From Lachnospiraceae bacterium AC2012 (lineage in GTDB: Bacteria; Bacillota; Clostridia; Lachnospirales; Lachnospiraceae): DNA of 64,000 nucleotides. A program made the translations under genes and the position numbers. Location of the stretch: the NCBI GenBank assembly GCA_000702525.1, contig JNIN01000001.1:1364001-1428000 (forward strand). The letters run 5' to 3'. The notes under the pieces are model-generated. The model saw nothing but the letters and a program-made list of their open reading frames with translations, was not told the DNA's origin and did not search any database. The number at the start of each line of letters is the position of its first letter. The first letter of the stretch is position 1. Below are positions 1 through 64,000 of the stretch, in pieces.

Positions 1-365
1 ATCAGAGACTTCTGTCCGTTTTCATACATATAGCTAATACGAACCTTCATCGCTTCATACTGCGTCTGTACGGCAGCCTTGGCATCTTCCAGGTTCTGTG
101 TATTCTCTTCAATCTCAGCCTGCGTATCTGCAATGCTTGCTTCCAATTCATCGATCTTGGAAAGCATGGAAACCAGCTGGGAATCCAATGCATCCAACTG
201 CTCTTCCGCATCGTCTTTCTGCTGCTGCAGACTATCAATGGTGCTCTGCGTACTGGAAGACGGTGTTGCATGCACAACCTCACATGGTAAGAAGGTCGTA
301 ACAGTTGCAGCAACCAATACTGCCGACAGTGCACGTCTCATCTTTTTTATCTTAAATTTCAACAT
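1..365 (-). CDS. PcsB-like secreted coiled-coil peptidoglycan hydrolase (N-terminal part)
   Basis: Only the first ~121 codons lie in the window; the gene runs off the left edge. The protein starts MLKFKIKKMRRALSAVL, a basic N-terminus followed by a hydrophobic stretch and an Ala-x-Ala-like cleavage region near VVHA (residue ~34), so it should be exported. After that comes a heptad-rich segment (SLQQQKDDAEEQLDALDSQL and on) ending in KVRISYMYENGQKS, the pattern of the PcsB/EnvC-type coiled-coil domain that precedes a CHAP or NlpC/P60 catalytic domain. The catalytic part is not visible, so enzyme type is inferred. The start at 365 is chosen because AAAAGGG lies 6 nt upstream. A TGTAAC direct repeat at 410-425 may be its control site. 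Confidence 0.75.
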   Translation of the reverse strand, partial: MLKFKIKKMRRALSAVLVAATVTTFLPCEVVHATPSSSTQSTIDSLQQQKDDAEEQLDALDSQLVSMLSKIDELEASIADTQAEIEENTQNLEDAKAAVQTQYEAMKVRISYMYENGQKSL

Positions 366-409
366 ATTTTTCCCTTTTCCATCTTAAAACAACTCAATTT
401 TATGGAAAT

Positions 410-425
410 GTTACATGATGTTACA
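410..425 (-). promoter_or_regulatory. TGTAAC-N4-TGTAAC direct repeat, WalR-box-like
   Basis: On the minus strand two exact TGTAAC hexamers are separated by ATCA, 45 nt before the start of the PcsB-like gene. The WalR (YycF) box of Firmicutes is a direct repeat TGTWAH-N5-TGTWAH in front of cell-wall hydrolase genes; the spacer here is 4, not 5. The same region also forms a small hairpin (TGATGTT/AACATCA), so the repeat could be incidental. Confidence 0.35.
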
Positions 426-577
426 ACATCATTACTCACTGATTTCATCTTAACGAAATCTAGCTGATTTTTCAACTATATTTGGGGTCTTTTCACAGTT
501 TTATCACCAAATCTAGTGCAATAAATGAATACATTTCACCTTATTTCATAATACCTGTCAAAAAAATGGAAAAAAGT

Positions 578-610
578 GAAAAAAAGAGGAAGCGAAAAAT
601 CCACTTCCTC
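578..610 (-). terminator. Intrinsic terminator after veg
   Basis: On the minus strand GAGGAAG and CTTCCTC (586-592 and 604-610) form a 7-bp stem with an 11-nt loop, followed by a run of T. It ends the veg transcript. The rest of 366-644 shows no gene. Confidence 0.75.
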
Positions 611-644
611 CATATTTCCACTATTAAATTTTCTTCGCACACCC

Positions 645-887
645 CTAGCAAAGTTTCATTCGAATCTCTTTTGTAATAATATCTGTGTAACTAAATGATA
701 ATAACTGTGCCGGTTTCTTATTGTCCTCGTCCTGAACTAAAATCGTAAACACACTTGGGTAAGCTTCTTTGATGATTCCGCGCTGAATATCTACCTTGTT
801 ACGGCCGCGATCCAACTGAATCATAACTTCGCTCCCACACTGTTGCTGAACGGACGCACGAACTTTGTCGAAATCTGAATGTTCCAT
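645..887 (-). CDS. veg: Veg family protein
   Basis: This 80-residue protein matches the Veg (DUF1021) family: a short basic-acidic protein with the pattern VRASVQQQCGSEVMIQLDRG followed by GRNKVDIQRGIIKEAYPSVF. In Bacillus subtilis Veg is abundant and was linked to biofilm gene control and spore outgrowth; the molecular role is not settled. Full family length. GGAGG lies 9 nt before the ATG at 887. It is a single-gene unit with its own terminator, as is common for veg in Firmicutes. Confidence 0.9.
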   Translation of the reverse strand: MEHSDFDKVRASVQQQCGSEVMIQLDRGRNKVDIQRGIIKEAYPSVFTILVQDEDNKKPAQLLSFSYTDIITKEIRMKLC

Positions 888-1019
888 ATGTATTTACCTC
901 CAACTTTCGCTTAGCCAACCTAAACGCCTCATTCACTTTACCACATGAAAGCGGATTTGTCAAAGATGTCTAATTGATTTATAATAGTAAAATCTTTGAA
1001 ATATAAATGAGGTATTATC

Positions 1020-1748
1020 ATGATTCGATTTTTATTGGCTGCTTTAACAGCTGCCTTATTTCTGATTCTAGGCATCCCAGTGCTTATCATCGAATGGATC
1101 ATCGGGAAGTTTAACAAAGACTTCGAAGACCATTCCTCCCTTGCACTTGTCAAAGGTGTCCTACGACTCATCGCCTTTTTCTGTGGTGTAAAGCTCGATG
1201 TGTATGGAGAAGAAAAGATTCCGGAAGACCAGCCGGTACTCTATATCGGAAATCACTTAAGTATCTTCGATGTTATCCTGACATACCCTCTTTGTAAGGG
1301 ACTAACGGGTTATATCTCCAAAGACTCCCTGAAGAAAGTTCCACTTCTTCGCACATGGATGGAGCGTCTACATTGTCTCTTCCTCGATCGAAAAGATCCT
1401 AGAGAAGGTATGAAGATGATTTTAAAGGCCATTGAATATGTGAAGTCCGGCATTTCCATCTTTATCTTCCCAGAGGGAACCAGAAGTCGTGATGGAAAAC
1501 TGGGAGATTTCAAAGCAGGATCCTTCAAGATTGCCAAAAAGACAAATTGCCCTATTGTACCAGTCTGCATCACAAATTCACAGGCGGTATTAGAGCATAT
1601 GCCATTTGTCCGTAGTAAGCATGTCATTATCACATATCTAGATCCCATTGTCCTTAGTGATTTAGATCCGGAAGATCAAAAGCATATCGGAACCTATGTG
1701 CAGAATAAGATTGCAAAACAATTAGAAATAGATGCAAAGCGAATCTAA
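1020..1748 (+). CDS. plsC: 1-acyl-sn-glycerol-3-phosphate acyltransferase
   Basis: Acylates the sn-2 position of lysophosphatidate in membrane phospholipid synthesis, at the inner face of the membrane. The 242-residue protein has an N-terminal hydrophobic segment (residues ~2-25), the acyltransferase H-x4-D motif in NHLSIFD (~residue 78) and the substrate-binding FPEGTRSRDG block (~residue 151). Length is normal for PlsC. GAGG is 8 nt before the ATG. It is transcribed alone and convergently with murF, with a shared terminator. Confidence 0.93.
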   Translation: MIRFLLAALTAALFLILGIPVLIIEWIIGKFNKDFEDHSSLALVKGVLRLIAFFCGVKLDVYGEEKIPEDQPVLYIGNHLSIFDVILTYPLCKGLTGYISKDSLKKVPLLRTWMERLHCLFLDRKDPREGMKMILKAIEYVKSGISIFIFPEGTRSRDGKLGDFKAGSFKIAKKTNCPIVPVCITNSQAVLEHMPFVRSKHVIITYLDPIVLSDLDPEDQKHIGTYVQNKIAKQLEIDAKRI

Positions 1749-1780
1749 ACATTCAAATTCAAAAAGTATCTATTCTCAAA

Positions 1781-1832
1781 AAAAGGCAGAGATTGTTATG
1801 AGGATAATTCCTCCAGACAATCTCTGCCTTTT
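1781..1832. terminator. Bidirectional terminator between plsC and murF
   Basis: A perfect 16-bp inverted repeat (1781-1796 and 1817-1832) whose arms begin with AAAA and end with TTTT, placed between two convergent genes, so it works in both directions. Confidence 0.9.
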
Positions 1833-1843
1833 CTAATCTAAAA

Positions 1844-3394
1844 CTATGATTCTGTCATCGCTTTTACGATTTCCGGGAAATTCATAAAATGAGAAGACTT
1901 CACAAGAATCGTATCTCCTGCCTTCACAAATCCCTTCAAATAAGAAATCAGTGATTCCTTATCCTCAAAATGAAGATTTGCATCTTCCTCCAGAGCCTTA
2001 CGTTCCGAAACCGCGCGATTCATTTCTTTCGATAATTCACCCGTTGTAAGTAATACATCGATGTGATGGTTCGCAACTTCTTCACCAACGCCATAATGAA
2101 GTGCGGCTTCCTCGGTTCCAAGTTCACCCATGTCGCCAAGCACTGCAATCTTACGTCCCTCAGCCATCGACAAAACTCCAAGAGAAGCCTTCATCGACTG
2201 TGGATTCGCATTGTAGCAATCGTCAATCACAGTATAACCCTGATGCTCGATAAAGTTACTACGTCCGCTGATGGTTCCGCCATTTGCAATTCCCGCGCGG
2301 ATTTCGCGAAGTGGCATATCCAGTGCTAAACCAACCAGGGTTGCTGCCAATGCATTGTATACATTATGCTCCCCTGGAAGTGGAATCGTCATCAGCATCT
2401 GTCCACGTCTTGTATGGAATACCGCCTGCATTCCCTTTAATCCCAGAGATTCCACATCGGTAGCCTGCGCGAATAATTCCTTCACTTCTGATGCATTTTC
2501 TGCGTCGTAATCCTTCTCGCCATATGGGAGAACTGCGCCACATCCATGCTCTCCATAGAATTCTAATTCCAGTCCTTCCATGTCGGAAACGGTACAGAGC
2601 TTATCATCGTCACCATTCAAAATCACAATTCCCGGATGCATCATATGCTTGAACACTTCTGTCTTTGCCTTCAGGATGCCATCCCTTGTCTTCAGATTCT
2701 CGAGATGGCACTGCCCGATATTTGTCATAACCACAATATCCGGCTTTGCCATTGCACCGAGGCGATCCATCTCACCGAAATCGGAAATGCCCATTTCCAC
2801 AACCGCTACTTCGTGATTGTCACGAATGCGAAGGAGAGTCAATGGCAGGCCAATCTCATTATTGAAATTGCCATCGGTCTTCAGTACGTCATAACGCTCT
2901 GATAAAACGGACGCCACCATCTCCTTGGAACTTGTCTTTCCAACAGAACCGATAATACCAACCACCGGTATCTCCAACTGCTCACGATAATAAGTCGCAA
3001 GATCCTTCAGCGCCTGCTCGGTACTCTGTACGAGGATATAAGGTCCGGAAACCGTCTCTAATTCCACTTCCGATAAAACCGCCATCGCACCAGCTTCGAA
3101 CGAAGGCTCGATGAAACGATGTCCGTCCACCTTCTGCCCCTTGATGGGGATGAACAGTCCACCCTCTTCGATCAAGCGGTTGTCAATCACAGCGTTTTGG
3201 ATCTCTTTTCCCTTGTACAATGTGACAATATCCTTGTACGTTCTTACGGTTTCTCCATATAATTCTGGAAATGCTACCGCACGATCCGGATTCATCATCA
3301 GCGTATCCAGATCCACCGGCCTCTTGCCATCTACCGGGAAATATAACTTCCCGCCGACAGCCTTACTAATATTAAAAACATTCAGATTCTTCAT
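1844..3394 (-). CDS. murF: UDP-N-acetylmuramoyl-tripeptide--D-Ala-D-Ala ligase
   Basis: Adds the D-Ala-D-Ala dipeptide to the UDP-MurNAc-tripeptide, the last cytoplasmic step of peptidoglycan precursor synthesis. Visible motifs: the N-terminal substrate-binding part (DNRLIEEGGLFIPIKG, ~residue 70), the ATP loop GSVGKTSSKEM (~residue 149), the central VVEMGISDFGEMDRL and the C-terminal VIDDCYNANPQSMKA. At 516 residues it is longer than typical MurF (~455); about 40 extra residues sit between GGKLYF and the substrate-binding block. It follows ddl by 5 nt, so the dipeptide maker and user share one transcript. Confidence 0.95.
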   Translation of the reverse strand: MKNLNVFNISKAVGGKLYFPVDGKRPVDLDTLMMNPDRAVAFPELYGETVRTYKDIVTLYKGKEIQNAVIDNRLIEEGGLFIPIKGQKVDGHRFIEPSFEAGAMAVLSEVELETVSGPYILVQSTEQALKDLATYYREQLEIPVVGIIGSVGKTSSKEMVASVLSERYDVLKTDGNFNNEIGLPLTLLRIRDNHEVAVVEMGISDFGEMDRLGAMAKPDIVVMTNIGQCHLENLKTRDGILKAKTEVFKHMMHPGIVILNGDDDKLCTVSDMEGLELEFYGEHGCGAVLPYGEKDYDAENASEVKELFAQATDVESLGLKGMQAVFHTRRGQMLMTIPLPGEHNVYNALAATLVGLALDMPLREIRAGIANGGTISGRSNFIEHQGYTVIDDCYNANPQSMKASLGVLSMAEGRKIAVLGDMGELGTEEAALHYGVGEEVANHHIDVLLTTGELSKEMNRAVSERKALEEDANLHFEDKESLISYLKGFVKAGDTILVKSSHFMNFPEIVKAMTES

Positions 3395-3399
3395 ACTTC

Positions 3400-4452
3400 T
3401 TACTCATATTTTGCGAGTGACATACGAATCAATTCCTCGCAAAGTTCATTATAATTCATTCCAATAACTGCAGCTTCCTGAGGCATCAAACTTGTTGGTG
3501 TCATACCTGGAAGTGTGTTTGCTTCCAGACAGTAAATCTCTCCATTTTCCTTCATCAAAAAGTCCATACGAGAATACGTATCAAGACCCAGTCCCTCAGC
3601 TACACGCTCTGCGTATAACTGCATCTCCGCAGTCTTATCTGCAGGGATTTCCGCTGGACAAGTCTCCACGGCAGAACCTGCTGCATACTTATTCTTATAA
3701 TCATAGAAACCGATCTTTGGTGCGATTTCGATAACAGGAAGTGCCTTGCCTTCCATCACACCACAAGAGAATTCTCTACCCTTGATGTATTCTTCTACAA
3801 CAACTTCGTCCTCCCAGAAGAATGCATCATCCAATGCCTTCTGCATCTCATCTTCTGAATTAACAATCGTAACACCGATCGAAGAACCACCACATGCTGG
3901 CTTTACGACCACCGGATATTTCACTTCTACCTTTGCTAATTCTTCTTTATATGTGTCCTTTTTTAAAGAGAATCCCATTGGAAATGGTACGTCACAGTTT
4001 GCGAGATACTGCTTTGTAGCGCCCTTATCCATAGCGATTGCACAGCTAAGGTAACCATTTCCTGTGTATTTAATGCCAAATAAATCGAAAGCAGCCTGCA
4101 CCTTACCATTTTCACCGTCTGCACCATGCAGTGCCATAAATACGATATCTGCGGCAGAACAAATCTTGATGACGTTTGGACCGAAGAAACTCTTAGAGTC
4201 TCCTGGGCGGCTAGCCTTAATTGCTTCAATATCTGGAGCTTCTGTTGGGATTGTTTCAACCTTGATACTTGCTTCCTCTGCGCGGTCGAAGATATCAGAG
4301 ACATCATCGCCCTCTGCGCCATATCCCATAAATACGTCTAATGTTAAAGCCTTGTGACCATTTTCACGAAGCGCCTTTGCTACCATCTCTCCTGATTTGA
4401 AAGATACATCACGCTCTGTGCTGAGTCCACCAGCTAATACTACAACATTCAT
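3400..4452 (-). CDS. ddl: D-alanine--D-alanine ligase
   Basis: Makes the D-Ala-D-Ala dipeptide used by MurF. The 350-residue protein shows the Ddl N-terminal VLAGGLSTERDVS, the MALHGADGENGKVQ block (~residue 110), the ATP-grasp KPACGGSSIGV loop and the C-terminal metal-binding region EANTLPGMTPTS. AAGGAG precedes the ATG at 4452. Directly upstream of murF in a two-gene cell-wall operon. The tyrosine/phenylalanine residue that tells Ala-Ala from Ala-Lac ligases was not assigned, so vancomycin phenotype is not inferred. Confidence 0.95.
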   Translation of the reverse strand: MNVVVLAGGLSTERDVSFKSGEMVAKALRENGHKALTLDVFMGYGAEGDDVSDIFDRAEEASIKVETIPTEAPDIEAIKASRPGDSKSFFGPNVIKICSAADIVFMALHGADGENGKVQAAFDLFGIKYTGNGYLSCAIAMDKGATKQYLANCDVPFPMGFSLKKDTYKEELAKVEVKYPVVVKPACGGSSIGVTIVNSEDEMQKALDDAFFWEDEVVVEEYIKGREFSCGVMEGKALPVIEIAPKIGFYDYKNKYAAGSAVETCPAEIPADKTAEMQLYAERVAEGLGLDTYSRMDFLMKENGEIYCLEANTLPGMTPTSLMPQEAAVIGMNYNELCEELIRMSLAKYE

Positions 4453-4538
4453 TTCTATTCTCCTTCTTTCAAGGTAACATTACTTATTAAATATCAATCC
4501 AAATTATATTACCCCAATACACGAAGGACTTCAATAGA

Positions 4539-5582
4539 TTAAAAGTACCAAATCAGCGGAATTTCACGTATCATTTCTTCGATTTCATAACAGCGCAGCA
4601 ATTTTGGATTCAACTCTAACAGTAAAACATGAATCCATTCCCAGTCTTTTTTCGCAAGCGCGTTCTGTCCCAACCGGTATTCCAGATGGATCCGCCCCCA
4701 CAGAAGCAGGATGACAAGCATCATATTCCCACGGAAATAATACTGCTCTACAATCTTCGGTATCTCCTCTGCCGCGAGCAGGAGTTCTCCCGTCTCCATC
4801 TGCGTCATGGCGATATTAAACCGGATACAACAGTCCTCCTCCCCTTCTTCTACACCACGTTCCTCCTGCAGCTTCTGAAGCAATCGGAAGTATTGCATCG
4901 CCGTCTCGTATTCCTGCAATTGGAAATGCAGAATCCCAAGGAGATTTAGAAGTCGTCGCTCATCCAGTGTTCCGGGAAGTCTCCCTATGGAGCCATCCAG
5001 ATAATGCGGCAAATTCTTCTCGTGAAAGTCCGTTTTCTTTTCCAGCAGATCCAGCGTGCTTTTCATTAACTCTTTGATGGTAGCTCGGAAATTCTGATAC
5101 GAAATCGTATCGATCGAATGAGATTGTTGAGATGAGACCGGTTGTCGTAACAGCATCTCCTGTATATCGCGAAACTTCCAACAGCCCTCGATATAGGCCC
5201 ATGCCATTTCCCGATTTGCCCGACAATAACAGTCTCGAATCGAAGCTATGTCACAGGGTGGTTCGAGGTTCTTCCCCTGATAGAAGTTCCTTCTCACCCA
5301 TGCATCCAGCTCTTGCGTAGAATCCTCGCGTTTCTCCTCTTCCACGCCAAAAACCACATCTTCCGAAACCCAGAGTGGACTACATGTCTTCCAATCGACC
5401 CCCTGTGACGCAAAGAAGTCCATGATGCGCTCCATTGACCCTTGCGACGGTAATTGCTTTCCCCTCTCATACCGTGAAATGGTCGTTGGCGATAAATCCG
5501 TTGCTTCCGCCAAAGTTAATTGCGAAACCTGTGCCATTTTCCTTAACTCCTTGATCAAACTCCCCATAGACCAAGGTTCCAT
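4539..5582 (-). CDS. XRE-family regulator with helical-repeat C-terminus
   Basis: Residues ~6-60 form a Cro/C1-type helix-turn-helix (TLAEATDLSPTTISRYERGK). The remaining ~280 residues are all-helical and rich in aromatic and charged residues, with TPR-like stretches (LLNLLGILHFQLQEYETAMQ). This layout resembles Rgg/PlcR-type regulators in which a TPR-like domain senses a peptide, but no peptide gene is visible nearby, so the ligand is unknown. Start at 5582 is used; an in-frame ATG five codons later (MGSL) is possible. A large inverted repeat 90-133 nt upstream may be its operator. Confidence 0.75.
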   Translation of the reverse strand: MEPWSMGSLIKELRKMAQVSQLTLAEATDLSPTTISRYERGKQLPSQGSMERIMDFFASQGVDWKTCSPLWVSEDVVFGVEEEKREDSTQELDAWVRRNFYQGKNLEPPCDIASIRDCYCRANREMAWAYIEGCWKFRDIQEMLLRQPVSSQQSHSIDTISYQNFRATIKELMKSTLDLLEKKTDFHEKNLPHYLDGSIGRLPGTLDERRLLNLLGILHFQLQEYETAMQYFRLLQKLQEERGVEEGEEDCCIRFNIAMTQMETGELLLAAEEIPKIVEQYYFRGNMMLVILLLWGRIHLEYRLGQNALAKKDWEWIHVLLLELNPKLLRCYEIEEMIREIPLIWYF

Positions 5583-5671
5583 TCGTTCACCCCCATATTT
5601 ATAGAAATCTATTCTTCTATTTTGAATGTATTATCTGGACGAATCCGTTTCAATTTCATTTTTTTCATGAA

Positions 5672-5715
5672 TGCAATATTTGCTGTTTTCGCAACCGAAA
5701 ATAGCAATTATTGCA
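5672..5715. repeat. Long inverted repeat, 20-bp arms
   Basis: Arms at 5672-5691 and 5696-5715 match at 18 of 20 positions around a 4-base CAAC centre. No T-run follows on either strand, so it is a poor terminator. It lies between the XRE regulator start and the hpf terminator, so a role as operator is possible. Confidence 0.6.
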
Positions 5716-5751
5716 CGATTTTGATACATCCATAACCTTTGCTACGTCCAT

Positions 5752-5789
5752 AAAAAAATAAGATGCCCACCGTATGGTGAGCACCTTAT
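5752..5789 (-). terminator. Intrinsic terminator after hpf
   Basis: Arms 5758-5771 and 5776-5789 form a 14-bp stem with one or two imperfect pairs and a 4-nt loop; on the minus strand a run of seven T follows. Confidence 0.85.
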
Positions 5790-5813
5790 CACTAACCTAA
5801 TTTGGATATCGAT

Positions 5814-6344
5814 TTAAAATTCCGGCTCGATAATACCGTATGTATTGCCCTTTCTCTTATATACTACATTGACTTCGTCTGTCTCTGCATTTCTAAATAC
5901 GAAGAAATCATGTCCTAATAATTCCATCTGGATGCAAGCATCTTCTGGATACATTGGCTTGATTCCAAATCTCTTGGAACGGATGATTCTAATTTCCTCC
6001 TCATCGTCGATATCATCCCGATCCACATATTCTTCGCTGAAATCTGAGATCGACTGCTTCTTACCTACTAATTTATGACGATATTTCTTCAGTTGTCTTT
6101 CGATTACTTCTTCCACTAAATCTATGGAAGCATACATATCACTACTTACTTCTTCTGCTCGAATAATACTTCCCTTCACCGGGATTGTAACTTCGATTTT
6201 TTGTCTCTCCTTTTCTACTGACAATGTTACGTGGGCTAATGTGTCCTCGGCGAAATATTTATCCAACTTGGATAACTTTTCTTCGACTGCTGCCTTCAGT
6301 CCTTCCGTTAATTCGATGTTTCTACCAGTGATTGTTACTCTCAT
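5814..6344 (-). CDS. hpf: Long-form ribosome hibernation promoting factor
   Basis: Binds 30S subunits and drives formation of inactive 100S ribosome dimers in stationary phase. Residues 1-~100 are the HPF/YfiA ribosome-binding domain (VTITGRNIELTEGLK, then HVTLSVEKERQKIEVTI); residues ~120-176 are the C-terminal dimerisation domain (RSKRFGIKPMYPEDACIQME ... DEVNVVYKR) that marks the long form. An ATG at 6353 abuts the AAGGAG directly, so the ATG at 6344, 9 nt after the ribosome binding site, is taken as the start (176 residues). Confidence 0.93.
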   Translation of the reverse strand: MRVTITGRNIELTEGLKAAVEEKLSKLDKYFAEDTLAHVTLSVEKERQKIEVTIPVKGSIIRAEEVSSDMYASIDLVEEVIERQLKKYRHKLVGKKQSISDFSEEYVDRDDIDDEEEIRIIRSKRFGIKPMYPEDACIQMELLGHDFFVFRNAETDEVNVVYKRKGNTYGIIEPEF

Positions 6345-6395
6345 GATGTACATCTCCTTTTCGCTTTAGATTTGACACCTACATGTCATGTCATT

Positions 6396-6401
6396 ATTAT
6401 A
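6396..6401 (-). promoter_or_regulatory. Probable -10 box of hpf
   Basis: A perfect TATAAT preceded by TGA (extended -10) on the minus strand, 52 nt before the hpf start. A small TGACA/TGTCA inverted repeat lies in the leader just downstream. No convincing -35 was seen. Confidence 0.5.
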
Positions 6402-6498
6402 TCACACAACTTCTTCCTAGCAATCTATTTTTCAGATAATTTTACTTATAAAAGACTATTGTATTATAAATAGTGAGTGGTCAGCGTCCTAGAAATCG

Positions 6499-6507
6499 TG
6501 CTATAAT
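6499..6507 (+). promoter_or_regulatory. Probable extended -10 promoter of the SDR gene
   Basis: TGCTATAAT matches the extended -10 consensus and lies 54 nt before the start codon at 6562. Confidence 0.5.
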
Positions 6508-6561
6508 CTAGCTGCATATAAATGATAAAAAAATAATCATACGATTTAAGGAGTAGATGAC

Positions 6562-7317
6562 ATGTCAATCGAACCATTACATTCCCATCCGGTTGCCTTC
6601 GTTTCCGGCGCATCACGCGGAATTGGCGAGGGGATTGCCAGAGCACTTTTCCAAAATGGCTATCAACTGGTTTTAACTTGTGAAAAAAATAGAGATAAAC
6701 TAGAAGCTCTTGCCAGGGAACTTCTTGCAACCGATTCTGACAACCGTTCCATTCTGACCTTTGTTGGAAATATGGGAGACTATGAATTTGTAAGAAAGGT
6801 TGGAGAAGAAGCGCTTTCTCATTTCCAGCGTATTGATGTTGTCGTTAATAATGCGGGAATTGCAAAGATCGGGCTGATTACCGATCTGTCCGTAGAGGAT
6901 TGGCAGCATATACTCGATGTCAATCTATCCTCCGTCTTCTATACAACGAAGGCATTCCTCCCTACGATGATTCACAATCATACCGGACAGATTATCAATA
7001 TCTCCTCCATGTGGGGAACGGTCGGCGCTTCCTGCGAGGTGGCCTATTCCGCCACAAAGGGAGCCATCAATTCCTACACCAAAGCGCTCGCCAAAGAACT
7101 TGCGCCAAGCCACATCGCCGTCAACGCGATTGCATGCGGTATCATTGATACGGATATGAATGCCTGTTTCTCAGAAGAGGAGATGCAGGACTTAATCGAC
7201 GAGATTCCTGCGGGACGTCTCGGTACGCCAGCAGATGTAGGAAATGCAATTGTTCAGTTACTTCAAATGGATTACGTTACCGGCCAGATTATCGGACTCG
7301 ATGGGGGATATATCTAA
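6562..7317 (+). CDS. SDR-family reductase, FabG-like
   Basis: A 251-residue short-chain dehydrogenase/reductase. It shows the cofactor-binding GASRGIGEGIA (~residue 15), the VNNAGIAK block, the catalytic Ser in NISSMWG and the Tyr-x3-Lys in YSATKGA, and the C-terminal MDYVTGQIIGLDGG typical of the FabG-like branch. Substrate cannot be told from sequence: 3-oxoacyl-ACP is the default guess, but the gene stands alone, away from any fab cluster, so another carbonyl substrate is as likely. AAGGAG is 9 nt upstream. Confidence 0.85.
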   Translation: MSIEPLHSHPVAFVSGASRGIGEGIARALFQNGYQLVLTCEKNRDKLEALARELLATDSDNRSILTFVGNMGDYEFVRKVGEEALSHFQRIDVVVNNAGIAKIGLITDLSVEDWQHILDVNLSSVFYTTKAFLPTMIHNHTGQIINISSMWGTVGASCEVAYSATKGAINSYTKALAKELAPSHIAVNAIACGIIDTDMNACFSEEEMQDLIDEIPAGRLGTPADVGNAIVQLLQMDYVTGQIIGLDGGYI

Positions 7318-7334
7318 AATCAATAAGAATATGC

Positions 7335-7367
7335 AAAAAGATGTCATTGCTATGATGACATCTTTTT
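7335..7367 (+). terminator. Intrinsic terminator after the SDR gene
   Basis: Twelve-base arms 7335-7346 and 7356-7367 (AAAAAGATGTCA and its complement) ending in TTTTT. Confidence 0.85.
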
Positions 7368-7518
7368 CTGTATTCTGTGCAAAAATTGCATACATCCGAT
7401 TGCTAATATAGCAATATTGACAGAATCGTTTGCGCATACAGCAACACATATACCACGATTTTTCCCGCTTCGCTAAGATTTATATATCTACAGAAATCAT
7501 CATAGCGAGGTGGCTAAC

Positions 7519-7863
7519 GTGAGCACTTTTACACAGAGACTAACAAGTTCGATTAATGAATCAAAATATAAGCAGTACGAAATCGCGCGAAAAATCAATA
7601 TGGACGTTACCAGACTATCCCGAATCAAGAACGGTCAGTACAATCCTACGCCTTATGAAATCGCACGCCTTGCAAAAATCCTCGATGTATCTTCGGACTA
7701 TCTACTTGGTCTGACAAATGTGAAAGTTCCGATGGATTCCACTACAGAGAAGGAATCTGAACTTCTTCAGACTTTCCGAGAGATGGACGAAAATAAACAA
7801 AATTATGTATTAGAAACCACTACTTTATTTTCAAGATATCAGGATGACAAAAAGAGCAAATAA
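7519..7863 (+). CDS. Small XRE-family regulator
   Basis: A 114-residue DNA-binding protein. Residues ~8-65 are a Cro/C1 helix-turn-helix (YEIARKINMDVTRLSRIKNG then PYEIARLAKILDVSSDYLLG); the short C-terminal tail is charged and helical. The GTG at 7519 is preferred over an in-frame GTG at 7510 because GCGAGG sits 8 nt before it and overlaps the earlier one. It is a lone gene between an SDR gene and the end of a convergent WYL regulator. Regulon unknown; possibly a phage-derived repressor, though no phage genes are near. Confidence 0.8.
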   Translation: MSTFTQRLTSSINESKYKQYEIARKINMDVTRLSRIKNGQYNPTPYEIARLAKILDVSSDYLLGLTNVKVPMDSTTEKESELLQTFREMDENKQNYVLETTTLFSRYQDDKKSK

Positions 7864-7872
7864 TCCAGATTC

Positions 7873-8877
7873 TTAGTGATCTCGGTACTGTTCTAAAATC
7901 TGCTTTAAATACTCCTGATATTGCTCTCGAACATCCTCCGGTGCTACGAGTACCATGTCTTTACCAAGTCCGGCAAGCCAGCCGAAAAACTGGGAACTGA
8001 CCTGCACCTCTACATGTGCAACCACCTGTTTTTCCATCGTTTCTTCATCGTATGCCGGACGCATCGTGAGATCACTTCCAAAACGATCCAAAAGCACATT
8101 GCTCATATAGGATGCACCCTGCAACGTCACATTTCTAGTTTCCCCTGCAAACATGCCAAAAGCCGAATTCGAATAGGATGCCTCGCTCAGCTTCTCGCGA
8201 GCGTCTTTACCACCGCGCTTCAAATCCATTTCTCTGGCGTTTAACATCTTATCCACACGATAATGTCGAATCTCCTCCTCTTTTTCACTATAAGCAACGA
8301 GGTAATAATTCTCATCTGCCCACAAGAGAAACGCCGGGCTCACCTCATAGTAATCGCCGCCATGATGAAGTTCCTTCTCCTTGTTTTCATTCCATGAAAA
8401 ATATTGAAACTGCATCCGTTTATCATCATCAATACAGTTATAAATCGTATCGATCGTATAGTAGATGCTCTCATTTTCCGCCTTGGCGCGACCCTGCACG
8501 ACCACCTGGCGATGCAGATCCTTTGCCTCATGAATCGAACCAAGGAGCTCAATCTTCTTTACCAGATCTCTAGACTTCTTCTCCGTAATGAATTTCGATG
8601 CAGAAACCGCATCTACAAGAAGTTTCAATTCCGGCAATTCAAAATCACGACTCGCAAGATAAGTTCCCCGTCCATCCTCAGACTTCAGGATATCCATCCC
8701 ATAGGAAATCAACGCATCTACATCGCGATAGATACTCTTTCGCTCTGCGGTAATATTGAATTCGCTTAATTTCTTAATCATCTGTCCCGCCGTCAGTGGA
8801 TGTTCCTCGTCGGTCTCACGTTCTAACATATCCTTGATACGTAAAATTTTCTCTTTTTGATTTGCCTGATTTGCCAT
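7873..8877 (-). CDS. WYL-domain transcriptional regulator
   Basis: A 334-residue regulator with an N-terminal HTH_11-type winged helix (residues ~8-70, LTAGQMIKKLSEFNITAERK) and a WYL domain (~140-230; LLWADENYYLVAYSEKEEEI) followed by the WCX C-terminal part. WYL domains sense small ligands or nucleic acids and are common regulators of defence and metabolic genes. Start at 8877 (MANQANQ) is chosen because AAAGGAG lies just upstream; a longer reading to 8916 lacks a ribosome binding site. It is divergent from the glp operon, but GlpP already explains glp control, so the target is unknown. Confidence 0.85.
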   Translation of the reverse strand: MANQANQKEKILRIKDMLERETDEEHPLTAGQMIKKLSEFNITAERKSIYRDVDALISYGMDILKSEDGRGTYLASRDFELPELKLLVDAVSASKFITEKKSRDLVKKIELLGSIHEAKDLHRQVVVQGRAKAENESIYYTIDTIYNCIDDDKRMQFQYFSWNENKEKELHHGGDYYEVSPAFLLWADENYYLVAYSEKEEEIRHYRVDKMLNAREMDLKRGGKDAREKLSEASYSNSAFGMFAGETRNVTLQGASYMSNVLLDRFGSDLTMRPAYDEETMEKQVVAHVEVQVSSQFFGWLAGLGKDMVLVAPEDVREQYQEYLKQILEQYRDH

Positions 8878-9010
8878 CTTATCTCCTTTTTTGGGGGTGT
8901 ACCATTTCCGTCCCACATTAGTTCTGCATTCATCTTACTACAACTTCCTTTTCTCTGTCTATAACAGTCGAATATGCAAGGAAATGAAGACTTTTTGAGT
9001 TTATTTGACA

Positions 9011-9039
9011 TTGTCGCAACCCTTGCAACGTGCTATGAT
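9011..9039 (+). promoter_or_regulatory. Promoter of the glp operon
   Basis: -35 TTGTCG (9011-9016), 17-nt spacer, extended -10 TGC-TATGAT (9034-9039). A TTGACA also occurs at 9005-9010 but its spacing to the -10 is 23 nt. The transcript would carry a leader of about 100 nt before the glpA-like start. Confidence 0.6.
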
Positions 9040-9075
9040 AATTAAGAATTAAATATTCGTTACCAGGAGATTTGA

Positions 9076-9128
9076 GCAAGGTAAATAGAAGAGGCACAGC
9101 GTCCTCTTTTATTTGTCTTGCTTTTTTT
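9076..9128 (+). terminator. Leader terminator of the glp operon, likely GlpP-controlled
   Basis: A long hairpin, GCAAG at 9076-9080 pairing with CTTGC at 9117-9121 and AAATA/TATTT plus AAGAGG/CCTCTT inside, followed by seven T. It lies between the promoter and the first glp gene, so without antitermination the operon would be cut off. In B. subtilis GlpP bound to glycerol-3-phosphate prevents termination in glp leaders; a glpP gene lies at the end of this cluster. Confidence 0.8.
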
Positions 9129-9147
9129 GATGAAGGAGGAAGCTTAC

Positions 9148-10581
9148 ATGTATGATGTAGCAATCGTTGGCGCTGGGGTCATTGGTAGTGCCATCGCAAG
9201 AGAATTATCTAAGTTCCGCGTAAATGCATGCGTAATCGAAAGAGAAACGGATGTCTGCGAAGGAACTTCCAAAGCAAATAGTGCCATTGTGCACGCTGGT
9301 TTTGATGCAAAACCAGGAACTTTAAAAGCCAAGCTCAATGTAGAAGGCAATGCTCTGATGGAGAAATTGAGCCAGGATCTGGATTTCCCATTAAAGAAAA
9401 ATGGATCCCTTGTTGTTTGCACTAAGGATCAGGATGCCACACTTCTCGACAAGCTCTTAGAGCAGTCGAAGTTGAATGGTGTTCCGGGTTGCCGTATCGT
9501 CGAGCGCGAGGAATTGATGCAAATGGAACCAAATCTCGCTGACGATGTCGTAAAAGCGCTCTACGCTCCAACCGGTGCGATTGTTTGCCCTTTTCATCTG
9601 ACCATTGCACTCGCTGAAAATGCTGCTGATAACGGTGTGGAATTCAAAATGCAGACAAGCGTCGAATCCATTGAACGCGTCATGGATCATTACCTCATCC
9701 ATACCGATGATGGCGATATCGAAACAAAAGCCATTGTAAATGCTGCTGGTGTATACGCTGACAAATTAAACAATATGGTCTCTAGCCGTAAGCTAGAAAT
9801 CATCCCTCGCCGCGGACAATATATGCTACTCGACAAAGCCGCTGGCGAACATGTCAGTCATACCATCTTCCAGTTGCCTAGCAAGATGGGCAAGGGTGTT
9901 CTCGTAACACCTACTGTTCATGGCAACCTCCTGGTTGGACCAACAGCAGAAGATATCGATAATAAAGAGGGTGTGAATACCACCATGGCCGGTCTGGATT
10001 CCCTGGCGCCAACCTCTTCCCTCAGTGTGAAAGATGTTCCTTATCGCCAGGTAATAACAAGTTTTGCAGGGCTTCGTGCTCATGAAAAAGATGGTGACTT
10101 CGTACTCGGCGAGGCGGAAGATGCTCCTAACTTCTTCAACGCCGCCGGTATTGAATCACCGGGTCTTTCTTCTGCACCTGCCATCGGCATTATGATTGCC
10201 AAGGAAGTGGCAGAAAAACTTGGACTCGAAGAGAATCCTAATTTTAATGGCAAAAGAAAGGGTATTGTGAATCCAGCAACCCTCTCCATCGAGGAACGTA
10301 ATGCACTCATCAAGGAGAACCCGGCCTATGGACAGATTATCTGTCGTTGCGAATCCATCTCCGAGGGAGAAATTCTCGACAGCATCCATAGAACACTCGG
10401 CGCCCGTACACTGGATGGTGTAAAACGTAGAACACGTGCCGGCATGGGTCGTTGTCAGGCGGGCTTCTGCTCCCCAAAGGTTATGGAAATCTTAGAGCGA
10501 GAAATACCGATGAGTATGTTTGATGTTCGTAAATCTGGAGAAGACTCCAAGATTGTCGTTGGTTATAACAAGAAGATTTAA
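9148..10581 (+). CDS. GlpA-like FAD-dependent glycerol-3-phosphate dehydrogenase
   Basis: Likely the catalytic subunit of an anaerobic glycerol-3-phosphate dehydrogenase, oxidising G3P to dihydroxyacetone phosphate. The N-terminus carries the FAD-binding VGAGVIGSAIAREL; residues ~1-370 are a DAO-type oxidoreductase; the C-terminus (~405-460) has a BFD-like [2Fe-2S] domain with cysteines in ICRCESISEGE and GRCQAGFC. Start at 9148 follows GAAGGAGG by 8 nt (477 residues). First of a GlpA-like, GlpB-like, DUF1667 trio common in clostridia. No glpF or glpK is nearby, so the G3P source is elsewhere. Confidence 0.85.
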   Translation: MYDVAIVGAGVIGSAIARELSKFRVNACVIERETDVCEGTSKANSAIVHAGFDAKPGTLKAKLNVEGNALMEKLSQDLDFPLKKNGSLVVCTKDQDATLLDKLLEQSKLNGVPGCRIVEREELMQMEPNLADDVVKALYAPTGAIVCPFHLTIALAENAADNGVEFKMQTSVESIERVMDHYLIHTDDGDIETKAIVNAAGVYADKLNNMVSSRKLEIIPRRGQYMLLDKAAGEHVSHTIFQLPSKMGKGVLVTPTVHGNLLVGPTAEDIDNKEGVNTTMAGLDSLAPTSSLSVKDVPYRQVITSFAGLRAHEKDGDFVLGEAEDAPNFFNAAGIESPGLSSAPAIGIMIAKEVAEKLGLEENPNFNGKRKGIVNPATLSIEERNALIKENPAYGQIICRCESISEGEILDSIHRTLGARTLDGVKRRTRAGMGRCQAGFCSPKVMEILEREIPMSMFDVRKSGEDSKIVVGYNKKI

Positions 10582-10595
10582 AGAGGAGGATTCTA

Positions 10596-11858
10596 ATGCT
10601 TCAATATGATTTAGTAATTGTTGGCGGTGGTCCTGCTGGACTCGCAGCTGCCGTTTCCGCTAGAGACAACGGAATCGAAAAGATTTTAATAATAGAAAGA
10701 GACAATGAACTTGGAGGTATCTTAAACCAGTGTATCCACAATGGTTTCGGCCTTCATACCTTTAAAGAAGAATTAACCGGTCCGGAATATGCCGGTCGTT
10801 TCATCGACCAGGTGAAGGAACGAAATATCGAATACAAATTAAATACCATGGTCATGGACATTTCCCATGACAAAGTCGTTACAGCTATGAACCGCGTCGA
10901 TGGGATGTTCCAGATTGCGGCAAAAGCTGTAATCCTCGCGATGGGATGCCGTGAGCGCTCTCGTGGTGCCTTGAATATTCCTGGCTATCGACCAGCCGGC
11001 ATCTATTCCGCTGGAACAGCACAGAGACTCGTCAATATCGAGGGCTATATGCCTGGAAATAAGGTTGTTATCCTTGGTTCCGGCGATATCGGTCTGATTA
11101 TGGCGCGTCGTATGACACTGGAAGGCGCCGATGTTCAGGTGGTTGCTGAACTCATGCCATACTCCGGTGGTCTGAAACGAAATATCGTTCAGTGTCTGGA
11201 TGACTTTGATATTCCTCTCAAACTCAGCCACACTGTAATTGATATTGAAGGTAAAGAAAGAGTTACCGGTATTACGATTGCGGAAGTTGGCCCGGATCGT
11301 AAACCAATCCCAGGAACAGAGGAGCATTATGACTGTGATACCCTCCTCTTGTCCTGCGGACTTTTACCTGAAAATGAACTTTCCAAAACAGCTGGCGTAG
11401 AACTTAGCAATATCACAAGTGGCCCGGTTGTAAATGATGCACTCGAAACCAATATCGAAGGTGTCTTTGCCTGCGGCAATGTACTGCATGTGCATGACCT
11501 TGTTGACTTCGTTTCTCAGGAAGCGACTAATGCCGGCAAGAACGCTGCCAAATATATCAAAGAAGGGGAGAGCAAGAGCAGTAGAAATGTTCAGATTCAT
11601 GCGGTAGACGGCGTGCGCTACACCGTTCCTTGCACCATTCGTCCAGAAGAGATGGATGACACCGTAACGGTACGTTTCCGTGTTGGTCAGGTCTACCAGG
11701 ATTGCGCCGTTGCCACTTACTTCGGAGATGAACTGGTGAACAAGCGTGCCAAGAAAATCATGGCGCCTGGCGAGATGGAACAGGTCATTCTGTTAAAGTC
11801 AAAACTGGCAGAATACCCGGATTTAAAAGATATTACCATTAAGATTGAGGAGGCATAA
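10596..11858 (+). CDS. NAD(P)/FAD-dependent oxidoreductase, GlpB-like partner
   Basis: A 420-residue pyridine nucleotide-disulphide-type flavoprotein without the redox disulphide. It has the FAD fingerprint VIVGGGPAGLAAAVSARD at the N-terminus, ILNQCIHNGFGL, a second dinucleotide fold GSGDIGLIMARR (~residue 167) and the ATG-like GVFACGNVLHVHD near the end. In clostridia this protein always follows the GlpA-like subunit and is thought to carry electrons from it to NAD(P) or a further carrier; the acceptor is inferred. AGAGGAGG precedes it by a few nt; gap to the upstream gene is 14 nt. Confidence 0.85.
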   Translation: MLQYDLVIVGGGPAGLAAAVSARDNGIEKILIIERDNELGGILNQCIHNGFGLHTFKEELTGPEYAGRFIDQVKERNIEYKLNTMVMDISHDKVVTAMNRVDGMFQIAAKAVILAMGCRERSRGALNIPGYRPAGIYSAGTAQRLVNIEGYMPGNKVVILGSGDIGLIMARRMTLEGADVQVVAELMPYSGGLKRNIVQCLDDFDIPLKLSHTVIDIEGKERVTGITIAEVGPDRKPIPGTEEHYDCDTLLLSCGLLPENELSKTAGVELSNITSGPVVNDALETNIEGVFACGNVLHVHDLVDFVSQEATNAGKNAAKYIKEGESKSSRNVQIHAVDGVRYTVPCTIRPEEMDDTVTVRFRVGQVYQDCAVATYFGDELVNKRAKKIMAPGEMEQVILLKSKLAEYPDLKDITIKIEEA

Positions 11859-11860
11859 GG

Positions 11861-12226
11861 ATGGAAGAGAGACATTTAACCTGTATTGGCTGTCCTATGG
11901 GATGCCAGCTCACAGTAACTATGGAAAACGGAGAGGTAACAGATGTTACCGGAAACACATGCAAGCGTGGCGATATCTATGCGAGAAAGGAAGTCACAAA
12001 TCCTACCCGCATCGTAACATCCTCCGTTCGTGTAAAAGGCGGTAAAATCGCCATGGTTTCCTGCAAGACCAAGGAAGATATCCCAAAGGGTAAAATCTTC
12101 GACATCTGCAAGGCTCTCGAGGATGTAGAAGTCGATGCACCCGTAGAAATCGGGGATGTACTTCTTCGAAATGTTTGCGATACCGGTGTCGATATTATTG
12201 CAACCAAAGCCGTTGGTTGCAAATAA
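11861..12226 (+). CDS. DUF1667 protein, third gene of the glp trio
   Basis: A 121-residue cysteine-rich protein: CIGCPMGCQL at residue ~6, then TGNTCKRGDIYA, and a late NVCDTGVDIIATKAV. Four close cysteines suggest a small iron-sulphur or zinc site. DUF1667 genes are found next to the GlpA/GlpB-like pair, so it is probably a third, electron-transfer or stabilising subunit; direct evidence is lacking. It starts 2 nt after the upstream stop with its ribosome binding site (GAGGAGG) inside that gene, so translation is coupled. Confidence 0.85.
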   Translation: MEERHLTCIGCPMGCQLTVTMENGEVTDVTGNTCKRGDIYARKEVTNPTRIVTSSVRVKGGKIAMVSCKTKEDIPKGKIFDICKALEDVEVDAPVEIGDVLLRNVCDTGVDIIATKAVGCK

Positions 12227-12244
12227 GATTCCCGGAAATGGGAA

Positions 12245-12274
12245 TTGATTTTACCATCATAGAAAGACTATACT
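12245..12274 (+). promoter_or_regulatory. Possible promoter of glpP
   Basis: TTGATT (12245-12250), 18-nt spacer, TATACT (12269-12274). The next element downstream is a terminator hairpin, then the glpP start. Confidence 0.45.
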
Positions 12275-12310
12275 AACAGGGATGAAGATTTTCTTCATCT
12301 CTGTTTTTTG
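12275..12310 (+). terminator. Terminator between DUF1667 gene and glpP
   Basis: Arms 12275-12287 and 12293-12305 form a 13-bp stem (AACAGGGATGAAG side, one wobble) followed by six T. It ends the glp operon and may also act as an attenuator for glpP, since a promoter-like sequence lies immediately before it. Confidence 0.75.
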
Positions 12311-12364
12311 TTGCGCTGTGACGTAACATTTCTTCTAACATCATGGACAAAAAGGGGTTTTACA

Positions 12365-12931
12365 ATGGATACGGTTTTTAAAGAAGCTTTGGAGGATTCT
12401 CCCATTATTGCAGCTATTAAGGATCAGGAAGGACTCAAGCGCTGTGTCGATTCGGACAGCCAGATTATCTTCATCCTATATGGCGACATCGTAAATATTG
12501 GCAATCTTGTCGACGAAGTGAAAAACGCCGGCAAGATTGCCATGGTACATATCGACTTGATTCAAGGGCTTTATGGCAAGGAAATTGCCGTGGATTATAT
12601 CCGAAATAACACACGCGCCGACGGTATTATCTCTACGAAGGCACAGCTGATTCAGCGGGCGCAGGAACTTGGACTGTATACGATTATGCGTTTCTTCGTC
12701 ATCGATTCCATGGCATATGACAATATCCGTCGCCAGGTTCGAAATGTTCATCCGGACGTGATTGAGATTCTTCCGGCGCTGATGCCAAAAGTGATAAAAA
12801 AAATCTGCGACAATATCAAGACACCGCTGATTGCGGGCGGACTTGTCGCAGACAAAGAAGATGTGATGGCCTGCCTTGAAGCGGGGGCCGCTTGTATCTC
12901 TTCTACGAACCAGGACGTGTGGTTCTTATAG
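12365..12931 (+). CDS. glpP: Glycerol-3-phosphate-responsive antiterminator
   Basis: GlpP family RNA-binding regulator: with glycerol-3-phosphate bound it prevents termination in the leaders of glp transcripts. The 188-residue protein shows family patterns: DSPIIAAIKD at the N-terminus, IFILYGDIVNIGNLVD, the barrel-like MVHIDLIQGL, DGIISTKAQLIQRA and the C-terminal TPLIAGGLVADKEDV with EAGAACISSTN. Start at 12365 is preferred: AAAAGGGG lies 7 nt upstream, while a longer reading to 12308 overlaps the terminator hairpin. It sits right after the operon whose leader carries a matching terminator. Confidence 0.92.
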   Translation: MDTVFKEALEDSPIIAAIKDQEGLKRCVDSDSQIIFILYGDIVNIGNLVDEVKNAGKIAMVHIDLIQGLYGKEIAVDYIRNNTRADGIISTKAQLIQRAQELGLYTIMRFFVIDSMAYDNIRRQVRNVHPDVIEILPALMPKVIKKICDNIKTPLIAGGLVADKEDVMACLEAGAACISSTNQDVWFL

Positions 12932-12946
12932 AATTTCGAAAAAGAA

Positions 12947-12983
12947 ACGGGAGCACTGCTGATTGCAATTGCAGTACTCCCGT
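12947..12983. terminator. Bidirectional terminator between glpP and the antiporter gene
   Basis: Arms 12947-12959 and 12971-12983 (ACGGGAGCACTGC and a complementary arm with one mismatch) between convergent genes, followed by ATTTTT on the plus strand. Confidence 0.75.
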
Positions 12984-12987
12984 ATTT

Positions 12988-14178
12988 TTATGCTGCTTCA
13001 GGGGCTTTCTGGCCTTTAAATACAAGTTTTAATAACAGTGGTGTGATCAATGTTGTTACGATTACCATCAGGACAACCGGTGGGAACATCGCTTTTGATA
13101 CTAAGCCGTAGCTTGCACCCTTATCGGCAACAATCAGGGCAACCTCACCACGCGAAATCATACCTACACCAATCTGCAGGGCTTCCTTGTTCTTGAAACC
13201 GCAGATCTTGGCACCAAGTCCACAGCCAACGACCTTGGTAAGAACCGCTACAATCGTCAATATTACGGCGAAGAACCACGCTTCTCTTGTCATACCACCA
13301 AGGGTAACCTTGATACCGATACATGCGAAGAATACGCAAGAGAAGAACATATTGGAGATATCGGATACCTTGACATCGACATAATCACGAATCTTCGACA
13401 TACAAAGCATCAAACCTGCAAAATATGCACCTGTGATATCGGCAATTCCAAAATACACTTCAGAAACATAAGCCATAAGCAATGCAAATGCGATAGCGAA
13501 AAGACCCGCTCTTCTCTTATGATCTGCATCCGCAATCTTAAATTCCAGCTTATGTACAATCAAAAATACAACCGCAATCATGACTGCATATAATACAATC
13601 TGAATGCCAACCTTGGCAGGGCTGACAGAAGTATCCTTCATAGAAGATACAATCGTAAGAACCACAATACCGAGGATATCATCGATTACTGCGGCACCAA
13701 GAATAGTCGTACCTACGGCACCATTCAGATGTCCCAGTTCTTTTAACGTCTGTACCGTAATACTTACCGAAGTTGCTGTCAGCACAACACCGACAAATAA
13801 CGCTTCCAGGAAGACCGTATAGTCATTCAAGTCCGCTTTGAAAAACAGAGCATACGCAACCGTACCAAACAGAAGTGGTACGCAAACACCAATCACTGCA
13901 ACCACGAAGGATGCCAGCATGTTCTTCTTCATTTCTTCCATCTCTGTCGTCAATCCCGCAGAGAACATAAGGAAGATTACACCAAGTTCCGACGCATCCG
14001 TCAGGAAGTCACCATTTGCTCCCGTAATTGTAATAATATTCAATGCCGATGGTCCCAGAATAATACCTGCAATCAGGAAACCAACCACCTCTGGCAGGTC
14101 TACCTTTTTAGCAAAAATACCCAGTAGCTTTGTTGATACGATGATCAATGCAAGCCATAAAAAAATCGTATAGTCCAT
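12988..14178 (-). CDS. CPA2-type cation:proton antiporter
   Basis: A 396-residue membrane protein with about 12-13 hydrophobic segments over its whole length. It matches the Na+/H+ exchanger family PF00999: GFLIAGIILGPSALN near residue ~40, EMEEMKKN, TATSVSITVQTLKELG and the discontinuous-helix GAAVIDDILGIVVL carrying two aspartates typical of electrogenic NapA/NhaA-like exchangers. It lacks the TrkA-N domain of Kef channels. The start at 14178 follows AGGAGAGG; a longer reading (14196) covers the ribosome binding site. Ion choice (Na+ or K+) cannot be read from sequence. Confidence 0.88.
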   Translation of the reverse strand: MDYTIFLWLALIIVSTKLLGIFAKKVDLPEVVGFLIAGIILGPSALNIITITGANGDFLTDASELGVIFLMFSAGLTTEMEEMKKNMLASFVVAVIGVCVPLLFGTVAYALFFKADLNDYTVFLEALFVGVVLTATSVSITVQTLKELGHLNGAVGTTILGAAVIDDILGIVVLTIVSSMKDTSVSPAKVGIQIVLYAVMIAVVFLIVHKLEFKIADADHKRRAGLFAIAFALLMAYVSEVYFGIADITGAYFAGLMLCMSKIRDYVDVKVSDISNMFFSCVFFACIGIKVTLGGMTREAWFFAVILTIVAVLTKVVGCGLGAKICGFKNKEALQIGVGMISRGEVALIVADKGASYGLVSKAMFPPVVLMVIVTTLITPLLLKLVFKGQKAPEAA

Positions 14179-14301
14179 AAAAACCTCTCCTATCAATCTT
14201 TCACTTCGATGCCTATTATACTCTTTTACCTATTTTTTTCGCGATACAATTTACGGAAATTGTACGTCTGTTCTATATATCATACTTCTATAGAAATCCA
14301 A

Positions 14302-15084
14302 CTAATCTTCGTATGCCAGAAGTGCCTGACACAGGCGCATCTTCTCCGGTGTTGGTGCACTATTATGAAATGTCACATGACCTTCATAAGTAGTATCCGG
14401 ATTGGAAAGTCCCGCCACTTCGATGCGGCGTTTCAGCTCTCTCGCCGTTCCTTCTGCGCCATCAAAAATCTTCACCTGATCACCCAGAACCTGTTGAATC
14501 TGCTTCCGTACAAAAGGATAATGGGTACAACCAAGCACGGCTGCATCCACCTGGTTATCCTTGTAATCATACAGAAGCTGCTCCAGGAAATCATACACTT
14601 CCTTCGATTTATAATGTCCGCTCTCTACAAATTCCATGAGTCCCGGACATGGGAGCTGATAAACGGTCGCATCCTGGCCATATTTATCCAAAAGATGCTG
14701 GAATTTACCCTCTCGAATCGTCATTGGCGTAGCCATAACAAGCACTTTCGCATTTTTCTTGTACTGCACCGCAGGCTTTAACGCTGGCTCTATTCCCACC
14801 AATGGTAAATCCGGATACATCTGTCGAAGCGATGCCACCGCTGCAGAAGTCGCTGTATTACAAGCAATCGCAACCGCCTTGCATCCCATATTCAAAAACT
14901 CCTGTACATGCGCTACTGTCAAGTCTTTGACCTGTTCTTTCGTCTTTGTACCATACGGAGCATTTTTAGAATCTCCATAATATAAAAAATCCTCATGAGG
15001 CATGATTTTCACCATTTCACGAAGGACACTAATCCCGCCTACGCCAGAGTCAAATACGGCGATTGGGCTCTTTGTTTTATCCAT
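14302..15084 (-). CDS. murI: Glutamate racemase
   Basis: Interconverts L- and D-glutamate to supply D-Glu for peptidoglycan. The 260-residue protein has the N-terminal FDSGVGGISVLREM, the two catalytic cysteines in ACNTATSAAV (~residue 72) and GCTHYPF (~residue 180), and DSKNAPYGTK. Length is normal. The start at 15084 (MDKTKSPIAVF) follows GAAGGAAGATG; readings from 15132 add 16 residues without a ribosome binding site. It lies downstream of the chemoreceptor gene but behind a terminator. Confidence 0.95.
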   Translation of the reverse strand: MDKTKSPIAVFDSGVGGISVLREMVKIMPHEDFLYYGDSKNAPYGTKTKEQVKDLTVAHVQEFLNMGCKAVAIACNTATSAAVASLRQMYPDLPLVGIEPALKPAVQYKKNAKVLVMATPMTIREGKFQHLLDKYGQDATVYQLPCPGLMEFVESGHYKSKEVYDFLEQLLYDYKDNQVDAAVLGCTHYPFVRKQIQQVLGDQVKIFDGAEGTARELKRRIEVAGLSNPDTTYEGHVTFHNSAPTPEKMRLCQALLAYED

Positions 15085-15116
15085 GATTTCATCTTCCTTC
15101 AATACTAAAAAATCTT

Positions 15117-15155
15117 TCAAAAAGAGTTCCATTGAGATAACTCAACGGAACTCTT
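15117..15155 (-). terminator. Terminator after the chemoreceptor gene
   Basis: Arms 15122-15136 and 15141-15155 form a 15-bp stem with one wobble and a 4-nt loop; TTTTT follows on the minus strand. Confidence 0.85.
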
Positions 15156-15170
15156 ATTATAATACTTTAT

Positions 15171-16925
15171 TTAAACAGATACAAACTTCTCTGTCGATTC
15201 ATTTAACTGTTCTGTCACTCGCGAATTCTCGCTCATAGCCTCTTCAATATCATTGAAACCGCTGACAATTTCGGTAGAATTCTCCGCCGACATCGTAATT
15301 GCAGAAGAGCTTTCTCGAATAGAGGTATTGATTGTCGATACCGATGTCACCATTTCCTGCATAATATCATTTAATTTTGCTGCCTTATCTGCAAATCCAT
15401 TCAGCATCTCATTCATAATGACTGCCGCATCTTCGTATTTCTTTCCTGTTTCTGCGTAATCATCGTAATCAGGAATCACGTTTTCCCGCATGAAATCCAG
15501 TACAAATCTGGCATTTTCCGAAAGGGAATTCACGGCCTTTGTAACCTCATTACTGATATCCTGAATGGATGCCGCGGTGTCTCGACTGTTTGCCGCAAGC
15601 GAACTGATCTCGGAAGCAACAACCGCAAATCCTTTGCCAGCCTCACCCGCACGTGCAGATTCGATGGACGCATTCAATGCTAACAGGTTCGTCTGGTCCG
15701 CAATATCCAGAATAACATTCGTAAGTTCTGCAATCTGTGTTACCTTCTCACTATCCTTCAGGGACTGCTCTAACACCGTAGATAATTCCTGCATCTTCTT
15801 ACCGGTATCATTCTTACGTTCTTCCACGCGAAGCTTCAATTCATCGGCCTCCACGCGAATTCCATCGGCGGTCTTGGTACCGTCGGCTGCATCACTGGAG
15901 ATATCCTCTGCTGCATGTCGTACTTCATCCACCTGATCATTGATTCCATCCAATGTACCACTGATGGTCTCCATACTCGCTGCCAATTCCTCCAACGCTG
16001 CAGAAGTACTCGTGATATTATCATTCGCCGTACGAACCTGCATCGAAACTTCCTTGGCAGACTGCGAAAGGACATCCGCACCACCCTTCACTTCTTTCAT
16101 AATCTCCTGCAGTGTCGCAATGAAATGATTCATACCGTCTCGAATGTACACAAGCTCAGATTCTGTCTTCGTATGGATACGAACGGTCAAATCGCCGCGA
16201 CCATTTTCAATATCACGAATCATCTTCGATACTTCCTGAGACATCGACTTAATCTTCTTAACGATATTCTGATAAGAAAGAACGAAATTCAAAATAATCA
16301 TCACTATGACAATCATAGTACCGAGTACTGCAACCTTCTGCCCATTTGCAAGCAAGCTCTCCATCTTGTCTGTCGTTGCAATCGAATCATCCTTAATTGC
16401 CTGATCAATCACTTCGGTAGAGTGGAAAATTGCAACCTTCTGAATCTCTGCCTTATCAAATAAGACAGCGTACGCAGACTCCGTATCCGCTGCATCACCG
16501 AAGGCAATGGCCTTGTCAATCAAATCTACCAGACGGTCATATTCTCCCTGAATCTGTTCCATCTCGGAAAGCACCGTATCATTTCCTGTCTCTGTATAAT
16601 ATGCCGACAGATTGTCGATGTCCTTCTGAATCTCCGCCTTCGTCGCATCAATTTGTGGCAGTAAAGCGTCCTTGGTCTCCTGTGCCTCCGCTGAAACATA
16701 GCCCTGTGTCTGATCGTAGAGCGACATCACATCACTCTTCAGCTCCGCCTCCTCTGTTGTAACGCTTATCATGTCATTAAACATCGCTTTACTAGAACTC
16801 GTCGAGTTTTTCATGGATGTCATAATCATCAGCATAACGATCACAAATGCAAGTAACATCACGATATTGATGCTAAGCACCTGAAACAAAATCGTCTTCG
16901 TTGTCTTGATTTTCTTCTCTTTCAT
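15171..16925 (-). CDS. Methyl-accepting chemotaxis protein
   Basis: A 584-residue chemoreceptor. It has a first membrane helix (~10-33), an extracytoplasmic helical sensor of ~160 residues of the four-helix-bundle type, a second membrane helix (~195-213), a HAMP linker, and a cytoplasmic signalling domain with the conserved hairpin tip [25 protein letters not shown] precedes the ATG at 16925. It starts only 12 nt after the stop of a sugar-binding lipoprotein gene, so the two are made from one mRNA, which suggests the lipoprotein presents a ligand to this receptor. Confidence 0.92.
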
Positions 16926-16937
16926 CTATGCCGCCCC

Positions 16938-18236
16938 CTATTCCTTCGCATAATACTCCGCTGCTGCCTGGCTGATGGCCTGTGTAAAACTTCCACTGTC
17001 ATAGGTACCGCTCGCATAAGCCTGGAATAATGGTGCCAGTGCATCTTGTCCAAGTCCCTCCTTGAAGTTCTGCCAATGCCAGTTACTGGTCTTCTGCGCT
17101 GCGATATAATCGGAAATCGTCTGTGCAAACGGATCATCTGCCACGTAAGTACAGTCCGTAAATGGACTTACAAATCCGGCTTCCTCAACCAAAATCTTCT
17201 GTCCTGCATCACTTGCACACCACGCAAGGAACTTCTCGGATTCCGTAACATTTCCTTCCTTTGCTACAGCCCACCAGGACGGAGCCGATGTGAGGATGGT
17301 ATCCTGACCATCTTCAAAAGCATAAGGAGCCATCCCTATTTCGAAATTACCAGCAGACTGGTATTCCGAAGCATAATCGCCCAACAAAGAGGCTCCGATC
17401 CAGGATCCCTGGGTTACAAAGGCATATTTTCCAGAAGCAAATCCCTTGACCTGGTCCTCATACGTACCATTTACCAAAAGTGCTGGATCTGCGTACTGTT
17501 GCAGTAATCCGATGAGATTTGCATAATTCTGGAAACGATTCACGTCGATCTGACCACCATCATTCAATAAATCAATATACGTCGTATCATCTCGATCCAA
17601 TCCAGAGTCCAGATAGGCACCAAAAATATGATTACCAGAAGACCAACCCAGGTTTTCTGACTCTGCACAATACCCGCTTACCGCAGTCAGTCCCAGCTCA
17701 CCCTTCATAGAATCCAATTTTGCAAAAGCCTCCTGATAAGCCGACAGACTTGTCAACTTCGTCGGATCGATGCCAGCCTTTGCCAAAATATCAGCGTTAT
17801 AGGCAAGTCCGATTGCCTCAATCGTATATGGGAAACCAATGGTTCCATATTCCGAATCAACATAAGCGGCCTCCGTTTTCTTGGCCCACTCCTGATCACT
17901 CATATCCACCAGTAAGCCTTCCCAATTTTCAAAGCTCGCCCCTTCGCATACAAAGATGTCCGGCAACTGGTTGGACAGATAATATCCCTTCAAAGTTGCC
18001 TGCGCATCTACACCTGCCGCGATAGATTCCACAACAACCTGTATTCCGGTTTCCTTCTCATAGGCAGCCGCCAAGGTCTGCAGTTGTGCATCTACTTCGC
18101 TCTTTCCATTTAATAAATGAATCGTCGTGTCAGACGAAGAACCTGATGTACTCTTTGCATTCTTCGCACATCCACCGAGTACTGTGGATATGCCTAGTAA
18201 AGCTACCAGGAAAATAGTACAGACTCTCTTTTTCAT
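16938..18236 (-). CDS. Extracellular solute-binding lipoprotein, family 1, orphan
   Basis: A 432-residue secreted binding protein with signal peptide and lipobox (ISTVLGGCAKN, Cys ~22), then a Ser/Thr linker and the family 1 (sugar-type) fold: AAAYEKETGIQVVVESI, PDIFVCEGA, GFPYTIEAIGLAYNAD, and the aromatic-rich SWWAVAKEGN. Such proteins normally feed ABC importers, but no permease or ATPase gene is within reach here; instead the next gene, 12 nt away, is a chemoreceptor. It is therefore probably a dedicated ligand presenter for chemotaxis, or serves a transporter encoded elsewhere. Confidence 0.88.
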   Translation of the reverse strand: MKKRVCTIFLVALLGISTVLGGCAKNAKSTSGSSSDTTIHLLNGKSEVDAQLQTLAAAYEKETGIQVVVESIAAGVDAQATLKGYYLSNQLPDIFVCEGASFENWEGLLVDMSDQEWAKKTEAAYVDSEYGTIGFPYTIEAIGLAYNADILAKAGIDPTKLTSLSAYQEAFAKLDSMKGELGLTAVSGYCAESENLGWSSGNHIFGAYLDSGLDRDDTTYIDLLNDGGQIDVNRFQNYANLIGLLQQYADPALLVNGTYEDQVKGFASGKYAFVTQGSWIGASLLGDYASEYQSAGNFEIGMAPYAFEDGQDTILTSAPSWWAVAKEGNVTESEKFLAWCASDAGQKILVEEAGFVSPFTDCTYVADDPFAQTISDYIAAQKTSNWHWQNFKEGLGQDALAPLFQAYASGTYDSGSFTQAISQAAAEYYAKE

Positions 18237-18320
18237 ACGCTTCCTCCCTATATAAAACCCATTACAAATTAATCATAGCATTTCTTTAAGACAAACTTTA
18301 TAAAAAAAGCATAAAACATA

Positions 18321-18329
18321 TGCTATAAT
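18321..18329 (+). promoter_or_regulatory. Extended -10 promoter of the zinc-ribbon gene
   Basis: TGCTATAAT, a perfect extended -10, 44 nt before the start codon at 18374. Confidence 0.5.
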
Positions 18330-18373
18330 CAAATCGGTATCAGCAACCAGTTTTTGGGGAGATAGGAGTTTCT

Positions 18374-18634
18374 ATGCATCGATTAAATGATTTGGTGAAG
18401 GATCAAAACAAACGCCGTGTCTGCAAATCCTGCGGACGCATCCTGCCACGCTCACTAGAAGGTGACACCTGCCAAAGATGTCAGGATGAGGAAATGTACC
18501 GTCAGGTCAAGGATTACATCCTGCACCACAGCGTAACAGAAAAAGAATTATCTGAAATTTTCAATATTCCATTATCGAAAATTCATCAGTGGGTAAACGA
18601 AGGATTTATCGAATATAGACCAGGGTGGAAATGA
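18374..18634 (+). CDS. Zinc-ribbon/HTH protein, YvyF-like
   Basis: An 86-residue protein with a treble-clef-like zinc ribbon (CKSCGRIL ... CQRCQDEE, residues ~18-38) followed by a helix-turn-helix-like segment (VTEKELSEIFNIPLSKIHQW, ~55-76) and WVNEGFIEYRPGW. The layout resembles YvyF, the short protein encoded near flagellar genes in Firmicutes, but this copy is shorter and stands alone. Function of YvyF is not settled; a DNA-binding or FlgM-related role is only inferred. Confidence 0.6.
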   Translation: MHRLNDLVKDQNKRRVCKSCGRILPRSLEGDTCQRCQDEEMYRQVKDYILHHSVTEKELSEIFNIPLSKIHQWVNEGFIEYRPGWK

Positions 18635-18650
18635 TCCGCCCTGGTTTTTT
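18619..18650 (+). terminator. Terminator overlapping the end of the zinc-ribbon gene
   Basis: Arms 18619-18629 and 18635-18645 form an 11-bp stem whose loop contains the stop codon; six T follow. Confidence 0.85.
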
Positions 18651-18669
18651 CATGCTGTGACGCGAAAAC

Positions 18670-18706
18670 AAAGAACCGCAAATCCATAACGGATCTGCGG
18701 TTCTTT
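18670..18706 (-). terminator. Terminator of the Phe-Gly-Gly tRNA operon
   Basis: Arms 18670-18685 and 18691-18706 form a 16-bp stem with one mismatch and a 5-nt loop, followed by GTTTTC on the minus strand, just after the last tRNA. Confidence 0.75.
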
Positions 18707-18717
18707 AAAATAAAAAG

Positions 18718-18790
18718 AGCGACAGACGGGGCTCGAACCCGCGGTCTCGACCTTGGCAAGGTCGCGCGTTACCAACTACGCCACTGTCGC
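18718..18790 (-). tRNA. tRNA-Gly(GCC)
   Basis: Complete cloverleaf on the minus strand: acceptor GCGACAG/CTGTCGC, D-arm GCGTAGTTGGTAACGC, anticodon arm CGACC-TTGCCAA-GGTCG with anticodon GCC, T-arm with GGTTCGAGC. The 3' CCA is not encoded. Third in a leftward cluster. Confidence 0.95.
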
Positions 18791-18828
18791 ATATGTCATG
18801 TGATTGCTCGAAGAGCTTCCACTGACAG

Positions 18829-18899
18829 AGCGGGTGATGAGAATCGAACTCACGTGTCCAGCTTGGAAGGCTGGCGTTCTACCATTGAACTACACCCGC
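18829..18899 (-). tRNA. tRNA-Gly(TCC)
   Basis: Acceptor GCGGGTG/CACCCGC with a 3' T discriminator, anticodon loop CTTCCAA giving anticodon TCC, T-loop GTTCGATTC. CCA not encoded. Second in the cluster. Confidence 0.95.
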
Positions 18900-18931
18900 A
18901 TATGTAATTTTAATATCTATTTGATATTCAA

Positions 18932-19004
<73 letters not shown>

Positions 19005-19060
19005 ATTTCTGAATTTCGTTTCTAAACTAAAGTTCGTAAACTCAACTCACAACAATAGGT

Positions 19061-19089
19061 AGTTTACCTAAAACTGTGCTTCCTGTCAA
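19061..19089 (-). promoter_or_regulatory. Promoter of the tRNA operon
   Basis: On the minus strand a perfect -35 TTGACA (19084-19089), 17-nt spacer, -10 TAAACT (19061-19066), 57 nt before tRNA-Phe. Confidence 0.8.
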
Positions 19090-19262
19090 CACAAAATATT
19101 AAGAAATTTTAAAATTTTTCTAACCAAATTTCGTTTATGCTTTTTTTCGTTGATTTCTCGGGCTTTTTTGGACTACCCTATGATTACATTTATTGCAATA
19201 TGGTATTCCTTTTCTTACTTTTTCTACTTCTTTTTCTCACCAATTACTTAACAGGAGGTTTT

Positions 19263-19943
19263 ATGAAACATATTATTTTCGGTGTCTTCGGCGGCGCCAT
19301 CATCATTTTATCCATTCTTGTTTGTCTGAACATTCACAGACGTCACACTTATGAGGCAGAATTTCAAACCGCACTCAATAACACCTGTGACCAGGCATCT
19401 GTCGTTCTATTAAATCACACCTACCAGAACGAAAAAGATTTTCAATCCTATTTTTTAGAAACCATGCAATCCAATTTCAAGGTGCATGCAGATGATCCAA
19501 ATTACCATCTAGATTGTGAATTTTTGGCTGTGGATACCGAGCGCGGTGTATTCGGTGTCACTGTCACAGAAACCTACTCCAGTATCAATGGAGCAAAAAA
19601 GAAACTCACCGACTCCAGGACCGTCATCTTAGAGGAAGAACTCACCATGGCCGCTTGCGATATCACGTATCTTATTCCGGAAGACATCGTAACCGAACGA
19701 CAGATGCAAGACGTCTACCATGCATATCGTGCGGAAATCGGTACAACGCTGCCCGTTCCCGAGGATCCCACAATCGAAGGGCTAACATTCACAGGTTGGG
19801 TCGAGGTCAATGATGAGGAAGGTTCTAGCGCTAATTCCAGCTCGAATCCGGCTTCGAATACGGTATCGAATACCGTTTCCCGTTCCGATCTTCTTAAAAC
19901 CATCTGTACTACAAATAAAACATACATCGCAAGTTTTCAGTAA
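19263..19943 (+). CDS. Membrane-anchored protein of unknown function
   Basis: A 226-residue protein I do not recognise. It has one N-terminal membrane helix (residues ~4-23, IIFGVFGGAIIILSILVCL), then an extracellular part with a FQTALNNTCDQASVVLLNHT helix, and a short Ser/Asn-rich stretch near the end. The tail holds a piece like half an InlB B-repeat (GLTFTGWVEVND ... TYIASF), as in the next gene. The start at 19263 follows AACAGGAGG by 4 nt. The single N-terminal anchor recalls TadE-like pilus minor proteins, but no pilus genes are seen. The downstream gene begins 17 nt later, so they form an operon. Confidence 0.65.
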   Translation: MKHIIFGVFGGAIIILSILVCLNIHRRHTYEAEFQTALNNTCDQASVVLLNHTYQNEKDFQSYFLETMQSNFKVHADDPNYHLDCEFLAVDTERGVFGVTVTETYSSINGAKKKLTDSRTVILEEELTMAACDITYLIPEDIVTERQMQDVYHAYRAEIGTTLPVPEDPTIEGLTFTGWVEVNDEEGSSANSSSNPASNTVSNTVSRSDLLKTICTTNKTYIASFQ

Positions 19944-19960
19944 TCATATGGGGGTATTCT

Positions 19961-21982
19961 ATGAAACGTTTATACTTTGTAATCTTACCGTTCACGCTGC
20001 TTCTCTGCTTTCTACTACATAGCCAGGTTGTTCACGCAGCAAATTCCTATATCAAAAATAAGGATTTCTATGTTTATGGCGTCTCACACGATGCGGATAT
20101 CCATTTCCTTACGATTAACGATAACCTGGATACCGTGGTCAATGATCATGCCTGGACTGGCGGTGGCGAAATCACCTATGAATGGGTCGATGCCACCTCT
20201 ATTCTTGTGCATATGATCAATGTCGATTGCCACAAATACACGCCGTGGATTTATATACATGTTCCGGACATGCAGGGGTATCATTTCAAGCAATCCATCT
20301 TTGGCGAATGGACCGGTACCGGATGCGCCGGTACAGCAGCACATTACACGGGCGCTGCATATATCATGGACGCAACCGTTCAGCAATATATCGGTGCACA
20401 ATTCGGATACTCCTCCGTAACATTTCTTCGTGAACCGAACACTTACTACATCCATTATGATGGCAATGGCAACACCTCCGGCACGATGGATTTGCAGAGT
20501 GCGACCTATGACCAGGCGGTAAACCTGCTGCCAAACGCGTATACCAAATCGATTTCCTGCAGCTTCCAAACAAACGGCGGCAGCGCTGTCTCTGCGATTT
20601 CTGGAAATGCAACATTTCTACACTGGACACGGGATCATCAGACATACTCCCCTGGAAGTCCGGTTCTAAATCTATCGTCCGTCAACGGAGATGTGATCCA
20701 ATTTCAGGCGGTTTGGGGAAATACGACCATCACCTTACCGGCAACGAATCGCACGGGATATCGCTTTAGCGGCTGGTACGACGCCTCTGGGCGCTTCGTC
20801 GGAAATGCCGGAACAAGGTATGCCTTTAGCGAAAACACCGATCTCTACGCCCGCTGGACGCCAATTAACTACTCCATCACCTATCATTCTAATGGGGTGG
20901 GGGACAGCAACGTATATAAGCAAACGCTGACCTATGATACGACAGATTCCATCCAAAATCCGATGTTCTCACAAGCCGGTTTTGTCTTCCTACATTGGAA
21001 CACCTCTCCGGATGGCACCGGTCAGACTTACAACGTTGGACAAACGATCCGAAACCTCTATAGCACGGAAGGTCAAAACCTCGACCTCTATGCCATTTGG
21101 GATACCGATTTCACTTTGCAACTGAATGGAAATGGCGTCGCACTCGGTGACGGTAAGACTGATATTTTCATGGAACATGTAAATAACGAGACAACGCTTC
21201 CTGAATATTGTTTTGGCATGGAAAATTATTCGCAACAAGGCTGGTCACTAAACCCATCCGACTTCTATTACGACGATACCGTCTACTACGTCGAGGATTC
21301 CATCCATAAGTACCACTCGTCCGCAGCTGCATTTCTATTAAATGTCATCCATACGCGTCCGGATCTCGTATCGGTCGACGAAAGCGGTTGTGTCACCGTC
21401 CTGATGTACGCTATCTGGGATGAATTCCCGTCCATCGAGGCATCGGACATCTACCTGACATCCGATGAGCTCGCAGCATTGTCGGAGTCCGACTTAATAG
21501 AAATGTTACTGGACAGCTCCCATGTAACCATCGCCGACCGCGAGGATGCCAGCGATCCTACACAAGTTTCCAACTGGAACCGCGATAACATCCCACTGCA
21601 AGAAGTCTCGATCTACCATTGCGATTGGGAATATCTAAGATCGATTGGAGCAACCAGTGCCGCGGGCAATCCGGCAGCAAACACTGAAACCGATACGGAG
21701 ATTGATTCTGCCGAAAATAGTAAACAAGTCCGCGAATCTGGTGCCACTACTGTCACCTATCGCGTGGTTGATTTCTGTGATAATGTAACAGAATGCAATA
21801 TCTTCATCACTGTAACATCTTCGAATCCAGTTCATTCCAGTGCCTATGACGGTGCACTTACACCCATCTATGCAAGATACATCTCGATGGACTACCTAGA
21901 TACTCTGGATCGCACTTCCAAATGGGTACTTGATGATGCCTACAAAAGAATGCTAAACAAAGCTCTTGGTTGCTATCAGTAA
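19961..21982 (+). CDS. Secreted protein with InlB B-repeat-like modules
   Basis: A 673-residue exported protein. The signal peptide (MKRLYFVILPFTLLLCFLLH, cleavage near VHA at ~26) leads into a region of unknown fold, then at least three modules of the Listeria/Bacteroides (InlB B) repeat type at ~200-385: TFLHWTRD...FQAVW, YRFSGWYD...LYARW, FVFLHWNT...LYAIW. A later stretch ends in VTYRVVDFCDNVTECNIFI, and the C-terminus is a plain DDAYKRMLNKALGCYQ. No LPxTG sortase motif or C-terminal anchor is visible, so it is probably released or held by its partner at 19263. GGGGG lies 7 nt upstream. Role unknown; adhesion is a guess from repeat type. Confidence 0.7.
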   Translation: MKRLYFVILPFTLLLCFLLHSQVVHAANSYIKNKDFYVYGVSHDADIHFLTINDNLDTVVNDHAWTGGGEITYEWVDATSILVHMINVDCHKYTPWIYIHVPDMQGYHFKQSIFGEWTGTGCAGTAAHYTGAAYIMDATVQQYIGAQFGYSSVTFLREPNTYYIHYDGNGNTSGTMDLQSATYDQAVNLLPNAYTKSISCSFQTNGGSAVSAISGNATFLHWTRDHQTYSPGSPVLNLSSVNGDVIQFQAVWGNTTITLPATNRTGYRFSGWYDASGRFVGNAGTRYAFSENTDLYARWTPINYSITYHSNGVGDSNVYKQTLTYDTTDSIQNPMFSQAGFVFLHWNTSPDGTGQTYNVGQTIRNLYSTEGQNLDLYAIWDTDFTLQLNGNGVALGDGKTDIFMEHVNNETTLPEYCFGMENYSQQGWSLNPSDFYYDDTVYYVEDSIHKYHSSAAAFLLNVIHTRPDLVSVDESGCVTVLMYAIWDEFPSIEASDIYLTSDELAALSESDLIEMLLDSSHVTIADREDASDPTQVSNWNRDNIPLQEVSIYHCDWEYLRSIGATSAAGNPAANTETDTEIDSAENSKQVRESGATTVTYRVVDFCDNVTECNIFITVTSSNPVHSSAYDGALTPIYARYISMDYLDTLDRTSKWVLDDAYKRMLNKALGCYQ

Positions 21983-21984
21983 TG

Positions 21985-22020
21985 TAGTTGTTTATATAGT
22001 TGTTTATATAGTTGTTTATA
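21985..22020. repeat. Three tandem copies of a 12-bp unit
   Basis: TAGTTGTTTATA occurs three times head to tail directly after the stop of the secreted protein gene. Further short repeats (GTTCTTGAC and AAGGGGTACA) follow up to 22140. Confidence 0.9.
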
Positions 22021-22130
22021 CAATAACTTCTTAGATAGGGTTTACATGGTTCTTGGAGGGGATAGTTCTTGACGGTACGGTTCTTGACGATACAGTTTTA
22101 AGGGGTACAAATCCTGAAGGATATAGCTCT

Positions 22131-22168
22131 AAGGGGTACAGAAAGCAAATTTGCTTTCTGTACCCCTT
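22131..22168. repeat. Perfect 38-bp palindrome
   Basis: The 38 bases are fully self-complementary: AAGGGGTACAGAAAGCAAA and its reverse complement with no central loop. On the plus strand it is followed by ACTTTATTTCC, so it could end transcription of the secreted-protein operon. It borders the 52-bp repeat array. Confidence 0.85.
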
Positions 22169-22183
22169 ACTTTATTTCCTTTT

Positions 22184-22943
22184 GGTGCATGAAACTTGAT
22201 TTCTTCTTCTCTACACCTGTTTTACGCCTTCCCTTGGTGCACAGAACTTAATTTCTTCTTCCCTACACCTGCTTTCTCACTTTCCTTGGTGCACAGAACT
22301 TAATTTCTTCTTCTCTACACCTCTTTACCGACTTCCCTTGGTGCACAGAATTTGATTTCTTCTTTTCTACACCTGTTTTACGCCTTTCCTTGGTGCACAG
22401 AACTTGTTTTCTTCTTCTCTACACCAGCTTGTCGCCTTTCCTTGGTGCACAGAACTTGATTTCTTCTTTTTCTACACCTCTTTGTTCGCTTTCCTTGGTG
22501 CACAGAACTTGATTTCTTCTTCTCTACACCAGCTTGTCGCTTTCCGATGGTGCACAGCTTAAGAAATCTCTTTCTCTACACCATCCTCGGCGCTTTTCTT
22601 GGTGCACGGATCAAGAAATCTCTTCCTCTGCACCATCCTCGCCGCTTTTCTTGGTGCACAAATTAAGAAATTTCTTCCTCTGCACCATCCTCGCCGCTTT
22701 CCTTGGTGCACAGCTTAAGAAATCTCTTTCTCTACACCATCCTCGGCGCTTTTCTTGGTGTGCAAATTAAGAAATCTCTTCCTCTACACCTGTTATGTAT
22801 TCAAGTTACTGTACTGCCCGCAATTTCTTCCTCCGTACAGTACTTCCAAGTTCAATCCTACTGTACTACTAACAATTCCTTCCTCCGTACAATAAATTCA
22901 AGTTCAATCCTACTGTACTGCCCGCATTTTCTCCCTCCGCACA
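22184..22943. repeat. Array of fifteen 52-bp stem-loop units (non-coding)
   Basis: Twelve units start with GGTGCA or GGTGTG at 22184, 22236, 22288, 22340, 22392, 22444, 22497, 22549, 22601, 22653, 22705 and 22757, a spacing of exactly 52 except one step of 53. Each ends its 34-bp core with TACACC or TGCACC, so the core is an imperfect inverted repeat. Three further units starting at 22808, 22860 and 22912 keep the 52-bp period and the CTTCCTC core but have other stems, ACTGTAC and GTACAGT. Because 52 is not a multiple of three, the reading frame changes each unit, so this is not a repeat protein gene. No cas genes, and the between-core segments (18 bp) are too short and too similar for CRISPR spacers. 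Confidence 0.85.
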
Positions 22944-22957
22944 GTAAATTCAATAAA

Positions 22958-22996
22958 AAATGCCCATGTTACCTCACACCAGTAACATGGGCATTT
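22958..22996. terminator. Terminator after the HD-GYP operon
   Basis: Fifteen-base perfect arms 22958-22972 and 22982-22996 (AAATGCCCATGTTAC and its complement) around a 9-nt loop, with A-rich and T-rich flanks. It separates the leftward operon from the repeat array. Confidence 0.85.
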
Positions 22997-23046
22997 CCCT
23001 CTCTTTATTTCTCTCAATCAGCCGACTTCAAACCCGAATCTGACTC

Positions 23047-24207
23047 CTAATCTGCTTCCGACTCCAAACCAGACTCCAAATCCAGCTCCGAATCCGCCAG
23101 CTCCGAATCCGAATTCAGCCCCGACTCCGCAGACTCCTCAACATCCGCAGACTCCTCAACCTCCGCCGGCTCCAAGTCCTTTCCTTCAAGAAACACCTTA
23201 TCATATCCCACAATCGTGATATTATAAGTATTTCTATCCTTGGCGAGATCCAGGATTGTTTTATCTTCCAACATAACCACCGGGCGAAGCACGGACTTCG
23301 CACGATTCTTAATAACTCGGGCTTTTTGTCCGGTAGATAGCATCACATCCGTGCCGACCGGGTAAATTGTCAAATAGTGTATAAAGTTTTCAACGATGTG
23401 AAGGTCAAACATCGTTCCACTATTTGCCATCAGATATTCTACGCACTCCTTCGGGTCGTAGTCCTCCTTATACGCACGCTTTTGACACATCGCATCATAG
23501 ACATCTGCTACATGTATAATTCGCGCATAGAGTGGAATTCGGTCTCCCTGAATTCCTCTTGGGTATCCTGATCCATCCCAGTTTTCGTGATGAAGCAGGA
23601 TTCCCATACGTGCTCTGGTTGTAATCGCCGGATTATCATACATCATATTGTATCCGATTGCCGGATGCTGATTGATAATCTCGCGTTCTTCCGGCGTCAG
23701 TTTTCCCGGCTTATCGAGAATCTCCCGATTAATACCGCGTTTTCCGATGTCATGAAGCATCGCCGATGCACATAATTCCTGCAAATCGTAGTTATTCATA
23801 CCCAAGCCGATTCCGCAAGTCGTAGCCAGCATCGCAACATTCAGCGAATGTGCATAGGTGTCATTGTGATAGATTTTCAAATCTTTGAAATCAATCATCA
23901 ACTCCTCTACCGAAAGCAACTGCTCGGTAATCTCCGTAGAGAGATACAAGACACGATCAATATTCATCGTCTTCAGCGCATTCATCGCTTCCAGTCTTGT
24001 CTTCTCATCGAGGATTTCTGTGAGATCCTCATATTCAGAATACTCATCATAGATATACAGCCCTGGAAATTCCATAATCATCAACTGTTTGATAATTCCC
24101 GCTGTCAATTCGTGGTTTGCAGCAAGCAAACACACGCCCCTCTTATCATATATACTTTTCAGTGAAATCATTCCTGGCTTCAACGCCCCTGATTGTACAT
24201 ATTTCAT
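23047..24207 (-). CDS. HD-GYP domain protein with acidic repeat tail
   Basis: A 386-residue putative cyclic-di-GMP phosphodiesterase. Residues ~1-110 are a helical N-terminal sensor-like part (YVQSGALKPGMISLKSIYD); ~120-290 is the HD-GYP domain with HDIGKRGINREIL, PGKLTPEEREIINQHP and HHENWDGSGYPRG. The metal-binding HD and the GYP motif look intact. The last ~40 residues are an acidic, repetitive tail (EESADVEESAES, then SELADSELDLESGLES), not part of the family. It starts 12 nt after the ATPase gene stop, so it belongs to the same operon as the Rae1-fusion gene. Whether it acts on c-di-GMP or another nucleotide is not shown. Confidence 0.85.
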   Translation of the reverse strand: MKYVQSGALKPGMISLKSIYDKRGVCLLAANHELTAGIIKQLMIMEFPGLYIYDEYSEYEDLTEILDEKTRLEAMNALKTMNIDRVLYLSTEITEQLLSVEELMIDFKDLKIYHNDTYAHSLNVAMLATTCGIGLGMNNYDLQELCASAMLHDIGKRGINREILDKPGKLTPEEREIINQHPAIGYNMMYDNPAITTRARMGILLHHENWDGSGYPRGIQGDRIPLYARIIHVADVYDAMCQKRAYKEDYDPKECVEYLMANSGTMFDLHIVENFIHYLTIYPVGTDVMLSTGQKARVIKNRAKSVLRPVVMLEDKTILDLAKDRNTYNITIVGYDKVFLEGKDLEPAEVEESADVEESAESGLNSDSELADSELDLESGLESEAD

Positions 24208-24219
24208 TTTCTTTTCCTC

Positions 24220-26898
24220 TTATTTTGGCATACGGCTCTCATGACAAGTGAAGTAGATAATCTGCTTCTCCTGACCCAACTCTTCCATCAATTTCCATGC
24301 CATCTCTGTTTTGTCTCGATCTAAATTTGTAAATGGGTCATCGAGCACGATCATTGGTTGTTCCTTCTGGTAAAGTGCATCCATCAATGCCATACGAGAA
24401 CAAAGGGAAACCAAATCGCGATATCCCGAACTGAGGTACCCCTCTTGGCGCGTGATGCCCTTGTATGTATACGATACAGATAAATCGATATCCAAAGAGA
24501 AATTTCGAACCAAAATTTCCGTATCATCTTCGTTGTACAACTTCAATAAATAATGACGTAATCCATTCTGTAGTGGCGCCATATAACGGGACAAGAAGCT
24601 CTCCTTCGCCTGCTGTAGATACTGCAATGTTTTATCCAGTAATTCCACGCGCTTTTCATATTCTGCTTCTGTCTCTTGCAGTCCTTCCAGTCTGGATTTC
24701 TGATCTTCTAATGTACTAAGTTTCTCCGTTAGAACGGTCAATTCCTCACGCTCTTTCGCAATAAACTGGTTACACTCCGCAATCTTATCATCAATCTCCG
24801 TCTGTCTCTGCTGTACTTCTTCGACAGATTCCATGTCCTCACTCAAATCATGCTCTGCCTCAAATTCGCGAATACTCTCCTGCAGACTCTCCACCTTCTT
24901 CGAAAGATCCATATACTGATTTCGATTCAATAAAACCGTATTCAATTTATTCTGCAGAAGTTCTTCCATATTGTCAAACTGGAATCCCCGCAGGAATTCA
25001 CGAAGTTCCATCAGCGCCTGATTCGTCTGCTCCTGCAACTGATTCACCTGCTGCTTATTCAGCTTATATTCCATATAAGTAGCCGCATTATTCTTAAGAT
25101 TCTGGAGTAAATCCATCTCATTCATATCGTGATAGAGATCCATCTCATACACAGCCGCATATCCCGTCAGCGCGGTATATAACTGAAGCTGTAAGGAAGA
25201 CAATTCCTCCAATGTACCCGAAGTATTCTCGATTAACTTCGCCTCTTCTGAGAGCAATCTGTCATAGAGATCCTTCTTTCTCTGAATCTCTGCAATCATC
25301 TGCTGTGTCGAATCATTTGGCGATACCAGGAAGTTGCTAAGGAACTCCTTCACCTTCGCCTCGGTCTGATTTCTCTCACGACTCATCTCATCGAAACGTA
25401 CCTGCGCTGTTGCCAGTCGACTTGCACGCTCTGCACGTTCTCTTCGCTCCACACTGTTCTTTCGCATCGTTCGAAGCAATCCGAAAATCATCAAAAGTGC
25501 AGCTCCCACAAAGCACGCACTCGAAACGACAAGGGTTCTTGTACCTTCTGTAAATTCAAGAAATGATACGCCACCCAGCACGAGAACAACCGTCAACAAA
25601 ACGAACAAGATCATTGCTCCATGACTGCTGTGCTCTTCTAAAGATTCCTCCATCGCACGCTTCTGTGATTCCAAGCGTTGCACGGTCTCCTCCAGTTCTC
25701 GCACCTGACCGTCCAGCGTCGCCAATTGAACGGCATCCGCCTGCGCCATCGTAAGTTCCTCTATACTTGGATTCTTTTTCGCAAAATAGAACTTCAATTC
25801 CTGCAGATGATCCTTGTCTTCCTCGGACATCTGCGCATGCTCACCCTTGATACGAAGCTCCTTCAGTCGATCCGCATCTTCCGTCCAACTGCTAATCATC
25901 TCATCGGTTGGTACGCCATGCTCAAATAATTTATCAAGAAATGTCACTTCTTCCTCTGGTGGAAGGGACTTCGTACGTTCCTCTAATTCCCTTTGATCCA
26001 CCTCCAGCTGACGCTCCGAAGCAATCATCGCCTGCAGCTGCTCTTCTTCCGGAATTCCTCTTGCAAAGAAATCATCGAGTTTCTCTAAGTTTTCCTGCGT
26101 TTCCTGCATCTGCTTCTTCTGCTCACGATACGCTCCGAGTTCCTGCTCTTTCTTACTCTGCTCCGCAATACGATTCGCAAGCTTTTGCTTCTGTTTCTGT
26201 AAGTCAAGCAGTGTATCATGTCGCTCATTAATCAGCGCACTCTGCTTCTCATACGCATCGGAAAGCGCTGGAAGCTTCTCAATCTCTTCCTTGCATTCAC
26301 GGATATCCTGTCGAATCTTCACAAGCTTACCAATATTTTTCGAACTATTTCTCGTATAATTACGACGCGCATCCTCGATCTTAGAAACCGCAGCATCGAA
26401 ATTATTAATATCATCTCGCGCCGTGGCGAGATTTCCAAGCTTTGCATTGATGGAATCCGTCATTCCTGTCTTCAGGCCATCCTGTGGAACGAAGATACTC
26501 TTCTCAAAGGAATCACGATCCATTTCAAATAATTCCTCACCGATATTTTCCGTAAAATCCTCACTCGAAAGACCGGTCGTCACATCAAAAAGTGCAAACG
26601 TATCCTCTTTATCGGTTCTACCAAACGTACGCTCAATACGATAAGTACCACTCTCAATTTCGAACGTTAAACTACCGCCATACGTTCCATAATTCCATGG
26701 ATGATAATGTTCACGCTCCTGCAATTCCTTACGGCGCGGATTATATTCCATCCCATAAAACATCGATTTTATAAACACGGTAAAGGTCGTCTTGCCCCAA
26801 CCGTTCTTTTCACAAAAACTATTCAGTCCGTCCTGGAAATCAAAATGCGCATTCTGGATTCGACCGAAGCCCGTGATATTACATTCTAGTAATTTCAT
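24220..26898 (-). CDS. YhaN/SbcC-like ATPase with coiled coils and two membrane helices
   Basis: An 892-residue ABC-type ATPase of the Rad50/SbcC superfamily. The N-terminus MKLLECNITGFGRIQNA leads to a Walker A of form EKNGWGKTTF (~residue 33). Long coiled coils cover ~180-420 and ~490-790; between them are two hydrophobic helices (ILFVLLTVVLVLGGVSF and LVVSSACFVGAALLMIFGLL), as in YhaN of B. subtilis. The C-terminus has the signature SSGYRDLVSLCSRMAL and Walker B MIVLDDPFTNLD. No zinc-hook CxxC was seen. Its stop lies before and its start overlaps (4 nt) the SbcD-like gene, so the two subunits are translationally coupled. Probable role: DNA end processing at the membrane. Confidence 0.88.
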   Translation of the reverse strand: MKLLECNITGFGRIQNAHFDFQDGLNSFCEKNGWGKTTFTVFIKSMFYGMEYNPRRKELQEREHYHPWNYGTYGGSLTFEIESGTYRIERTFGRTDKEDTFALFDVTTGLSSEDFTENIGEELFEMDRDSFEKSIFVPQDGLKTGMTDSINAKLGNLATARDDINNFDAAVSKIEDARRNYTRNSSKNIGKLVKIRQDIRECKEEIEKLPALSDAYEKQSALINERHDTLLDLQKQKQKLANRIAEQSKKEQELGAYREQKKQMQETQENLEKLDDFFARGIPEEEQLQAMIASERQLEVDQRELEERTKSLPPEEEVTFLDKLFEHGVPTDEMISSWTEDADRLKELRIKGEHAQMSEEDKDHLQELKFYFAKKNPSIEELTMAQADAVQLATLDGQVRELEETVQRLESQKRAMEESLEEHSSHGAMILFVLLTVVLVLGGVSFLEFTEGTRTLVVSSACFVGAALLMIFGLLRTMRKNSVERRERAERASRLATAQVRFDEMSRERNQTEAKVKEFLSNFLVSPNDSTQQMIAEIQRKKDLYDRLLSEEAKLIENTSGTLEELSSLQLQLYTALTGYAAVYEMDLYHDMNEMDLLQNLKNNAATYMEYKLNKQQVNQLQEQTNQALMELREFLRGFQFDNMEELLQNKLNTVLLNRNQYMDLSKKVESLQESIREFEAEHDLSEDMESVEEVQQRQTEIDDKIAECNQFIAKEREELTVLTEKLSTLEDQKSRLEGLQETEAEYEKRVELLDKTLQYLQQAKESFLSRYMAPLQNGLRHYLLKLYNEDDTEILVRNFSLDIDLSVSYTYKGITRQEGYLSSGYRDLVSLCSRMALMDALYQKEQPMIVLDDPFTNLDRDKTEMAWKLMEELGQEKQIIYFTCHESRMPK

Positions 26899-27992
26899 TC
26901 TTCAATATCCTCCCCCATAATGGCTTTCATTCCGATTTCAATAATCTGCGAACGTTCTTCTTCCGAAAGTTCTTCCTTCTGCATCAGGCGCACAAATTCA
27001 CCTTTTAATGAGCGGTCATGTACAAAACTCTCATAGTGAATTTCCGGACTTGTTCGATCATAGATTTTAAAGAAGAAAAACTTCTCTTCAAAAGTTCGGA
27101 TAATACGTGGAATATCGATATCAAAATCCATATCGGTATTTCCCTGCAACACAACTTTCACGAGATCCTTCTCACTGATTGCAGAAATCGCATCTTCAAT
27201 CGCGGCGAGGATTGCCGGCATATCCATCTCTGGCGTAATCTCTACCGGAATCTCATGAAGCTTACGATAGGCGAATGGAATAAATTCACTGTCAATCACA
27301 CTGTCATGAATATCGAGAAGGACAAATCCCTTATCTCCACATTCATCGAAGCCACGGCCCTCTAAACAACCTGAATAGCAATATTCCCCGCGCTCATCCA
27401 GCTTCTCATTCTTGTACGAATGAATATGACCAAGCGCCAGATAATCGATGTACTTATTCTTATAGTCATTTAGATTAATGACCTCCGTCTTATCATTTCC
27501 AACGTAATCCGCTTCCTGCCCATGCAGCATAACGATATTGACCTTGGACTGATCCAAAATCAGGTTCGTCGCCAGCATCTTGCTATTATTCTTATTGATT
27601 TCACGACCGGTGATCACCACTTCGTCCTCTTCGCCAAAGCTGTAAGACGTCCATTCTTCGTCCGAGAATGTCTTTAAATTCTGTGGGATCTCGCCCTCCA
27701 AATCCGAAAGAAAATCCGTTTTATCATGATTTCCTTTCAGATATAGAAATGTTACGTATGGATGCGATTCCATAATCTCAAGCGTACGGTTCTTTGCAAG
27801 CTTACGAATATGATTCTTATCAAACATATCGCCGGCAATCATAATCACAGAAACGCCCTGCTGCTCTGCAAATTCCACTAAACGCTCGAATGTATCTAAC
27901 AATTCATCACGTCGTATCTTCGCCTTGTCCGCCGAGAGATTGCTCTCCAGCTTCGAATCCAGATGAAGATCAGCACAATGGATGATTTTCAT
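26895..27992 (-). CDS. SbcD/YhaO-like metallophosphoesterase
   Basis: A 365-residue calcineurin-like phosphoesterase, the nuclease partner of the ATPase encoded next. Metal-site motifs are in order: ADLHLDS (residue ~7), AGDMFDKNHI (~residue 55), LKGNHDKTDF (~residue 86), MLHGQE and LGHIHSY (~residue 195). It matches the YhaO/SbcD branch of DNA exonucleases. Its stop overlaps the ATPase start by 4 nt and its start overlaps the stop of the upstream GTPase-nuclease gene by one base, so all are tightly coupled. Confidence 0.9.
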   Translation of the reverse strand: MKIIHCADLHLDSKLESNLSADKAKIRRDELLDTFERLVEFAEQQGVSVIMIAGDMFDKNHIRKLAKNRTLEIMESHPYVTFLYLKGNHDKTDFLSDLEGEIPQNLKTFSDEEWTSYSFGEEDEVVITGREINKNNSKMLATNLILDQSKVNIVMLHGQEADYVGNDKTEVINLNDYKNKYIDYLALGHIHSYKNEKLDERGEYCYSGCLEGRGFDECGDKGFVLLDIHDSVIDSEFIPFAYRKLHEIPVEITPEMDMPAILAAIEDAISAISEKDLVKVVLQGNTDMDFDIDIPRIIRTFEEKFFFFKIYDRTSPEIHYESFVHDRSLKGEFVRLMQKEELSEEERSQIIEIGMKAIMGEDIEE

Positions 27993-30604
27993 TATTTAAC
28001 TCCTTTCAACCCTTCCTCATTCACTCGTTTTACTTCTCCCTGAAATTCACGGGAGGAAATACGACGAGCGCCTTCTCCAACCACAATCATCTGCACCAGG
28101 CCATCGGAAGAAACCACCGTAACGTCTGCATTTTCAGAATTTGCAATCACATGCGTCGTTCGTTCAATATAGGCGTCTGCCGTCTGCGCTTCCTTGGTAT
28201 AAACCACGTGAATGTTCTGATAATTGAACACCTCACCCGGATTACCCTTAACCTTATATGCATCAAATACAAGTATCAGCTCAACCCCAGTAAATCCCTG
28301 ATAATTGCATAAAATATCCATCAACTTCGTACGGGCGGATTCCAGATTCGTGCGTGATAAATCCTTCAGATTCTCCCATGCAAAAATCACATTGTATCCA
28401 TCTACCAGTACGTATTTCTTGCGTATGACTGCCTTCTTTCTCTCATTTTTGGCAGCAACACCAGGATGACTTTTCAGATATTCCTCTCTCGCTTCCTCCA
28501 CGCGACTCTGGTCTGCGAAGACCTCGGTCTTAGAAGCCGGAAGTGGACGTCGAATCTCCCCAAAGGTTCTGGTGAAGATTGCCTCCAATTCATCATCCAA
28601 GCCACTGTATCCATTATAGCTATTTTTCTTGCTTTTGGCTATTTTCGAAGATTTTACATTTCCTTGCGCTGAAACAGCATCCCTTTGCTCATCAGAAGCA
28701 GATAATCCAGGAATCGGTGCATCCGGATTTTCCCGATGCACATAAATGGATTCATAGGGATGATAGATGTCCTCGCGGAAGTCATAGCCGATGTTCTCCA
28801 TCACTTCATCGGCATTATGACAAGGCTTGTAGCCACTGAGTTCCATCCGGATTTCGCCAACACCACCCGTATAGGCAGCAACCTCGGAGGCGTAATCCAT
28901 GGCACAAACAACCGGAACATCGCCCTCTAAAACACAGTGTTCTCCATGGATTTCCGGCGATGCCATCGTTCCATGCATCTTCTCGATGTCCATCATTGCA
29001 CGTCCCACACTTGACTGCGGAATCTCGAGCGTCACATGATAATAAGGCTCCAGTAATACACAATCCGTACGAAGTAATCCGTCTCGTACTGCGATTCCCG
29101 TTGCCTTTCTGAAGTCTCCGCCCTCCGTATGCTTCTTATGCGATTTTCCATCTACCAGCGTAATCTTCACATCGGTAAGTGGTGAGCATGTCAGCACGCC
29201 TGCCTGCTCTCTTCGCATCAATTGATTCATCACCTGATGCTGATAATTCTTATTCAAATTGTCTACCGGACACTCGGTTTCTACAACAATTCCAGAATTC
29301 TCCGGCAATGGTTCCATCGTAAGCACAACATCCGCGAAATGTTTCAGCGGCTCGTAATGCCCATGTCCCATCGTCGGCTCCGCAATGGTCTCCTTGTACA
29401 TGATATTTCCAGTACCGAAATCCACCTCTTCCTGGAATCTCGTACGCATACGTTCCTTCAGTACTTCAATCTGCACCTTGCCCATCAGATGCACGTGAAT
29501 CTCCTGCAGCTTCTCATTCCATTCGATATGAAGCATCGGATCTTCGTCTTCCAACTCTCGTAAATCCTCCAAAATCAAATGTGGATTCTGATTCTCTGAC
29601 AGAAGCACTTGATAAGATAACACCGGTTCCAAAGAAGGTACATCCGAATCCTCTTCCGCACCAAGTCCCTGTCCCGGATAGGTATTTTCAAGTCCCGTCA
29701 CCGCGCACAATTCTCCTGCGTTGACAAACTGCGCCGGTTCGTATTTGTCACCCTTATAGATTCTGATTTCATTGACCTTCTCCGCTTCATCCGGATAAGC
29801 GCCATATGGCAAGACCAGATCCTTCGCTTTCAGCGTTCCGCCCGTCACTTTTAGAAATGTTTGTCTTGCATGGTTTTTATCGCGATTGATTTTATATACT
29901 TTTCCACCGAAGGCATCTCCAAAAACCGGGTTATCCACATACTTCTCCAGGATATCAAGAAATGCTTCCACACCCTCCATCTTCAACGCGGATCCATACA
30001 GAACTGGAAATACTTCTCTCTTTTGAATCGCCTTTCGTATCGATTCCTCCTGCACATTTCCCATTGCATCGAATTCCTCGAACAGGAGATCCGAACACAT
30101 GGCGAGGTGCTCCGCGGTATCATTTCTAGAAGCGTCAGAAAAATCCACGCAGTTATCACTGAGTTTCTCCATGATATCTGCCTGAATTTCTTCCTTCGTC
30201 CTATGCGTGATGTCCATCTTATTTACAAAAAGAAAGGTTGGAATCTCATATCGACTTAACAATTTCCATAGCGTTCTGGTATGCGACTGCACACCGTCAA
30301 GTCCACTAATCACAAGAATTGCATAATCTAAAACCGGAAGTGTACGTTCCATCTCCGCCGAGAAATCCACATGCCCCGGCGTATCCACGAAAGTAATCTC
30401 CAAATCCTTGTAAGTTAAACTCGCCATCTTGGATAAAACCGTGATTCCACGTGCTCTCTCTATATCATCTGTATCCAAAAAAGTGTCACGATGATCCACT
30501 CGTCCAAGGGAGCGAATCTCACCCGTAAGATACAGCATGCTCTCTGATAAAGTTGTTTTCCCTGCATCCACATGCGCCAGGATGCCTGCTACGATTTTTT
30601 TCAT
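27992..30604 (-). CDS. TetM/EF-G-like GTPase fused to a YacP/Rae1-like NYN nuclease domain
   Basis: An 870-residue fusion. Residues 1-~640 are a ribosomal-protection-type translational GTPase: G1 AHVDAGKTTLSE (~11), effector region ERARGITVLSK, G3 VDTPGHVDFSAEM and G4 FVNKMDITHR, followed by EF-G-like domains II-V. A Ser/Lys-rich linker (~645-720) leads to a complete YacP/NYN domain (~725-868) with VDGYNVIFAWENLKDL, LVFDAYKVKG, TADAYIERTTH and VVSSDG. In B. subtilis YacP is Rae1, an endoribonuclease that cuts mRNA in the ribosomal A site. The fusion suggests a factor that enters the A site, then cuts the mRNA; this is inference. Tetracycline resistance is possible but not shown. No Shine-Dalgarno precedes the ATG. 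Confidence 0.88.
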   Translation of the reverse strand: MKKIVAGILAHVDAGKTTLSESMLYLTGEIRSLGRVDHRDTFLDTDDIERARGITVLSKMASLTYKDLEITFVDTPGHVDFSAEMERTLPVLDYAILVISGLDGVQSHTRTLWKLLSRYEIPTFLFVNKMDITHRTKEEIQADIMEKLSDNCVDFSDASRNDTAEHLAMCSDLLFEEFDAMGNVQEESIRKAIQKREVFPVLYGSALKMEGVEAFLDILEKYVDNPVFGDAFGGKVYKINRDKNHARQTFLKVTGGTLKAKDLVLPYGAYPDEAEKVNEIRIYKGDKYEPAQFVNAGELCAVTGLENTYPGQGLGAEEDSDVPSLEPVLSYQVLLSENQNPHLILEDLRELEDEDPMLHIEWNEKLQEIHVHLMGKVQIEVLKERMRTRFQEEVDFGTGNIMYKETIAEPTMGHGHYEPLKHFADVVLTMEPLPENSGIVVETECPVDNLNKNYQHQVMNQLMRREQAGVLTCSPLTDVKITLVDGKSHKKHTEGGDFRKATGIAVRDGLLRTDCVLLEPYYHVTLEIPQSSVGRAMMDIEKMHGTMASPEIHGEHCVLEGDVPVVCAMDYASEVAAYTGGVGEIRMELSGYKPCHNADEVMENIGYDFREDIYHPYESIYVHRENPDAPIPGLSASDEQRDAVSAQGNVKSSKIAKSKKNSYNGYSGLDDELEAIFTRTFGEIRRPLPASKTEVFADQSRVEEAREEYLKSHPGVAAKNERKKAVIRKKYVLVDGYNVIFAWENLKDLSRTNLESARTKLMDILCNYQGFTGVELILVFDAYKVKGNPGEVFNYQNIHVVYTKEAQTADAYIERTTHVIANSENADVTVVSSDGLVQMIVVGEGARRISSREFQGEVKRVNEEGLKGVK

Positions 30605-30610
30605 GCTGTC

Positions 30611-30619
30611 ATTATACCA
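30611..30619 (-). promoter_or_regulatory. Extended -10 box abutting the fusion gene start codon
   Basis: On the minus strand TGGTATAAT is a perfect extended -10. Six bases (GACAGC) separate it from the ATG at 30604, so RNA would begin at the A of the start codon. No ribosome binding site is present. This predicts a leaderless mRNA. Confidence 0.6.
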
Positions 30620-30634
30620 TAGTAGGGTTTACTC

Positions 30635-30663
30635 AAAAAGGCGGAGAGCCAACGTCCTCCACC
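30635..30663 (-). terminator. Terminator hairpin 1 upstream of the fusion gene
   Basis: Seven-bp stem (minus GGTGGAG 30663-30657 with CTCCGCC 30646-30640, one G-T pair), followed by TTTTT. Lies 31 nt before the start codon. Confidence 0.65.
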
Positions 30664-30675
30664 GTATTTCAACAT

Positions 30676-30706
30676 AAAAAAAACAGCCCGCACCCCTGCG
30701 AGCTGT
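30676..30706 (-). terminator. Terminator hairpin 2 upstream of the fusion gene
   Basis: Ten-bp stem on the minus strand (ACAGCTCGCA and TGCGGGCTGT) with a 4-nt loop, then eight T: a strong intrinsic terminator. No gene ends just upstream on this strand, so it either ends a small RNA or attenuates the fusion gene. Confidence 0.8.
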
Positions 30707-30843
30707 CCAACCGTAAAAACCCTCCGCGTTCTCCTAAAAAGACATTGCGTCTGTCAGTTCTAAATGTCGAAATCCCCCTCACCATGAAGATTTGCAAAAA
30801 GCCATCACCACAATGATTTCGATCACGGATAGGATCCTATTTA

Positions 30844-30870
30844 ATGATAGCACTTTCGATAAATAATCAA
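30844..30870 (-). promoter_or_regulatory. Possible leader promoter upstream of the fusion gene
   Basis: On the minus strand TTGATT (30865-30870), 15-nt spacer, extended -10 TGC-TATCAT (30844-30849). It would start a leader of about 230 nt containing both terminators. The leader also holds an 8-codon reading frame starting with MAFCKSSW. Spacing is short, so this is tentative. Confidence 0.35.
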
Positions 30871-30892
30871 ATATGACGAAATAAACGATTTT

Positions 30893-30933
30893 CGGCCCCA
30901 GAAATTGTTGAAAACATACAATTCCCAGGGCCG
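30893..30933 (-). terminator. Stem-loop after glgP
   Basis: Sixteen-base arms 30893-30908 and 30918-30933; the three non-Watson-Crick positions are G-U pairs when read as minus-strand RNA. It directly follows glgP. The T-run after it is poor, so termination strength is uncertain. Confidence 0.5.
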
Positions 30934-30975
30934 TATTTGTGTATTTTTAATTGTTAGGAGTGTAATTATCTGAGA

Positions 30976-33243
30976 TTAACGTAAGTGCCAAACCTCGTCA
31001 TTATACTGCGCAATCGTTCGATCAGATGAGAAGAATCCAGCCTTTGCAATATTTACAAGGCACTTCTTTTCCCATGCCTTGCGGTCTTCATAGTCCGCAT
31101 AGACTTTATCCTTTGTCTCTATATAATCCTTGAGATCTAAGAGTGTCATAAACCAATCCTTAGAAATCAATTCATGATGCAATCTCTCGAGGTTTTCTTT
31201 CTTTCCGAGCTTCATCATTTCCGGTCCTACGATGAAGTCTACTAACTCCTGAATCTGCTCATCTTCATCATAGATATCCTTTGCACAATAGCCACTCTTC
31301 GCATAGAGATCGATGACAGTATCCGATTTCTCTCCAAAGATATAGATATTATCCTCACCTACGAGGTCACGAATCTCCACATTGGCGCCGTCTTCTGTTC
31401 CAAGTGTCAATGCACCATTCAGCATAAATTTCATATTTCCTGTTCCAGATGCCTCCTTGGATGCAAGTGAAATCTGCTCAGAAATATCTGCTGCCGGAAT
31501 AATCTTTGCTGCATAACTTACATTGTAATTTTCTGCCATAACCACGCGGAAGTAAGGTGCAACATCCGGATCATTCGCGGTTAATTCCTGTAAGCAAAGA
31601 ATCAGATGGATAATATCCTTGGCAATAATATAGGCTGGAGCAGCCTTCGCACCAAAAATCATAGTAATTGGTCGAGCCGGCTTTTTGCCACCCTTGATTT
31701 CCAGATATTTATAAATCGCATATAAGCAGTTCATCTGCTGACGCTTATATTCATGCAATCTCTTTACCTGAACATCATAGATGGAATCCGGAAGAATCGT
31801 AATTCCCTGTTTCTTCTGGAAATAATCCGCCAGCGCAACTTTATTCGCCTTCTTGATTTCTTCCAGCTTCTGCAGGACTTCTGCATCATCCTGGAACTGA
31901 AGAAGCTTCTCTAATTCCTTTGCATCCTTCTTGTATCCTTCCCCAATCTTAGAGGTAAGATAATTTGCAAGTTCCGGATTACAATGCAGTAACCATCTAC
32001 GGAAAGTGATTCCATTCGTCTTATTATTGAATTTCTCCGGATATAATTTATAGAAATTATGCAATTCCGAATCCTTCAAAATCTCGGTATGAAGTGCAGC
32101 AACACCATTGATGGAATATCCATAATGAATATCCATATGTGCCATATGAACCGCATTATTTTCATCAATGATATAGGTACTCTGATCTGCAACTTTCGCA
32201 CGAATACGATTATCTAATTCACGAATAATTGGAAGCAGATGTGGTACTACTTCCTCCATGTAATCCATTGGCCATGTCTCAAGTGCTTCTGCAAGAATTG
32301 TATGGTTGGTATAAGCGCAAGTCTTCTCTGTCACCCGGATTGCTTCATCCATGGTGAATCCTTCGATCTGGAGCAAACGAATCAACTCTGGGATAACCAT
32401 AGATGGATGTGTATCATTAATCTGAATTGCTACATGCTGATCCAATTCATGTAAGTCATATCCCTTTGCCTTTGTCTCCATAAGAATCAACTGCGCTGCA
32501 TTACTTACCATAAAATACTGCTGATAGATTCTGAGCAGACGTCCATCGCGGTCGGAATCATCCGGATATAAGAAGAGTGTCAGATTCTTCTCTACCGCTG
32601 TCTTATCGAAATCAATGCTATCGGACTGTACCATATTGTCATCTACAGAATCCAAATCAAAGAGATGCAACTTATTTACGGTTCCTGTTTCATATCCTGG
32701 AACATCGATATCGTACATCGTAGAATGTACGGTCATCTTACGAAATGGTACGGTGAAGTCTACTGGTACACGTGTTAACCAACTATCCGTAGTAAGCCAT
32801 GGATTCTTGACTTCCTTCTGCAGATTTTTCTCAAATTTCTGCTGGAATAATCCATAATGATAGTTTAATCCTACACCATCGCCCTGCAATTCCAGACTTG
32901 CAATGGAATCAAGGAAACATGCTGCCAGTCTACCCAGTCCACCATTTCCAAGAGATGGCTCCAGTTCCATTTCCTCGATATCAGAAAGATCTACATCATG
33001 CTTCTTCAAAGCTTCCTTCACATCGTCATATAATCCTAAATTGATTAAGTTATTGCTGAGAAGCTTTCCAATCAAAAATTCAGCAGAGATGTAATACAGC
33101 TTTTTATCTCCTGAAACCGGCTTCTGACCCGCCATCTCCTTCTTTGTCAACAGTAGCAGTGCATGATAGATTTCCTCAGAAGTTGCTTCCTCAAATCCAT
33201 GTTTAAATGTCTCTTTCAGAATTGCTTCTATACGTTTTTCCAT
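30976..33243 (-). CDS. glgP: Glycogen/alpha-glucan phosphorylase
   Basis: Releases glucose-1-phosphate from alpha-1,4-glucans with PLP. The 755-residue protein has the N-terminal [19 protein letters not shown], the substrate region [20 protein letters not shown] (~residue 100) and the PLP-lysine block [19 protein letters not shown] (~residue 600). It is shorter than the ~800-residue norm by loops, as is usual in clostridia. It ends the malQ-lacI-glgP operon, 40 nt after the regulator gene. With MalQ it would convert glycogen or maltodextrins to glucose-1-phosphate. Confidence 0.94.
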
Positions 33244-33283
33244 TTCTTTTTCCTTTCCTTTATATATCTTCTAACCCAAATTT

Positions 33284-34306
33284 CTATATCTTTCGAACGC
33301 TGTCTCGCTCAATAAAGGCAGCGTCATAAACAACCTTTTTCTCTGTCTCTACGCCATCGATTTCCTGCATCAGCAGCTGCACGGTAGCCTTGGCCAAATC
33401 TTCCTTTGGCTGCGCCATCGTCGTGAGCGATGGGGTCATATATTCCGTCAAATCAATTCCATCGAACCCTACTACAGAATAGTCATCCGGAATCTTCTTA
33501 CCGGCTTCTGATATCGCCTTATATGCTCCGAATGCCGTTAAATCGGAAATTGCATAAACCGCAGTGAAGTCTTCCCCGGACTCCAGCAGTTCTTTCATCA
33601 CCGTATATCCATTCTTCGCTGTGAAATCCGGAATATCATCTTTCATATATCCAACAAGATTTGCATCATAGGCAATTCCATGATCCGCCAAAGCTCTTTT
33701 ATAGCCATCCAGTCTCAGTCCACCGACCGCGTAATCATTCTTACGACCTGTGATAATTGCGATTCTCTTGTGTCCCAATTTACAGAGATAATCAACAATT
33801 CGATAACTCTCTTTTTCATCATCAATCGAAACCGATGCGGACTCTCGTACATTCGCATTTACCGCAACGGTACAGAGCACGTAAGGGATGTCCAAACGCT
33901 TCAGTGTCACATCGGGATTCTCAATCTTACCACCCATGAAAATGATACCCTTCAGACGTTTTTCCTTTACCAGCTCTTCCGCCACCGTTGCTTCATCCTG
34001 GTCCGAAGCCATCTCCTTTAATACAAAGGTATAGCCCTGCTTTCCTAATTCCTCTTCAAAGATTCGAAACATACTCAGGAAAAACTGGTTATTCAAACCC
34101 TTTACCAGAACGCCAATCGCATTATTTTCCGTCAGTTTCAGATTTCGTGCCGCGTTATTCGGCACATAATGAAATTCTTCTACCACCCGTAGAATTCGCT
34201 CCTTTGTCGCAGGATTAATTCCCGGGTCATCATTGATTGCGCGGGAAACAGTACTTGTCCCAACGCCACATATTTTCGCAATATCCTTAATCGTAAGATT
34301 TGCCAT
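33284..34306 (-). CDS. LacI-family regulator of alpha-glucan genes, MalR-like
   Basis: A 340-residue repressor. Residues 1-~55 are the LacI HTH with hinge helix (TIKDIAKICGVGTSTVSRAI then PNNAARNLK); the rest is a periplasmic-binding-type sugar sensor. The start at 34306 follows AGAGGAG by 6 nt; longer in-frame readings run into malQ. It is 2 nt downstream of malQ and 40 nt upstream of glgP, so it lies inside the operon it probably controls through AACGTT-centred sites upstream of malQ. Ligand (maltose or a glucose phosphate) is not known. Confidence 0.88.
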   Translation of the reverse strand: MANLTIKDIAKICGVGTSTVSRAINDDPGINPATKERILRVVEEFHYVPNNAARNLKLTENNAIGVLVKGLNNQFFLSMFRIFEEELGKQGYTFVLKEMASDQDEATVAEELVKEKRLKGIIFMGGKIENPDVTLKRLDIPYVLCTVAVNANVRESASVSIDDEKESYRIVDYLCKLGHKRIAIITGRKNDYAVGGLRLDGYKRALADHGIAYDANLVGYMKDDIPDFTAKNGYTVMKELLESGEDFTAVYAISDLTAFGAYKAISEAGKKIPDDYSVVGFDGIDLTEYMTPSLTTMAQPKEDLAKATVQLLMQEIDGVETEKKVVYDAAFIERDSVRKI

Positions 34307-34308
34307 TT

Positions 34309-35859
34309 CTACTCCTCTTTGTCCTTTTCTTCGGAAGCTTCTTCCTCCTCTTCTGCGGAAGAAATCACTGGCAAACGTCCAAATAACTGTGTCACTTTTC
34401 GGATTCTCTTTGCGAGTGCTCCATTGATTTCTGATTCGGACGCGCGCCATTTCCAATTGTTTCCAAGTGTTGATGGCGTATTGATTCGACTGCGATTATC
34501 CAGATAGAGGTAATCCTGCAATGGGATAATGCAATACTTTGCAGAACTTGCATGCAGAATGCGGATCAATCGTCTCGCGAGGTCCTCTGCATCCATCGCA
34601 TCGCCATCCACGTATTCTGCTACGAGAAGCAGGTCTTCCTTTGGAATTCCCTTTAACCATCCCATCAAAGTTTCATTATCATGGGTTCCTGTATATGCCA
34701 CGCAATTCTCCCCATAATTATGAGGCAGGTAATCATTCGCTGAACCTGTATCTCTAGCATCAAAAGCAAATTCTACCACCTTCATGTTTGGATATCCAGT
34801 ATCTGCAACAAGCTTTTTCACTGTCTTTGTAATGAATCCCAAATCCTCAGCGATAATCTCGGCATCGCCAAGCACCTGATCCAAATGATGGAAAAGTTCG
34901 ATTCCCGGGCCGTCGACCCACTTTCCCTTCTCGGCTGTCTTTGCCGGATAAGGGATCGAATAGAACTGATCGAATCCACGGAAATGATCAATTCGGATAA
35001 CATCATAAAGTTCCGCACATTTTGTCATGCGAAGCGTCCACCACTCGTAATTCGTCTTCTTATGATAATCCCAATCATAGATTGGATTACCCCAAAGCTG
35101 TCCCGTCGGTGCGAATCCATCTGGCGGACAACCGGCAACTGCAACCGGTTCACCATTTTGATCCAGCTGGAACAATTCCGGATTTGCCCACACATCGGCA
35201 CTATCATAGGAAACATAAATCGGAATATCTCCAATGATTCGAATGCCCTTTTCATTGGCATATTGCTTCAATTCCTTCCATTCACGATAGAATTCATATT
35301 GTAAGAAGCAATAGAAGGAAATCTCCTCTGCCAACTTTTCTCTATACTTGGAAAGAGCCTCCGGTTTACGTAATCGGATATCCTCATCCCACGCATTCCA
35401 GCTCTGATCCTGGAAATGATTCTTGATTGCCATATATTCACTGTAATCATGAATCCAGAAATCATTTTCCGTCAGGAATTTCTTATATTCTTCATCTGCA
35501 TCCAGATTTTTATTCTTAAATGCTTTCTTCAGAATCTCAAATCTTGCCTGATAGAGCTGACCATAATCAATGGAAGCATCAACATTTCCAAAATCTGCCT
35601 TCTCGCAATCTGCTTCTGTCAGAAGTCCCTGCTCTACCAATTCTTCCAAACTGATAAAATAAGGATTTCCCGCAAATGTTGAGAAAGACTGATAAGGACT
35701 ATCTCCATAACTGGTTGGTCCAAGCGGTAAAATCTGCCAAAAACTCTGACCGGCCAACTCCAGAAAATCTACAAATCGGTATGCTTCTTTACTAAAGCAA
35801 CCGATGCCATATTTTCCAGGCAAGCTAAAGATGGGAAGTAAAACTCCACTTGCTCTCAT
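34309..35859 (-). CDS. malQ: 4-alpha-glucanotransferase
   Basis: GH77 amylomaltase that moves maltosyl units between alpha-1,4-glucans. The 516-residue protein has GKYGIGCFSKEAYRFVDF, PLGPTSYGDSPYQSFS, the nucleophile region DVIRIDHFRGFDQFY, the acid/base EDLGFIT and the third acidic site in TGTHDNETLMGW. The C-terminal ~25 residues are a Glu-rich tail (EEEEEASEEKDKEE). TTGGAGGG precedes the ATG. First gene of the alpha-glucan operon. Confidence 0.94.
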   Translation of the reverse strand: MRASGVLLPIFSLPGKYGIGCFSKEAYRFVDFLELAGQSFWQILPLGPTSYGDSPYQSFSTFAGNPYFISLEELVEQGLLTEADCEKADFGNVDASIDYGQLYQARFEILKKAFKNKNLDADEEYKKFLTENDFWIHDYSEYMAIKNHFQDQSWNAWDEDIRLRKPEALSKYREKLAEEISFYCFLQYEFYREWKELKQYANEKGIRIIGDIPIYVSYDSADVWANPELFQLDQNGEPVAVAGCPPDGFAPTGQLWGNPIYDWDYHKKTNYEWWTLRMTKCAELYDVIRIDHFRGFDQFYSIPYPAKTAEKGKWVDGPGIELFHHLDQVLGDAEIIAEDLGFITKTVKKLVADTGYPNMKVVEFAFDARDTGSANDYLPHNYGENCVAYTGTHDNETLMGWLKGIPKEDLLLVAEYVDGDAMDAEDLARRLIRILHASSAKYCIIPLQDYLYLDNRSRINTPSTLGNNWKWRASESEINGALAKRIRKVTQLFGRLPVISSAEEEEEASEEKDKEE

Positions 35860-35905
35860 ATTTTTCCCTCCAAATTTATATGTACCCTAATTCACCCATT
35901 GCCGA

Positions 35906-35918
35906 TGGAAACGTTTCT
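35906..35918. promoter_or_regulatory. LacI-type operator upstream of malQ (site 1)
   Basis: GAAACGTTTC palindrome at 35908-35917, centred 54 nt before the malQ start. It matches the AACGTT-centred operators of LacI-family regulators such as MalR and CcpA. Confidence 0.6.
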
Positions 35919-35951
35919 TCGAAATCGGAATTTTCGTTGTGTTTTATATAT

Positions 35952-35965
35952 TGGTAACGTTTCCT
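35952..35965. promoter_or_regulatory. LacI-type operator upstream of malQ (site 2)
   Basis: GGTAACGTTTCC with AACGTT at 35956-35961, 46 bp from site 1 (centre to centre, about four and a half helical turns). A third half-site, CACGTTTCG, lies near 35987-35995. Confidence 0.55.
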
Positions 35966-36146
35966 ATCAGCATAGTTAAACCTTATCACGTTTCGATATT
36001 GCCTGCAATAGTTTTTTTATATTTCGTTATTTTTTAATAAAATATTGCACTTTTTGCCACGGTCTGATACTATTGAGTCTGTAATTGTTATGTAGTTACA
36101 AGGGTTTTTTATTTATTTTCTTAATTCAACATTGGGGGAGGCATTT

Positions 36147-37361
36147 ATGAAGGAATTTTCAAACATTATCAAACAGAGCTTGTTGGATTTACATGTATCT
36201 TCAGGCATACCATTCATCATTGTAAATACAGATCAGGAAGAGATTTTCGCTGCGCCTGAAGTCATTTTTCACACGCTGCGGTCTGACATCTATTCTTATT
36301 GTGTCCAATTATTAAAACAGTATAGAGTATCCACAGACGAAATCCTGATTTTCTATTTTGATAATGATTTCTTCTCAGCGATTTCATGGCTGGATCAAGA
36401 TACATTCTTATTAACATTACCGATGTGCAACATTCCACAGAACTCATTTACAGCAAATGCAATAAGAAATAATATCATTCCTGACCATCTTTCGAACTTT
36501 TCACACTTTATGTCTACGATTCCACCGAAAGATAACCAGCAGGTAGCACGCTTTGTCAGCATTATCCACCATATGATTGTTGGACATCCTGTGATTCGTG
36601 TGCAGATTCAGTACAATGAATTATCCAAGATGCCTGCATTCGATAATTACAAGCGCTATGATGATGAAAAGCGTGATGATGTTCCGGAATTGAATCTTAC
36701 AGGACCAATTATTGAAGCTGTATTAAATGGAAATGTTACGGAGCTTGAGAATATCTATCGTAGACCGGAGCACAACCTGATTCCACATATGAGTTCCAAT
36801 GCACTGAATCAGAAGAGATATCAATTTATCATTAATATCTCCACTCTGGCAGGCAGAATGTTAGAATCCGGTTTTTCGCGAAACAAACTATTCCCATATT
36901 GCGACGAAGCCACGCAGAAGATGGACCGTATGCATAACACAAGGGATATTGACCGTTTAGCCTATCAGACCGTGCTTGGTCTTTGCGAGATGGTTCACGA
37001 AGCAAAAGATAAGAAGAAACTCTCTTCTGCCATCGCTTTGATTTGTGAATATATTCAGAAGCATATTTATGAAGCGATTCGACTGGAAGATTTGGAAAAG
37101 GTTACAAGTCTGAACCGTCGTACACTGACGATGCGATTTAAAGACGAGATGGGAACAACGATTCCAAAATATGTCAGCGATCGAAAGCTGGAAGAAGCGA
37201 AATACCTTCTTTCCTCTTCCGAAATGAGCATCTCAGAAATCAGTGATTTGCTGAGTTTCTCTAATCAGAGTCACCTGACGATGCGTTTCCGTGAAAAATA
37301 TAATATTACTCCAAATGAGTACCGTAAATCCAATGGAGTATTAGAAAAGGATGAAGCCTAA
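36147..37361 (+). CDS. AraC-family transcriptional regulator
   Basis: A 404-residue regulator. The last ~100 residues are the AraC double HTH (EAIRLEDLEKVTSLNRRTLT and EMSISEISDLLSFSNQSHLT, then RFREKYNITPNEYR). The first ~290 residues form a sensor of unknown type, rich in aromatic residues, with no receiver motif. The start at 36147 follows GGGGGAGG by 5 nt. It is divergent from malQ, so it may also act on alpha-glucan genes, but no target is evident. Confidence 0.85.
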   Translation: MKEFSNIIKQSLLDLHVSSGIPFIIVNTDQEEIFAAPEVIFHTLRSDIYSYCVQLLKQYRVSTDEILIFYFDNDFFSAISWLDQDTFLLTLPMCNIPQNSFTANAIRNNIIPDHLSNFSHFMSTIPPKDNQQVARFVSIIHHMIVGHPVIRVQIQYNELSKMPAFDNYKRYDDEKRDDVPELNLTGPIIEAVLNGNVTELENIYRRPEHNLIPHMSSNALNQKRYQFIINISTLAGRMLESGFSRNKLFPYCDEATQKMDRMHNTRDIDRLAYQTVLGLCEMVHEAKDKKKLSSAIALICEYIQKHIYEAIRLEDLEKVTSLNRRTLTMRFKDEMGTTIPKYVSDRKLEEAKYLLSSSEMSISEISDLLSFSNQSHLTMRFREKYNITPNEYRKSNGVLEKDEA

Positions 37362-37414
37362 TGGCTTCATCCTTCTTTTTATCTTCTCTCTATCTAAGAA
37401 ACGATTCCTCGTCT

Positions 37415-38890
37415 CTATTCCATATGTCCGTCTCGATACATCGAGAACTGATCCATCGGATAATTCTCCAGATTTGCAATTACCTGACGCTTGTCAGCCT
37501 TTGATAAAAGTGCCTCTCTCGCTTTGGTGATCTCCTGCTCAGTCTTATGCTTTGATGGTCCGCCGACACATCCACCCGGACAAATCATACCCTCAATAAA
37601 GTCTTCCGGCAATTTGCCAACCTTTAAGAGCAGTAAGGCCTTTCGGCACTCATCTCCACCGGCGCAGCGTTTCAACTTAATATCGGATACGTCCTGGCCA
37701 CGTTCTTCCATACATTCAATAACCGCATTTGCAACACCACCAGAAGATGCAAATCGTTTACCCCAGATCGAAGATTCCTGATATTCATCTTCCACCGGTT
37801 TCAATTCTACACCCTTCGAACGAAGAAGTGCTCTAAATTCACCATAGGTTATTACATAATCTGCATTATCCGGAATCGTCTCATCCTGCGCCTCACCCTT
37901 CTTTGCAATACATGGTCCGATAAATACTGTCACGCAACCCGGATGAGTCGCTTTTAAATATCTGGAAATCGCGCACATTGGCGAAATAACCGATGAAACA
38001 TTTTCCTCATACTGCTGTGGGAAATGTTTCCGCAACATATTAATAAACGCCGGACAACAAGACGTCGTCATCTTGCGGCCTTCTTCTTTTGCCTCTGCCC
38101 ACTCTGCGGATTCATAGGCAGCCGTCATATCTCCACCGAGACCAACTTCCACCATATCTGCGAATCCCAGCTCTTTCAAACCGTTCTTGATGGACGCCAT
38201 CGTAATCTCTTCGCCAAACTGTCCTTCTGTGGCAGGTGCGCACATGGCTATGACTTCTTTCCCTGCTTTAATTTCTTGGATAATATCTACCAGGTAGGAC
38301 TTTGATGAAATCGCGCCGAATGGACAACTATGAATACAGTGACCGCACTGGATGCACTTACTCTCATCAATAATACATACACCATATTCGTTATACGTAA
38401 TCGCACCAACCGGGCAAGCCTTCTTACATGGACGAACCAGATGTGCAATCGCTCCATAAGGACATGCAGCCGCACACTTGCCACACTCTTTGCACTTATT
38501 CGGATCAATCTTGGTACGATTTTCACCAAGCGAGATTGCTCCAAACGCACAGGAATTCATACACGCCTTACCCATACAAAGTCGGCAGTTATCCGTAACC
38601 GTATAAGAGGCAATCGGGCACTCTTCACACGCTGGTGAAAGCACCTGAATAATATTATTCGATTCTACCTGTGGTGTTGGGCACTTACCCATCGCCAGGT
38701 TAATTCTCTGTTTTACAAGTTCACGTTCCTTGTACACACAGCAACGATACTGTGCGGTAGGTCCCGGACTAATCTCATAGACAAGTTTCTCCTTGCCTTC
38801 CTCATCCAGTCCATCGTCCCACGCAAGGCGCGCAACCTCCTCAATGACTTTATGCTTAAGTTTCAGTATACCTGCGTCAGCCGTAATCAT
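37415..38890 (-). CDS. Monomeric [FeFe] hydrogenase, group B-like
   Basis: A 491-residue putative H2-evolving or H2-sensing hydrogenase. N-terminal to middle part: several ferredoxin-type clusters (CRLCMGKACMNSCAFGAI, CKECGKCAAACPYGAI, CIQCGHCIHSCPFGAI). The H-cluster domain follows, with TSCCPAFINM (L1), GPCIAKKGEAQ (L2) and EGMICPGGCVGGPS (L3). L1 and L2 depart from the group A forms TSCCPxW and MPCxxKK, which fits group B. The start at 38890 follows AAAGGAG by 8 nt; a longer reading covers the ribosome binding site. It stands alone; maturases are elsewhere. Confidence 0.88.
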   Translation of the reverse strand: MITADAGILKLKHKVIEEVARLAWDDGLDEEGKEKLVYEISPGPTAQYRCCVYKERELVKQRINLAMGKCPTPQVESNNIIQVLSPACEECPIASYTVTDNCRLCMGKACMNSCAFGAISLGENRTKIDPNKCKECGKCAAACPYGAIAHLVRPCKKACPVGAITYNEYGVCIIDESKCIQCGHCIHSCPFGAISSKSYLVDIIQEIKAGKEVIAMCAPATEGQFGEEITMASIKNGLKELGFADMVEVGLGGDMTAAYESAEWAEAKEEGRKMTTSCCPAFINMLRKHFPQQYEENVSSVISPMCAISRYLKATHPGCVTVFIGPCIAKKGEAQDETIPDNADYVITYGEFRALLRSKGVELKPVEDEYQESSIWGKRFASSGGVANAVIECMEERGQDVSDIKLKRCAGGDECRKALLLLKVGKLPEDFIEGMICPGGCVGGPSKHKTEQEITKAREALLSKADKRQVIANLENYPMDQFSMYRDGHME

Positions 38891-39014
38891 ATTAACTTCT
38901 CCTTTATAAGACACTTAACCTTTATATAACCTTAATTGTGAATTTTTTCACAACCCCTATGCCTTATTTTATCTTTTTTCCCACAGTTTTACAATAGAGA
39001 AAGAGATGGAATCG

Positions 39015-40016
39015 CTAAACCGTTGTCAAACAACACTTTACTGCCTCATTTAATACGGATCTTGTATAATAACCATTTCTAACTAAGAAAGCGATCTTCT
39101 CAACATTTTTTGAAATTCTACCGTATTCTTCCTCTGTCAGTTTTTGAACAATCTCATCCGCCTCCTGTAAAGAATGAACCACAAATCCAATTTGATGCTT
39201 AGCAACAAATTCGGCAGCATGGGTACCCGCTTGCACAATCGTTGGTATTCCTGCCGCTAGATATGTCCCTAATTTAAATGGATTATTATACTGATAATAC
39301 TCTTTTTGCGTATCTTCCGCCCATAGAAGGCCAAAACCTCCCCCGTTTAATTTAAAAACCAACTCCGTACTAGGAAGCACCTTATTGACAATCAAATTAG
39401 AATTCTCACAAGCCTGCATCCCATTATCAAATACCTCTACCGGAGTTTTTCCTTTCCAATCCATGATATAAGGAAATCGTTCCAATGCGCCCGGGAAGAA
39501 CATTTTTCGAATAAATGCACTTGGCTCCATATGCGCGGATATAGGATAATCCCATACTTCCTGATACAGTATTTTAGAAACCTCTAATCCATACTCTTTT
39601 AGCAGTTCCTTCATTTTCTCAGAAGGTAAAATCAATACATCTGCCCGGTTAAGAATCTGCACCACGCGTCGTATATTATCTTCGTTTTTATCAAACATTA
39701 GGGGAACGATATCATGAACATAAAGAATCAGCTTTGTATTAAGATAATCTTTGACCTTATCACAGAATTTTTCGTCAAACGTAAAACCATTCCATGATGG
39801 AAATTGAAACACTATAACATCATCATGCCATAACCCAGCAATGATTCCATCTAATCGGGTATTTAATTCCGAATCACTATCTGTTTCCACAGGATAGTTA
39901 AAAAAATCTAATTCATGAAAACCCATTTGCTTTGCTATTTCTACCGTATTGTTCATAGCAATTCGAGATGCGCACGAATAAGATATACCGTATAGATTTG
40001 TGATATGAACTCTCAT
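39015..40016 (-). CDS. Gtf3-like glycosyltransferase
   Basis: A 333-residue protein resembling the Gtf3 family of streptococcal glucosyltransferases (often annotated beta-1,6-galactofuranosyltransferase). Family features seen: VHITNLYGISYSCASRIAMN at the start, the VFQFPSWNGFTFDEKF block, LILYVHDIVPLMF, LILPSEKMKELL, and the donor-site end NPFKLGTYLAAGIPTIV. In streptococci Gtf3 adds the second sugar to glycosylated serine-rich adhesins, but no such adhesin or SecA2 system is near. Base composition is AT-richer than that of its neighbours and it lies beside a tRNA-Tyr gene, which suggests transfer. Confidence 0.65.
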   Translation of the reverse strand: MRVHITNLYGISYSCASRIAMNNTVEIAKQMGFHELDFFNYPVETDSDSELNTRLDGIIAGLWHDDVIVFQFPSWNGFTFDEKFCDKVKDYLNTKLILYVHDIVPLMFDKNEDNIRRVVQILNRADVLILPSEKMKELLKEYGLEVSKILYQEVWDYPISAHMEPSAFIRKMFFPGALERFPYIMDWKGKTPVEVFDNGMQACENSNLIVNKVLPSTELVFKLNGGGFGLLWAEDTQKEYYQYNNPFKLGTYLAAGIPTIVQAGTHAAEFVAKHQIGFVVHSLQEADEIVQKLTEEEYGRISKNVEKIAFLVRNGYYTRSVLNEAVKCCLTTV

Positions 40017-40192
40017 AATTACCCCCCCACTTCATCCTATAGTATCATCATAGATTCTTATATCCCTCATTATAAAGCATTCTGCATGCTTGCAAAAGAC
40101 AAAAACACCCAACTCCTATAATTGCTTTCTTGCAATAAAAAAAGAAGGACGCCCCTCTTATCATTGCGTCCTTCTAATTCAATCTGTAGCAA

Positions 40193-40274
40193 TGGGTGGT
40201 GGTGGATTCGAACCACCGAAGCAATTTGCAGCAGATTTACAGTCTGTCCCCTTTGGCCACTCGGGAAACCACCC
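40193..40274 (-). tRNA. tRNA-Tyr(GTA)
   Basis: Class II tRNA with a long variable arm. Acceptor GGGTGGT/ACCACCC with A discriminator, anticodon loop CTGTAAA giving GTA, T-loop GTTCGAATC. CCA not encoded. Confidence 0.93.
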
Positions 40275-40384
40275 ATCTATTTTGTTTTATACTAAAACAA
40301 CCTTGTTTAATATATCATATGGGGAACCCCGTCGCAATACGAAGTTCCCCATTTTTTTATATTTTTTTCATATTTATTTCACTT

Positions 40385-42415
40385 CTATACGTTATGACGA
40401 AGCACCATAGCCGTATAGGCATTGAGATTGACATGCATATGACCGTTTTCTACCTTGTATTTCACCGGCATGATCGAATATCCCTTCTCATTTGTAATCA
40501 TAATCTCTTCCATCTCACCATCCGGAACACCCGCAAGCCATACCGGTACATCGCGTTCCACAATTGGCTCGCCACTATTCACAACAACCACAATTTGCTG
40601 ATCTCTGGTAAATCTTGCATAACTGATGAAATTCTCATCACAGCGAAGGAAGATAAAGGATCCCCTTTTCAAGCAGGTGTTCAATCGATGCAACATAATC
40701 ATATCTCGATTGAAATCAATCAGTGCATAATCTGCCTTATCCCATGGGTAAGTTCTACGGTTATCCGGATCGGTAAATCCGACCTGACCCGCTTCATCGC
40801 CATAATAAAGCGTTGGTGCACCCGGCCATGTCATCTGAATCAAGATGGCCTCTTTAAATACAGCGACATTGACGCCTTCCCCAGCAGCATCCGAACCAAA
40901 ATCCGAAACACGTCCTGCCATATGATTCGTACGTGTCAAAAATCGGCTATGATCATGATTTGACAACTGATTCATGGAACACAGTAACGACGGTGTCAAG
41001 AACTGTGTCATGGTGTGACGCATCGTAAGTTCGAACTGCTGACCATTTCCAAGCGCATCCGGATGAAACTCATCACTATGCTTCTCCATACCGGTAAGGA
41101 AATATGTCACCGGCTCCATAAAAGCATCATAATTCATAATCGTATCCCACTGGTCACCTTCCAGCCAGGAGCTCGCATCGCCATAGTGCTCTGCAAGAAT
41201 AATCGCCTCAGGATTTGCTTCCTTGACTTCATCCCTAAATCTACGCCAGAAGATATGATTGAATCTCTCACTATGTCCTAAATCCGCAGCCACATCCAGT
41301 CTCCAGCCATCTGCATTATATGGTGGCGAAACCCATTTACGCCCAATTGACAGGATGTATTCCGTAAGTTGCAGAGAACCTTCGTAATTCAATTTTGGAA
41401 GGGTATCATGTCCCCACCAGCCATCATACGCTCCATTATCCGGCCACTTTCCCTCTTTATTGAAACTAAAGAAGTTATGATAAGGACTATCCTGCGTATG
41501 ATAAGCGCCTTCTGCAAAGCCTTCCTGGCCCTCATATACCCGCTCTCTGTCTAACCATTTATTAAAAGATCCACAGTGATTGAATACACCATCCAGAATG
41601 ACTTTAATTCCCTTTTCATGTGCTTCTTTTACAAACTCAACAAAAAACTCATTCGAAGCTTCCAGATTCTTTAAATCCGCCACGCGCTTCTTATATTTCG
41701 TTGCATGGGCATTATTAAAATCCCCCTGCGCCAGTGGTTCCCCACCATCCTCTACGATTTTGCCGTAGTGAGGGTCAATATAATCATAGTCTTCCGTATC
41801 GTATTTATGATTTGACGGTGATACAAAAATCGGATTGAAATAAATCACTTCTACACCAAGGCTCTTCAGATAATATAACTTCTGCCGAACGCCTTCCAGG
41901 TCACCACCATAAAAATTACTAACATCAAATGTCGCTGGTGGCGTATTCCAATCCTGAATATGTTTTGCATAATCACTGATATAGTGATATTCATTATCCA
42001 CCGTATCATTTGTCGTATCGCCATTATAGAAACGATCCACCAGAATCTGATACATGACTGCGCCCTGCGACCAATCCGGTGTAGAAAATCCAGGAACCAG
42101 CGTAAAGGCATATTGCCATCTCTGTGAATCGCTAACCCCATAGCGATCCAGATAACAACTATCATCTGCCGATTGTATCTGGTAAATATAGCCAAATCGT
42201 TCCTCGCCAAGATTGATTTTCGTACGATAATAATCGAAAAGATCCGTCTCTCGATCGAGTTTCATTTCTACACGCTGACGTTTTGTAAGCAAAAACACCT
42301 GCTTCACATCCTGATGTGCAACACGCACACGAACTTCTACTCGATCCCCCGGTTTTGGTTGCCAAGGATTACAGTATTCCGGCGTACCATCACTAAATAT
42401 TGCTGCTCTATTCAT
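40385..42415 (-). CDS. GH13 alpha-amylase, neopullulanase/cyclomaltodextrinase-like
   Basis: A 676-residue glycoside hydrolase that should cleave maltodextrins or cyclodextrins. Residues ~1-120 are an N-terminal beta-sandwich (CBM34-like); the (beta/alpha)8 barrel follows, with YQILVDRFYNGD, FNPIF (region I-like), the nucleophile in DGWRLDVAADLG, the acid in AEHYGDAS and the third site in LSNHDHSRFL. No signal peptide, so it acts in the cytoplasm on imported oligosaccharides. It stands alone but fits the glgP/malQ pathway nearby. The C-terminal ~80 residues are the usual beta-domain. Confidence 0.88.
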   Translation of the reverse strand: MNRAAIFSDGTPEYCNPWQPKPGDRVEVRVRVAHQDVKQVFLLTKRQRVEMKLDRETDLFDYYRTKINLGEERFGYIYQIQSADDSCYLDRYGVSDSQRWQYAFTLVPGFSTPDWSQGAVMYQILVDRFYNGDTTNDTVDNEYHYISDYAKHIQDWNTPPATFDVSNFYGGDLEGVRQKLYYLKSLGVEVIYFNPIFVSPSNHKYDTEDYDYIDPHYGKIVEDGGEPLAQGDFNNAHATKYKKRVADLKNLEASNEFFVEFVKEAHEKGIKVILDGVFNHCGSFNKWLDRERVYEGQEGFAEGAYHTQDSPYHNFFSFNKEGKWPDNGAYDGWWGHDTLPKLNYEGSLQLTEYILSIGRKWVSPPYNADGWRLDVAADLGHSERFNHIFWRRFRDEVKEANPEAIILAEHYGDASSWLEGDQWDTIMNYDAFMEPVTYFLTGMEKHSDEFHPDALGNGQQFELTMRHTMTQFLTPSLLCSMNQLSNHDHSRFLTRTNHMAGRVSDFGSDAAGEGVNVAVFKEAILIQMTWPGAPTLYYGDEAGQVGFTDPDNRRTYPWDKADYALIDFNRDMIMLHRLNTCLKRGSFIFLRCDENFISYARFTRDQQIVVVVNSGEPIVERDVPVWLAGVPDGEMEEIMITNEKGYSIMPVKYKVENGHMHVNLNAYTAMVLRHNV

Positions 42416-42769
42416 ATTCCTCTTCCCTTTATATATCTATATATAATCTAACCCATAACTATATATAGTTTATCAATGACTAAATCATTCCATTCTATTA
42501 TAATCTATTTTTCTGTTTTATTAAAATTGTGCAGAAAAAAAGACAGCCAAAAGCTGTCTTTTTAGGAGAAGGTATTTTTACTATGGGGGTAGTAAAAATA
42601 TATATAATGTATTGGGGGTTTTTACGAAGATTATAATATCAAAGGTCTATGCAAAAGTCTGCACAAACATCACAAAAGATGGTGTACATTTTTATGCACC
42701 TTGTACAAAACTACCCTCTTGCGTACAATTCCCCCGCATGTTCTACCACATATATATCCTTTTGTACCC
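42416..42769. other. 354-bp gene-poor gap between the GH13 gene and ftsH
   Basis: It contains the ftsH terminator (42537-42563), an AT-rich perfect hairpin (ATTTTTACTA at 42574-42583 with TAGTAAAAAT at 42590-42599, G-rich loop) and a 17-codon plus-strand reading frame from 42583 (MGVVKIYIMYWGFLRRL) with a weak AAGG upstream. I do not call it a gene. Confidence 0.6.
42537..42563. terminator. Terminator after ftsH
   Basis: Symmetric 11-bp stem (AAAAAGACAGC and its complement, 42537-42547 and 42553-42563), with T-runs on both strands; on the minus strand it ends the ftsH operon. Confidence 0.85.
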
Positions 42770-44638
42770 CTATTCTGCCTCTTCTACGGCTACACCTCTA
42801 CCTTCTTTTTCTGGAGCTGCTCCTTCTGGAAACAAAGCTTCGAATTCATCTCTGCCAATTTTCTCCTTTTCTAAAAGAATTGCAGCGGATTTATGGAGAA
42901 TATCAATATTCTCTTTCAAAATTCTCTCCGCTTCGGCATAACATTCTGTAATAATACGTTTTACTTCACTATCGATTTGTGATGCTGTACTCTCGCCATA
43001 ACCTCTGTCATGTGCAAGGTCCTTGCCAAGGAATACATCATCGTCATCGGCATTGTAATTAATTGGTCCAACATCCGCAGACATACCGTACTTTGTAACC
43101 ATCGCACGTGCTGTAGCAGTTGCCTGCTTAATATCCTGCGATGCACCGGTTGTAATATCGCCAAAAATCAAATCCTCTGCGATACGTCCACCCATGGACA
43201 CCTCGATATCCTGGAGCATCTTCGATTTCGTAATAAACATCTCGTCCTTCTCAGGTAACGGCATCGTATAACCTGCTGCCGACGCACCTGTAGGAATAAT
43301 CGAAACACTGTAAACAGGTCCCACATCCGGAAGCAGATGGAATAAAATCGCATGTCCCGATTCATGGTACGCTGTAATCTTACGTTCTTTTTCGGAAATG
43401 ATACGGCTCTTCTTCTCCTGACCAAGTCCTACCTTCACAAAGGACTGCTTCACATCCTTCATCTGGATAAAGGAACGATCTTCCTTTGCCGCAAGGATAG
43501 CAGCTTCATTCAAGAGGTTTTCCAAGTCCGCACCGGTAAATCCTGCCGTTGTCTGTGCAATCTGCTTCAAATCCACATCATCACCAAGTGATTTATTCTT
43601 GGCATGCACATTCAGGATCTCTTCTCGTCCACCAATATCTGGTCGACCCACAAATACCTTACGATCAAAACGTCCCGGACGCATAATCGCAGGGTCCAAA
43701 ATATCTACACGGTTTGTCGCAGCCATGACGATGATACCCTCATTTGCTCCGAAACCGTCCATTTCTACCAGCATCTGATTCAATGTCTGCTCACGTTCAT
43801 CGTGGCTTCCACCAAGTCCGGCACCACGCTTTCTTGCAACCGCATCAATCTCATCGATAAATACAATACAAGGAGCATTCTTCTTCGCCTCAGAGAACAA
43901 ATCTCTGACACGGCTGGCACCGACACCGACAAACATCTCGACAAAGTCAGAACCGGAAATACTAAAGAACGGAACACCCGCTTCCCCGGCAACCGCCTTG
44001 GCAAGCAAGGTCTTACCGGTACCCGGAGGGCCCACAAGGATGACACCCTTTGGAATACGCGCACCGACATTCGTATACTTTGCAGGATCTTTCAGGAAAT
44101 CCACGACTTCTTCGAGTTCTTCCTTCTCTTCCTTTAATCCTGCTACATCCTCAAATCTTGTCTTTACTTTATCTCCCGTCGTCATCTGTGCACGGCTCTT
44201 GCCGAAATTCATCATACGACCACCTGCGCCACCGCTTGCCGCAGCATTCTGCGCATTCATAAAACTGACAAATAAGATAAAGAATAATGCACCAATCAGT
44301 AGCATTGGCAGCAACCATTCCATCCATTTATCATGTGGAACATCTTCCAAAAGATACGTCACACCCGCTTCCGTTAATTGTTCTTCCGACTTCGTAACGT
44401 CAGAGGTATGCATCAAGTAGGTCTCTCCACCTTTGATTGTGATTTTCAATGTACCCGTTGGAACTTCCGCATTCGGTTCGATGGTTACAGAGGAAATCGT
44501 CCCCTTCTCTAACGCACTCTCAAACTGCGCCTGTGTGTATGTTGGTTCTGTTCTTTCTGTATAGAGGTACCACATCGCTACAAATAAGGCGATGATAATA
44601 AGATAAACCCCAATACTTCCTCTTCTACGTTGTTTCAA
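42770..44638 (-). CDS. ftsH: ATP-dependent zinc metalloprotease FtsH
   Basis: Membrane AAA+ protease that degrades misfolded membrane and regulatory proteins. The 622-residue protein has TM1 (~9-27), an external domain, TM2 (~108-129, [16 protein letters not shown]), Walker [12 protein letters not shown] (~204), Walker [13 protein letters not shown], the SRH region and the zinc site [12 protein letters not shown] (~425). Last gene of the tilS-hpt-ftsH operon, 14 nt after hpt. Confidence 0.96.
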
Positions 44639-44652
44639 AACTCATTCTCCTT

Positions 44653-45177
44653 TTATACGTTTTCTACCACTCCGATATATGGCAGATTTCTATATCTCTG
44701 GTCATAATCAAGACCATACCCCACTACAAACTCGTCCGGAATCGTAAATCCAGTGTAATCCACCTTCACATCTACTTCTCTTCGGTCCGGCTTATCGAGC
44801 ATTGTACAGAGCGTAATACTCTTAGCCCCCTTATCTTTGAAATAATCTAATAAGAAGTTTAAAGTATTACCACTATCAATAATATCTTCGGCAACGACAA
44901 CATTTCTACCCTTAGGGTCGAAGTCTAATTCCTTTGTAATCTTTACAACACCGCTGGAAACCGTACCGCTACCATAACTTGAAGTAGCCATGAAATCCAC
45001 TACAACAGGAACCGTAATTCTCTTCGCTAATTCTGTTGCGAAAAATGCCGCACCCTTCAAAACGCAAACAAGATATACTTCTTCACCTTCAAAATCCTTG
45101 CTGATTGCTTCCCCAAGTTCTTTGATACGTCTTGTTAACTCTTCTTCCGGGATCATTACTCTGATATTTTCACTCAT
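44653..45177 (-). CDS. hpt: Hypoxanthine phosphoribosyltransferase
   Basis: Salvages hypoxanthine and guanine with PRPP. The 174-residue protein has the PRPP motif VVVAEDIIDSGNTLN (~residue 98) and the N-terminal loop YLVCVLKGAAFFATEL (~residue 35) and C-terminal VDYTGFTIPDEFVVGYGLDY. Normal length. It starts 3 nt before the tilS stop boundary (gap of 3 nt) as in most Firmicutes, where TilS, HprT and FtsH are co-transcribed. Confidence 0.95.
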   Translation of the reverse strand: MSENIRVMIPEEELTRRIKELGEAISKDFEGEEVYLVCVLKGAAFFATELAKRITVPVVVDFMATSSYGSGTVSSGVVKITKELDFDPKGRNVVVAEDIIDSGNTLNFLLDYFKDKGAKSITLCTMLDKPDRREVDVKVDYTGFTIPDEFVVGYGLDYDQRYRNLPYIGVVENV

Positions 45178-45180
45178 CTC

Positions 45181-46635
45181 TTAAGAATTCCTCCAAATTT
45201 CTATTTTAATAATTCGTTTTGTATGATTATCTACTTTGTATTTTTCACTCATCCGATCCCCGATAATCCACATGATATTCTGTCCATCCGATAGGAGAAT
45301 CAGATTATCTCGCCATTCTCTCGGGATCTTTGCATCAATCAGATAATCCTTCAATTTCTTCGAACCGTGCTTCATCACTGCGATGCGATCGCCCGTGCAA
45401 CGATTTCGAAATTGAATAATATCTTGAATTTTATCATAATCAAAGCATTTCGTATATGTCATTTCTTTGATTTTCGGGCTTTCCTCAGGATTTCTCTCTA
45501 CCAATTCCAATTTCACCTGATATCCATCAAACGAAAGCTCCATCCGCTGTCCCATTTCCAATGCTGGAAATGTTACTGCTTCCTCAAATCGGTGCTGTGG
45601 AATCCTCTGTTTTGCATCCGCTGTCGACAGTTCCTGTCCACATACAAGTGTTGCATGCTCCGTTCCCTCTGGTAGATAGCGCAGCGCCTCATATCCACGA
45701 ACAACGCTCGCATAGGGAAGCGAAATGGACTTCCCTACCTCCTTCGATAGAAGCGAAACTAAAGCATCTATGTGAACCTGGCCAATATCTTTGGCATGCG
45801 TACTATGCTTACGCACCCACTCATGAATCACTTCTCCTTGCAGATATTCCTCCATGTTTCGAACCCGATCACAAAGCAACTCGCCTTTCGGATTCATTGC
45901 CCGCTGCAATTCCTTCTGCACATGCCGATAGTGTTCCTTTAATAGGGGCCGAAGCAAATCCATCGAGCGCATCATATGAGAGATTGCTTCCGGATTGACC
46001 TCTTCTAAGACCGGTAGCACCTGGTGTCGAATCTTATTTCTCGCATATGTAAGTTCCTGATTCGTAGAATCCGTGCGATAATCCTGCTGCAACTCCGCCA
46101 GATACTGTACGATATCGTCTCGTGTTGCAAATAATAAAGGTCGACAAATTCGCCCTTTCACTGGCGGCATACCAATAAAGCCTCGTAGACCACTGCCCCT
46201 CGACAACTGAAAGAGCATCGTCTCCACATTATCACAACCATGATGAGCGACTACAATCTTCTGCTGATTTTCTGTCGCAAGTTCCCGGAATTTCTGGTAC
46301 CGAAGAATCCTTGCTCCCTCTTCCACGGACAGTCCCCGTTCTTTTGCATAGCCAAGTGCATCCACGGAATACGTTTTGCACAAAACTCCTAAGTTTCTAC
46401 ATAGGTTTTCCACAAACTCCGCATCTTCTACACTTTCCTGTCCACGAATTCCATGCTCGATATGGCAAACTTCCATCTGATAATCTGCGTTCCATCTCTC
46501 AGAAATGGAACGAAGCGCCCGCAGTAACGCAACGGAATCTGCACCACCGGAAACGGCCAATAGCAATCGGTCGCCAGCCTGGAAGATCTCTTCCGTATCT
46601 ATATAGTTTTTTAATCTCTCTTCAAAATCTGTCAT
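45181..46635 (-). CDS. tilS: tRNA(Ile)-lysidine synthase
   Basis: Converts the C34 of the CAU anticodon of one tRNA-Ile to lysidine so that it reads AUA. The 484-residue protein has the ATP loop AVSGGADSVALLRAL (~residue 27), HIEHGIRGQESVEDAEFV, and HHGCDNVETMLFQLSRGSG, plus the C-terminal TilS substrate-binding domains (GDRIAVMKHGSKKLKDYLID). Start at 46635 follows TTAGGGAAATGT; a longer reading to 46683 overlaps the upstream terminator. Confidence 0.94.
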   Translation of the reverse strand: MTDFEERLKNYIDTEEIFQAGDRLLLAVSGGADSVALLRALRSISERWNADYQMEVCHIEHGIRGQESVEDAEFVENLCRNLGVLCKTYSVDALGYAKERGLSVEEGARILRYQKFRELATENQQKIVVAHHGCDNVETMLFQLSRGSGLRGFIGMPPVKGRICRPLLFATRDDIVQYLAELQQDYRTDSTNQELTYARNKIRHQVLPVLEEVNPEAISHMMRSMDLLRPLLKEHYRHVQKELQRAMNPKGELLCDRVRNMEEYLQGEVIHEWVRKHSTHAKDIGQVHIDALVSLLSKEVGKSISLPYASVVRGYEALRYLPEGTEHATLVCGQELSTADAKQRIPQHRFEEAVTFPALEMGQRMELSFDGYQVKLELVERNPEESPKIKEMTYTKCFDYDKIQDIIQFRNRCTGDRIAVMKHGSKKLKDYLIDAKIPREWRDNLILLSDGQNIMWIIGDRMSEKYKVDNHTKRIIKIEIWRNS

Positions 46636-46653
46636 ACATTTCCCTAAAACACA

Positions 46654-46678
46654 AAAGGAGACCTCGTTAGAGATCTCC
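46654..46678 (-). terminator. Terminator between divIC and tilS
   Basis: Nine-base arms 46658-46666 and 46670-46678 with a 3-nt loop, followed by TTTTG on the minus strand. The short stem may let some transcription through to tilS. Confidence 0.65.
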
Positions 46679-46695
46679 AACAAACCTATCTCTGA

Positions 46696-46998
46696 CTAAT
46701 CTTCCTCGCGGAATATGATTTCATTACCATGAACCAATCCTAGCTTACTCTGTGCCTCGTCTTCGATATATTCATCTGACTGTGTGTACTGCTCATATTC
46801 TTCTAATTCTTCTTCTCTCTTTTGCTGCTCTTCTAATTCTTCCTGCGCTTTTGCTTCCTGCTCTTCATAATATTCATGCTTCTGATATAAACGCATCATC
46901 TGCACACTCATTACAACGATTAGAAAAACTACAAGTAACAAAAGAAACGGTTTCTTATTCCCTTTTCTTCTTCTCCTTGTACTCTTGGTAGTTCTCAT
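46696..46998 (-). CDS. divIC: Septum formation initiator, DivIC/FtsB family
   Basis: A 100-residue divisome protein: basic cytoplasmic start (MRTTKSTRRRRKGNKK), one membrane helix (~17-38), then a Glu/Gln-rich extracellular coiled coil (EYYEEQEAKAQEELEEQQKR) and the family end KLGLVHGNEIIFRE. It forms a complex with FtsL-type partners. The ATG at 46998 follows AGGAAGG; a TTG two codons earlier is less likely. It lies 11 nt after rqcP; in spore formers yabP and yabQ lie between them and spoIIE after divIC, but they are missing here. Confidence 0.88.
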   Translation of the reverse strand: MRTTKSTRRRRKGNKKPFLLLLVVFLIVVMSVQMMRLYQKHEYYEEQEAKAQEELEEQQKREEELEEYEQYTQSDEYIEDEAQSKLGLVHGNEIIFREED

Positions 46999-47009
46999 AC
47001 TCAACCTTC

Positions 47010-47249
47010 CTACAGATATTTAAAAAGTTCTCCCGCTTCCTCTTTCTTCGTCGTCTCTTTCAGTGTCAAAACTTCGGCGCGAACGGTCTTATTACCAAAT
47101 GCAATTTCGATAATATCTCCCGGCTTCACCTTAGTTGAAGCCTTTGCCACCGTATCATTCACTTTCACTCGACCTGCATCGCAAGCTTCATTTGCAACGG
47201 TTCTACGTTTAATCAAACGTGACACTTTTAAAAATTTATCTAAACGCAT
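47010..47249 (-). CDS. rqcP: S4-domain RNA-binding protein RqcP
   Basis: A 79-residue S4 protein (YabO family): MRLDKFLKVSRLIKRRTVAN, ACDAGRVKVNDTVAKASTKV and GDIIEIAFG. In B. subtilis RqcP (YabO) acts with RqcH on stalled 50S subunits in ribosome-associated quality control, adding poly-alanine tails. Gene order hup-rqcP-divIC is the usual one. Confidence 0.9.
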   Translation of the reverse strand: MRLDKFLKVSRLIKRRTVANEACDAGRVKVNDTVAKASTKVKPGDIIEIAFGNKTVRAEVLTLKETTKKEEAGELFKYL

Positions 47250-47316
47250 GCTATTCTCCTCGAAATCTATCTCTATAATACACCTATTATAAGGGTTTTT
47301 GTATATTTTTCAAATG

Positions 47317-47344
47317 AAAAAAGGACCTCATTACGAGGTCCTTT
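47317..47344 (-). terminator. Terminator after hup
   Basis: Ten-base perfect arms 47320-47329 and 47335-47344, 5-nt loop, and a T-run on the minus strand. Confidence 0.85.
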
Positions 47345-47375
47345 ACATTCTTATAACCTATGTAACAAGTTTTTA

Positions 47376-47651
47376 TTACTTGTTTACAACATCCTTTAAA
47401 GCCTTACCAGCTTTGAACTTAGGTGCCTTAGATGCAGGAATCTTCATCTCTTTTCCTGTCTGAGGGTTTCTACCTGTTCTAGCTGCTCTCTCAGATACTT
47501 CGAAAGTACCAAATCCAACTAACTGGATTTTCTCACCCTTCTTAAGTTCCTCAGAAACAACTTCTGTGAAAGCCTTTAATGCTGCTTCAGCATCCTTCTT
47601 CTGAAGTCCAGCTTTGTTCGCCATAGCTGCTACTAATTCTGATTTGTTCAT
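47376..47651 (-). CDS. hup: HU family DNA-binding protein
   Basis: A 91-residue histone-like protein, with [20 protein letters not shown] at the start and the DNA-intercalating arm [20 protein letters not shown]. Exact family length, single-gene transcript with AGGAGGAAG ribosome binding site and its own terminator. Confidence 0.96.
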
Positions 47652-47761
47652 GTCTAACTTCCTCCTCTGGAATTATATAATTATATAACTTTCTATTGTT
47701 TGAGGGCTCCCCTAAAACAACTAACTAAATAGTAATCGTTTTACAAAACCATGTCAATCAA

Positions 47762-47785
47762 AAAACCTTAATTTTTAAGGGTTTT
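47762..47785 (-). terminator. Terminator after the PEGA lipoprotein gene
   Basis: AAAACCTTAA and TTAAGGGTTTT arms (47762-47771, 47775-47785) with T6 on the minus strand. Confidence 0.65.
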
Positions 47786-47862
47786 CGCGCTTTTTTGTGT
47801 AAATTATTACAATTTTATTACGCATCTTTGTACAATTCTTTTAAGAAAATCCTGTTTTTATT

Positions 47863-49119
47863 CTAATCGGACCCTAACAAGCTACTTAATGTAGACGATA
47901 ATGTTGTTAGGTAATCCACATCGGAGTTCGAATTATTCGTTGTTGAACTATTCGAATTTGTATTATTCGTTGTATTCGAACTGCTTGTACTCGAACTATT
48001 ATTTGAACTACTTGTATTCGAACTTGAACTGCTTGAACTAGAAGAACTACTAGAACTTGTCGAGCTATCCGTACTTGTTGTATCTTCCTCCGAGAGTTCC
48101 AGTACAATCTCCGCCTTTGCGGAATTAACATACAGTGTCTTATTCCATGACTCATATCCTTCCGCAACGACCTGCAGCGTATGTTCTCCATACGTAACCT
48201 GGCGAACCTCTCCAACTGCCATCTGGGAACCGTCCAGATAGATGCTGGCTCCCGCAACAGAAGTTGTAAAGGACAATTCACAATACTGCGGACCTTCGCC
48301 CTTCAAGTCTTCCATATTAACAACCGTCTCAACATTTCTAGTAACTGTGTACTCTGCCGAACCGCCCCAGCCATCATTCGCTGCGGTAACGGTATACGTC
48401 CCCTCTGGAACTTCGATTACCAGTCCATCGGATACCCTGGTGAAAATCCTGCTGCCAATCTGAATCATACTACCATCAAACACTTCTGTATTCATAAATT
48501 TTATGGTTCCACATCCCGTTGTCACAACCACACTCAAAATTGTTTTATCCACTCCCGTAACACGAAGCGTATCATTGGCACCAACCAGATCCAGTGCCGA
48601 CACTGTATCACCTGAAAATGTTACCGTCTTGTCTGTCAATTTATAATTTGTACTTCCAATGGTCATCAGATTTCTGGATTGATCGATGCTATAATTCGTC
48701 ACTTCCTCATTCGTCCATGTCGAATCACTCATACGAACCTCCGTCAACACACCCGATGTTGCACGATTCGTGATTTCAACCGGTGTTCCCACCGTAAAAT
48801 TCGACCAGGCAGAAGAATTGCCGTAGGAATCAAGAAAACGTGTCACCAGATTATAAGGATAACGGAATATATTACCGGTAGCGGTCGAATACAGTGTCAG
48901 AGTCTCCTCCTGCGTATCCATCGCCTCTATGATATAGACCACATCATCTGCATCACTACCCTCTGTATCCGTATCCTCCGAATCACTGGTCTTGCTTTCC
49001 GTCGCTGTGTTATCTCCACCAACGACCAGTTCTCCTTCCGCCTTTCCACAGGCCGTAAGAAGTATCGGTAACATCAGCAGTAATGCCAACCAGCTCCTTT
49101 TCATCGCTTTCCATCTCAT
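47863..49119 (-). CDS. PEGA-domain lipoprotein with Ser/Asn-rich tail
   Basis: A 418-residue exported protein. The signal peptide has a lipobox LLTACGK (Cys ~24), followed by an acidic Ser/Thr linker, a beta-rich region (~60-270; one PEGA-like strand GLVIEVPEGTYTVTA) and a clear PEGA domain at ~280-345 (ASIYLDGSQMAVGEVRQVTY, HTLQVVAEGYESWNKTL). The last ~70 residues are runs of Ser, Asn and Thr, a wall-spanning linker type, ending in LTTLSSTLSSLL. Its ATG overlaps the cca stop (ATGA), so translation is coupled. Role unknown; surface anchoring is inferred. Confidence 0.8.
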   Translation of the reverse strand: MRWKAMKRSWLALLLMLPILLTACGKAEGELVVGGDNTATESKTSDSEDTDTEGSDADDVVYIIEAMDTQEETLTLYSTATGNIFRYPYNLVTRFLDSYGNSSAWSNFTVGTPVEITNRATSGVLTEVRMSDSTWTNEEVTNYSIDQSRNLMTIGSTNYKLTDKTVTFSGDTVSALDLVGANDTLRVTGVDKTILSVVVTTGCGTIKFMNTEVFDGSMIQIGSRIFTRVSDGLVIEVPEGTYTVTAANDGWGGSAEYTVTRNVETVVNMEDLKGEGPQYCELSFTTSVAGASIYLDGSQMAVGEVRQVTYGEHTLQVVAEGYESWNKTLYVNSAKAEIVLELSEEDTTSTDSSTSSSSSSSSSSSSSNTSSSNNSSSTSSSNTTNNTNSNSSTTNNSNSDVDYLTTLSSTLSSLLGSD

Positions 49120-50447
49120 AACAACTCTCCTCTGGTGATCTCAAGTAATCGCTCTCTGGTATTCTCCTCCGGATTGTCCAAAACATGCGCCAACAACCGT
49201 TTCAAAGTCTCACCCAAAACCGGCCCGCGTTCCACGCCCAGCGCCATCAAATCCTGTCCATTCACCGCAAGATCCTTCATCGTAAGCGGATCCTTCCGTT
49301 CCATAATTTCCTGATAAATCGCTTCAAACCGGTCGATTGCCTCTAATTTCTCACGTCGCATATACTCGCTCTGTCCCAGCGTATCCGCTCTCTTTAAGGT
49401 GAATAACTCTGGAAATGCATCCGCACCGATCTCTGAAAGCGCCCAGCGAATCGCACGCTCATCCAATTCCGGGCGTTCATCGTGATAACGCACAAAGGTC
49501 TGCACACGCTTCATCGTATCGTTATCAAATTTCAATCTTCGTAGGATTTCTCTTGCCATCTCCTTACCACGAACCGGATGCCCGTCAAAGTGATCATTTC
49601 CCTCGGCATCTGTTGTCTTGCACTCCGGTTTTGCGATATCGTGAAGTAGGGCAGAGAGACGTAACACACGATCTGCAGGAACATTTCCAAGAACACGAAT
49701 CGTATGCTCACCCACAGTATACGCATGGTGGATGGTATGCTGCTCTGTCACCATGCAGAGGTCCCACTCCGGAAGGAAAACCGCTGTAAGTCCCAGTTCA
49801 TACAGGTCACGCATTAGGTGCGGATGATCCGAAAGAAGAAGTTTCACAAGCTCTACCTGGATTCTCTCCGCACTGACCTTCGCCAGGGTTGGAGCGAGTT
49901 CCCGCGCCGCTTCTCTCGTTGCTTCTTCAATTTCAAATCCAAGCTGCGCTGCAAAACGAACCGCGCGCATCATTCGAAGTGCATCTTCGGTAAAGCGCTG
50001 CTTCGGATCCCCTACGCAACGGATGATTCCACGCTCCAAATCACCAATCCCATCGAATTCATCAACCAAACCATGACTGTCATTATAAGCCATCGCATTG
50101 ATCGTAAAGTCACGTCGTTTCAAATCCTCCAGAAGATTCGGTGTAAATAACACTTCCTTTGGATGTCTGCCATCCTCATATTCGCCATCGATTCGATACG
50201 TCGTCACTTCATATCCCACATGATGCAAAAGTACGGTTACCGTTCCATGCTGAATTCCGGTATCGATTGTACTTTTAAATAACGCCTTTACCTGCTCCGG
50301 CTTCGCGGAAGTCGTGATATCCCAATCCGCAGGATCTTTGCCTAAGATACTATCGCGGACACATCCGCCAACCGCATAGGCCTCAAATCCATGTTCCTCC
50401 AGCGTATCTATAATATTTTTAACGTCTTCTGGTAACTTTATCTTCAT
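49116..50447 (-). CDS. cca: CCA tRNA nucleotidyltransferase
   Basis: Adds or repairs the 3' CCA of tRNAs; essential here because the tRNA genes in the window do not encode CCA. The 443-residue protein has the nucleotidyltransferase motif AVGGCVRDSILGKDPADWDI (~residue 20), the RRDFTINAMAY and DALRMMRAVRFAAQLGF blocks, and an added HD domain (RLSALLHDIAKPECK, ~residue 250). The ATG at 50447 is used; a TTG one codon earlier is the alternative. It follows rluA by 6 nt. Confidence 0.94.
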   Translation of the reverse strand: MKIKLPEDVKNIIDTLEEHGFEAYAVGGCVRDSILGKDPADWDITTSAKPEQVKALFKSTIDTGIQHGTVTVLLHHVGYEVTTYRIDGEYEDGRHPKEVLFTPNLLEDLKRRDFTINAMAYNDSHGLVDEFDGIGDLERGIIRCVGDPKQRFTEDALRMMRAVRFAAQLGFEIEEATREAARELAPTLAKVSAERIQVELVKLLLSDHPHLMRDLYELGLTAVFLPEWDLCMVTEQHTIHHAYTVGEHTIRVLGNVPADRVLRLSALLHDIAKPECKTTDAEGNDHFDGHPVRGKEMAREILRRLKFDNDTMKRVQTFVRYHDERPELDERAIRWALSEIGADAFPELFTLKRADTLGQSEYMRREKLEAIDRFEAIYQEIMERKDPLTMKDLAVNGQDLMALGVERGPVLGETLKRLLAHVLDNPEENTRERLLEITRGELL

Positions 50448-50453
50448 CAAAAA

Positions 50454-51137
50454 CTATCGTTCCTCTTTCTTCCTATGCGACTGAATCGCTTCAAATTCCT
50501 GAAATCTATCGCCACGAGGCATCACTTCAAATTCTACTTTCTTTCCGGTTCGCGGATGCGAAAATCCAACCTTATAAGAGGCCAGACACAGTCCCCCATT
50601 CTCATCGCCACCGTATTTTCGGTCTCCCAGAATCGGCGCATCCTGATTCGCGAGCTGACAACGAATCTGATGGAAACGTCCCGTCTCGAGTGCAATTTCA
50701 AGCAGGCGCATCTCCTCCTTCGCTTCCACCTCACGATAACGAAGTCTCGCCAATTTACTATCTCTGTCCGCCTTCGTTGCAACGCGCGCCATCTGATTTT
50801 TTGTATCCTTGAGAAGATAGTCCTCCAAGACTCCTTCGGACTCCAGATTCTCCGCTGTCACAATACAAAGATAGTATTTCTCTATCGAATGATTCTGCAC
50901 CTGCGCCGATAGATTTGCAGCCGCTCTTTTATTCTTCGCAAATACCACCAGTCCCTCTACCGGCTGATCCAGTCGATTTATGACACCAATATAGGAATCC
51001 TGCCCTTCCGATGCACGCATATTTCTAAGGTAACTAATCATATCCGGACGCATAACGGATGCCGTCTGAGTCGCCATCCCCATTGGTTTATAACAGATAT
51101 ACAGATCTTGATCCTCATATATAATTTCCGGATTCAT
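50454..51137 (-). CDS. RluA-family RNA pseudouridine synthase
   Basis: Isomerises uridine in rRNA or tRNA. The 227-residue protein has the catalytic GVINRLDQPVEGLVVFAKN (~residue 55) and the KTGRFHQIRCQLA-like ETGRFHQIRCQLAN block (~residue 150). It lacks an S4 domain. GTGAGGG precedes the start. Which of the RluA-type targets it uses is not clear. Confidence 0.9.
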   Translation of the reverse strand: MNPEIIYEDQDLYICYKPMGMATQTASVMRPDMISYLRNMRASEGQDSYIGVINRLDQPVEGLVVFAKNKRAAANLSAQVQNHSIEKYYLCIVTAENLESEGVLEDYLLKDTKNQMARVATKADRDSKLARLRYREVEAKEEMRLLEIALETGRFHQIRCQLANQDAPILGDRKYGGDENGGLCLASYKVGFSHPRTGKKVEFEVMPRGDRFQEFEAIQSHRKKEER

Positions 51138-51167
51138 AAGTTTCCCTCACTCTCTAAAATTTCCAAA

Positions 51168-52265
51168 CTATACTTTAACATATCTATGCGCCTGTGTGTT
51201 ATTTTCAAACATCTTCCGCGCCACATCAAGTGCGACCGTAGACACATACTCTTCTGCCTTTAAAGCTTCAAATGCTTCCTTCTCTTCCGCAGTCAAACTA
51301 TCATGTAGTTCTCCAATCACAAAGTGATTCAATCGATTGCAGAGATCCATCAGCTCCTGATAATCCGTCACATAATCCAGCAGACATGGTAACCCTTGCT
51401 TCTTCTCCAGCCCCGCGATTGCCATCACTTCCATGCAGAGATGTAATTCTCCCGTAATATCCGACGCCTCCATCATGATATCCGGGCGCTTGCTACAACA
51501 CTCCAGGAAATATTTCTTCGCGCCATCCAAATCGGATACCTGAAAATATTTCGCAATCTCACGTTTGATCTCCGTGATCTCTGCCTTCTCTGCAATCATG
51601 CCGACCTTGCATTCCTTCACCTTTAATCCTCTGGCAACGACATAAACATAGAATAAAAATTCCGAAAGAAAACCAAAGATTCTCCGGTGATAACTATCCG
51701 GTTCATCAATCTCGATGTTCCGTTCCATTTCAAATAAAATCGAAAACAGCCAATTACAATAATCGTCATATACGCGTTTTGATGCAATCATCATATTGCC
51801 GAAATACGTATGTTTCTCATGCACCAGTTTCTCATATACCGGATAATCTTCCGGAACCACGCGGCGAAGTACCTTCTCTAATTCCTTTAGATAATAGATC
51901 TTATGATTCTCGCCGAACCCTTCATAATAACTGTAATTCAAATCCAGATTCTTGGTCGTAATCACATCATAGTTCTGCAGTAGTTCCTGAATCTCAGGTT
52001 CTGTAAAAATCGCGCCGTGATCATTTAATAGATATCTACGATAATGGCACGTACCTACAATGTCCGAAGCCGTATCATTTTTCCAAATCCAATAAAGACC
52101 TGTGAGTTCACTGTAATATCCATTCGCATAGGAGATATGATCTCCCGTATTATCCCCTAGGTATCCCAGGTCCTCCTGCAATTCTCGACCGACTTGCAGC
52201 GGGACATAGAGCTCGTCCGGCGGTGGATTAAATTTCTTGTGTGTACAGACATAGATTTTTGTCAT
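51168..52265 (-). CDS. DUF4422 protein, probable glycosyltransferase
   Basis: A 365-residue protein of the DUF4422 family: KIYVCTHKKFNPPPDELYVP at the start, LGDNTGDHISYANGYYSELT, GLYWIWKN and GTCHYRRYL (~residue 75), then YFGNMMIASKRVYDDYCNWL and the RIFGFLSEFLFYVYV block. Members are found in capsule and polysaccharide gene sets and are taken as GT-A-like transferases. Unusually, this copy is solitary and has an extra C-terminal helical part (~270-365). Function beyond the family call is not known. Confidence 0.78.
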   Translation of the reverse strand: MTKIYVCTHKKFNPPPDELYVPLQVGRELQEDLGYLGDNTGDHISYANGYYSELTGLYWIWKNDTASDIVGTCHYRRYLLNDHGAIFTEPEIQELLQNYDVITTKNLDLNYSYYEGFGENHKIYYLKELEKVLRRVVPEDYPVYEKLVHEKHTYFGNMMIASKRVYDDYCNWLFSILFEMERNIEIDEPDSYHRRIFGFLSEFLFYVYVVARGLKVKECKVGMIAEKAEITEIKREIAKYFQVSDLDGAKKYFLECCSKRPDIMMEASDITGELHLCMEVMAIAGLEKKQGLPCLLDYVTDYQELMDLCNRLNHFVIGELHDSLTAEEKEAFEALKAEEYVSTVALDVARKMFENNTQAHRYVKV

Positions 52266-52335
52266 ATGCTAACTCTCATCCTTCTCTTATCATTCCTATG
52301 ATCCAGTTCGTACGTATGCCAAATGATACAACACG

Positions 52336-52366
52336 AAAAACAGGGGAATCCTCATCGGACTCCCCC
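52336..52366 (-). terminator. Terminator after the response regulator gene
   Basis: Ten-bp stem with wobbles, arms 52342-52351 and 52357-52366, followed by TTTTT on the minus strand. Confidence 0.75.
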
Positions 52367-52386
52367 GTCGTTTGCCTACGTAATCT

Positions 52387-53079
52387 TTATACTTTGAATC
52401 GGTATCCGACACCCCAAATGGTCTCAATATACTGTGGTGTAGAAGTATCCATCTCAATCTTCTCACGGATCTTCTTGATATGTACCGTAACGGTTGCGAT
52501 ATCACCAATCGAATCCATATTCCAGATATGCTTAAATAATTCTTCCTTGGAGAATACATGATTTGGATGCTCTGCAAGGAATGTCAGAAGTTCAAACTCC
52601 TTCGTTGTAAGCTGCTTCTCTTCTCCATGAACCCATACGCGACGCGCTGTCTTATCGATGCGAAGTCCGCGAATACTGATGACATCATTATCTTCCCCAT
52701 GCTTTGAACCAACAAGTCTCTCATAACGTGCCAGATGCGCCTTCACTCTCGCTACCAATTCACTTGGAGAAAATGGCTTTGTCATATAGTCATCTGCGCC
52801 CAGTCCGAGTCCTCGAATCTTATCGATATCCTCTTTCTTCGCAGAAACCATCAGGATTGGTGTATCTTTAATCTCACGAATTCGCTTGCAGATTTCAAAT
52901 CCATCCATTCCTGGGAGCATTAAATCGAGAATGAATAAATCAAAATCCTCAGAAAGAGCTCGATCTAACCCCGCTTGTCCGTCATTTTCCACAGACACTT
53001 CAAAATCACTCAGTTCCAAATAGTCCTTCTGAAGATCAGAGATTGCCTCATCATCTTCAACAATTAAAATTTTACTCAT
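52387..53079 (-). CDS. OmpR-family response regulator
   Basis: A 230-residue regulator: receiver domain (KILIVEDDEAISDLQKDYLE; phospho-acceptor in FILDLMLPGMDG, ~residue 53; VSAKKEDIDKIRGLGLGADD) and a winged-helix output domain (LTTKEFELLTFLAEHPNHVF, YIETIWGVGYRF). It overlaps the kinase gene start region by 8 nt, so they form a two-component pair. The signal is unknown. Confidence 0.93.
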   Translation of the reverse strand: MSKILIVEDDEAISDLQKDYLELSDFEVSVENDGQAGLDRALSEDFDLFILDLMLPGMDGFEICKRIREIKDTPILMVSAKKEDIDKIRGLGLGADDYMTKPFSPSELVARVKAHLARYERLVGSKHGEDNDVISIRGLRIDKTARRVWVHGEEKQLTTKEFELLTFLAEHPNHVFSKEELFKHIWNMDSIGDIATVTVHIKKIREKIEMDTSTPQYIETIWGVGYRFKV

Positions 53080-54547
53080 TACTCGTTCCCTCCTGATATT
53101 TTCTAATTACGAAGTACATACAGGTCCCCAAACGCTCTTTGCTGGTTGCCCAAATATTTCCCCCATGATCTTCCACTATTTTCTTTACTATACTTAAACC
53201 GATTCCAGAACCGCCGGTTTTGGAATTTCGGGAAGCATCTGCCCGGAACATACGATCAAAAATAAATGGTAAATCTTTCGCTGCAATGCCCATACCATTA
53301 TCTTCCAGTTCCACCTGGACGAAATCGCCCACATCCTTGATTCGAAGCTGAATCCGAAGTGCCTCATCGCCGTGATATTTCACGGAGTTTCCTACGATAT
53401 TATGGATAACTCTCTCCAACTGTTCCGGATCTCCAATGATTTCCACATCCGGATCCACGTAGCAATAGAAATCGAAAGACACTTGTTGATTTTCCAAATC
53501 GATTCCAATCTCCTCGGCACAATCCATGAAATATTTCTTGGCCTTCAATCTCTGGAAATTGTAAGGAATTCGATTGGTATCAATCTTTGTATAGAGTGAC
53601 AATTCATTAATTAAGGAATTCATCTCATTTGCTTTATTATAAATCGTTCGAAGATATGCTTCCTTCTTCTCCGGTGTCGATGCAACACCATCGAGAATTC
53701 CTTCTGCATATCCCTTCACCGCTGTAATCGGCGTTTTTAAATCATGTGCAATATTGGAAATGAGTGCTCTCTGCTCCTGCTCGTTATCAATCTTCTCCAA
53801 AGCATCCGCCTGCAGTCGTTTTCGCATCTCTTCCAGCGCTCTGGCCAATTCCGTAATTTCATTGCTACCATGATATTCAATCGGCTTATCCAGCGTTCCT
53901 TCCCGTATCTCCTCTGTACATTTTACCAGATATCGAAGTTGTGGAACGACACCCTGATAAGTCCAACCAATCAAAATAATAGCTGTTAATATTAATATAA
54001 TAACAATTGATAGAATTAAATCCAATGCTAATTTTTTTACTTCTGGAAGTACTTTATCTGAAGTAGTTACAAGAAATAAGGTACATTCAATATCATCGTA
54101 CGTAAAATCCATCTGTCTGAGGATGGCAGTCGATGTATCACTTAAATAGACAATCACGCTGACATCCGAAGTATTTGCGCCAAAAGACGGTAAATCCTTC
54201 CCTGTGATAACGCCTCCGCCTCCATCATAGAGAATCTCATCCTCTTTTCGCATCATAATAAAACAATTATTATTATTTGCTTTATCATTTAATCGTTCCA
54301 GATTATCAACGTCAAATAGATTTTCATCATCTACCCAATTCTCCGCCTGTTCCACCTCCATCGAGATGTAATAATTCAGAAGTTGAATAGAATTTGTAAA
54401 GTATTCATAGTTACCGTTAATCGAATACATACTGCCCATCTGATTCAATTGAATCATACGAAAGGACCCCAAAAGCACATATCCCATAATAATCGGCAAG
54501 AATAGAATCAGACAAAAGCTGATAATGAGCCGTGTTTTAAGTTTCAT
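53072..54547 (-). CDS. Sensor histidine kinase
   Basis: A 491-residue membrane kinase. TM1 ~7-29 (LIISFCLILFLPIIMGYVLL), an extracytoplasmic sensor of ~140 residues, TM2 ~172-193 (LALDLILSIVIILILTAIIL), HAMP (EEIREGTLDKPIEYHGS), the H-box ALISNIAHDLKTPITAVKGY and the ATP-binding boxes VEDNGMGI-like ELEDNGMGIAAKDLPFIFDR and GSGIGLSIVKKI. It precedes and overlaps the response regulator. In such Firmicutes this layout often serves cell-envelope stress, but no sign of the ligand is present. Confidence 0.93.
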   Translation of the reverse strand: MKLKTRLIISFCLILFLPIIMGYVLLGSFRMIQLNQMGSMYSINGNYEYFTNSIQLLNYYISMEVEQAENWVDDENLFDVDNLERLNDKANNNNCFIMMRKEDEILYDGGGGVITGKDLPSFGANTSDVSVIVYLSDTSTAILRQMDFTYDDIECTLFLVTTSDKVLPEVKKLALDLILSIVIILILTAIILIGWTYQGVVPQLRYLVKCTEEIREGTLDKPIEYHGSNEITELARALEEMRKRLQADALEKIDNEQEQRALISNIAHDLKTPITAVKGYAEGILDGVASTPEKKEAYLRTIYNKANEMNSLINELSLYTKIDTNRIPYNFQRLKAKKYFMDCAEEIGIDLENQQVSFDFYCYVDPDVEIIGDPEQLERVIHNIVGNSVKYHGDEALRIQLRIKDVGDFVQVELEDNGMGIAAKDLPFIFDRMFRADASRNSKTGGSGIGLSIVKKIVEDHGGNIWATSKERLGTCMYFVIRKYQEGTSNE

Positions 54548-54579
54548 AATCCTCTCCTACTTTTGATTAAAGCTCCCCC

Positions 54580-54619
54580 AAAAAAATAAGCTGCAGACAC
54601 ATTTCTGTGTCCACAGCTT
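54580..54619 (-). terminator. Terminator after metK
   Basis: Fourteen-base arms 54588-54601 and 54606-54619 with a 4-nt loop and a run of T on the minus strand. Confidence 0.85.
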
Positions 54620-54641
54620 TATTATACCATAGTTATCGATT

Positions 54642-55823
54642 TTACAAATACTTCTTCAAATCTTCTACTTTATTTAATTCTTCCCATGGGAGATTTAAGT
54701 CGTTACGTCCGAAATGACCATAGGCTGCTGTACCAGAATAGATTGGACGACGGAGGTCGAGCATCTTGATGATACCAGCTGGACGGAGGTCAAAGTTCTC
54801 ACGTACGATTTCCACAAGCTTTTCTTCGGAAAGCTTACCAGTTCCGAATGTATCTACACGTACAGATGTTGGCTGTGCCACACCGATCGCATAAGATAAC
54901 TGGATTTCACACTTATCCGCAAGACCTGCTGCAACGATATTCTTAGCAACATAACGAGCTGCATAAGCTGCAGAACGGTCAACCTTGGTGCAATCCTTAC
55001 CAGAGAAAGCTCCGCCACCATGACGAGCCATACCACCATAAGTATCTACGATAATCTTACGTCCTGTAAGACCAGCATCACCGTGAGGTCCACCGATAAC
55101 GAAACGGCCTGTTGGGTTGATAAAGAACTTTGTATTGTCATCTACTAATTCCTTTGGAAGGATTGGATCAAATACATACTTCTTGATATCTTCATGAATC
55201 TGTTCCTGTGTCACATCTTCATCATGCTGTGTAGAAAGAACGACAGCTTCCAGTCTTACCGGCTTGTCATCCTCATCATATTCAACAGAAACCTGTGTCT
55301 TACCATCTGGACGAAGATAAGAAAGTGTACCATCCTTACGAACCTTCGTAAGCTGACGAGCAAGCTTATGCGCAAGGTCAATTGGATATGGCATATATTC
55401 TTCTGTTTCGTTTGTAGCATAACCAAACATCATACCCTGATCACCAGCACCTGTGTCGAGGTCATCTGTAAGAGAACCTTCCTTTGCTTCCAGTGCCTTA
55501 TCTACACCCATAGCGATATCGGCAGACTGCTGATCAAGCGCTACCATAACAGCACAAGAATTACCATCTAATCCCTTCGCACCATCATCGTATCCAATAT
55601 CCAAAACAGTCTTACGAACGATTGCAGGGATATCCAGCTGTGCCTTGGTTGTAATTTCACCAGTTACAAGCACGAAACCAGTACAAGCAGCTGCTTCACA
55701 AGCAACACGGCTCATTGGATCCTGTGCCATACATGCATCTAAAATCGCATCAGAAACGGCATCGCAGACTTTGTCAGGATGTCCTTCTGTTACTGACTCG
55801 GAAGTAAATAATTTCTTTTCCAT
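54642..55823 (-). CDS. metK: S-adenosylmethionine synthetase
   Basis: Makes SAM from methionine and ATP. The 393-residue protein has the ATP motif [17 protein letters not shown] (~residue 15), [16 protein letters not shown] (~residue 126) and the P-loop-like [19 protein letters not shown] (~residue 270). Normal length. A SAM-I riboswitch with terminator lies directly upstream, so SAM shuts off its own synthesis. Confidence 0.97.
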
Positions 55824-55901
55824 GTCTAAACTCCTTCTTTTCTAACTATACTTTACGTTATGTACCATCCCCTCTTTTAGAAATGATACGTCTTTTAAAC
55901 A

Positions 55902-55931
55902 TAAAAAAATCCGCATTGGAACAAGCGGATT
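55902..55931 (-). terminator. Expression-platform terminator of the metK SAM riboswitch
   Basis: AATCCGC/GCGGATT arms (55908-55914, 55925-55931) with seven T on the minus strand, between the aptamer and metK. Confidence 0.9.
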
Positions 55932-55952
55932 CAATCAAAAGATATAATCAAA

Positions 55953-56053
55953 TCCTCTTATTGTTCGAATTTCGCTCAGGTTGGCACCTTCCTCTGACGG
56001 GGTTGCCGTGGTTTCACAGATCCTATGTATCTCCACCACTCTGAATAAGAGAA
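55953..56053 (-). ncRNA. SAM-I (S-box) riboswitch
   Basis: On the minus strand the S-box core is complete: P1 strand CTCTTATT (56051-56044) closing with AATAAGAG (55962-55955), the CAGAGTGGTGGAGA start of P2, CTGTGAAACCACGGCAACC around P3, AAGGTGCCAA and the AGCGAA turn before the last P1 strand. Binding SAM would favour the terminator at 55902-55931 and so reduce metK. Confidence 0.95.
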
Positions 56054-56087
56054 CGATCCATATGGAATTTTTCAAGTTTGCCTTGTT

Positions 56088-56116
56088 AGCATACATCGTA
56101 GACCCTATTCTGTCAA
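56088..56116 (-). promoter_or_regulatory. Promoter of the metK riboswitch transcript
   Basis: TTGACA (56111-56116), 17-nt spacer, TATGCT (56088-56093) on the minus strand, about 35 nt before the aptamer. An 8-bp-arm inverted repeat (TATACATT, 56128-56151) lies upstream. Confidence 0.75.
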
Positions 56117-56272
56117 TGCATATTTCCTATACATTATCTAAACAATGTATAAAACCCTATACAGTGGCGTAAAACTCCGGCATCCGTGCAAATTAGAATT
56201 GTCAATCATATCACGAATCCTTATAATAAATACATAAGAGAAATCTTAATTTTAGTAGTATTGAGGGTTAAT

Positions 56273-57487
56273 ATGAGAAAAGATATTAAAATTGAGGATT
56301 TAAAATCCGGCATGGTCTTAGCCAATGCCGTTAAATCAAAACACGGACAAACCATCGCAAAGGCTGGTACCGTTCTAAACCATGCCTTAATTTCCAGAAT
56401 TAAATTCTATAAAATCGAAGAAGTTTCCATCGACGAACCAACACCAAACAAAGACATTGACGCTATGGTTTCTGCACTCGATGTAGACTCTGCTCCTGTG
56501 GTAGAGCCTATGGAAGCGCCTGTTCCGGAAGTTTCAGTTCCCGTAGAGGAACCTCCAAAAGAAACGCCGCCAGTGGAAGCTCCGCACGAGAAAACTACCG
56601 TAGAGGAAATCGTATCCTACAATCAAAAACTGTTAAATACAAGCGAATACCAGAATTTCCAATTGGAATACACAAAAACGCTAGAAAAGATGAAAACCAT
56701 TTTCCAGAAGATTAAGGACGGCGACAATAATCTCCCTACCGATGAGCTTCTTCGCGACTGTTCTCATCTATTTCTATCCAAGACTTCCCTGGAACTTTTC
56801 AGCATGATTTTCAACATGCGTTCCATCGACGACAGTGTTTATGCACATTCTCTCAATGTTGCATTAATATCTAGAACCATTGGACGTTGGTTAAAATTTT
56901 CGAAAAGCGACTTAGATACTCTTACCATGGCGGGACTACTGCATGATATCGGTAAACTAACCATTCCTGACGAAGTATTAAATAAAACCGGCAAGTTAAC
57001 AGACGAAGAATTTGAAATGATTCGTCAGCATCCACTCGAGGGTACCCGTATGCTTCGTCGTATCAACGCGGATTCTAGAATTTGCGCCGCTGCGCTTCAG
57101 CATCATGAGCGTTTCGACGGTAGTGGCTATCCAAGAAGACTATCCGAAGATGAGATTGATGACTTTGCAGCTATCATCGCTATTGCCGATGTCTATGACG
57201 CCATGACTGCAGCAAGAGCCTACCGAAGTGCCCGATGCGCTTTTCAGGTAATTCACGAATTTGAGCAGGATGGACTCCATAAATATAAGACGAAATACAT
57301 CCTGACCTTCTTAGAACGTATTGCAAACCTATATCAGAATTCTCAGGTAATCCTGAATGACGGCAGACATGCCAAAGTTGTATATATCAACAAGGGAGCT
57401 CTATCCCGACCAATTGTAGAACTGGCCGATCATACGATGCTTGATTTATCGCATGAACGCGACTTCTTCATCTCTGCAATTGTATAG
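56273..57487 (+). CDS. HD-GYP domain protein
   Basis: A 404-residue putative cyclic-di-GMP phosphodiesterase. N-terminal part ~1-65 (IKIEDLKSGMVLANAVKSKH), a Pro/Glu-rich linker (~75-120), then the HD-GYP domain: HSLNVALISR, LLHDIGKLTIPDEVLNKTGK, QHHERFDGSGYPRRL and IADVYDAMTAARAY. The start at 56273 follows TTGAGGG by 5 nt. The Pro/Glu linker and N-terminal part are the same kind as in the HD-GYP protein at 23047-24207, but the two are not close copies. No effector partner nearby. Confidence 0.87.
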   Translation: MRKDIKIEDLKSGMVLANAVKSKHGQTIAKAGTVLNHALISRIKFYKIEEVSIDEPTPNKDIDAMVSALDVDSAPVVEPMEAPVPEVSVPVEEPPKETPPVEAPHEKTTVEEIVSYNQKLLNTSEYQNFQLEYTKTLEKMKTIFQKIKDGDNNLPTDELLRDCSHLFLSKTSLELFSMIFNMRSIDDSVYAHSLNVALISRTIGRWLKFSKSDLDTLTMAGLLHDIGKLTIPDEVLNKTGKLTDEEFEMIRQHPLEGTRMLRRINADSRICAAALQHHERFDGSGYPRRLSEDEIDDFAAIIAIADVYDAMTAARAYRSARCAFQVIHEFEQDGLHKYKTKYILTFLERIANLYQNSQVILNDGRHAKVVYINKGALSRPIVELADHTMLDLSHERDFFISAIV

Positions 57488-57498
57488 AACTTGAAAAT

Positions 57499-57535
57499 AA
57501 AGGGCAAGGAATCTAATGATTCCTTGCCCTTTTCT
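57499..57535. terminator. Bidirectional terminator between the HD-GYP gene and murA
   Basis: Fourteen-base perfect arms 57500-57513 and 57518-57531 between convergent genes, followed by TTTTC. Confidence 0.85.
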
Positions 57536-58828
57536 TTACGAAACTTTTAATTTAAATTTCTGTGCATCATGATCATTTGCAACGCGTTCAATCGTTGCAC
57601 CTAAACCACGAAGTTTTTCTTCAAAGCGCTCATATCCACGCTGAATATACTGGATATCATCTACTTCTGTTACGCCGTCAGCAGCAAGTCCTGCAATTAC
57701 AAGTGCTGCACCTGCACGTAAATCCGGAGCGGATACTCTTGCACCGGTGTATTTCTCAATACCATTGATGATAGCGATATTGCTTTCCACCTTGATATTC
57801 GCACCCATACGAGCAAGCTCATCCACATAACGGAATCGGTTTTCGAAAATCGATTCTGTAATCGTACTTGTTCCCTCTGCCAATGCTAAAACAATTGCCA
57901 TCTGTGGCTGCATATCTGTTGGGAATCCAGGATAAGGAAGTGTTGTTACCTGTGTTGGCTTCAATGGTTCTGCCGCAATCACGCGAACGGCATCATCAAA
58001 TTCAATCACCTGACATCCAGCTTCCAAAAGCTTTGCTGTAGTTGCTTCCAGATGCTTAGGGATAACATTTCTCACAGTGACATCACCATGCGTAGCTGCC
58101 GCTGCGAACATGAATGTTCCCGCTTCAATCTGATCTGGAATTACAGAATATTCTGTTCCATGAAGCTTCTCAACACCTACAATACGGATAACATCGGTAC
58201 CTGCACCACGGATATTTGCTCCCATGCTGTTCAAGAAGTTTGCAACATCTACAACATGTGGTTCCTTCGCTGCATTTTCAATCACTGTCTTGCCTTCTGC
58301 AAGTGTTGCAGCCATAAGTACATTGATTGTTGCACCAACGGATACCTTATCCATATAGATGTGATTTCCAACCAAGCGATCCGCTTTTGCAGAAATGAGC
58401 CCGTGGCTGATTTCCACATTGGCTCCCAATGCTCTAAATCCTTTGAGATGTAAATCAATCGGTCTACTACCGATATCGCATCCACCAGGAAGTGCAACTT
58501 CTGCTTTCTTATATTTTCCTAACAAAGCACCTAACAAATAATAAGAAGCACGAATCTTCTTAATATATTCGTAATCTACACTCAGTCCGTGAATTCCTTT
58601 ACCACAAATCTCAACTGTATGCGCGTCTATTCTATTTACTGTTGCACCGATACCTTCGATAGCGGATAACAACACATTGATATCTCTTACATCTGGCAGA
58701 TTGTCAATCTTCACCTTTTCATCTGTCATAACCGCAGCTGCTAATAATCCAAGTGCTGCATTCTTGGCGCCTCCGATCACTACTTCTCCACGGAGTGGTG
58801 TGCCGCCCTTCATTACATATCGTTCCAT
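57536..58828 (-). CDS. murA: UDP-N-acetylglucosamine 1-carboxyvinyltransferase
   Basis: First committed step of peptidoglycan synthesis: transfers enolpyruvate from PEP to UDP-GlcNAc; target of fosfomycin. The 430-residue protein has GGTPLRGEVVIGGAKNAAL at the start, the catalytic loop LPGGCDIGSRPIDLHLKG with the active-site Cys (~residue 116), and PYPGFPTDMQPQMA. Exact family length. Transcribed alone, convergent with the HD-GYP gene. Confidence 0.96.
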   Translation of the reverse strand: MERYVMKGGTPLRGEVVIGGAKNAALGLLAAAVMTDEKVKIDNLPDVRDINVLLSAIEGIGATVNRIDAHTVEICGKGIHGLSVDYEYIKKIRASYYLLGALLGKYKKAEVALPGGCDIGSRPIDLHLKGFRALGANVEISHGLISAKADRLVGNHIYMDKVSVGATINVLMAATLAEGKTVIENAAKEPHVVDVANFLNSMGANIRGAGTDVIRIVGVEKLHGTEYSVIPDQIEAGTFMFAAAATHGDVTVRNVIPKHLEATTAKLLEAGCQVIEFDDAVRVIAAEPLKPTQVTTLPYPGFPTDMQPQMAIVLALAEGTSTITESIFENRFRYVDELARMGANIKVESNIAIINGIEKYTGARVSAPDLRAGAALVIAGLAADGVTEVDDIQYIQRGYERFEEKLRGLGATIERVANDHDAQKFKLKVS

Positions 58829-58911
58829 GCTATACCTCGAAACAATTTTTCTCTATACACAAACACATTATTATAGGGACGAAATCAAGCTTTTGTCAAG
58901 GTATTTCTGCA

Positions 58912-60039
58912 TTATTCTGCTTCAGTTTCTTCTGTATCCGTAGTCTCTAACTGTTCAAAGAAGTCGCTGAACTCTACCCAGCTCCAATAGGTATCATTTA
59001 CATCCCAGTCAGTAGCATCTTTCCATTCTTTCAGTAAATCATCATATGCCTGTTCCTGACGCTCTGTAAGTAATGTCTCTTTTTCTGTTGCTGTTGCTTC
59101 CTCATCGTATGTACTGTCAAGACGAACCACATAATATCCATCGCCTTCGACTTCAATCACATCGGATGTCTCGCCAACAGACATGCCTTCTAATGCTTCC
59201 AATACGGAATAATCCAGGCCGGAATAATTCACAACCGCATCTTCGTAATCATCTGCTGCATCAGAATCCTCTTCCAACGCTTTCGAATATTCTTTATACT
59301 GTTCTGCATTTGAAAGTTCAACAGAGCCATAATTTCCAGTGGAAACGCTAGTGCCCTGCGCCTCTGCACCAGACTCTAAATCATCTGCTGCTGCAACGGC
59401 TGTTGCCTGTGCAAGCACATTTGCCTTCTCTTCATCCGTCATATCCGTCTGTGTGTAAGTTGTAGAATCTGTTGTTGTCGTCGCAAAATATACATAAGAG
59501 TATGCCTTCTGTGCAGCTTCCTCGTCTGTAACTTCTACTTCTGCAGACTCTTCCACCTGTGCCTGTACTTTCTTTGTAATCGTCTCATTTGTTAAAAATT
59601 CGATGACGTAATCTTCTGTCGCGCCAACCTGCTCGATGGCTTCGTCGGAATTTGCTTCCATAAATTTCTTTGCAGCCTCTTCGATGGCTGCCTTTTCATC
59701 TTCTGTAAGTTCGATGTCATAATCCGATGCGTGCTGTGCGCAAAGATAGGCTTCTTCCATATCGTCCATCACCTGATCTTTGACATCCTCTTCCAGTGTA
59801 TTTCCAGATCCCATTAAATCCTCTGACCACATGGTATTTCCATAATAGGAACCATAAAACTGATCATAAAGTGCCTGATTATATCTCGCTACGAAATTCG
59901 CATAGCCGAGTGAAATGGAATCCTCTCCATCATTAATGTTAACAACCTTAAAACTCTTTGGAATGTATGCACATCCAGAAAGTAATGTAGCCCCCGTTAA
60001 TGTCAGTGCAAATACACTGAGTATTTTCTTCGATTTCAT
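58912..60039 (-). CDS. PrsA-like peptidyl-prolyl isomerase lipoprotein
   Basis: A 375-residue lipoprotein (lipobox LLSGCAY, Cys ~23) of the SurA_N/PrsA foldase type, helping secreted proteins fold outside the membrane. It has a helical N-terminal SurA-like part (~30-170, FVARYNQALYDQF) and a parvulin-like part (~175-330) with YSYVYFATTTTDS and YYVVRLDSTYDE. The parvulin core is weak and rich in Asp, Glu and Ala, so isomerase activity is uncertain. It lies between mfd and murA, where many clostridia carry prsA. Confidence 0.75.
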   Translation of the reverse strand: MKSKKILSVFALTLTGATLLSGCAYIPKSFKVVNINDGEDSISLGYANFVARYNQALYDQFYGSYYGNTMWSEDLMGSGNTLEEDVKDQVMDDMEEAYLCAQHASDYDIELTEDEKAAIEEAAKKFMEANSDEAIEQVGATEDYVIEFLTNETITKKVQAQVEESAEVEVTDEEAAQKAYSYVYFATTTTDSTTYTQTDMTDEEKANVLAQATAVAAADDLESGAEAQGTSVSTGNYGSVELSNAEQYKEYSKALEEDSDAADDYEDAVVNYSGLDYSVLEALEGMSVGETSDVIEVEGDGYYVVRLDSTYDEEATATEKETLLTERQEQAYDDLLKEWKDATDWDVNDTYWSWVEFSDFFEQLETTDTEETEAE

Positions 60040-60126
60040 TGAAAAACCTCCTAAACAAACTGCCTTTCTATTATAGCCATTTTAGAAAACCTAAGCAATA
60101 ATAATTCCTTGAACATTGCGTGTCCT

Positions 60127-63100
60127 CTAGCCTTTTTCTACGGCAAATTCATAGATGTCCTGCACCAAATCACGCATATATTCCGGCAGTTTCCGTAAGT
60201 TCAATCGGTTGTCCTTACGAAATGCGAACGTAAAATACGGTTCCTTGTCTGCTGCAAAACTAAGATATGGTTTATAACGATCCAAAATCATCGGTATCTG
60301 ATCCGGATTAATCTTCGCCTGTGGAAGCATTGTAAAGATAATCCTGTCATGCCGCTGCACAATCTTCGTCACATAAGCTCGATGTGCCTCGATTCGAATC
60401 AGCGCGATCAACAGAAGATTCTGCACCGACTTCGGCGGTTCCCCAAATCGATCAATCAGCTCTTCTAACATCTCATCACGCTCGTCTTCATTTTCAATAC
60501 CAGCGATACGCTTATAGATGTCAAGTTTCTGTGCTTCGTCACTGATATAGGTCGGTGGAATATAGGCATCGATATCAATATCGATTTCTGTATCGAAGCT
60601 CATCTCGAGCTTCTCGCCCTTCTCCGTAAGCACCGCTTCATTCAGCATCTTACAATACAAATCATATCCAACGGCTGCCATATGCCCATGCTGCTCACGC
60701 CCGAGCATATTGCCCGCACCTCGAATCTCTAAGTCACGCATCGCGATTTTAAATCCAGAACCCAGATCCGTAAATTCACGAATCGCCGCAAGTCTCTTCT
60801 CTGCCACTTCTTTCAGCATCTTATTTCTCTGGTACATGAGAAATGCATACGCGGTACGATTACTACGTCCCACACGTCCGCGAAGCTGATAAAGCTGTGA
60901 CAGTCCCAGCTGATCCGCATCGTGAATAATAATCGTATTTACATTTGAGATATCCATGCCAATCTCAATAATCGTTGTAGCCACAAGCACATCGATATCC
61001 TTATTGACGAAATCATACATCACATTTTCAATCTGCGTTTCATTCATCTTGCCATGAATATAAGCAACACTCGCTTCCGGCACAAGGTTCTGAATCTTCG
61101 CCGCTACATCACCAATCGATCTGACACGGTTAATGACATAGTAAACCTGGCCGCCACGCGCCATCTCTCGTACAATCGCCTCGCGGATCATTTCCTCATT
61201 CATCTCAAATACAAAGGTCTGAATCGGCATTCGATCCATCGGCGCCTCTTCTAACACGCTCATATCACGAATTCCAATCATGCTCATGTGTAGGGTTCGC
61301 GGAATCGGCGTCGCAGAGAGTGACAGCACATCGATATTCTTCTTCAACTGCTTAATCTTCTCCTTGTGGTCCACGCCAAATCGCTGTTCTTCATCGATAA
61401 TCAGAAGCCCCAGATCCTTGTATTTCACATCTTTCGACAGCACTCGGTGCGTACCGATGACAATATCCACTTCACCCTTTGCCAGTCTCGCAATCGTCTT
61501 CTTCTGATCCTTTTCGGAAACGAAACGGCACAGCAGGCCGATGTTCACCGGATAATCCTTCATACGCTGGAGGAAATTATTGTAATGCTGCTCTGCTAAA
61601 ATCGTTGTCGGAACCAGGTATACCACTTGTTTTCCTTCCTGCACTGCCTTAAACGCTGCTCGCATCGCAATCTCTGTCTTGCCGTATCCAACATCTCCAC
61701 AGATCAGTCGGTCCATAATCTTTGGGCTCTCCATATCCCGCTTGATATCCTCAATCGCGAGAAGCTGACTCTCTGTCTCTTCATACGGAAATGCTTCCTC
61801 GAACTCGCGCTGCCAAGTCGTATCCTGGCCATATACATAGCCCGTATTCTTCTGACGAAGTGCATAGAGTTCCACGAGTTCCTTCGCAATCAGCCCCACT
61901 GCCGACTGTACTCTCGCCTTGGTCTTCGCCCACTCTTGTGAACCCAGTGTATTCAACTTCGGCTTCTTGCCATCCGAACCACCATACTTCTGAATCACAT
62001 TCAACTGCGATGCCAGGATGTACAGACTTCCACCCTTCGCATATTCAATCTTAATGTAATCCTTCATGATATGGTCGACTTCTATTTTCTCCAAGCCACG
62101 ATAGATTCCAAGCCCATGGTTCTCATGCACCACATAGTCTCCTACATGCAGATCCTGGAAACTTGCAATCTTCTCGCCTTCATACTTCGGCTTTTTCCGT
62201 TTCTTCTTACGCACCTGTCCGAAGATATCACTTTCGGAAATGACAACGAAGAGCGCATCCGGATATTCAAACCCATGCTTGATATTTCCAGCTACAACCA
62301 TGATTTCCCCCGGATAGATCTCCTTGTCGAAATCCTCGGTATAAAAACTGTTTAATTCATTGTCCTGCAAATCTTCTGCAAGACGTTTCGCTCTGGTTCT
62401 CGATGGGGAAACCAGAATCATGCGGTATTTATTCTTCTTATATTTTTTGAGTTCCTTCACCAACAGTGGGAAACTACTATTATAACTCGTCCCCTGAATC
62501 GCACGGATATGATACCGTCTCTCGATTTTCAGAATATTATCCCTGGTATCCAGCGTCGACAGCAGCACCGTAGCAAATTTCTGGAGTTTTACCTTTAACT
62601 CCTCCACAGTAAATAACATCTCCAGCTGCTTTGGTAGAAGATATCCCTGCTCTAATCGACGCGACATGGAATCCTGAAATTCCATCGAAACCGTCTTTGC
62701 CTTCTCATCCATATGCGAAAGCTCATCCAGAAAGACAATGGTATCCTCTGGGAAATAATCCAGCAGCGAGTGCGTCTCCTCTACGAAATACAAGAGATGC
62801 GTCTCGAGTTCCTGTCGGATCCATCCGGATTCTAACTGCTCAATGATCTCTTCGGTCTGAGACTTTAGATGATAGGCCTCCTCCGTTTTCATTTCCTTTC
62901 GGAATCGCTCATACAGCGCCTTTTCATCCTCGCGAATTCGCTGAATGCCGTCCTCCATCATCTTCGGATCAAGCACGAGTTCCATCGCCGGATAGATATC
63001 CACAGCATCAATCGTATCAATGGACTTCTGGTTCGTGACATTGAACGTACGCATACTGTCAATCTCATCGCCCCAGAGTTCTATTCGAAATGGATTCTCT

Positions 63101-63654
63101 TCCGTCAGAGAATAGACATCGATAATGCCTCCGCGCACCGCAAATTCCCCCGGCTGCTCCACCTGCGAAGTACGCTCGTAGCCAAGGGCAATCAATTGCT
63201 TTTGCAACTCTTCTAAATCGACCGTGCTATCAGCATCCAGATGAACGACACCGCCCGCAAACATTTCCTTCGCCGGAAGCTTGTTCATCAGTGCATCCAC
63301 GGTTGTAATCAGCGTGACTTTCTTCTCGGTAAGAATCGTCTTCAGCGCCTGTAATCTAAGCGTAGAGAGCGCATTTCCTCGAATATCTGACTGATAAAAG
63401 AGCAAATCCTTACCCGGATAATAAACCGTATCCGGCTCGAAAAAGGAGTACTCTTCATAAAGCGCTTTTGCGCGCAATTCATCAAAGGTCACGACCAGCT
63501 TAAAATCTGTATCGTGACCCACTCCATAGATGACATGGCTCTTCTCAGCATCAGAACAGCCTGACAAATCATATATTTTCTTTTCTTCTTTGAGAGCCTT
63601 TCGTAATTCCTGAATATCAACTAAAGACTCCATTGGTTGTAAAAAAGATTTCAT
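60127..63654 (-). CDS. mfd: Transcription-repair coupling factor
   Basis: Removes stalled RNA polymerase from damaged template strands and recruits UvrA. The 1175-residue protein has the UvrB-like N-terminal part, the RNAP-interaction domain (HVGDYVVHENHGLGIYRGLE, ~residue 500), helicase motifs CGDVGYGKTEIAMRAAFKA, IIDEEQRFGVDHKE, SATPIPRTL and the TRG motif (QLRGRVGRS ... GAGNMLGREQHG), then the C-terminal TRCF domain. Full length. It follows pth by 11 nt, the normal Firmicute order. Confidence 0.97.
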   Translation of the reverse strand: MKSFLQPMESLVDIQELRKALKEEKKIYDLSGCSDAEKSHVIYGVGHDTDFKLVVTFDELRAKALYEEYSFFEPDTVYYPGKDLLFYQSDIRGNALSTLRLQALKTILTEKKVTLITTVDALMNKLPAKEMFAGGVVHLDADSTVDLEELQKQLIALGYERTSQVEQPGEFAVRGGIIDVYSLTEENPFRIELWGDEIDSMRTFNVTNQKSIDTIDAVDIYPAMELVLDPKMMEDGIQRIREDEKALYERFRKEMKTEEAYHLKSQTEEIIEQLESGWIRQELETHLLYFVEETHSLLDYFPEDTIVFLDELSHMDEKAKTVSMEFQDSMSRRLEQGYLLPKQLEMLFTVEELKVKLQKFATVLLSTLDTRDNILKIERRYHIRAIQGTSYNSSFPLLVKELKKYKKNKYRMILVSPSRTRAKRLAEDLQDNELNSFYTEDFDKEIYPGEIMVVAGNIKHGFEYPDALFVVISESDIFGQVRKKKRKKPKYEGEKIASFQDLHVGDYVVHENHGLGIYRGLEKIEVDHIMKDYIKIEYAKGGSLYILASQLNVIQKYGGSDGKKPKLNTLGSQEWAKTKARVQSAVGLIAKELVELYALRQKNTGYVYGQDTTWQREFEEAFPYEETESQLLAIEDIKRDMESPKIMDRLICGDVGYGKTEIAMRAAFKAVQEGKQVVYLVPTTILAEQHYNNFLQRMKDYPVNIGLLCRFVSEKDQKKTIARLAKGEVDIVIGTHRVLSKDVKYKDLGLLIIDEEQRFGVDHKEKIKQLKKNIDVLSLSATPIPRTLHMSMIGIRDMSVLEEAPMDRMPIQTFVFEMNEEMIREAIVREMARGGQVYYVINRVRSIGDVAAKIQNLVPEASVAYIHGKMNETQIENVMYDFVNKDIDVLVATTIIEIGMDISNVNTIIIHDADQLGLSQLYQLRGRVGRSNRTAYAFLMYQRNKMLKEVAEKRLAAIREFTDLGSGFKIAMRDLEIRGAGNMLGREQHGHMAAVGYDLYCKMLNEAVLTEKGEKLEMSFDTEIDIDIDAYIPPTYISDEAQKLDIYKRIAGIENEDERDEMLEELIDRFGEPPKSVQNLLLIALIRIEAHRAYVTKIVQRHDRIIFTMLPQAKINPDQIPMILDRYKPYLSFAADKEPYFTFAFRKDNRLNLRKLPEYMRDLVQDIYEFAVEKG

Positions 63655-63665
63655 ATATACGCCTC

Positions 63666-64000
63666 TTAATTGAAACGATTCATCGCTCCATCAATATCGC
63701 CCTTTACCAAAAACTCAATGGCTGATGCCGCATCCGAAAAAGCATTTTCCTCCTCCGCGCGTTCTGCCTTTGGCAACTTACCGAGCACATGCTTGATCAT
63801 ATCTCCATTTTTCGGAAGCTTACCAACACCAACACGAACGCGAAGGAATTTCTCCGTCTTGCAATGCGCGATAATCGATTTCAAGCCATTGTGACCGCCC
63901 GCAGAACCCTTTCTACGAATACGAATTCTACCTGCATCCAAAGTAACATCATCGGAAATTACAATCAATCCCTCTTCCGGATCAACCTGATAAAAATCAC
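63666..64000 (-). CDS. pth: Peptidyl-tRNA hydrolase (C-terminal part)
   Basis: Partial gene running off the right edge; 111 codons are visible. It holds the family blocks VISDDVTLDAGRIRIRRKGS, the GGHNGLKSIIAH signature and RVRVGVGKLP near the end. It frees tRNAs from peptidyl-tRNA drop-off products. The first gene of pth-mfd. Confidence 0.95.
   Translation of the reverse strand, partial: DFYQVDPEEGLIVISDDVTLDAGRIRIRRKGSAGGHNGLKSIIAHCKTEKFLRVRVGVGKLPKNGDMIKHVLGKLPKAERAEEENAFSDAASAIEFLVKGDIDGAMNRFN

Follow-up and report, generated by a model that had tools for sequence, protein, structure and literature searches.

Iterons are phased repeats, about two helical turns long, which lie upstream of the gene of a plasmid replication initiator and are bound by the product of that gene. 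In REP/RAYT systems, as parts of PMC2817692 describe them, the gene of an enzyme stands beside its own palindromic repeats, the repeats and the enzyme co-evolve, and the RAYT has diverged more than its neighbours. The same parts of that account report many gene-free copies, mostly extragenic and in alternating orientation, as well as hybrid arrays from two families, and the RAYT transposases are proposed there to spread the REP/BIME repeats (PMC2817692). Type III toxin-antitoxin systems (ToxIN, CptIN, and TenpIN), of which CptIN is known from Eubacterium rectale, carry tandem repeats upstream of a nuclease-type gene; according to sections of PMC4627078, their toxins are ribonucleases of a family other than the one reported here and their repeats give RNA pseudoknots of 36-45 nt. 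In TIGR-Tas systems, a tandem array lies beside a single effector gene and the repeats differ between loci, with a Nop-domain Tas protein and variable spacers, as set out in part of PMC12045711.

The arrays described here share features with each of these systems. Like REP/RAYT, they combine a nuclease gene located by its own repeats with gene-free related copies (for 9 of 11 arrays) that are mostly extragenic, two-family hybrids, arms that follow the nuclease family (weakly overall), and a nuclease which has diverged beyond its flanks. Unlike RAYT, the enzyme appears from its profile matches to be of the PD-(D/E)XK type and not an IS200/IS605 tyrosine transposase, and no transposase family was found among the Pfam matches up to E 1 for the 265-aa protein. 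REP/RAYT loci have two-sided inverted repeats, whereas the arrays here lie mostly upstream of the gene (76 versus 11 of 127 loci), L183 having them on both sides, and they differ from REP in their whole-turn unit lengths and in having no GTAG head. The tandem repeats directly upstream of the gene, at 76 of 127 loci, recall type III toxin-antitoxin systems, but the whole-turn DNA phasing and the many gene-free arrays do not, and no ToxN/CptN/TenpN-type toxin family was present among the Pfam or NCBIfam matches up to E 1. As in TIGR-Tas, a tandem array with locus-specific repeat sequences accompanies a single gene; in contrast to TIGR-Tas and CRISPR, the arrays contain no variable spacers, and the Nop family was absent from the Pfam matches up to E 1 for the 265-aa protein. 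Iterons are likewise phased repeats upstream of a gene, but the units here are longer than about two turns and the gene encodes a nuclease instead of an initiator. Our literature search, with preprints and most subscription papers outside its scope and thus weak as evidence of absence, yielded no description of the system. The frequent neighbourhood of array and nuclease gene and the spacing of the units by whole turns suggest a system of enzyme and repeats that has not been described.

A 52-bp inverted-repeat array between two convergent genes

The window, a stretch of 64,000 nucleotides (C1:1364001-1428000) of the 2.55-Mb, two-contig genome of Lachnospiraceae bacterium AC2012 (G000), contained a 52-bp stem-loop array of 12 units with the arms GGTGYA..TRCACC (family A) and three units with the arms CTGTRC..GTACAG (family B), as listed in Table 1. 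Adjacent A units were 52 bp apart in ten steps and 53 bp in one, the B units were 52 bp apart, and the step at the switch from A to B was 50 bp; the 52-bp period was recovered independently by TRF. The fifteen stem-loops at a period of about 52 bp, with a step of about 49-51 bp at the family switch, which had been noticed in an earlier sequence-only reading, were thus real. The unit motifs proposed in that reading stood in part: GGTGCA..TACACC fitted exactly in 9 of the 12 A units (expectation from 100 shuffles, 0.02), the other three being TGCACC or GGTGTG variants, and the perfect ACTGTAC..GTACAGT was present in one of the three B units, the other two deviating from it. Since 52 is not a multiple of three, a repeat protein was rightly ruled out. 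The view that the array belongs to no known RNA or repeat class was also upheld: no Rfam family reached its gathering score over the window array, and variable spacers were absent, the loops and linkers recurring inside an array. Measured from center to center, the arms were separated by 28 and 24 bp in A and by 26 and 26 bp in B, which also allows a reading as half-sites in alternation.

Two genes converge on the array, which lies between their terminator-like hairpins. Immediately after the 673-aa open reading frame, TAGTTGTTTATA occurs in three perfect copies (21985-22020), and a SAM riboswitch is located on the minus strand of the window at 55955-56051. In three arrays, the array arms were seen inside the terminal terminator-like hairpins or half-sites (window 22133-22166, C1:1346098-1346131, and C1:1292669-1292702), which are separated from the next unit by 51-53 bp, so that the terminator looks like a first unit.

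Table 1. Features of the window array and its surroundings, with a repeat adjoining other arrays of the genome
Feature	Position	Strand	Remarks
673-aa ORF with Flg_new repeats	19961..21982	+	convergent with the HD-domain gene
Terminator-like perfect hairpin 3' of the 673-aa ORF	22130..22169	+	GGGGTACAG core, 51 bp before the first A unit
Whole array, 12 A and 3 B units	22184..22962		
Family A, twelve 52-bp units, inverted arms GGTGYA / TRCACC	22184..22790	- (purine-rich strand)	unit calls, TRF; model R1; starts 22184, 22236, 22288, 22340, 22392, 22444, 22497, 22549, 22601, 22653, 22705, 22757
Family B, three 52-bp units, inverted arms CTGTRC / GTRCAG	22807..22962	-	unit calls; model R2; starts 22807, 22859, 22911
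Terminator-like hairpin of the HD-domain gene, other array end	22955..22999	-	
386-aa HD-domain (HD-GYP-like) protein gene	23047..24207	-	orthologous pair in G003 without an array between
MITE-like inverted repeat	L005 about 1060-1200 and 2258-2370; L007 about 2240-2400; L010 about 1340-1500		

The repeat family in this genome and its relatives

Eight arrays were found in G000, at C1 8.3, 36.3, 204.7, 1292.7, 1299.9, 1323, 1346, and 1386 kb. Covariance models detected 46 A units (47 listed, minus a stray at 113003 with E 0.097) and 28 B units in this genome; set A1 comprised 37 of the 45 collected A units and set A2 comprised 25 of the 27 B units. A MITE-like long inverted repeat (TTATTCCTTTCGGCTTG...CAAGCCGAAAGGAATAA) adjoins three of the eight arrays and lies on both sides of the 1323-kb array. 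A role at the replication origin or terminus was set aside: with dnaA at C1:1630618 and arrays at 8, 36, 205, and 1293-1386 kb on unordered contigs, no fit was seen.

A DNA search of 61 genomes returned G000, the congener G003, and 26 bases in G037 which looked coding by eye. With the A model, the search of 200 genomes of the family gave G000 and one weak match in G214 (E 2e-4). Among four genomes of the genus, G003 carried a three-unit A array, G001 a single match (E 0.06) in apparently coding sequence, and G002 none, while B units were confined to G000. A pattern scan of a named genome collection, which may omit records of G000 or its near relatives, gave six single matches in unrelated organisms, four of them Thermus, and the A pattern had 0 matches in viral contigs.

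The home array and its nuclease gene

The sequence-only reading overlooked that the array in the window is evidently a dispersed copy of the home array of a nuclease cassette, and that the informative copy lies 1.18 Mb away, beside the nuclease gene. The home B array of G000 (204.7 kb) immediately precedes the gene (C1:204996-205793) of a 265-aa nuclease that appears to be of the PD-(D/E)XK type. The A array of G003 occupies the same place in the same orientation, between the RlmD-like methyltransferase gene and the 265-269 aa gene. In G001, the homologous gene (30% identity) had a different tandem inverted-repeat array directly upstream, with a period of 73 and the arms GCAATG/CATTGC. Close to its end, the RlmD-like gene of G003 carries a 26-bp tandem repeat (TACGAACTACTTCTTTATTTACATTG; L064 1789-1865), of which G000 has fewer copies.

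The 265-aa protein matched no Pfam or NCBIfam family over the cut-off. Its C-terminal nuclease domain (residues about 147-262) matched the PADLOC PD-(D/E)XK profiles HEAT_CxxC_PDDEXK (E 1.3e-7) and the C-terminus of PDC-S68 (E 7e-26), which have the same nuclease domain with N-terminal parts that are much longer or different. The predicted structure (pLDDT 93.6) consisted of a helix, three strands, and a helix, followed by the nuclease domain, and the nearest solved folds had modest scores (DrdV, E 0.025, prob 0.98; Bax1, Z 7.8, under 8, rmsd 2.9, 98 aligned residues). The residues S158, K159, E161, E178, D192, F193, E207, H208, and G210 were invariant in all 140 of the 140 proteins of at least 240 aa, including the catalytic-type residues E161, D192, E207, and H208; the lysine two places after E207 was not conserved. 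For the N-terminal domain, no clear known DNA-binding fold was found, the best rows being prefoldin-like (Z 7.7, rmsd 10) and Foldseek returning none at E 0.001.

Association of arrays with the nuclease family across Clostridia

Homologues of the nuclease were present in 98 of 299 genomes of the family, with as many as seven matches in one genome. In the class, 27 of 391 genomes had homologues at E 1e-20, and full-length members came from at least four families besides this one. We read 151 nuclease gene loci, 127 of which had at least 600 bp on both sides, using one genome per species; the start codons were placed by homology, the arrays were detected by TRF, which misses degenerate arrays, and the statistical tests were corrected for kinship only roughly. 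A tandem array with a period of at least 30 bp lay within 1 kb upstream at 79 and downstream at 23 of the 127 loci. For periods of 45-130 bp, the numbers were 76 upstream and 11 downstream, and arrays of this class with a perfect inverted repeat of at least 6 bp in the unit were found 58 times upstream and 6 times downstream, a criterion also reached by 68 of 405 shuffled units. Ten loci were also read in other families of the class; arrays were present at six, with periods of 53, 53, 73, 83, 84, and 125 bp. At L183, a single nuclease gene was flanked on both sides by 53-bp arrays with related arms (gene-oriented 167-1085 and 2373-2858), a layout closer to the two-sided one of REP/RAYT.

The sequences of the arms differed from locus to locus. 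In close pairs they clearly followed the protein family; over all pairs, the agreement was weak (Mantel r 0.17, P 0.0005, n=65). Close proteins sharing arms were L202/L216/L218 (GATGC, periods 62 and 73), L269/L158 (CATTGC), and L163/L165 (TACGTA), while other close pairs, such as L167/L190, had no common arms. With the nuclease profile, 0 relatives were found in viral contigs. Plasmid matches came from five records, none covering 80% of the protein and with ATPase or helicase annotations, and phage matches from three unannotated faecal scaffolds, two of which were examined and held no tandem arrays.

Unit lengths follow whole helical turns

Among the best arrays of each locus (n=90), 30 had units of 51-54 bp, 21 of 61-66 bp, and 28 of 70-75 bp, followed by 83, 85, 94, 94, 104, 115, and 147 bp; the only lengths outside these classes were 56 bp and, below them, 30, 39, and 41 bp. 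Tested at 10.5 bp, the 86 arrays with units of 40-110 bp gave a resultant length (R) of 0.795 with a mean phase of 0.01. When one array was taken per 40%-identity protein cluster, R stayed at 0.79 (n=34), with P against a smoothed null of at most 5e-5, and R was 0.75 (n=55) when the 51-54 class was left out. The unit lengths of these 86 nuclease-upstream arrays thus fell on whole multiples of about 10.5 bp, in agreement with the earlier proposal that 52 bp corresponds to five turns of the helix. Neither of the arm-to-arm distances alone fell on whole turns. The shorter distance had class means of 24 to 31 bp and the other side had medians of 28, 34.5, 44, and 65 bp, so the extra turns enter mainly the longer spacer. 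The whole-turn rule is the best evidence for an array acting as duplex DNA, and suggests that proteins would sit side by side on it.

Dispersed copies, empty sites, and possible exchange of the cassette

When genomes were searched with parts of eleven of their own arrays (nine genomes), further copies were found for 9 of the 11. Among the matches listed, and with the home included, the arrays occupied at least 20 (L174), 13 (L214), 10 (L163), 6 (L190), 5 (L255), 4 (L280), 4 (L242), 3 (L186), and 3 (L269) places, counts which were merged by hand and rest in some cases on short or weak matches; the L267 and L169 arrays had the home place only, among the matches listed. One L190 place (G012 C103) is about 3 kb from another copy of the nuclease. 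Twenty gene-free places were examined, chosen from the better matches and not at random; all 20 held an array, the period of which differed from that at home by no more than 1 bp. The home arms or near variants were present in 19 of these 20 copies, L370 being the exception, and the array overlapped an open frame of at least 120 aa in five; no homologue of the nuclease (0 of 20) was present in the fetched stretches. Mosaics of two arm types, like A and B in the window, were also seen in L367 and L368.

Comparison with the sister species G003 showed that all six testable dispersed sites of G000 were empty there, while the gene-linked site held an array in both species. The gene pair around the window array was 1,064 bp apart in G000 and about 60-70 bp apart, as estimated from the alignment, in G003, where no array was present. 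At the five other empty sites, the gaps in G000 and G003 were 656 and 94 bp, 1497 and 156 bp, 1895 and 210 bp, 1455 and 109 bp, and 2099 and 12 bp; the differences exceed the array alone, as with the transporter gene at the last of these sites. A seventh dispersed site (SecA) was not found in G003, the assembly of which is 78% complete.

At the nuclease locus, the flanking proteins of the two species were 99% identical (RlmD 99.2, ZIP 99.6; L059 5854-10989 versus L150), compared with 78-89% for five orthologues elsewhere. The nuclease itself was 70% identical, and the array was of type B in G000 and type A in G003. Similarity between the genomes stopped inside the first A unit, the left part of which is kept in G000, and restarted shortly after the nuclease gene. 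Because both the array and the nuclease differ between near-identical flanks, they were exchanged or diverged as one unit. Flanks at 99%, against 78-89% elsewhere, hint that the region of the cassette was exchanged recently.

Models for the array and the nuclease

Comparison of genomes shows the linkage of array and nuclease, the whole-turn rule, the dispersal, and the empty sites, and also that array and nuclease differ together at one site. From them we infer, with somewhat more belief than doubt, a nuclease with helix-phased binding arrays that spread, in which binding, cutting, and copying would be activities of the system. The catalytic-type residues kept in all 140 proteins, the arms that follow the protein family, and the independent variation of the two arms of A also speak for this model. 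The nuclease would bind the inverted arms in double-stranded DNA, with one dimer per unit, and adjacent dimers would touch along one face of the helix, which would give units of 5, 6, 7, or more whole turns. Cutting by the nuclease would let the arrays spread, intergenic breaks being filled from an existing array by repair synthesis to leave gene-free copies, and this copying would be comparable to that proposed for the RAYT transposases and REP/BIME repeats. The cassette could be swapped for another allele, so that the arm type and the nuclease would change together while older copies remained; A and B would be mixed in G000 because such older copies stay after the exchange.

Several observations run against this model. 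No upstream array of 45-130 bp was present at 51 of the 127 loci, and the arm distances are off whole turns. No known DNA-binding fold is clearly recognizable in the N-terminal domain, and two of the eleven arrays searched were at home only among the matches listed. The Mantel correlation is weak, and the purine bias of the coding strand and its better fold are unaccounted for.

The arrays might instead serve as operator and sink, repressing the nuclease gene and soaking up the enzyme until its release, for example upon phage infection, in which case the copies would be further sinks spread by ordinary recombination. The position of the arrays favors this, as they end at a median of 93 bp before the start codon and within 100 bp in 44 of 83 cases; whole-turn phasing also suits cooperative binding, and the C-terminal domain resembles the profiles of candidate-defence nucleases. 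On its own, however, this explanation accounts for neither the many gene-free copies nor the empty sites, and we consider it rather unlikely.

An RNA system along the lines of type III toxin-antitoxin or TIGR-Tas, in which the array would be transcribed as a leader and cut to hairpin RNAs inhibiting or guiding the nuclease, is improbable. The array does lie upstream of the nuclease gene in the same orientation, and the purine-rich coding strand, seen in 63 of 83 arrays, is the best point in favor of RNA; the fold of the window array was also stronger on the minus strand (z -13.7) than on the plus strand (z -7.4; 20 shuffles each). Against it, whole-turn unit lengths have no obvious RNA reason and the gene-free copies are many. 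The variable arm pair in A was U-G in 16 units, C-G in 9, C-A in 8, and U-A in 4, so that 8 of 37 A units would carry a C-A mismatch. Among 155 arm pairs (arrays of at least four units, with pairs crossing a unit border skipped), no compensating double change was found, the single double change comparing with 2.56 expected at low power. The arms of A thus vary independently of each other, as expected of half-sites in duplex DNA. A CsrB-like sponge with GGA motifs was also set aside, judged by eye: GGA is to be expected on any strand rich in purines, and the whole-turn phasing speaks for DNA.

That the array is a functionless satellite, expanded neutrally and homogenised by recombination, is very improbable: the most similar units are those within one array, and copy number and type change between species, as it would predict, but the arms were far better kept (identity 0.92 in A and 0.95 in B, versus 0.67 elsewhere in the unit, in standard-length units only, 43 A and 24 B, with columns treated as independent), an inverted repeat of at least 8 bp occurred in 50% of 84 consensus units versus 1% of shuffles, whole-turn lengths held across 34 diverged clusters, and the arrays lie upstream far more often than downstream. 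The sequence-only reading would have taken relatives without anything similar, together with the lack of a transcript or bound protein, as a pointer to such a satellite; instead, the congener carries an A array and 76 of 127 nuclease loci have an upstream array of 45-130 bp.

Implications

If the nuclease binds and spreads its phased arrays, the system would be a new mobile or drive-like element in Clostridia, a description to which we give an even chance. It would consist of a diversifying nuclease allele and its own phased inverted-repeat array, swapped as one cassette and seeding up to dozens of gene-free arrays in the chromosome. Nuclease dimers lined up along one face of the helix would recognize the array in its double-stranded form.

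Our results connect a single conserved nuclease family with intergenic repeats of gut Clostridia that form a large class and had lacked an explanation, and the whole-turn rule is a strong, testable sign that proteins assemble on the DNA. If the arms serve as recognition sites, the specificity of the neighbouring enzyme would be recorded in each home array, making a protein-site code directly testable, and the many different arms over the loci would provide a natural catalogue of specificities in DNA recognition. The system would then be a second example of the REP/RAYT logic, an enzyme with scattered repeats, built on an unrelated enzyme.
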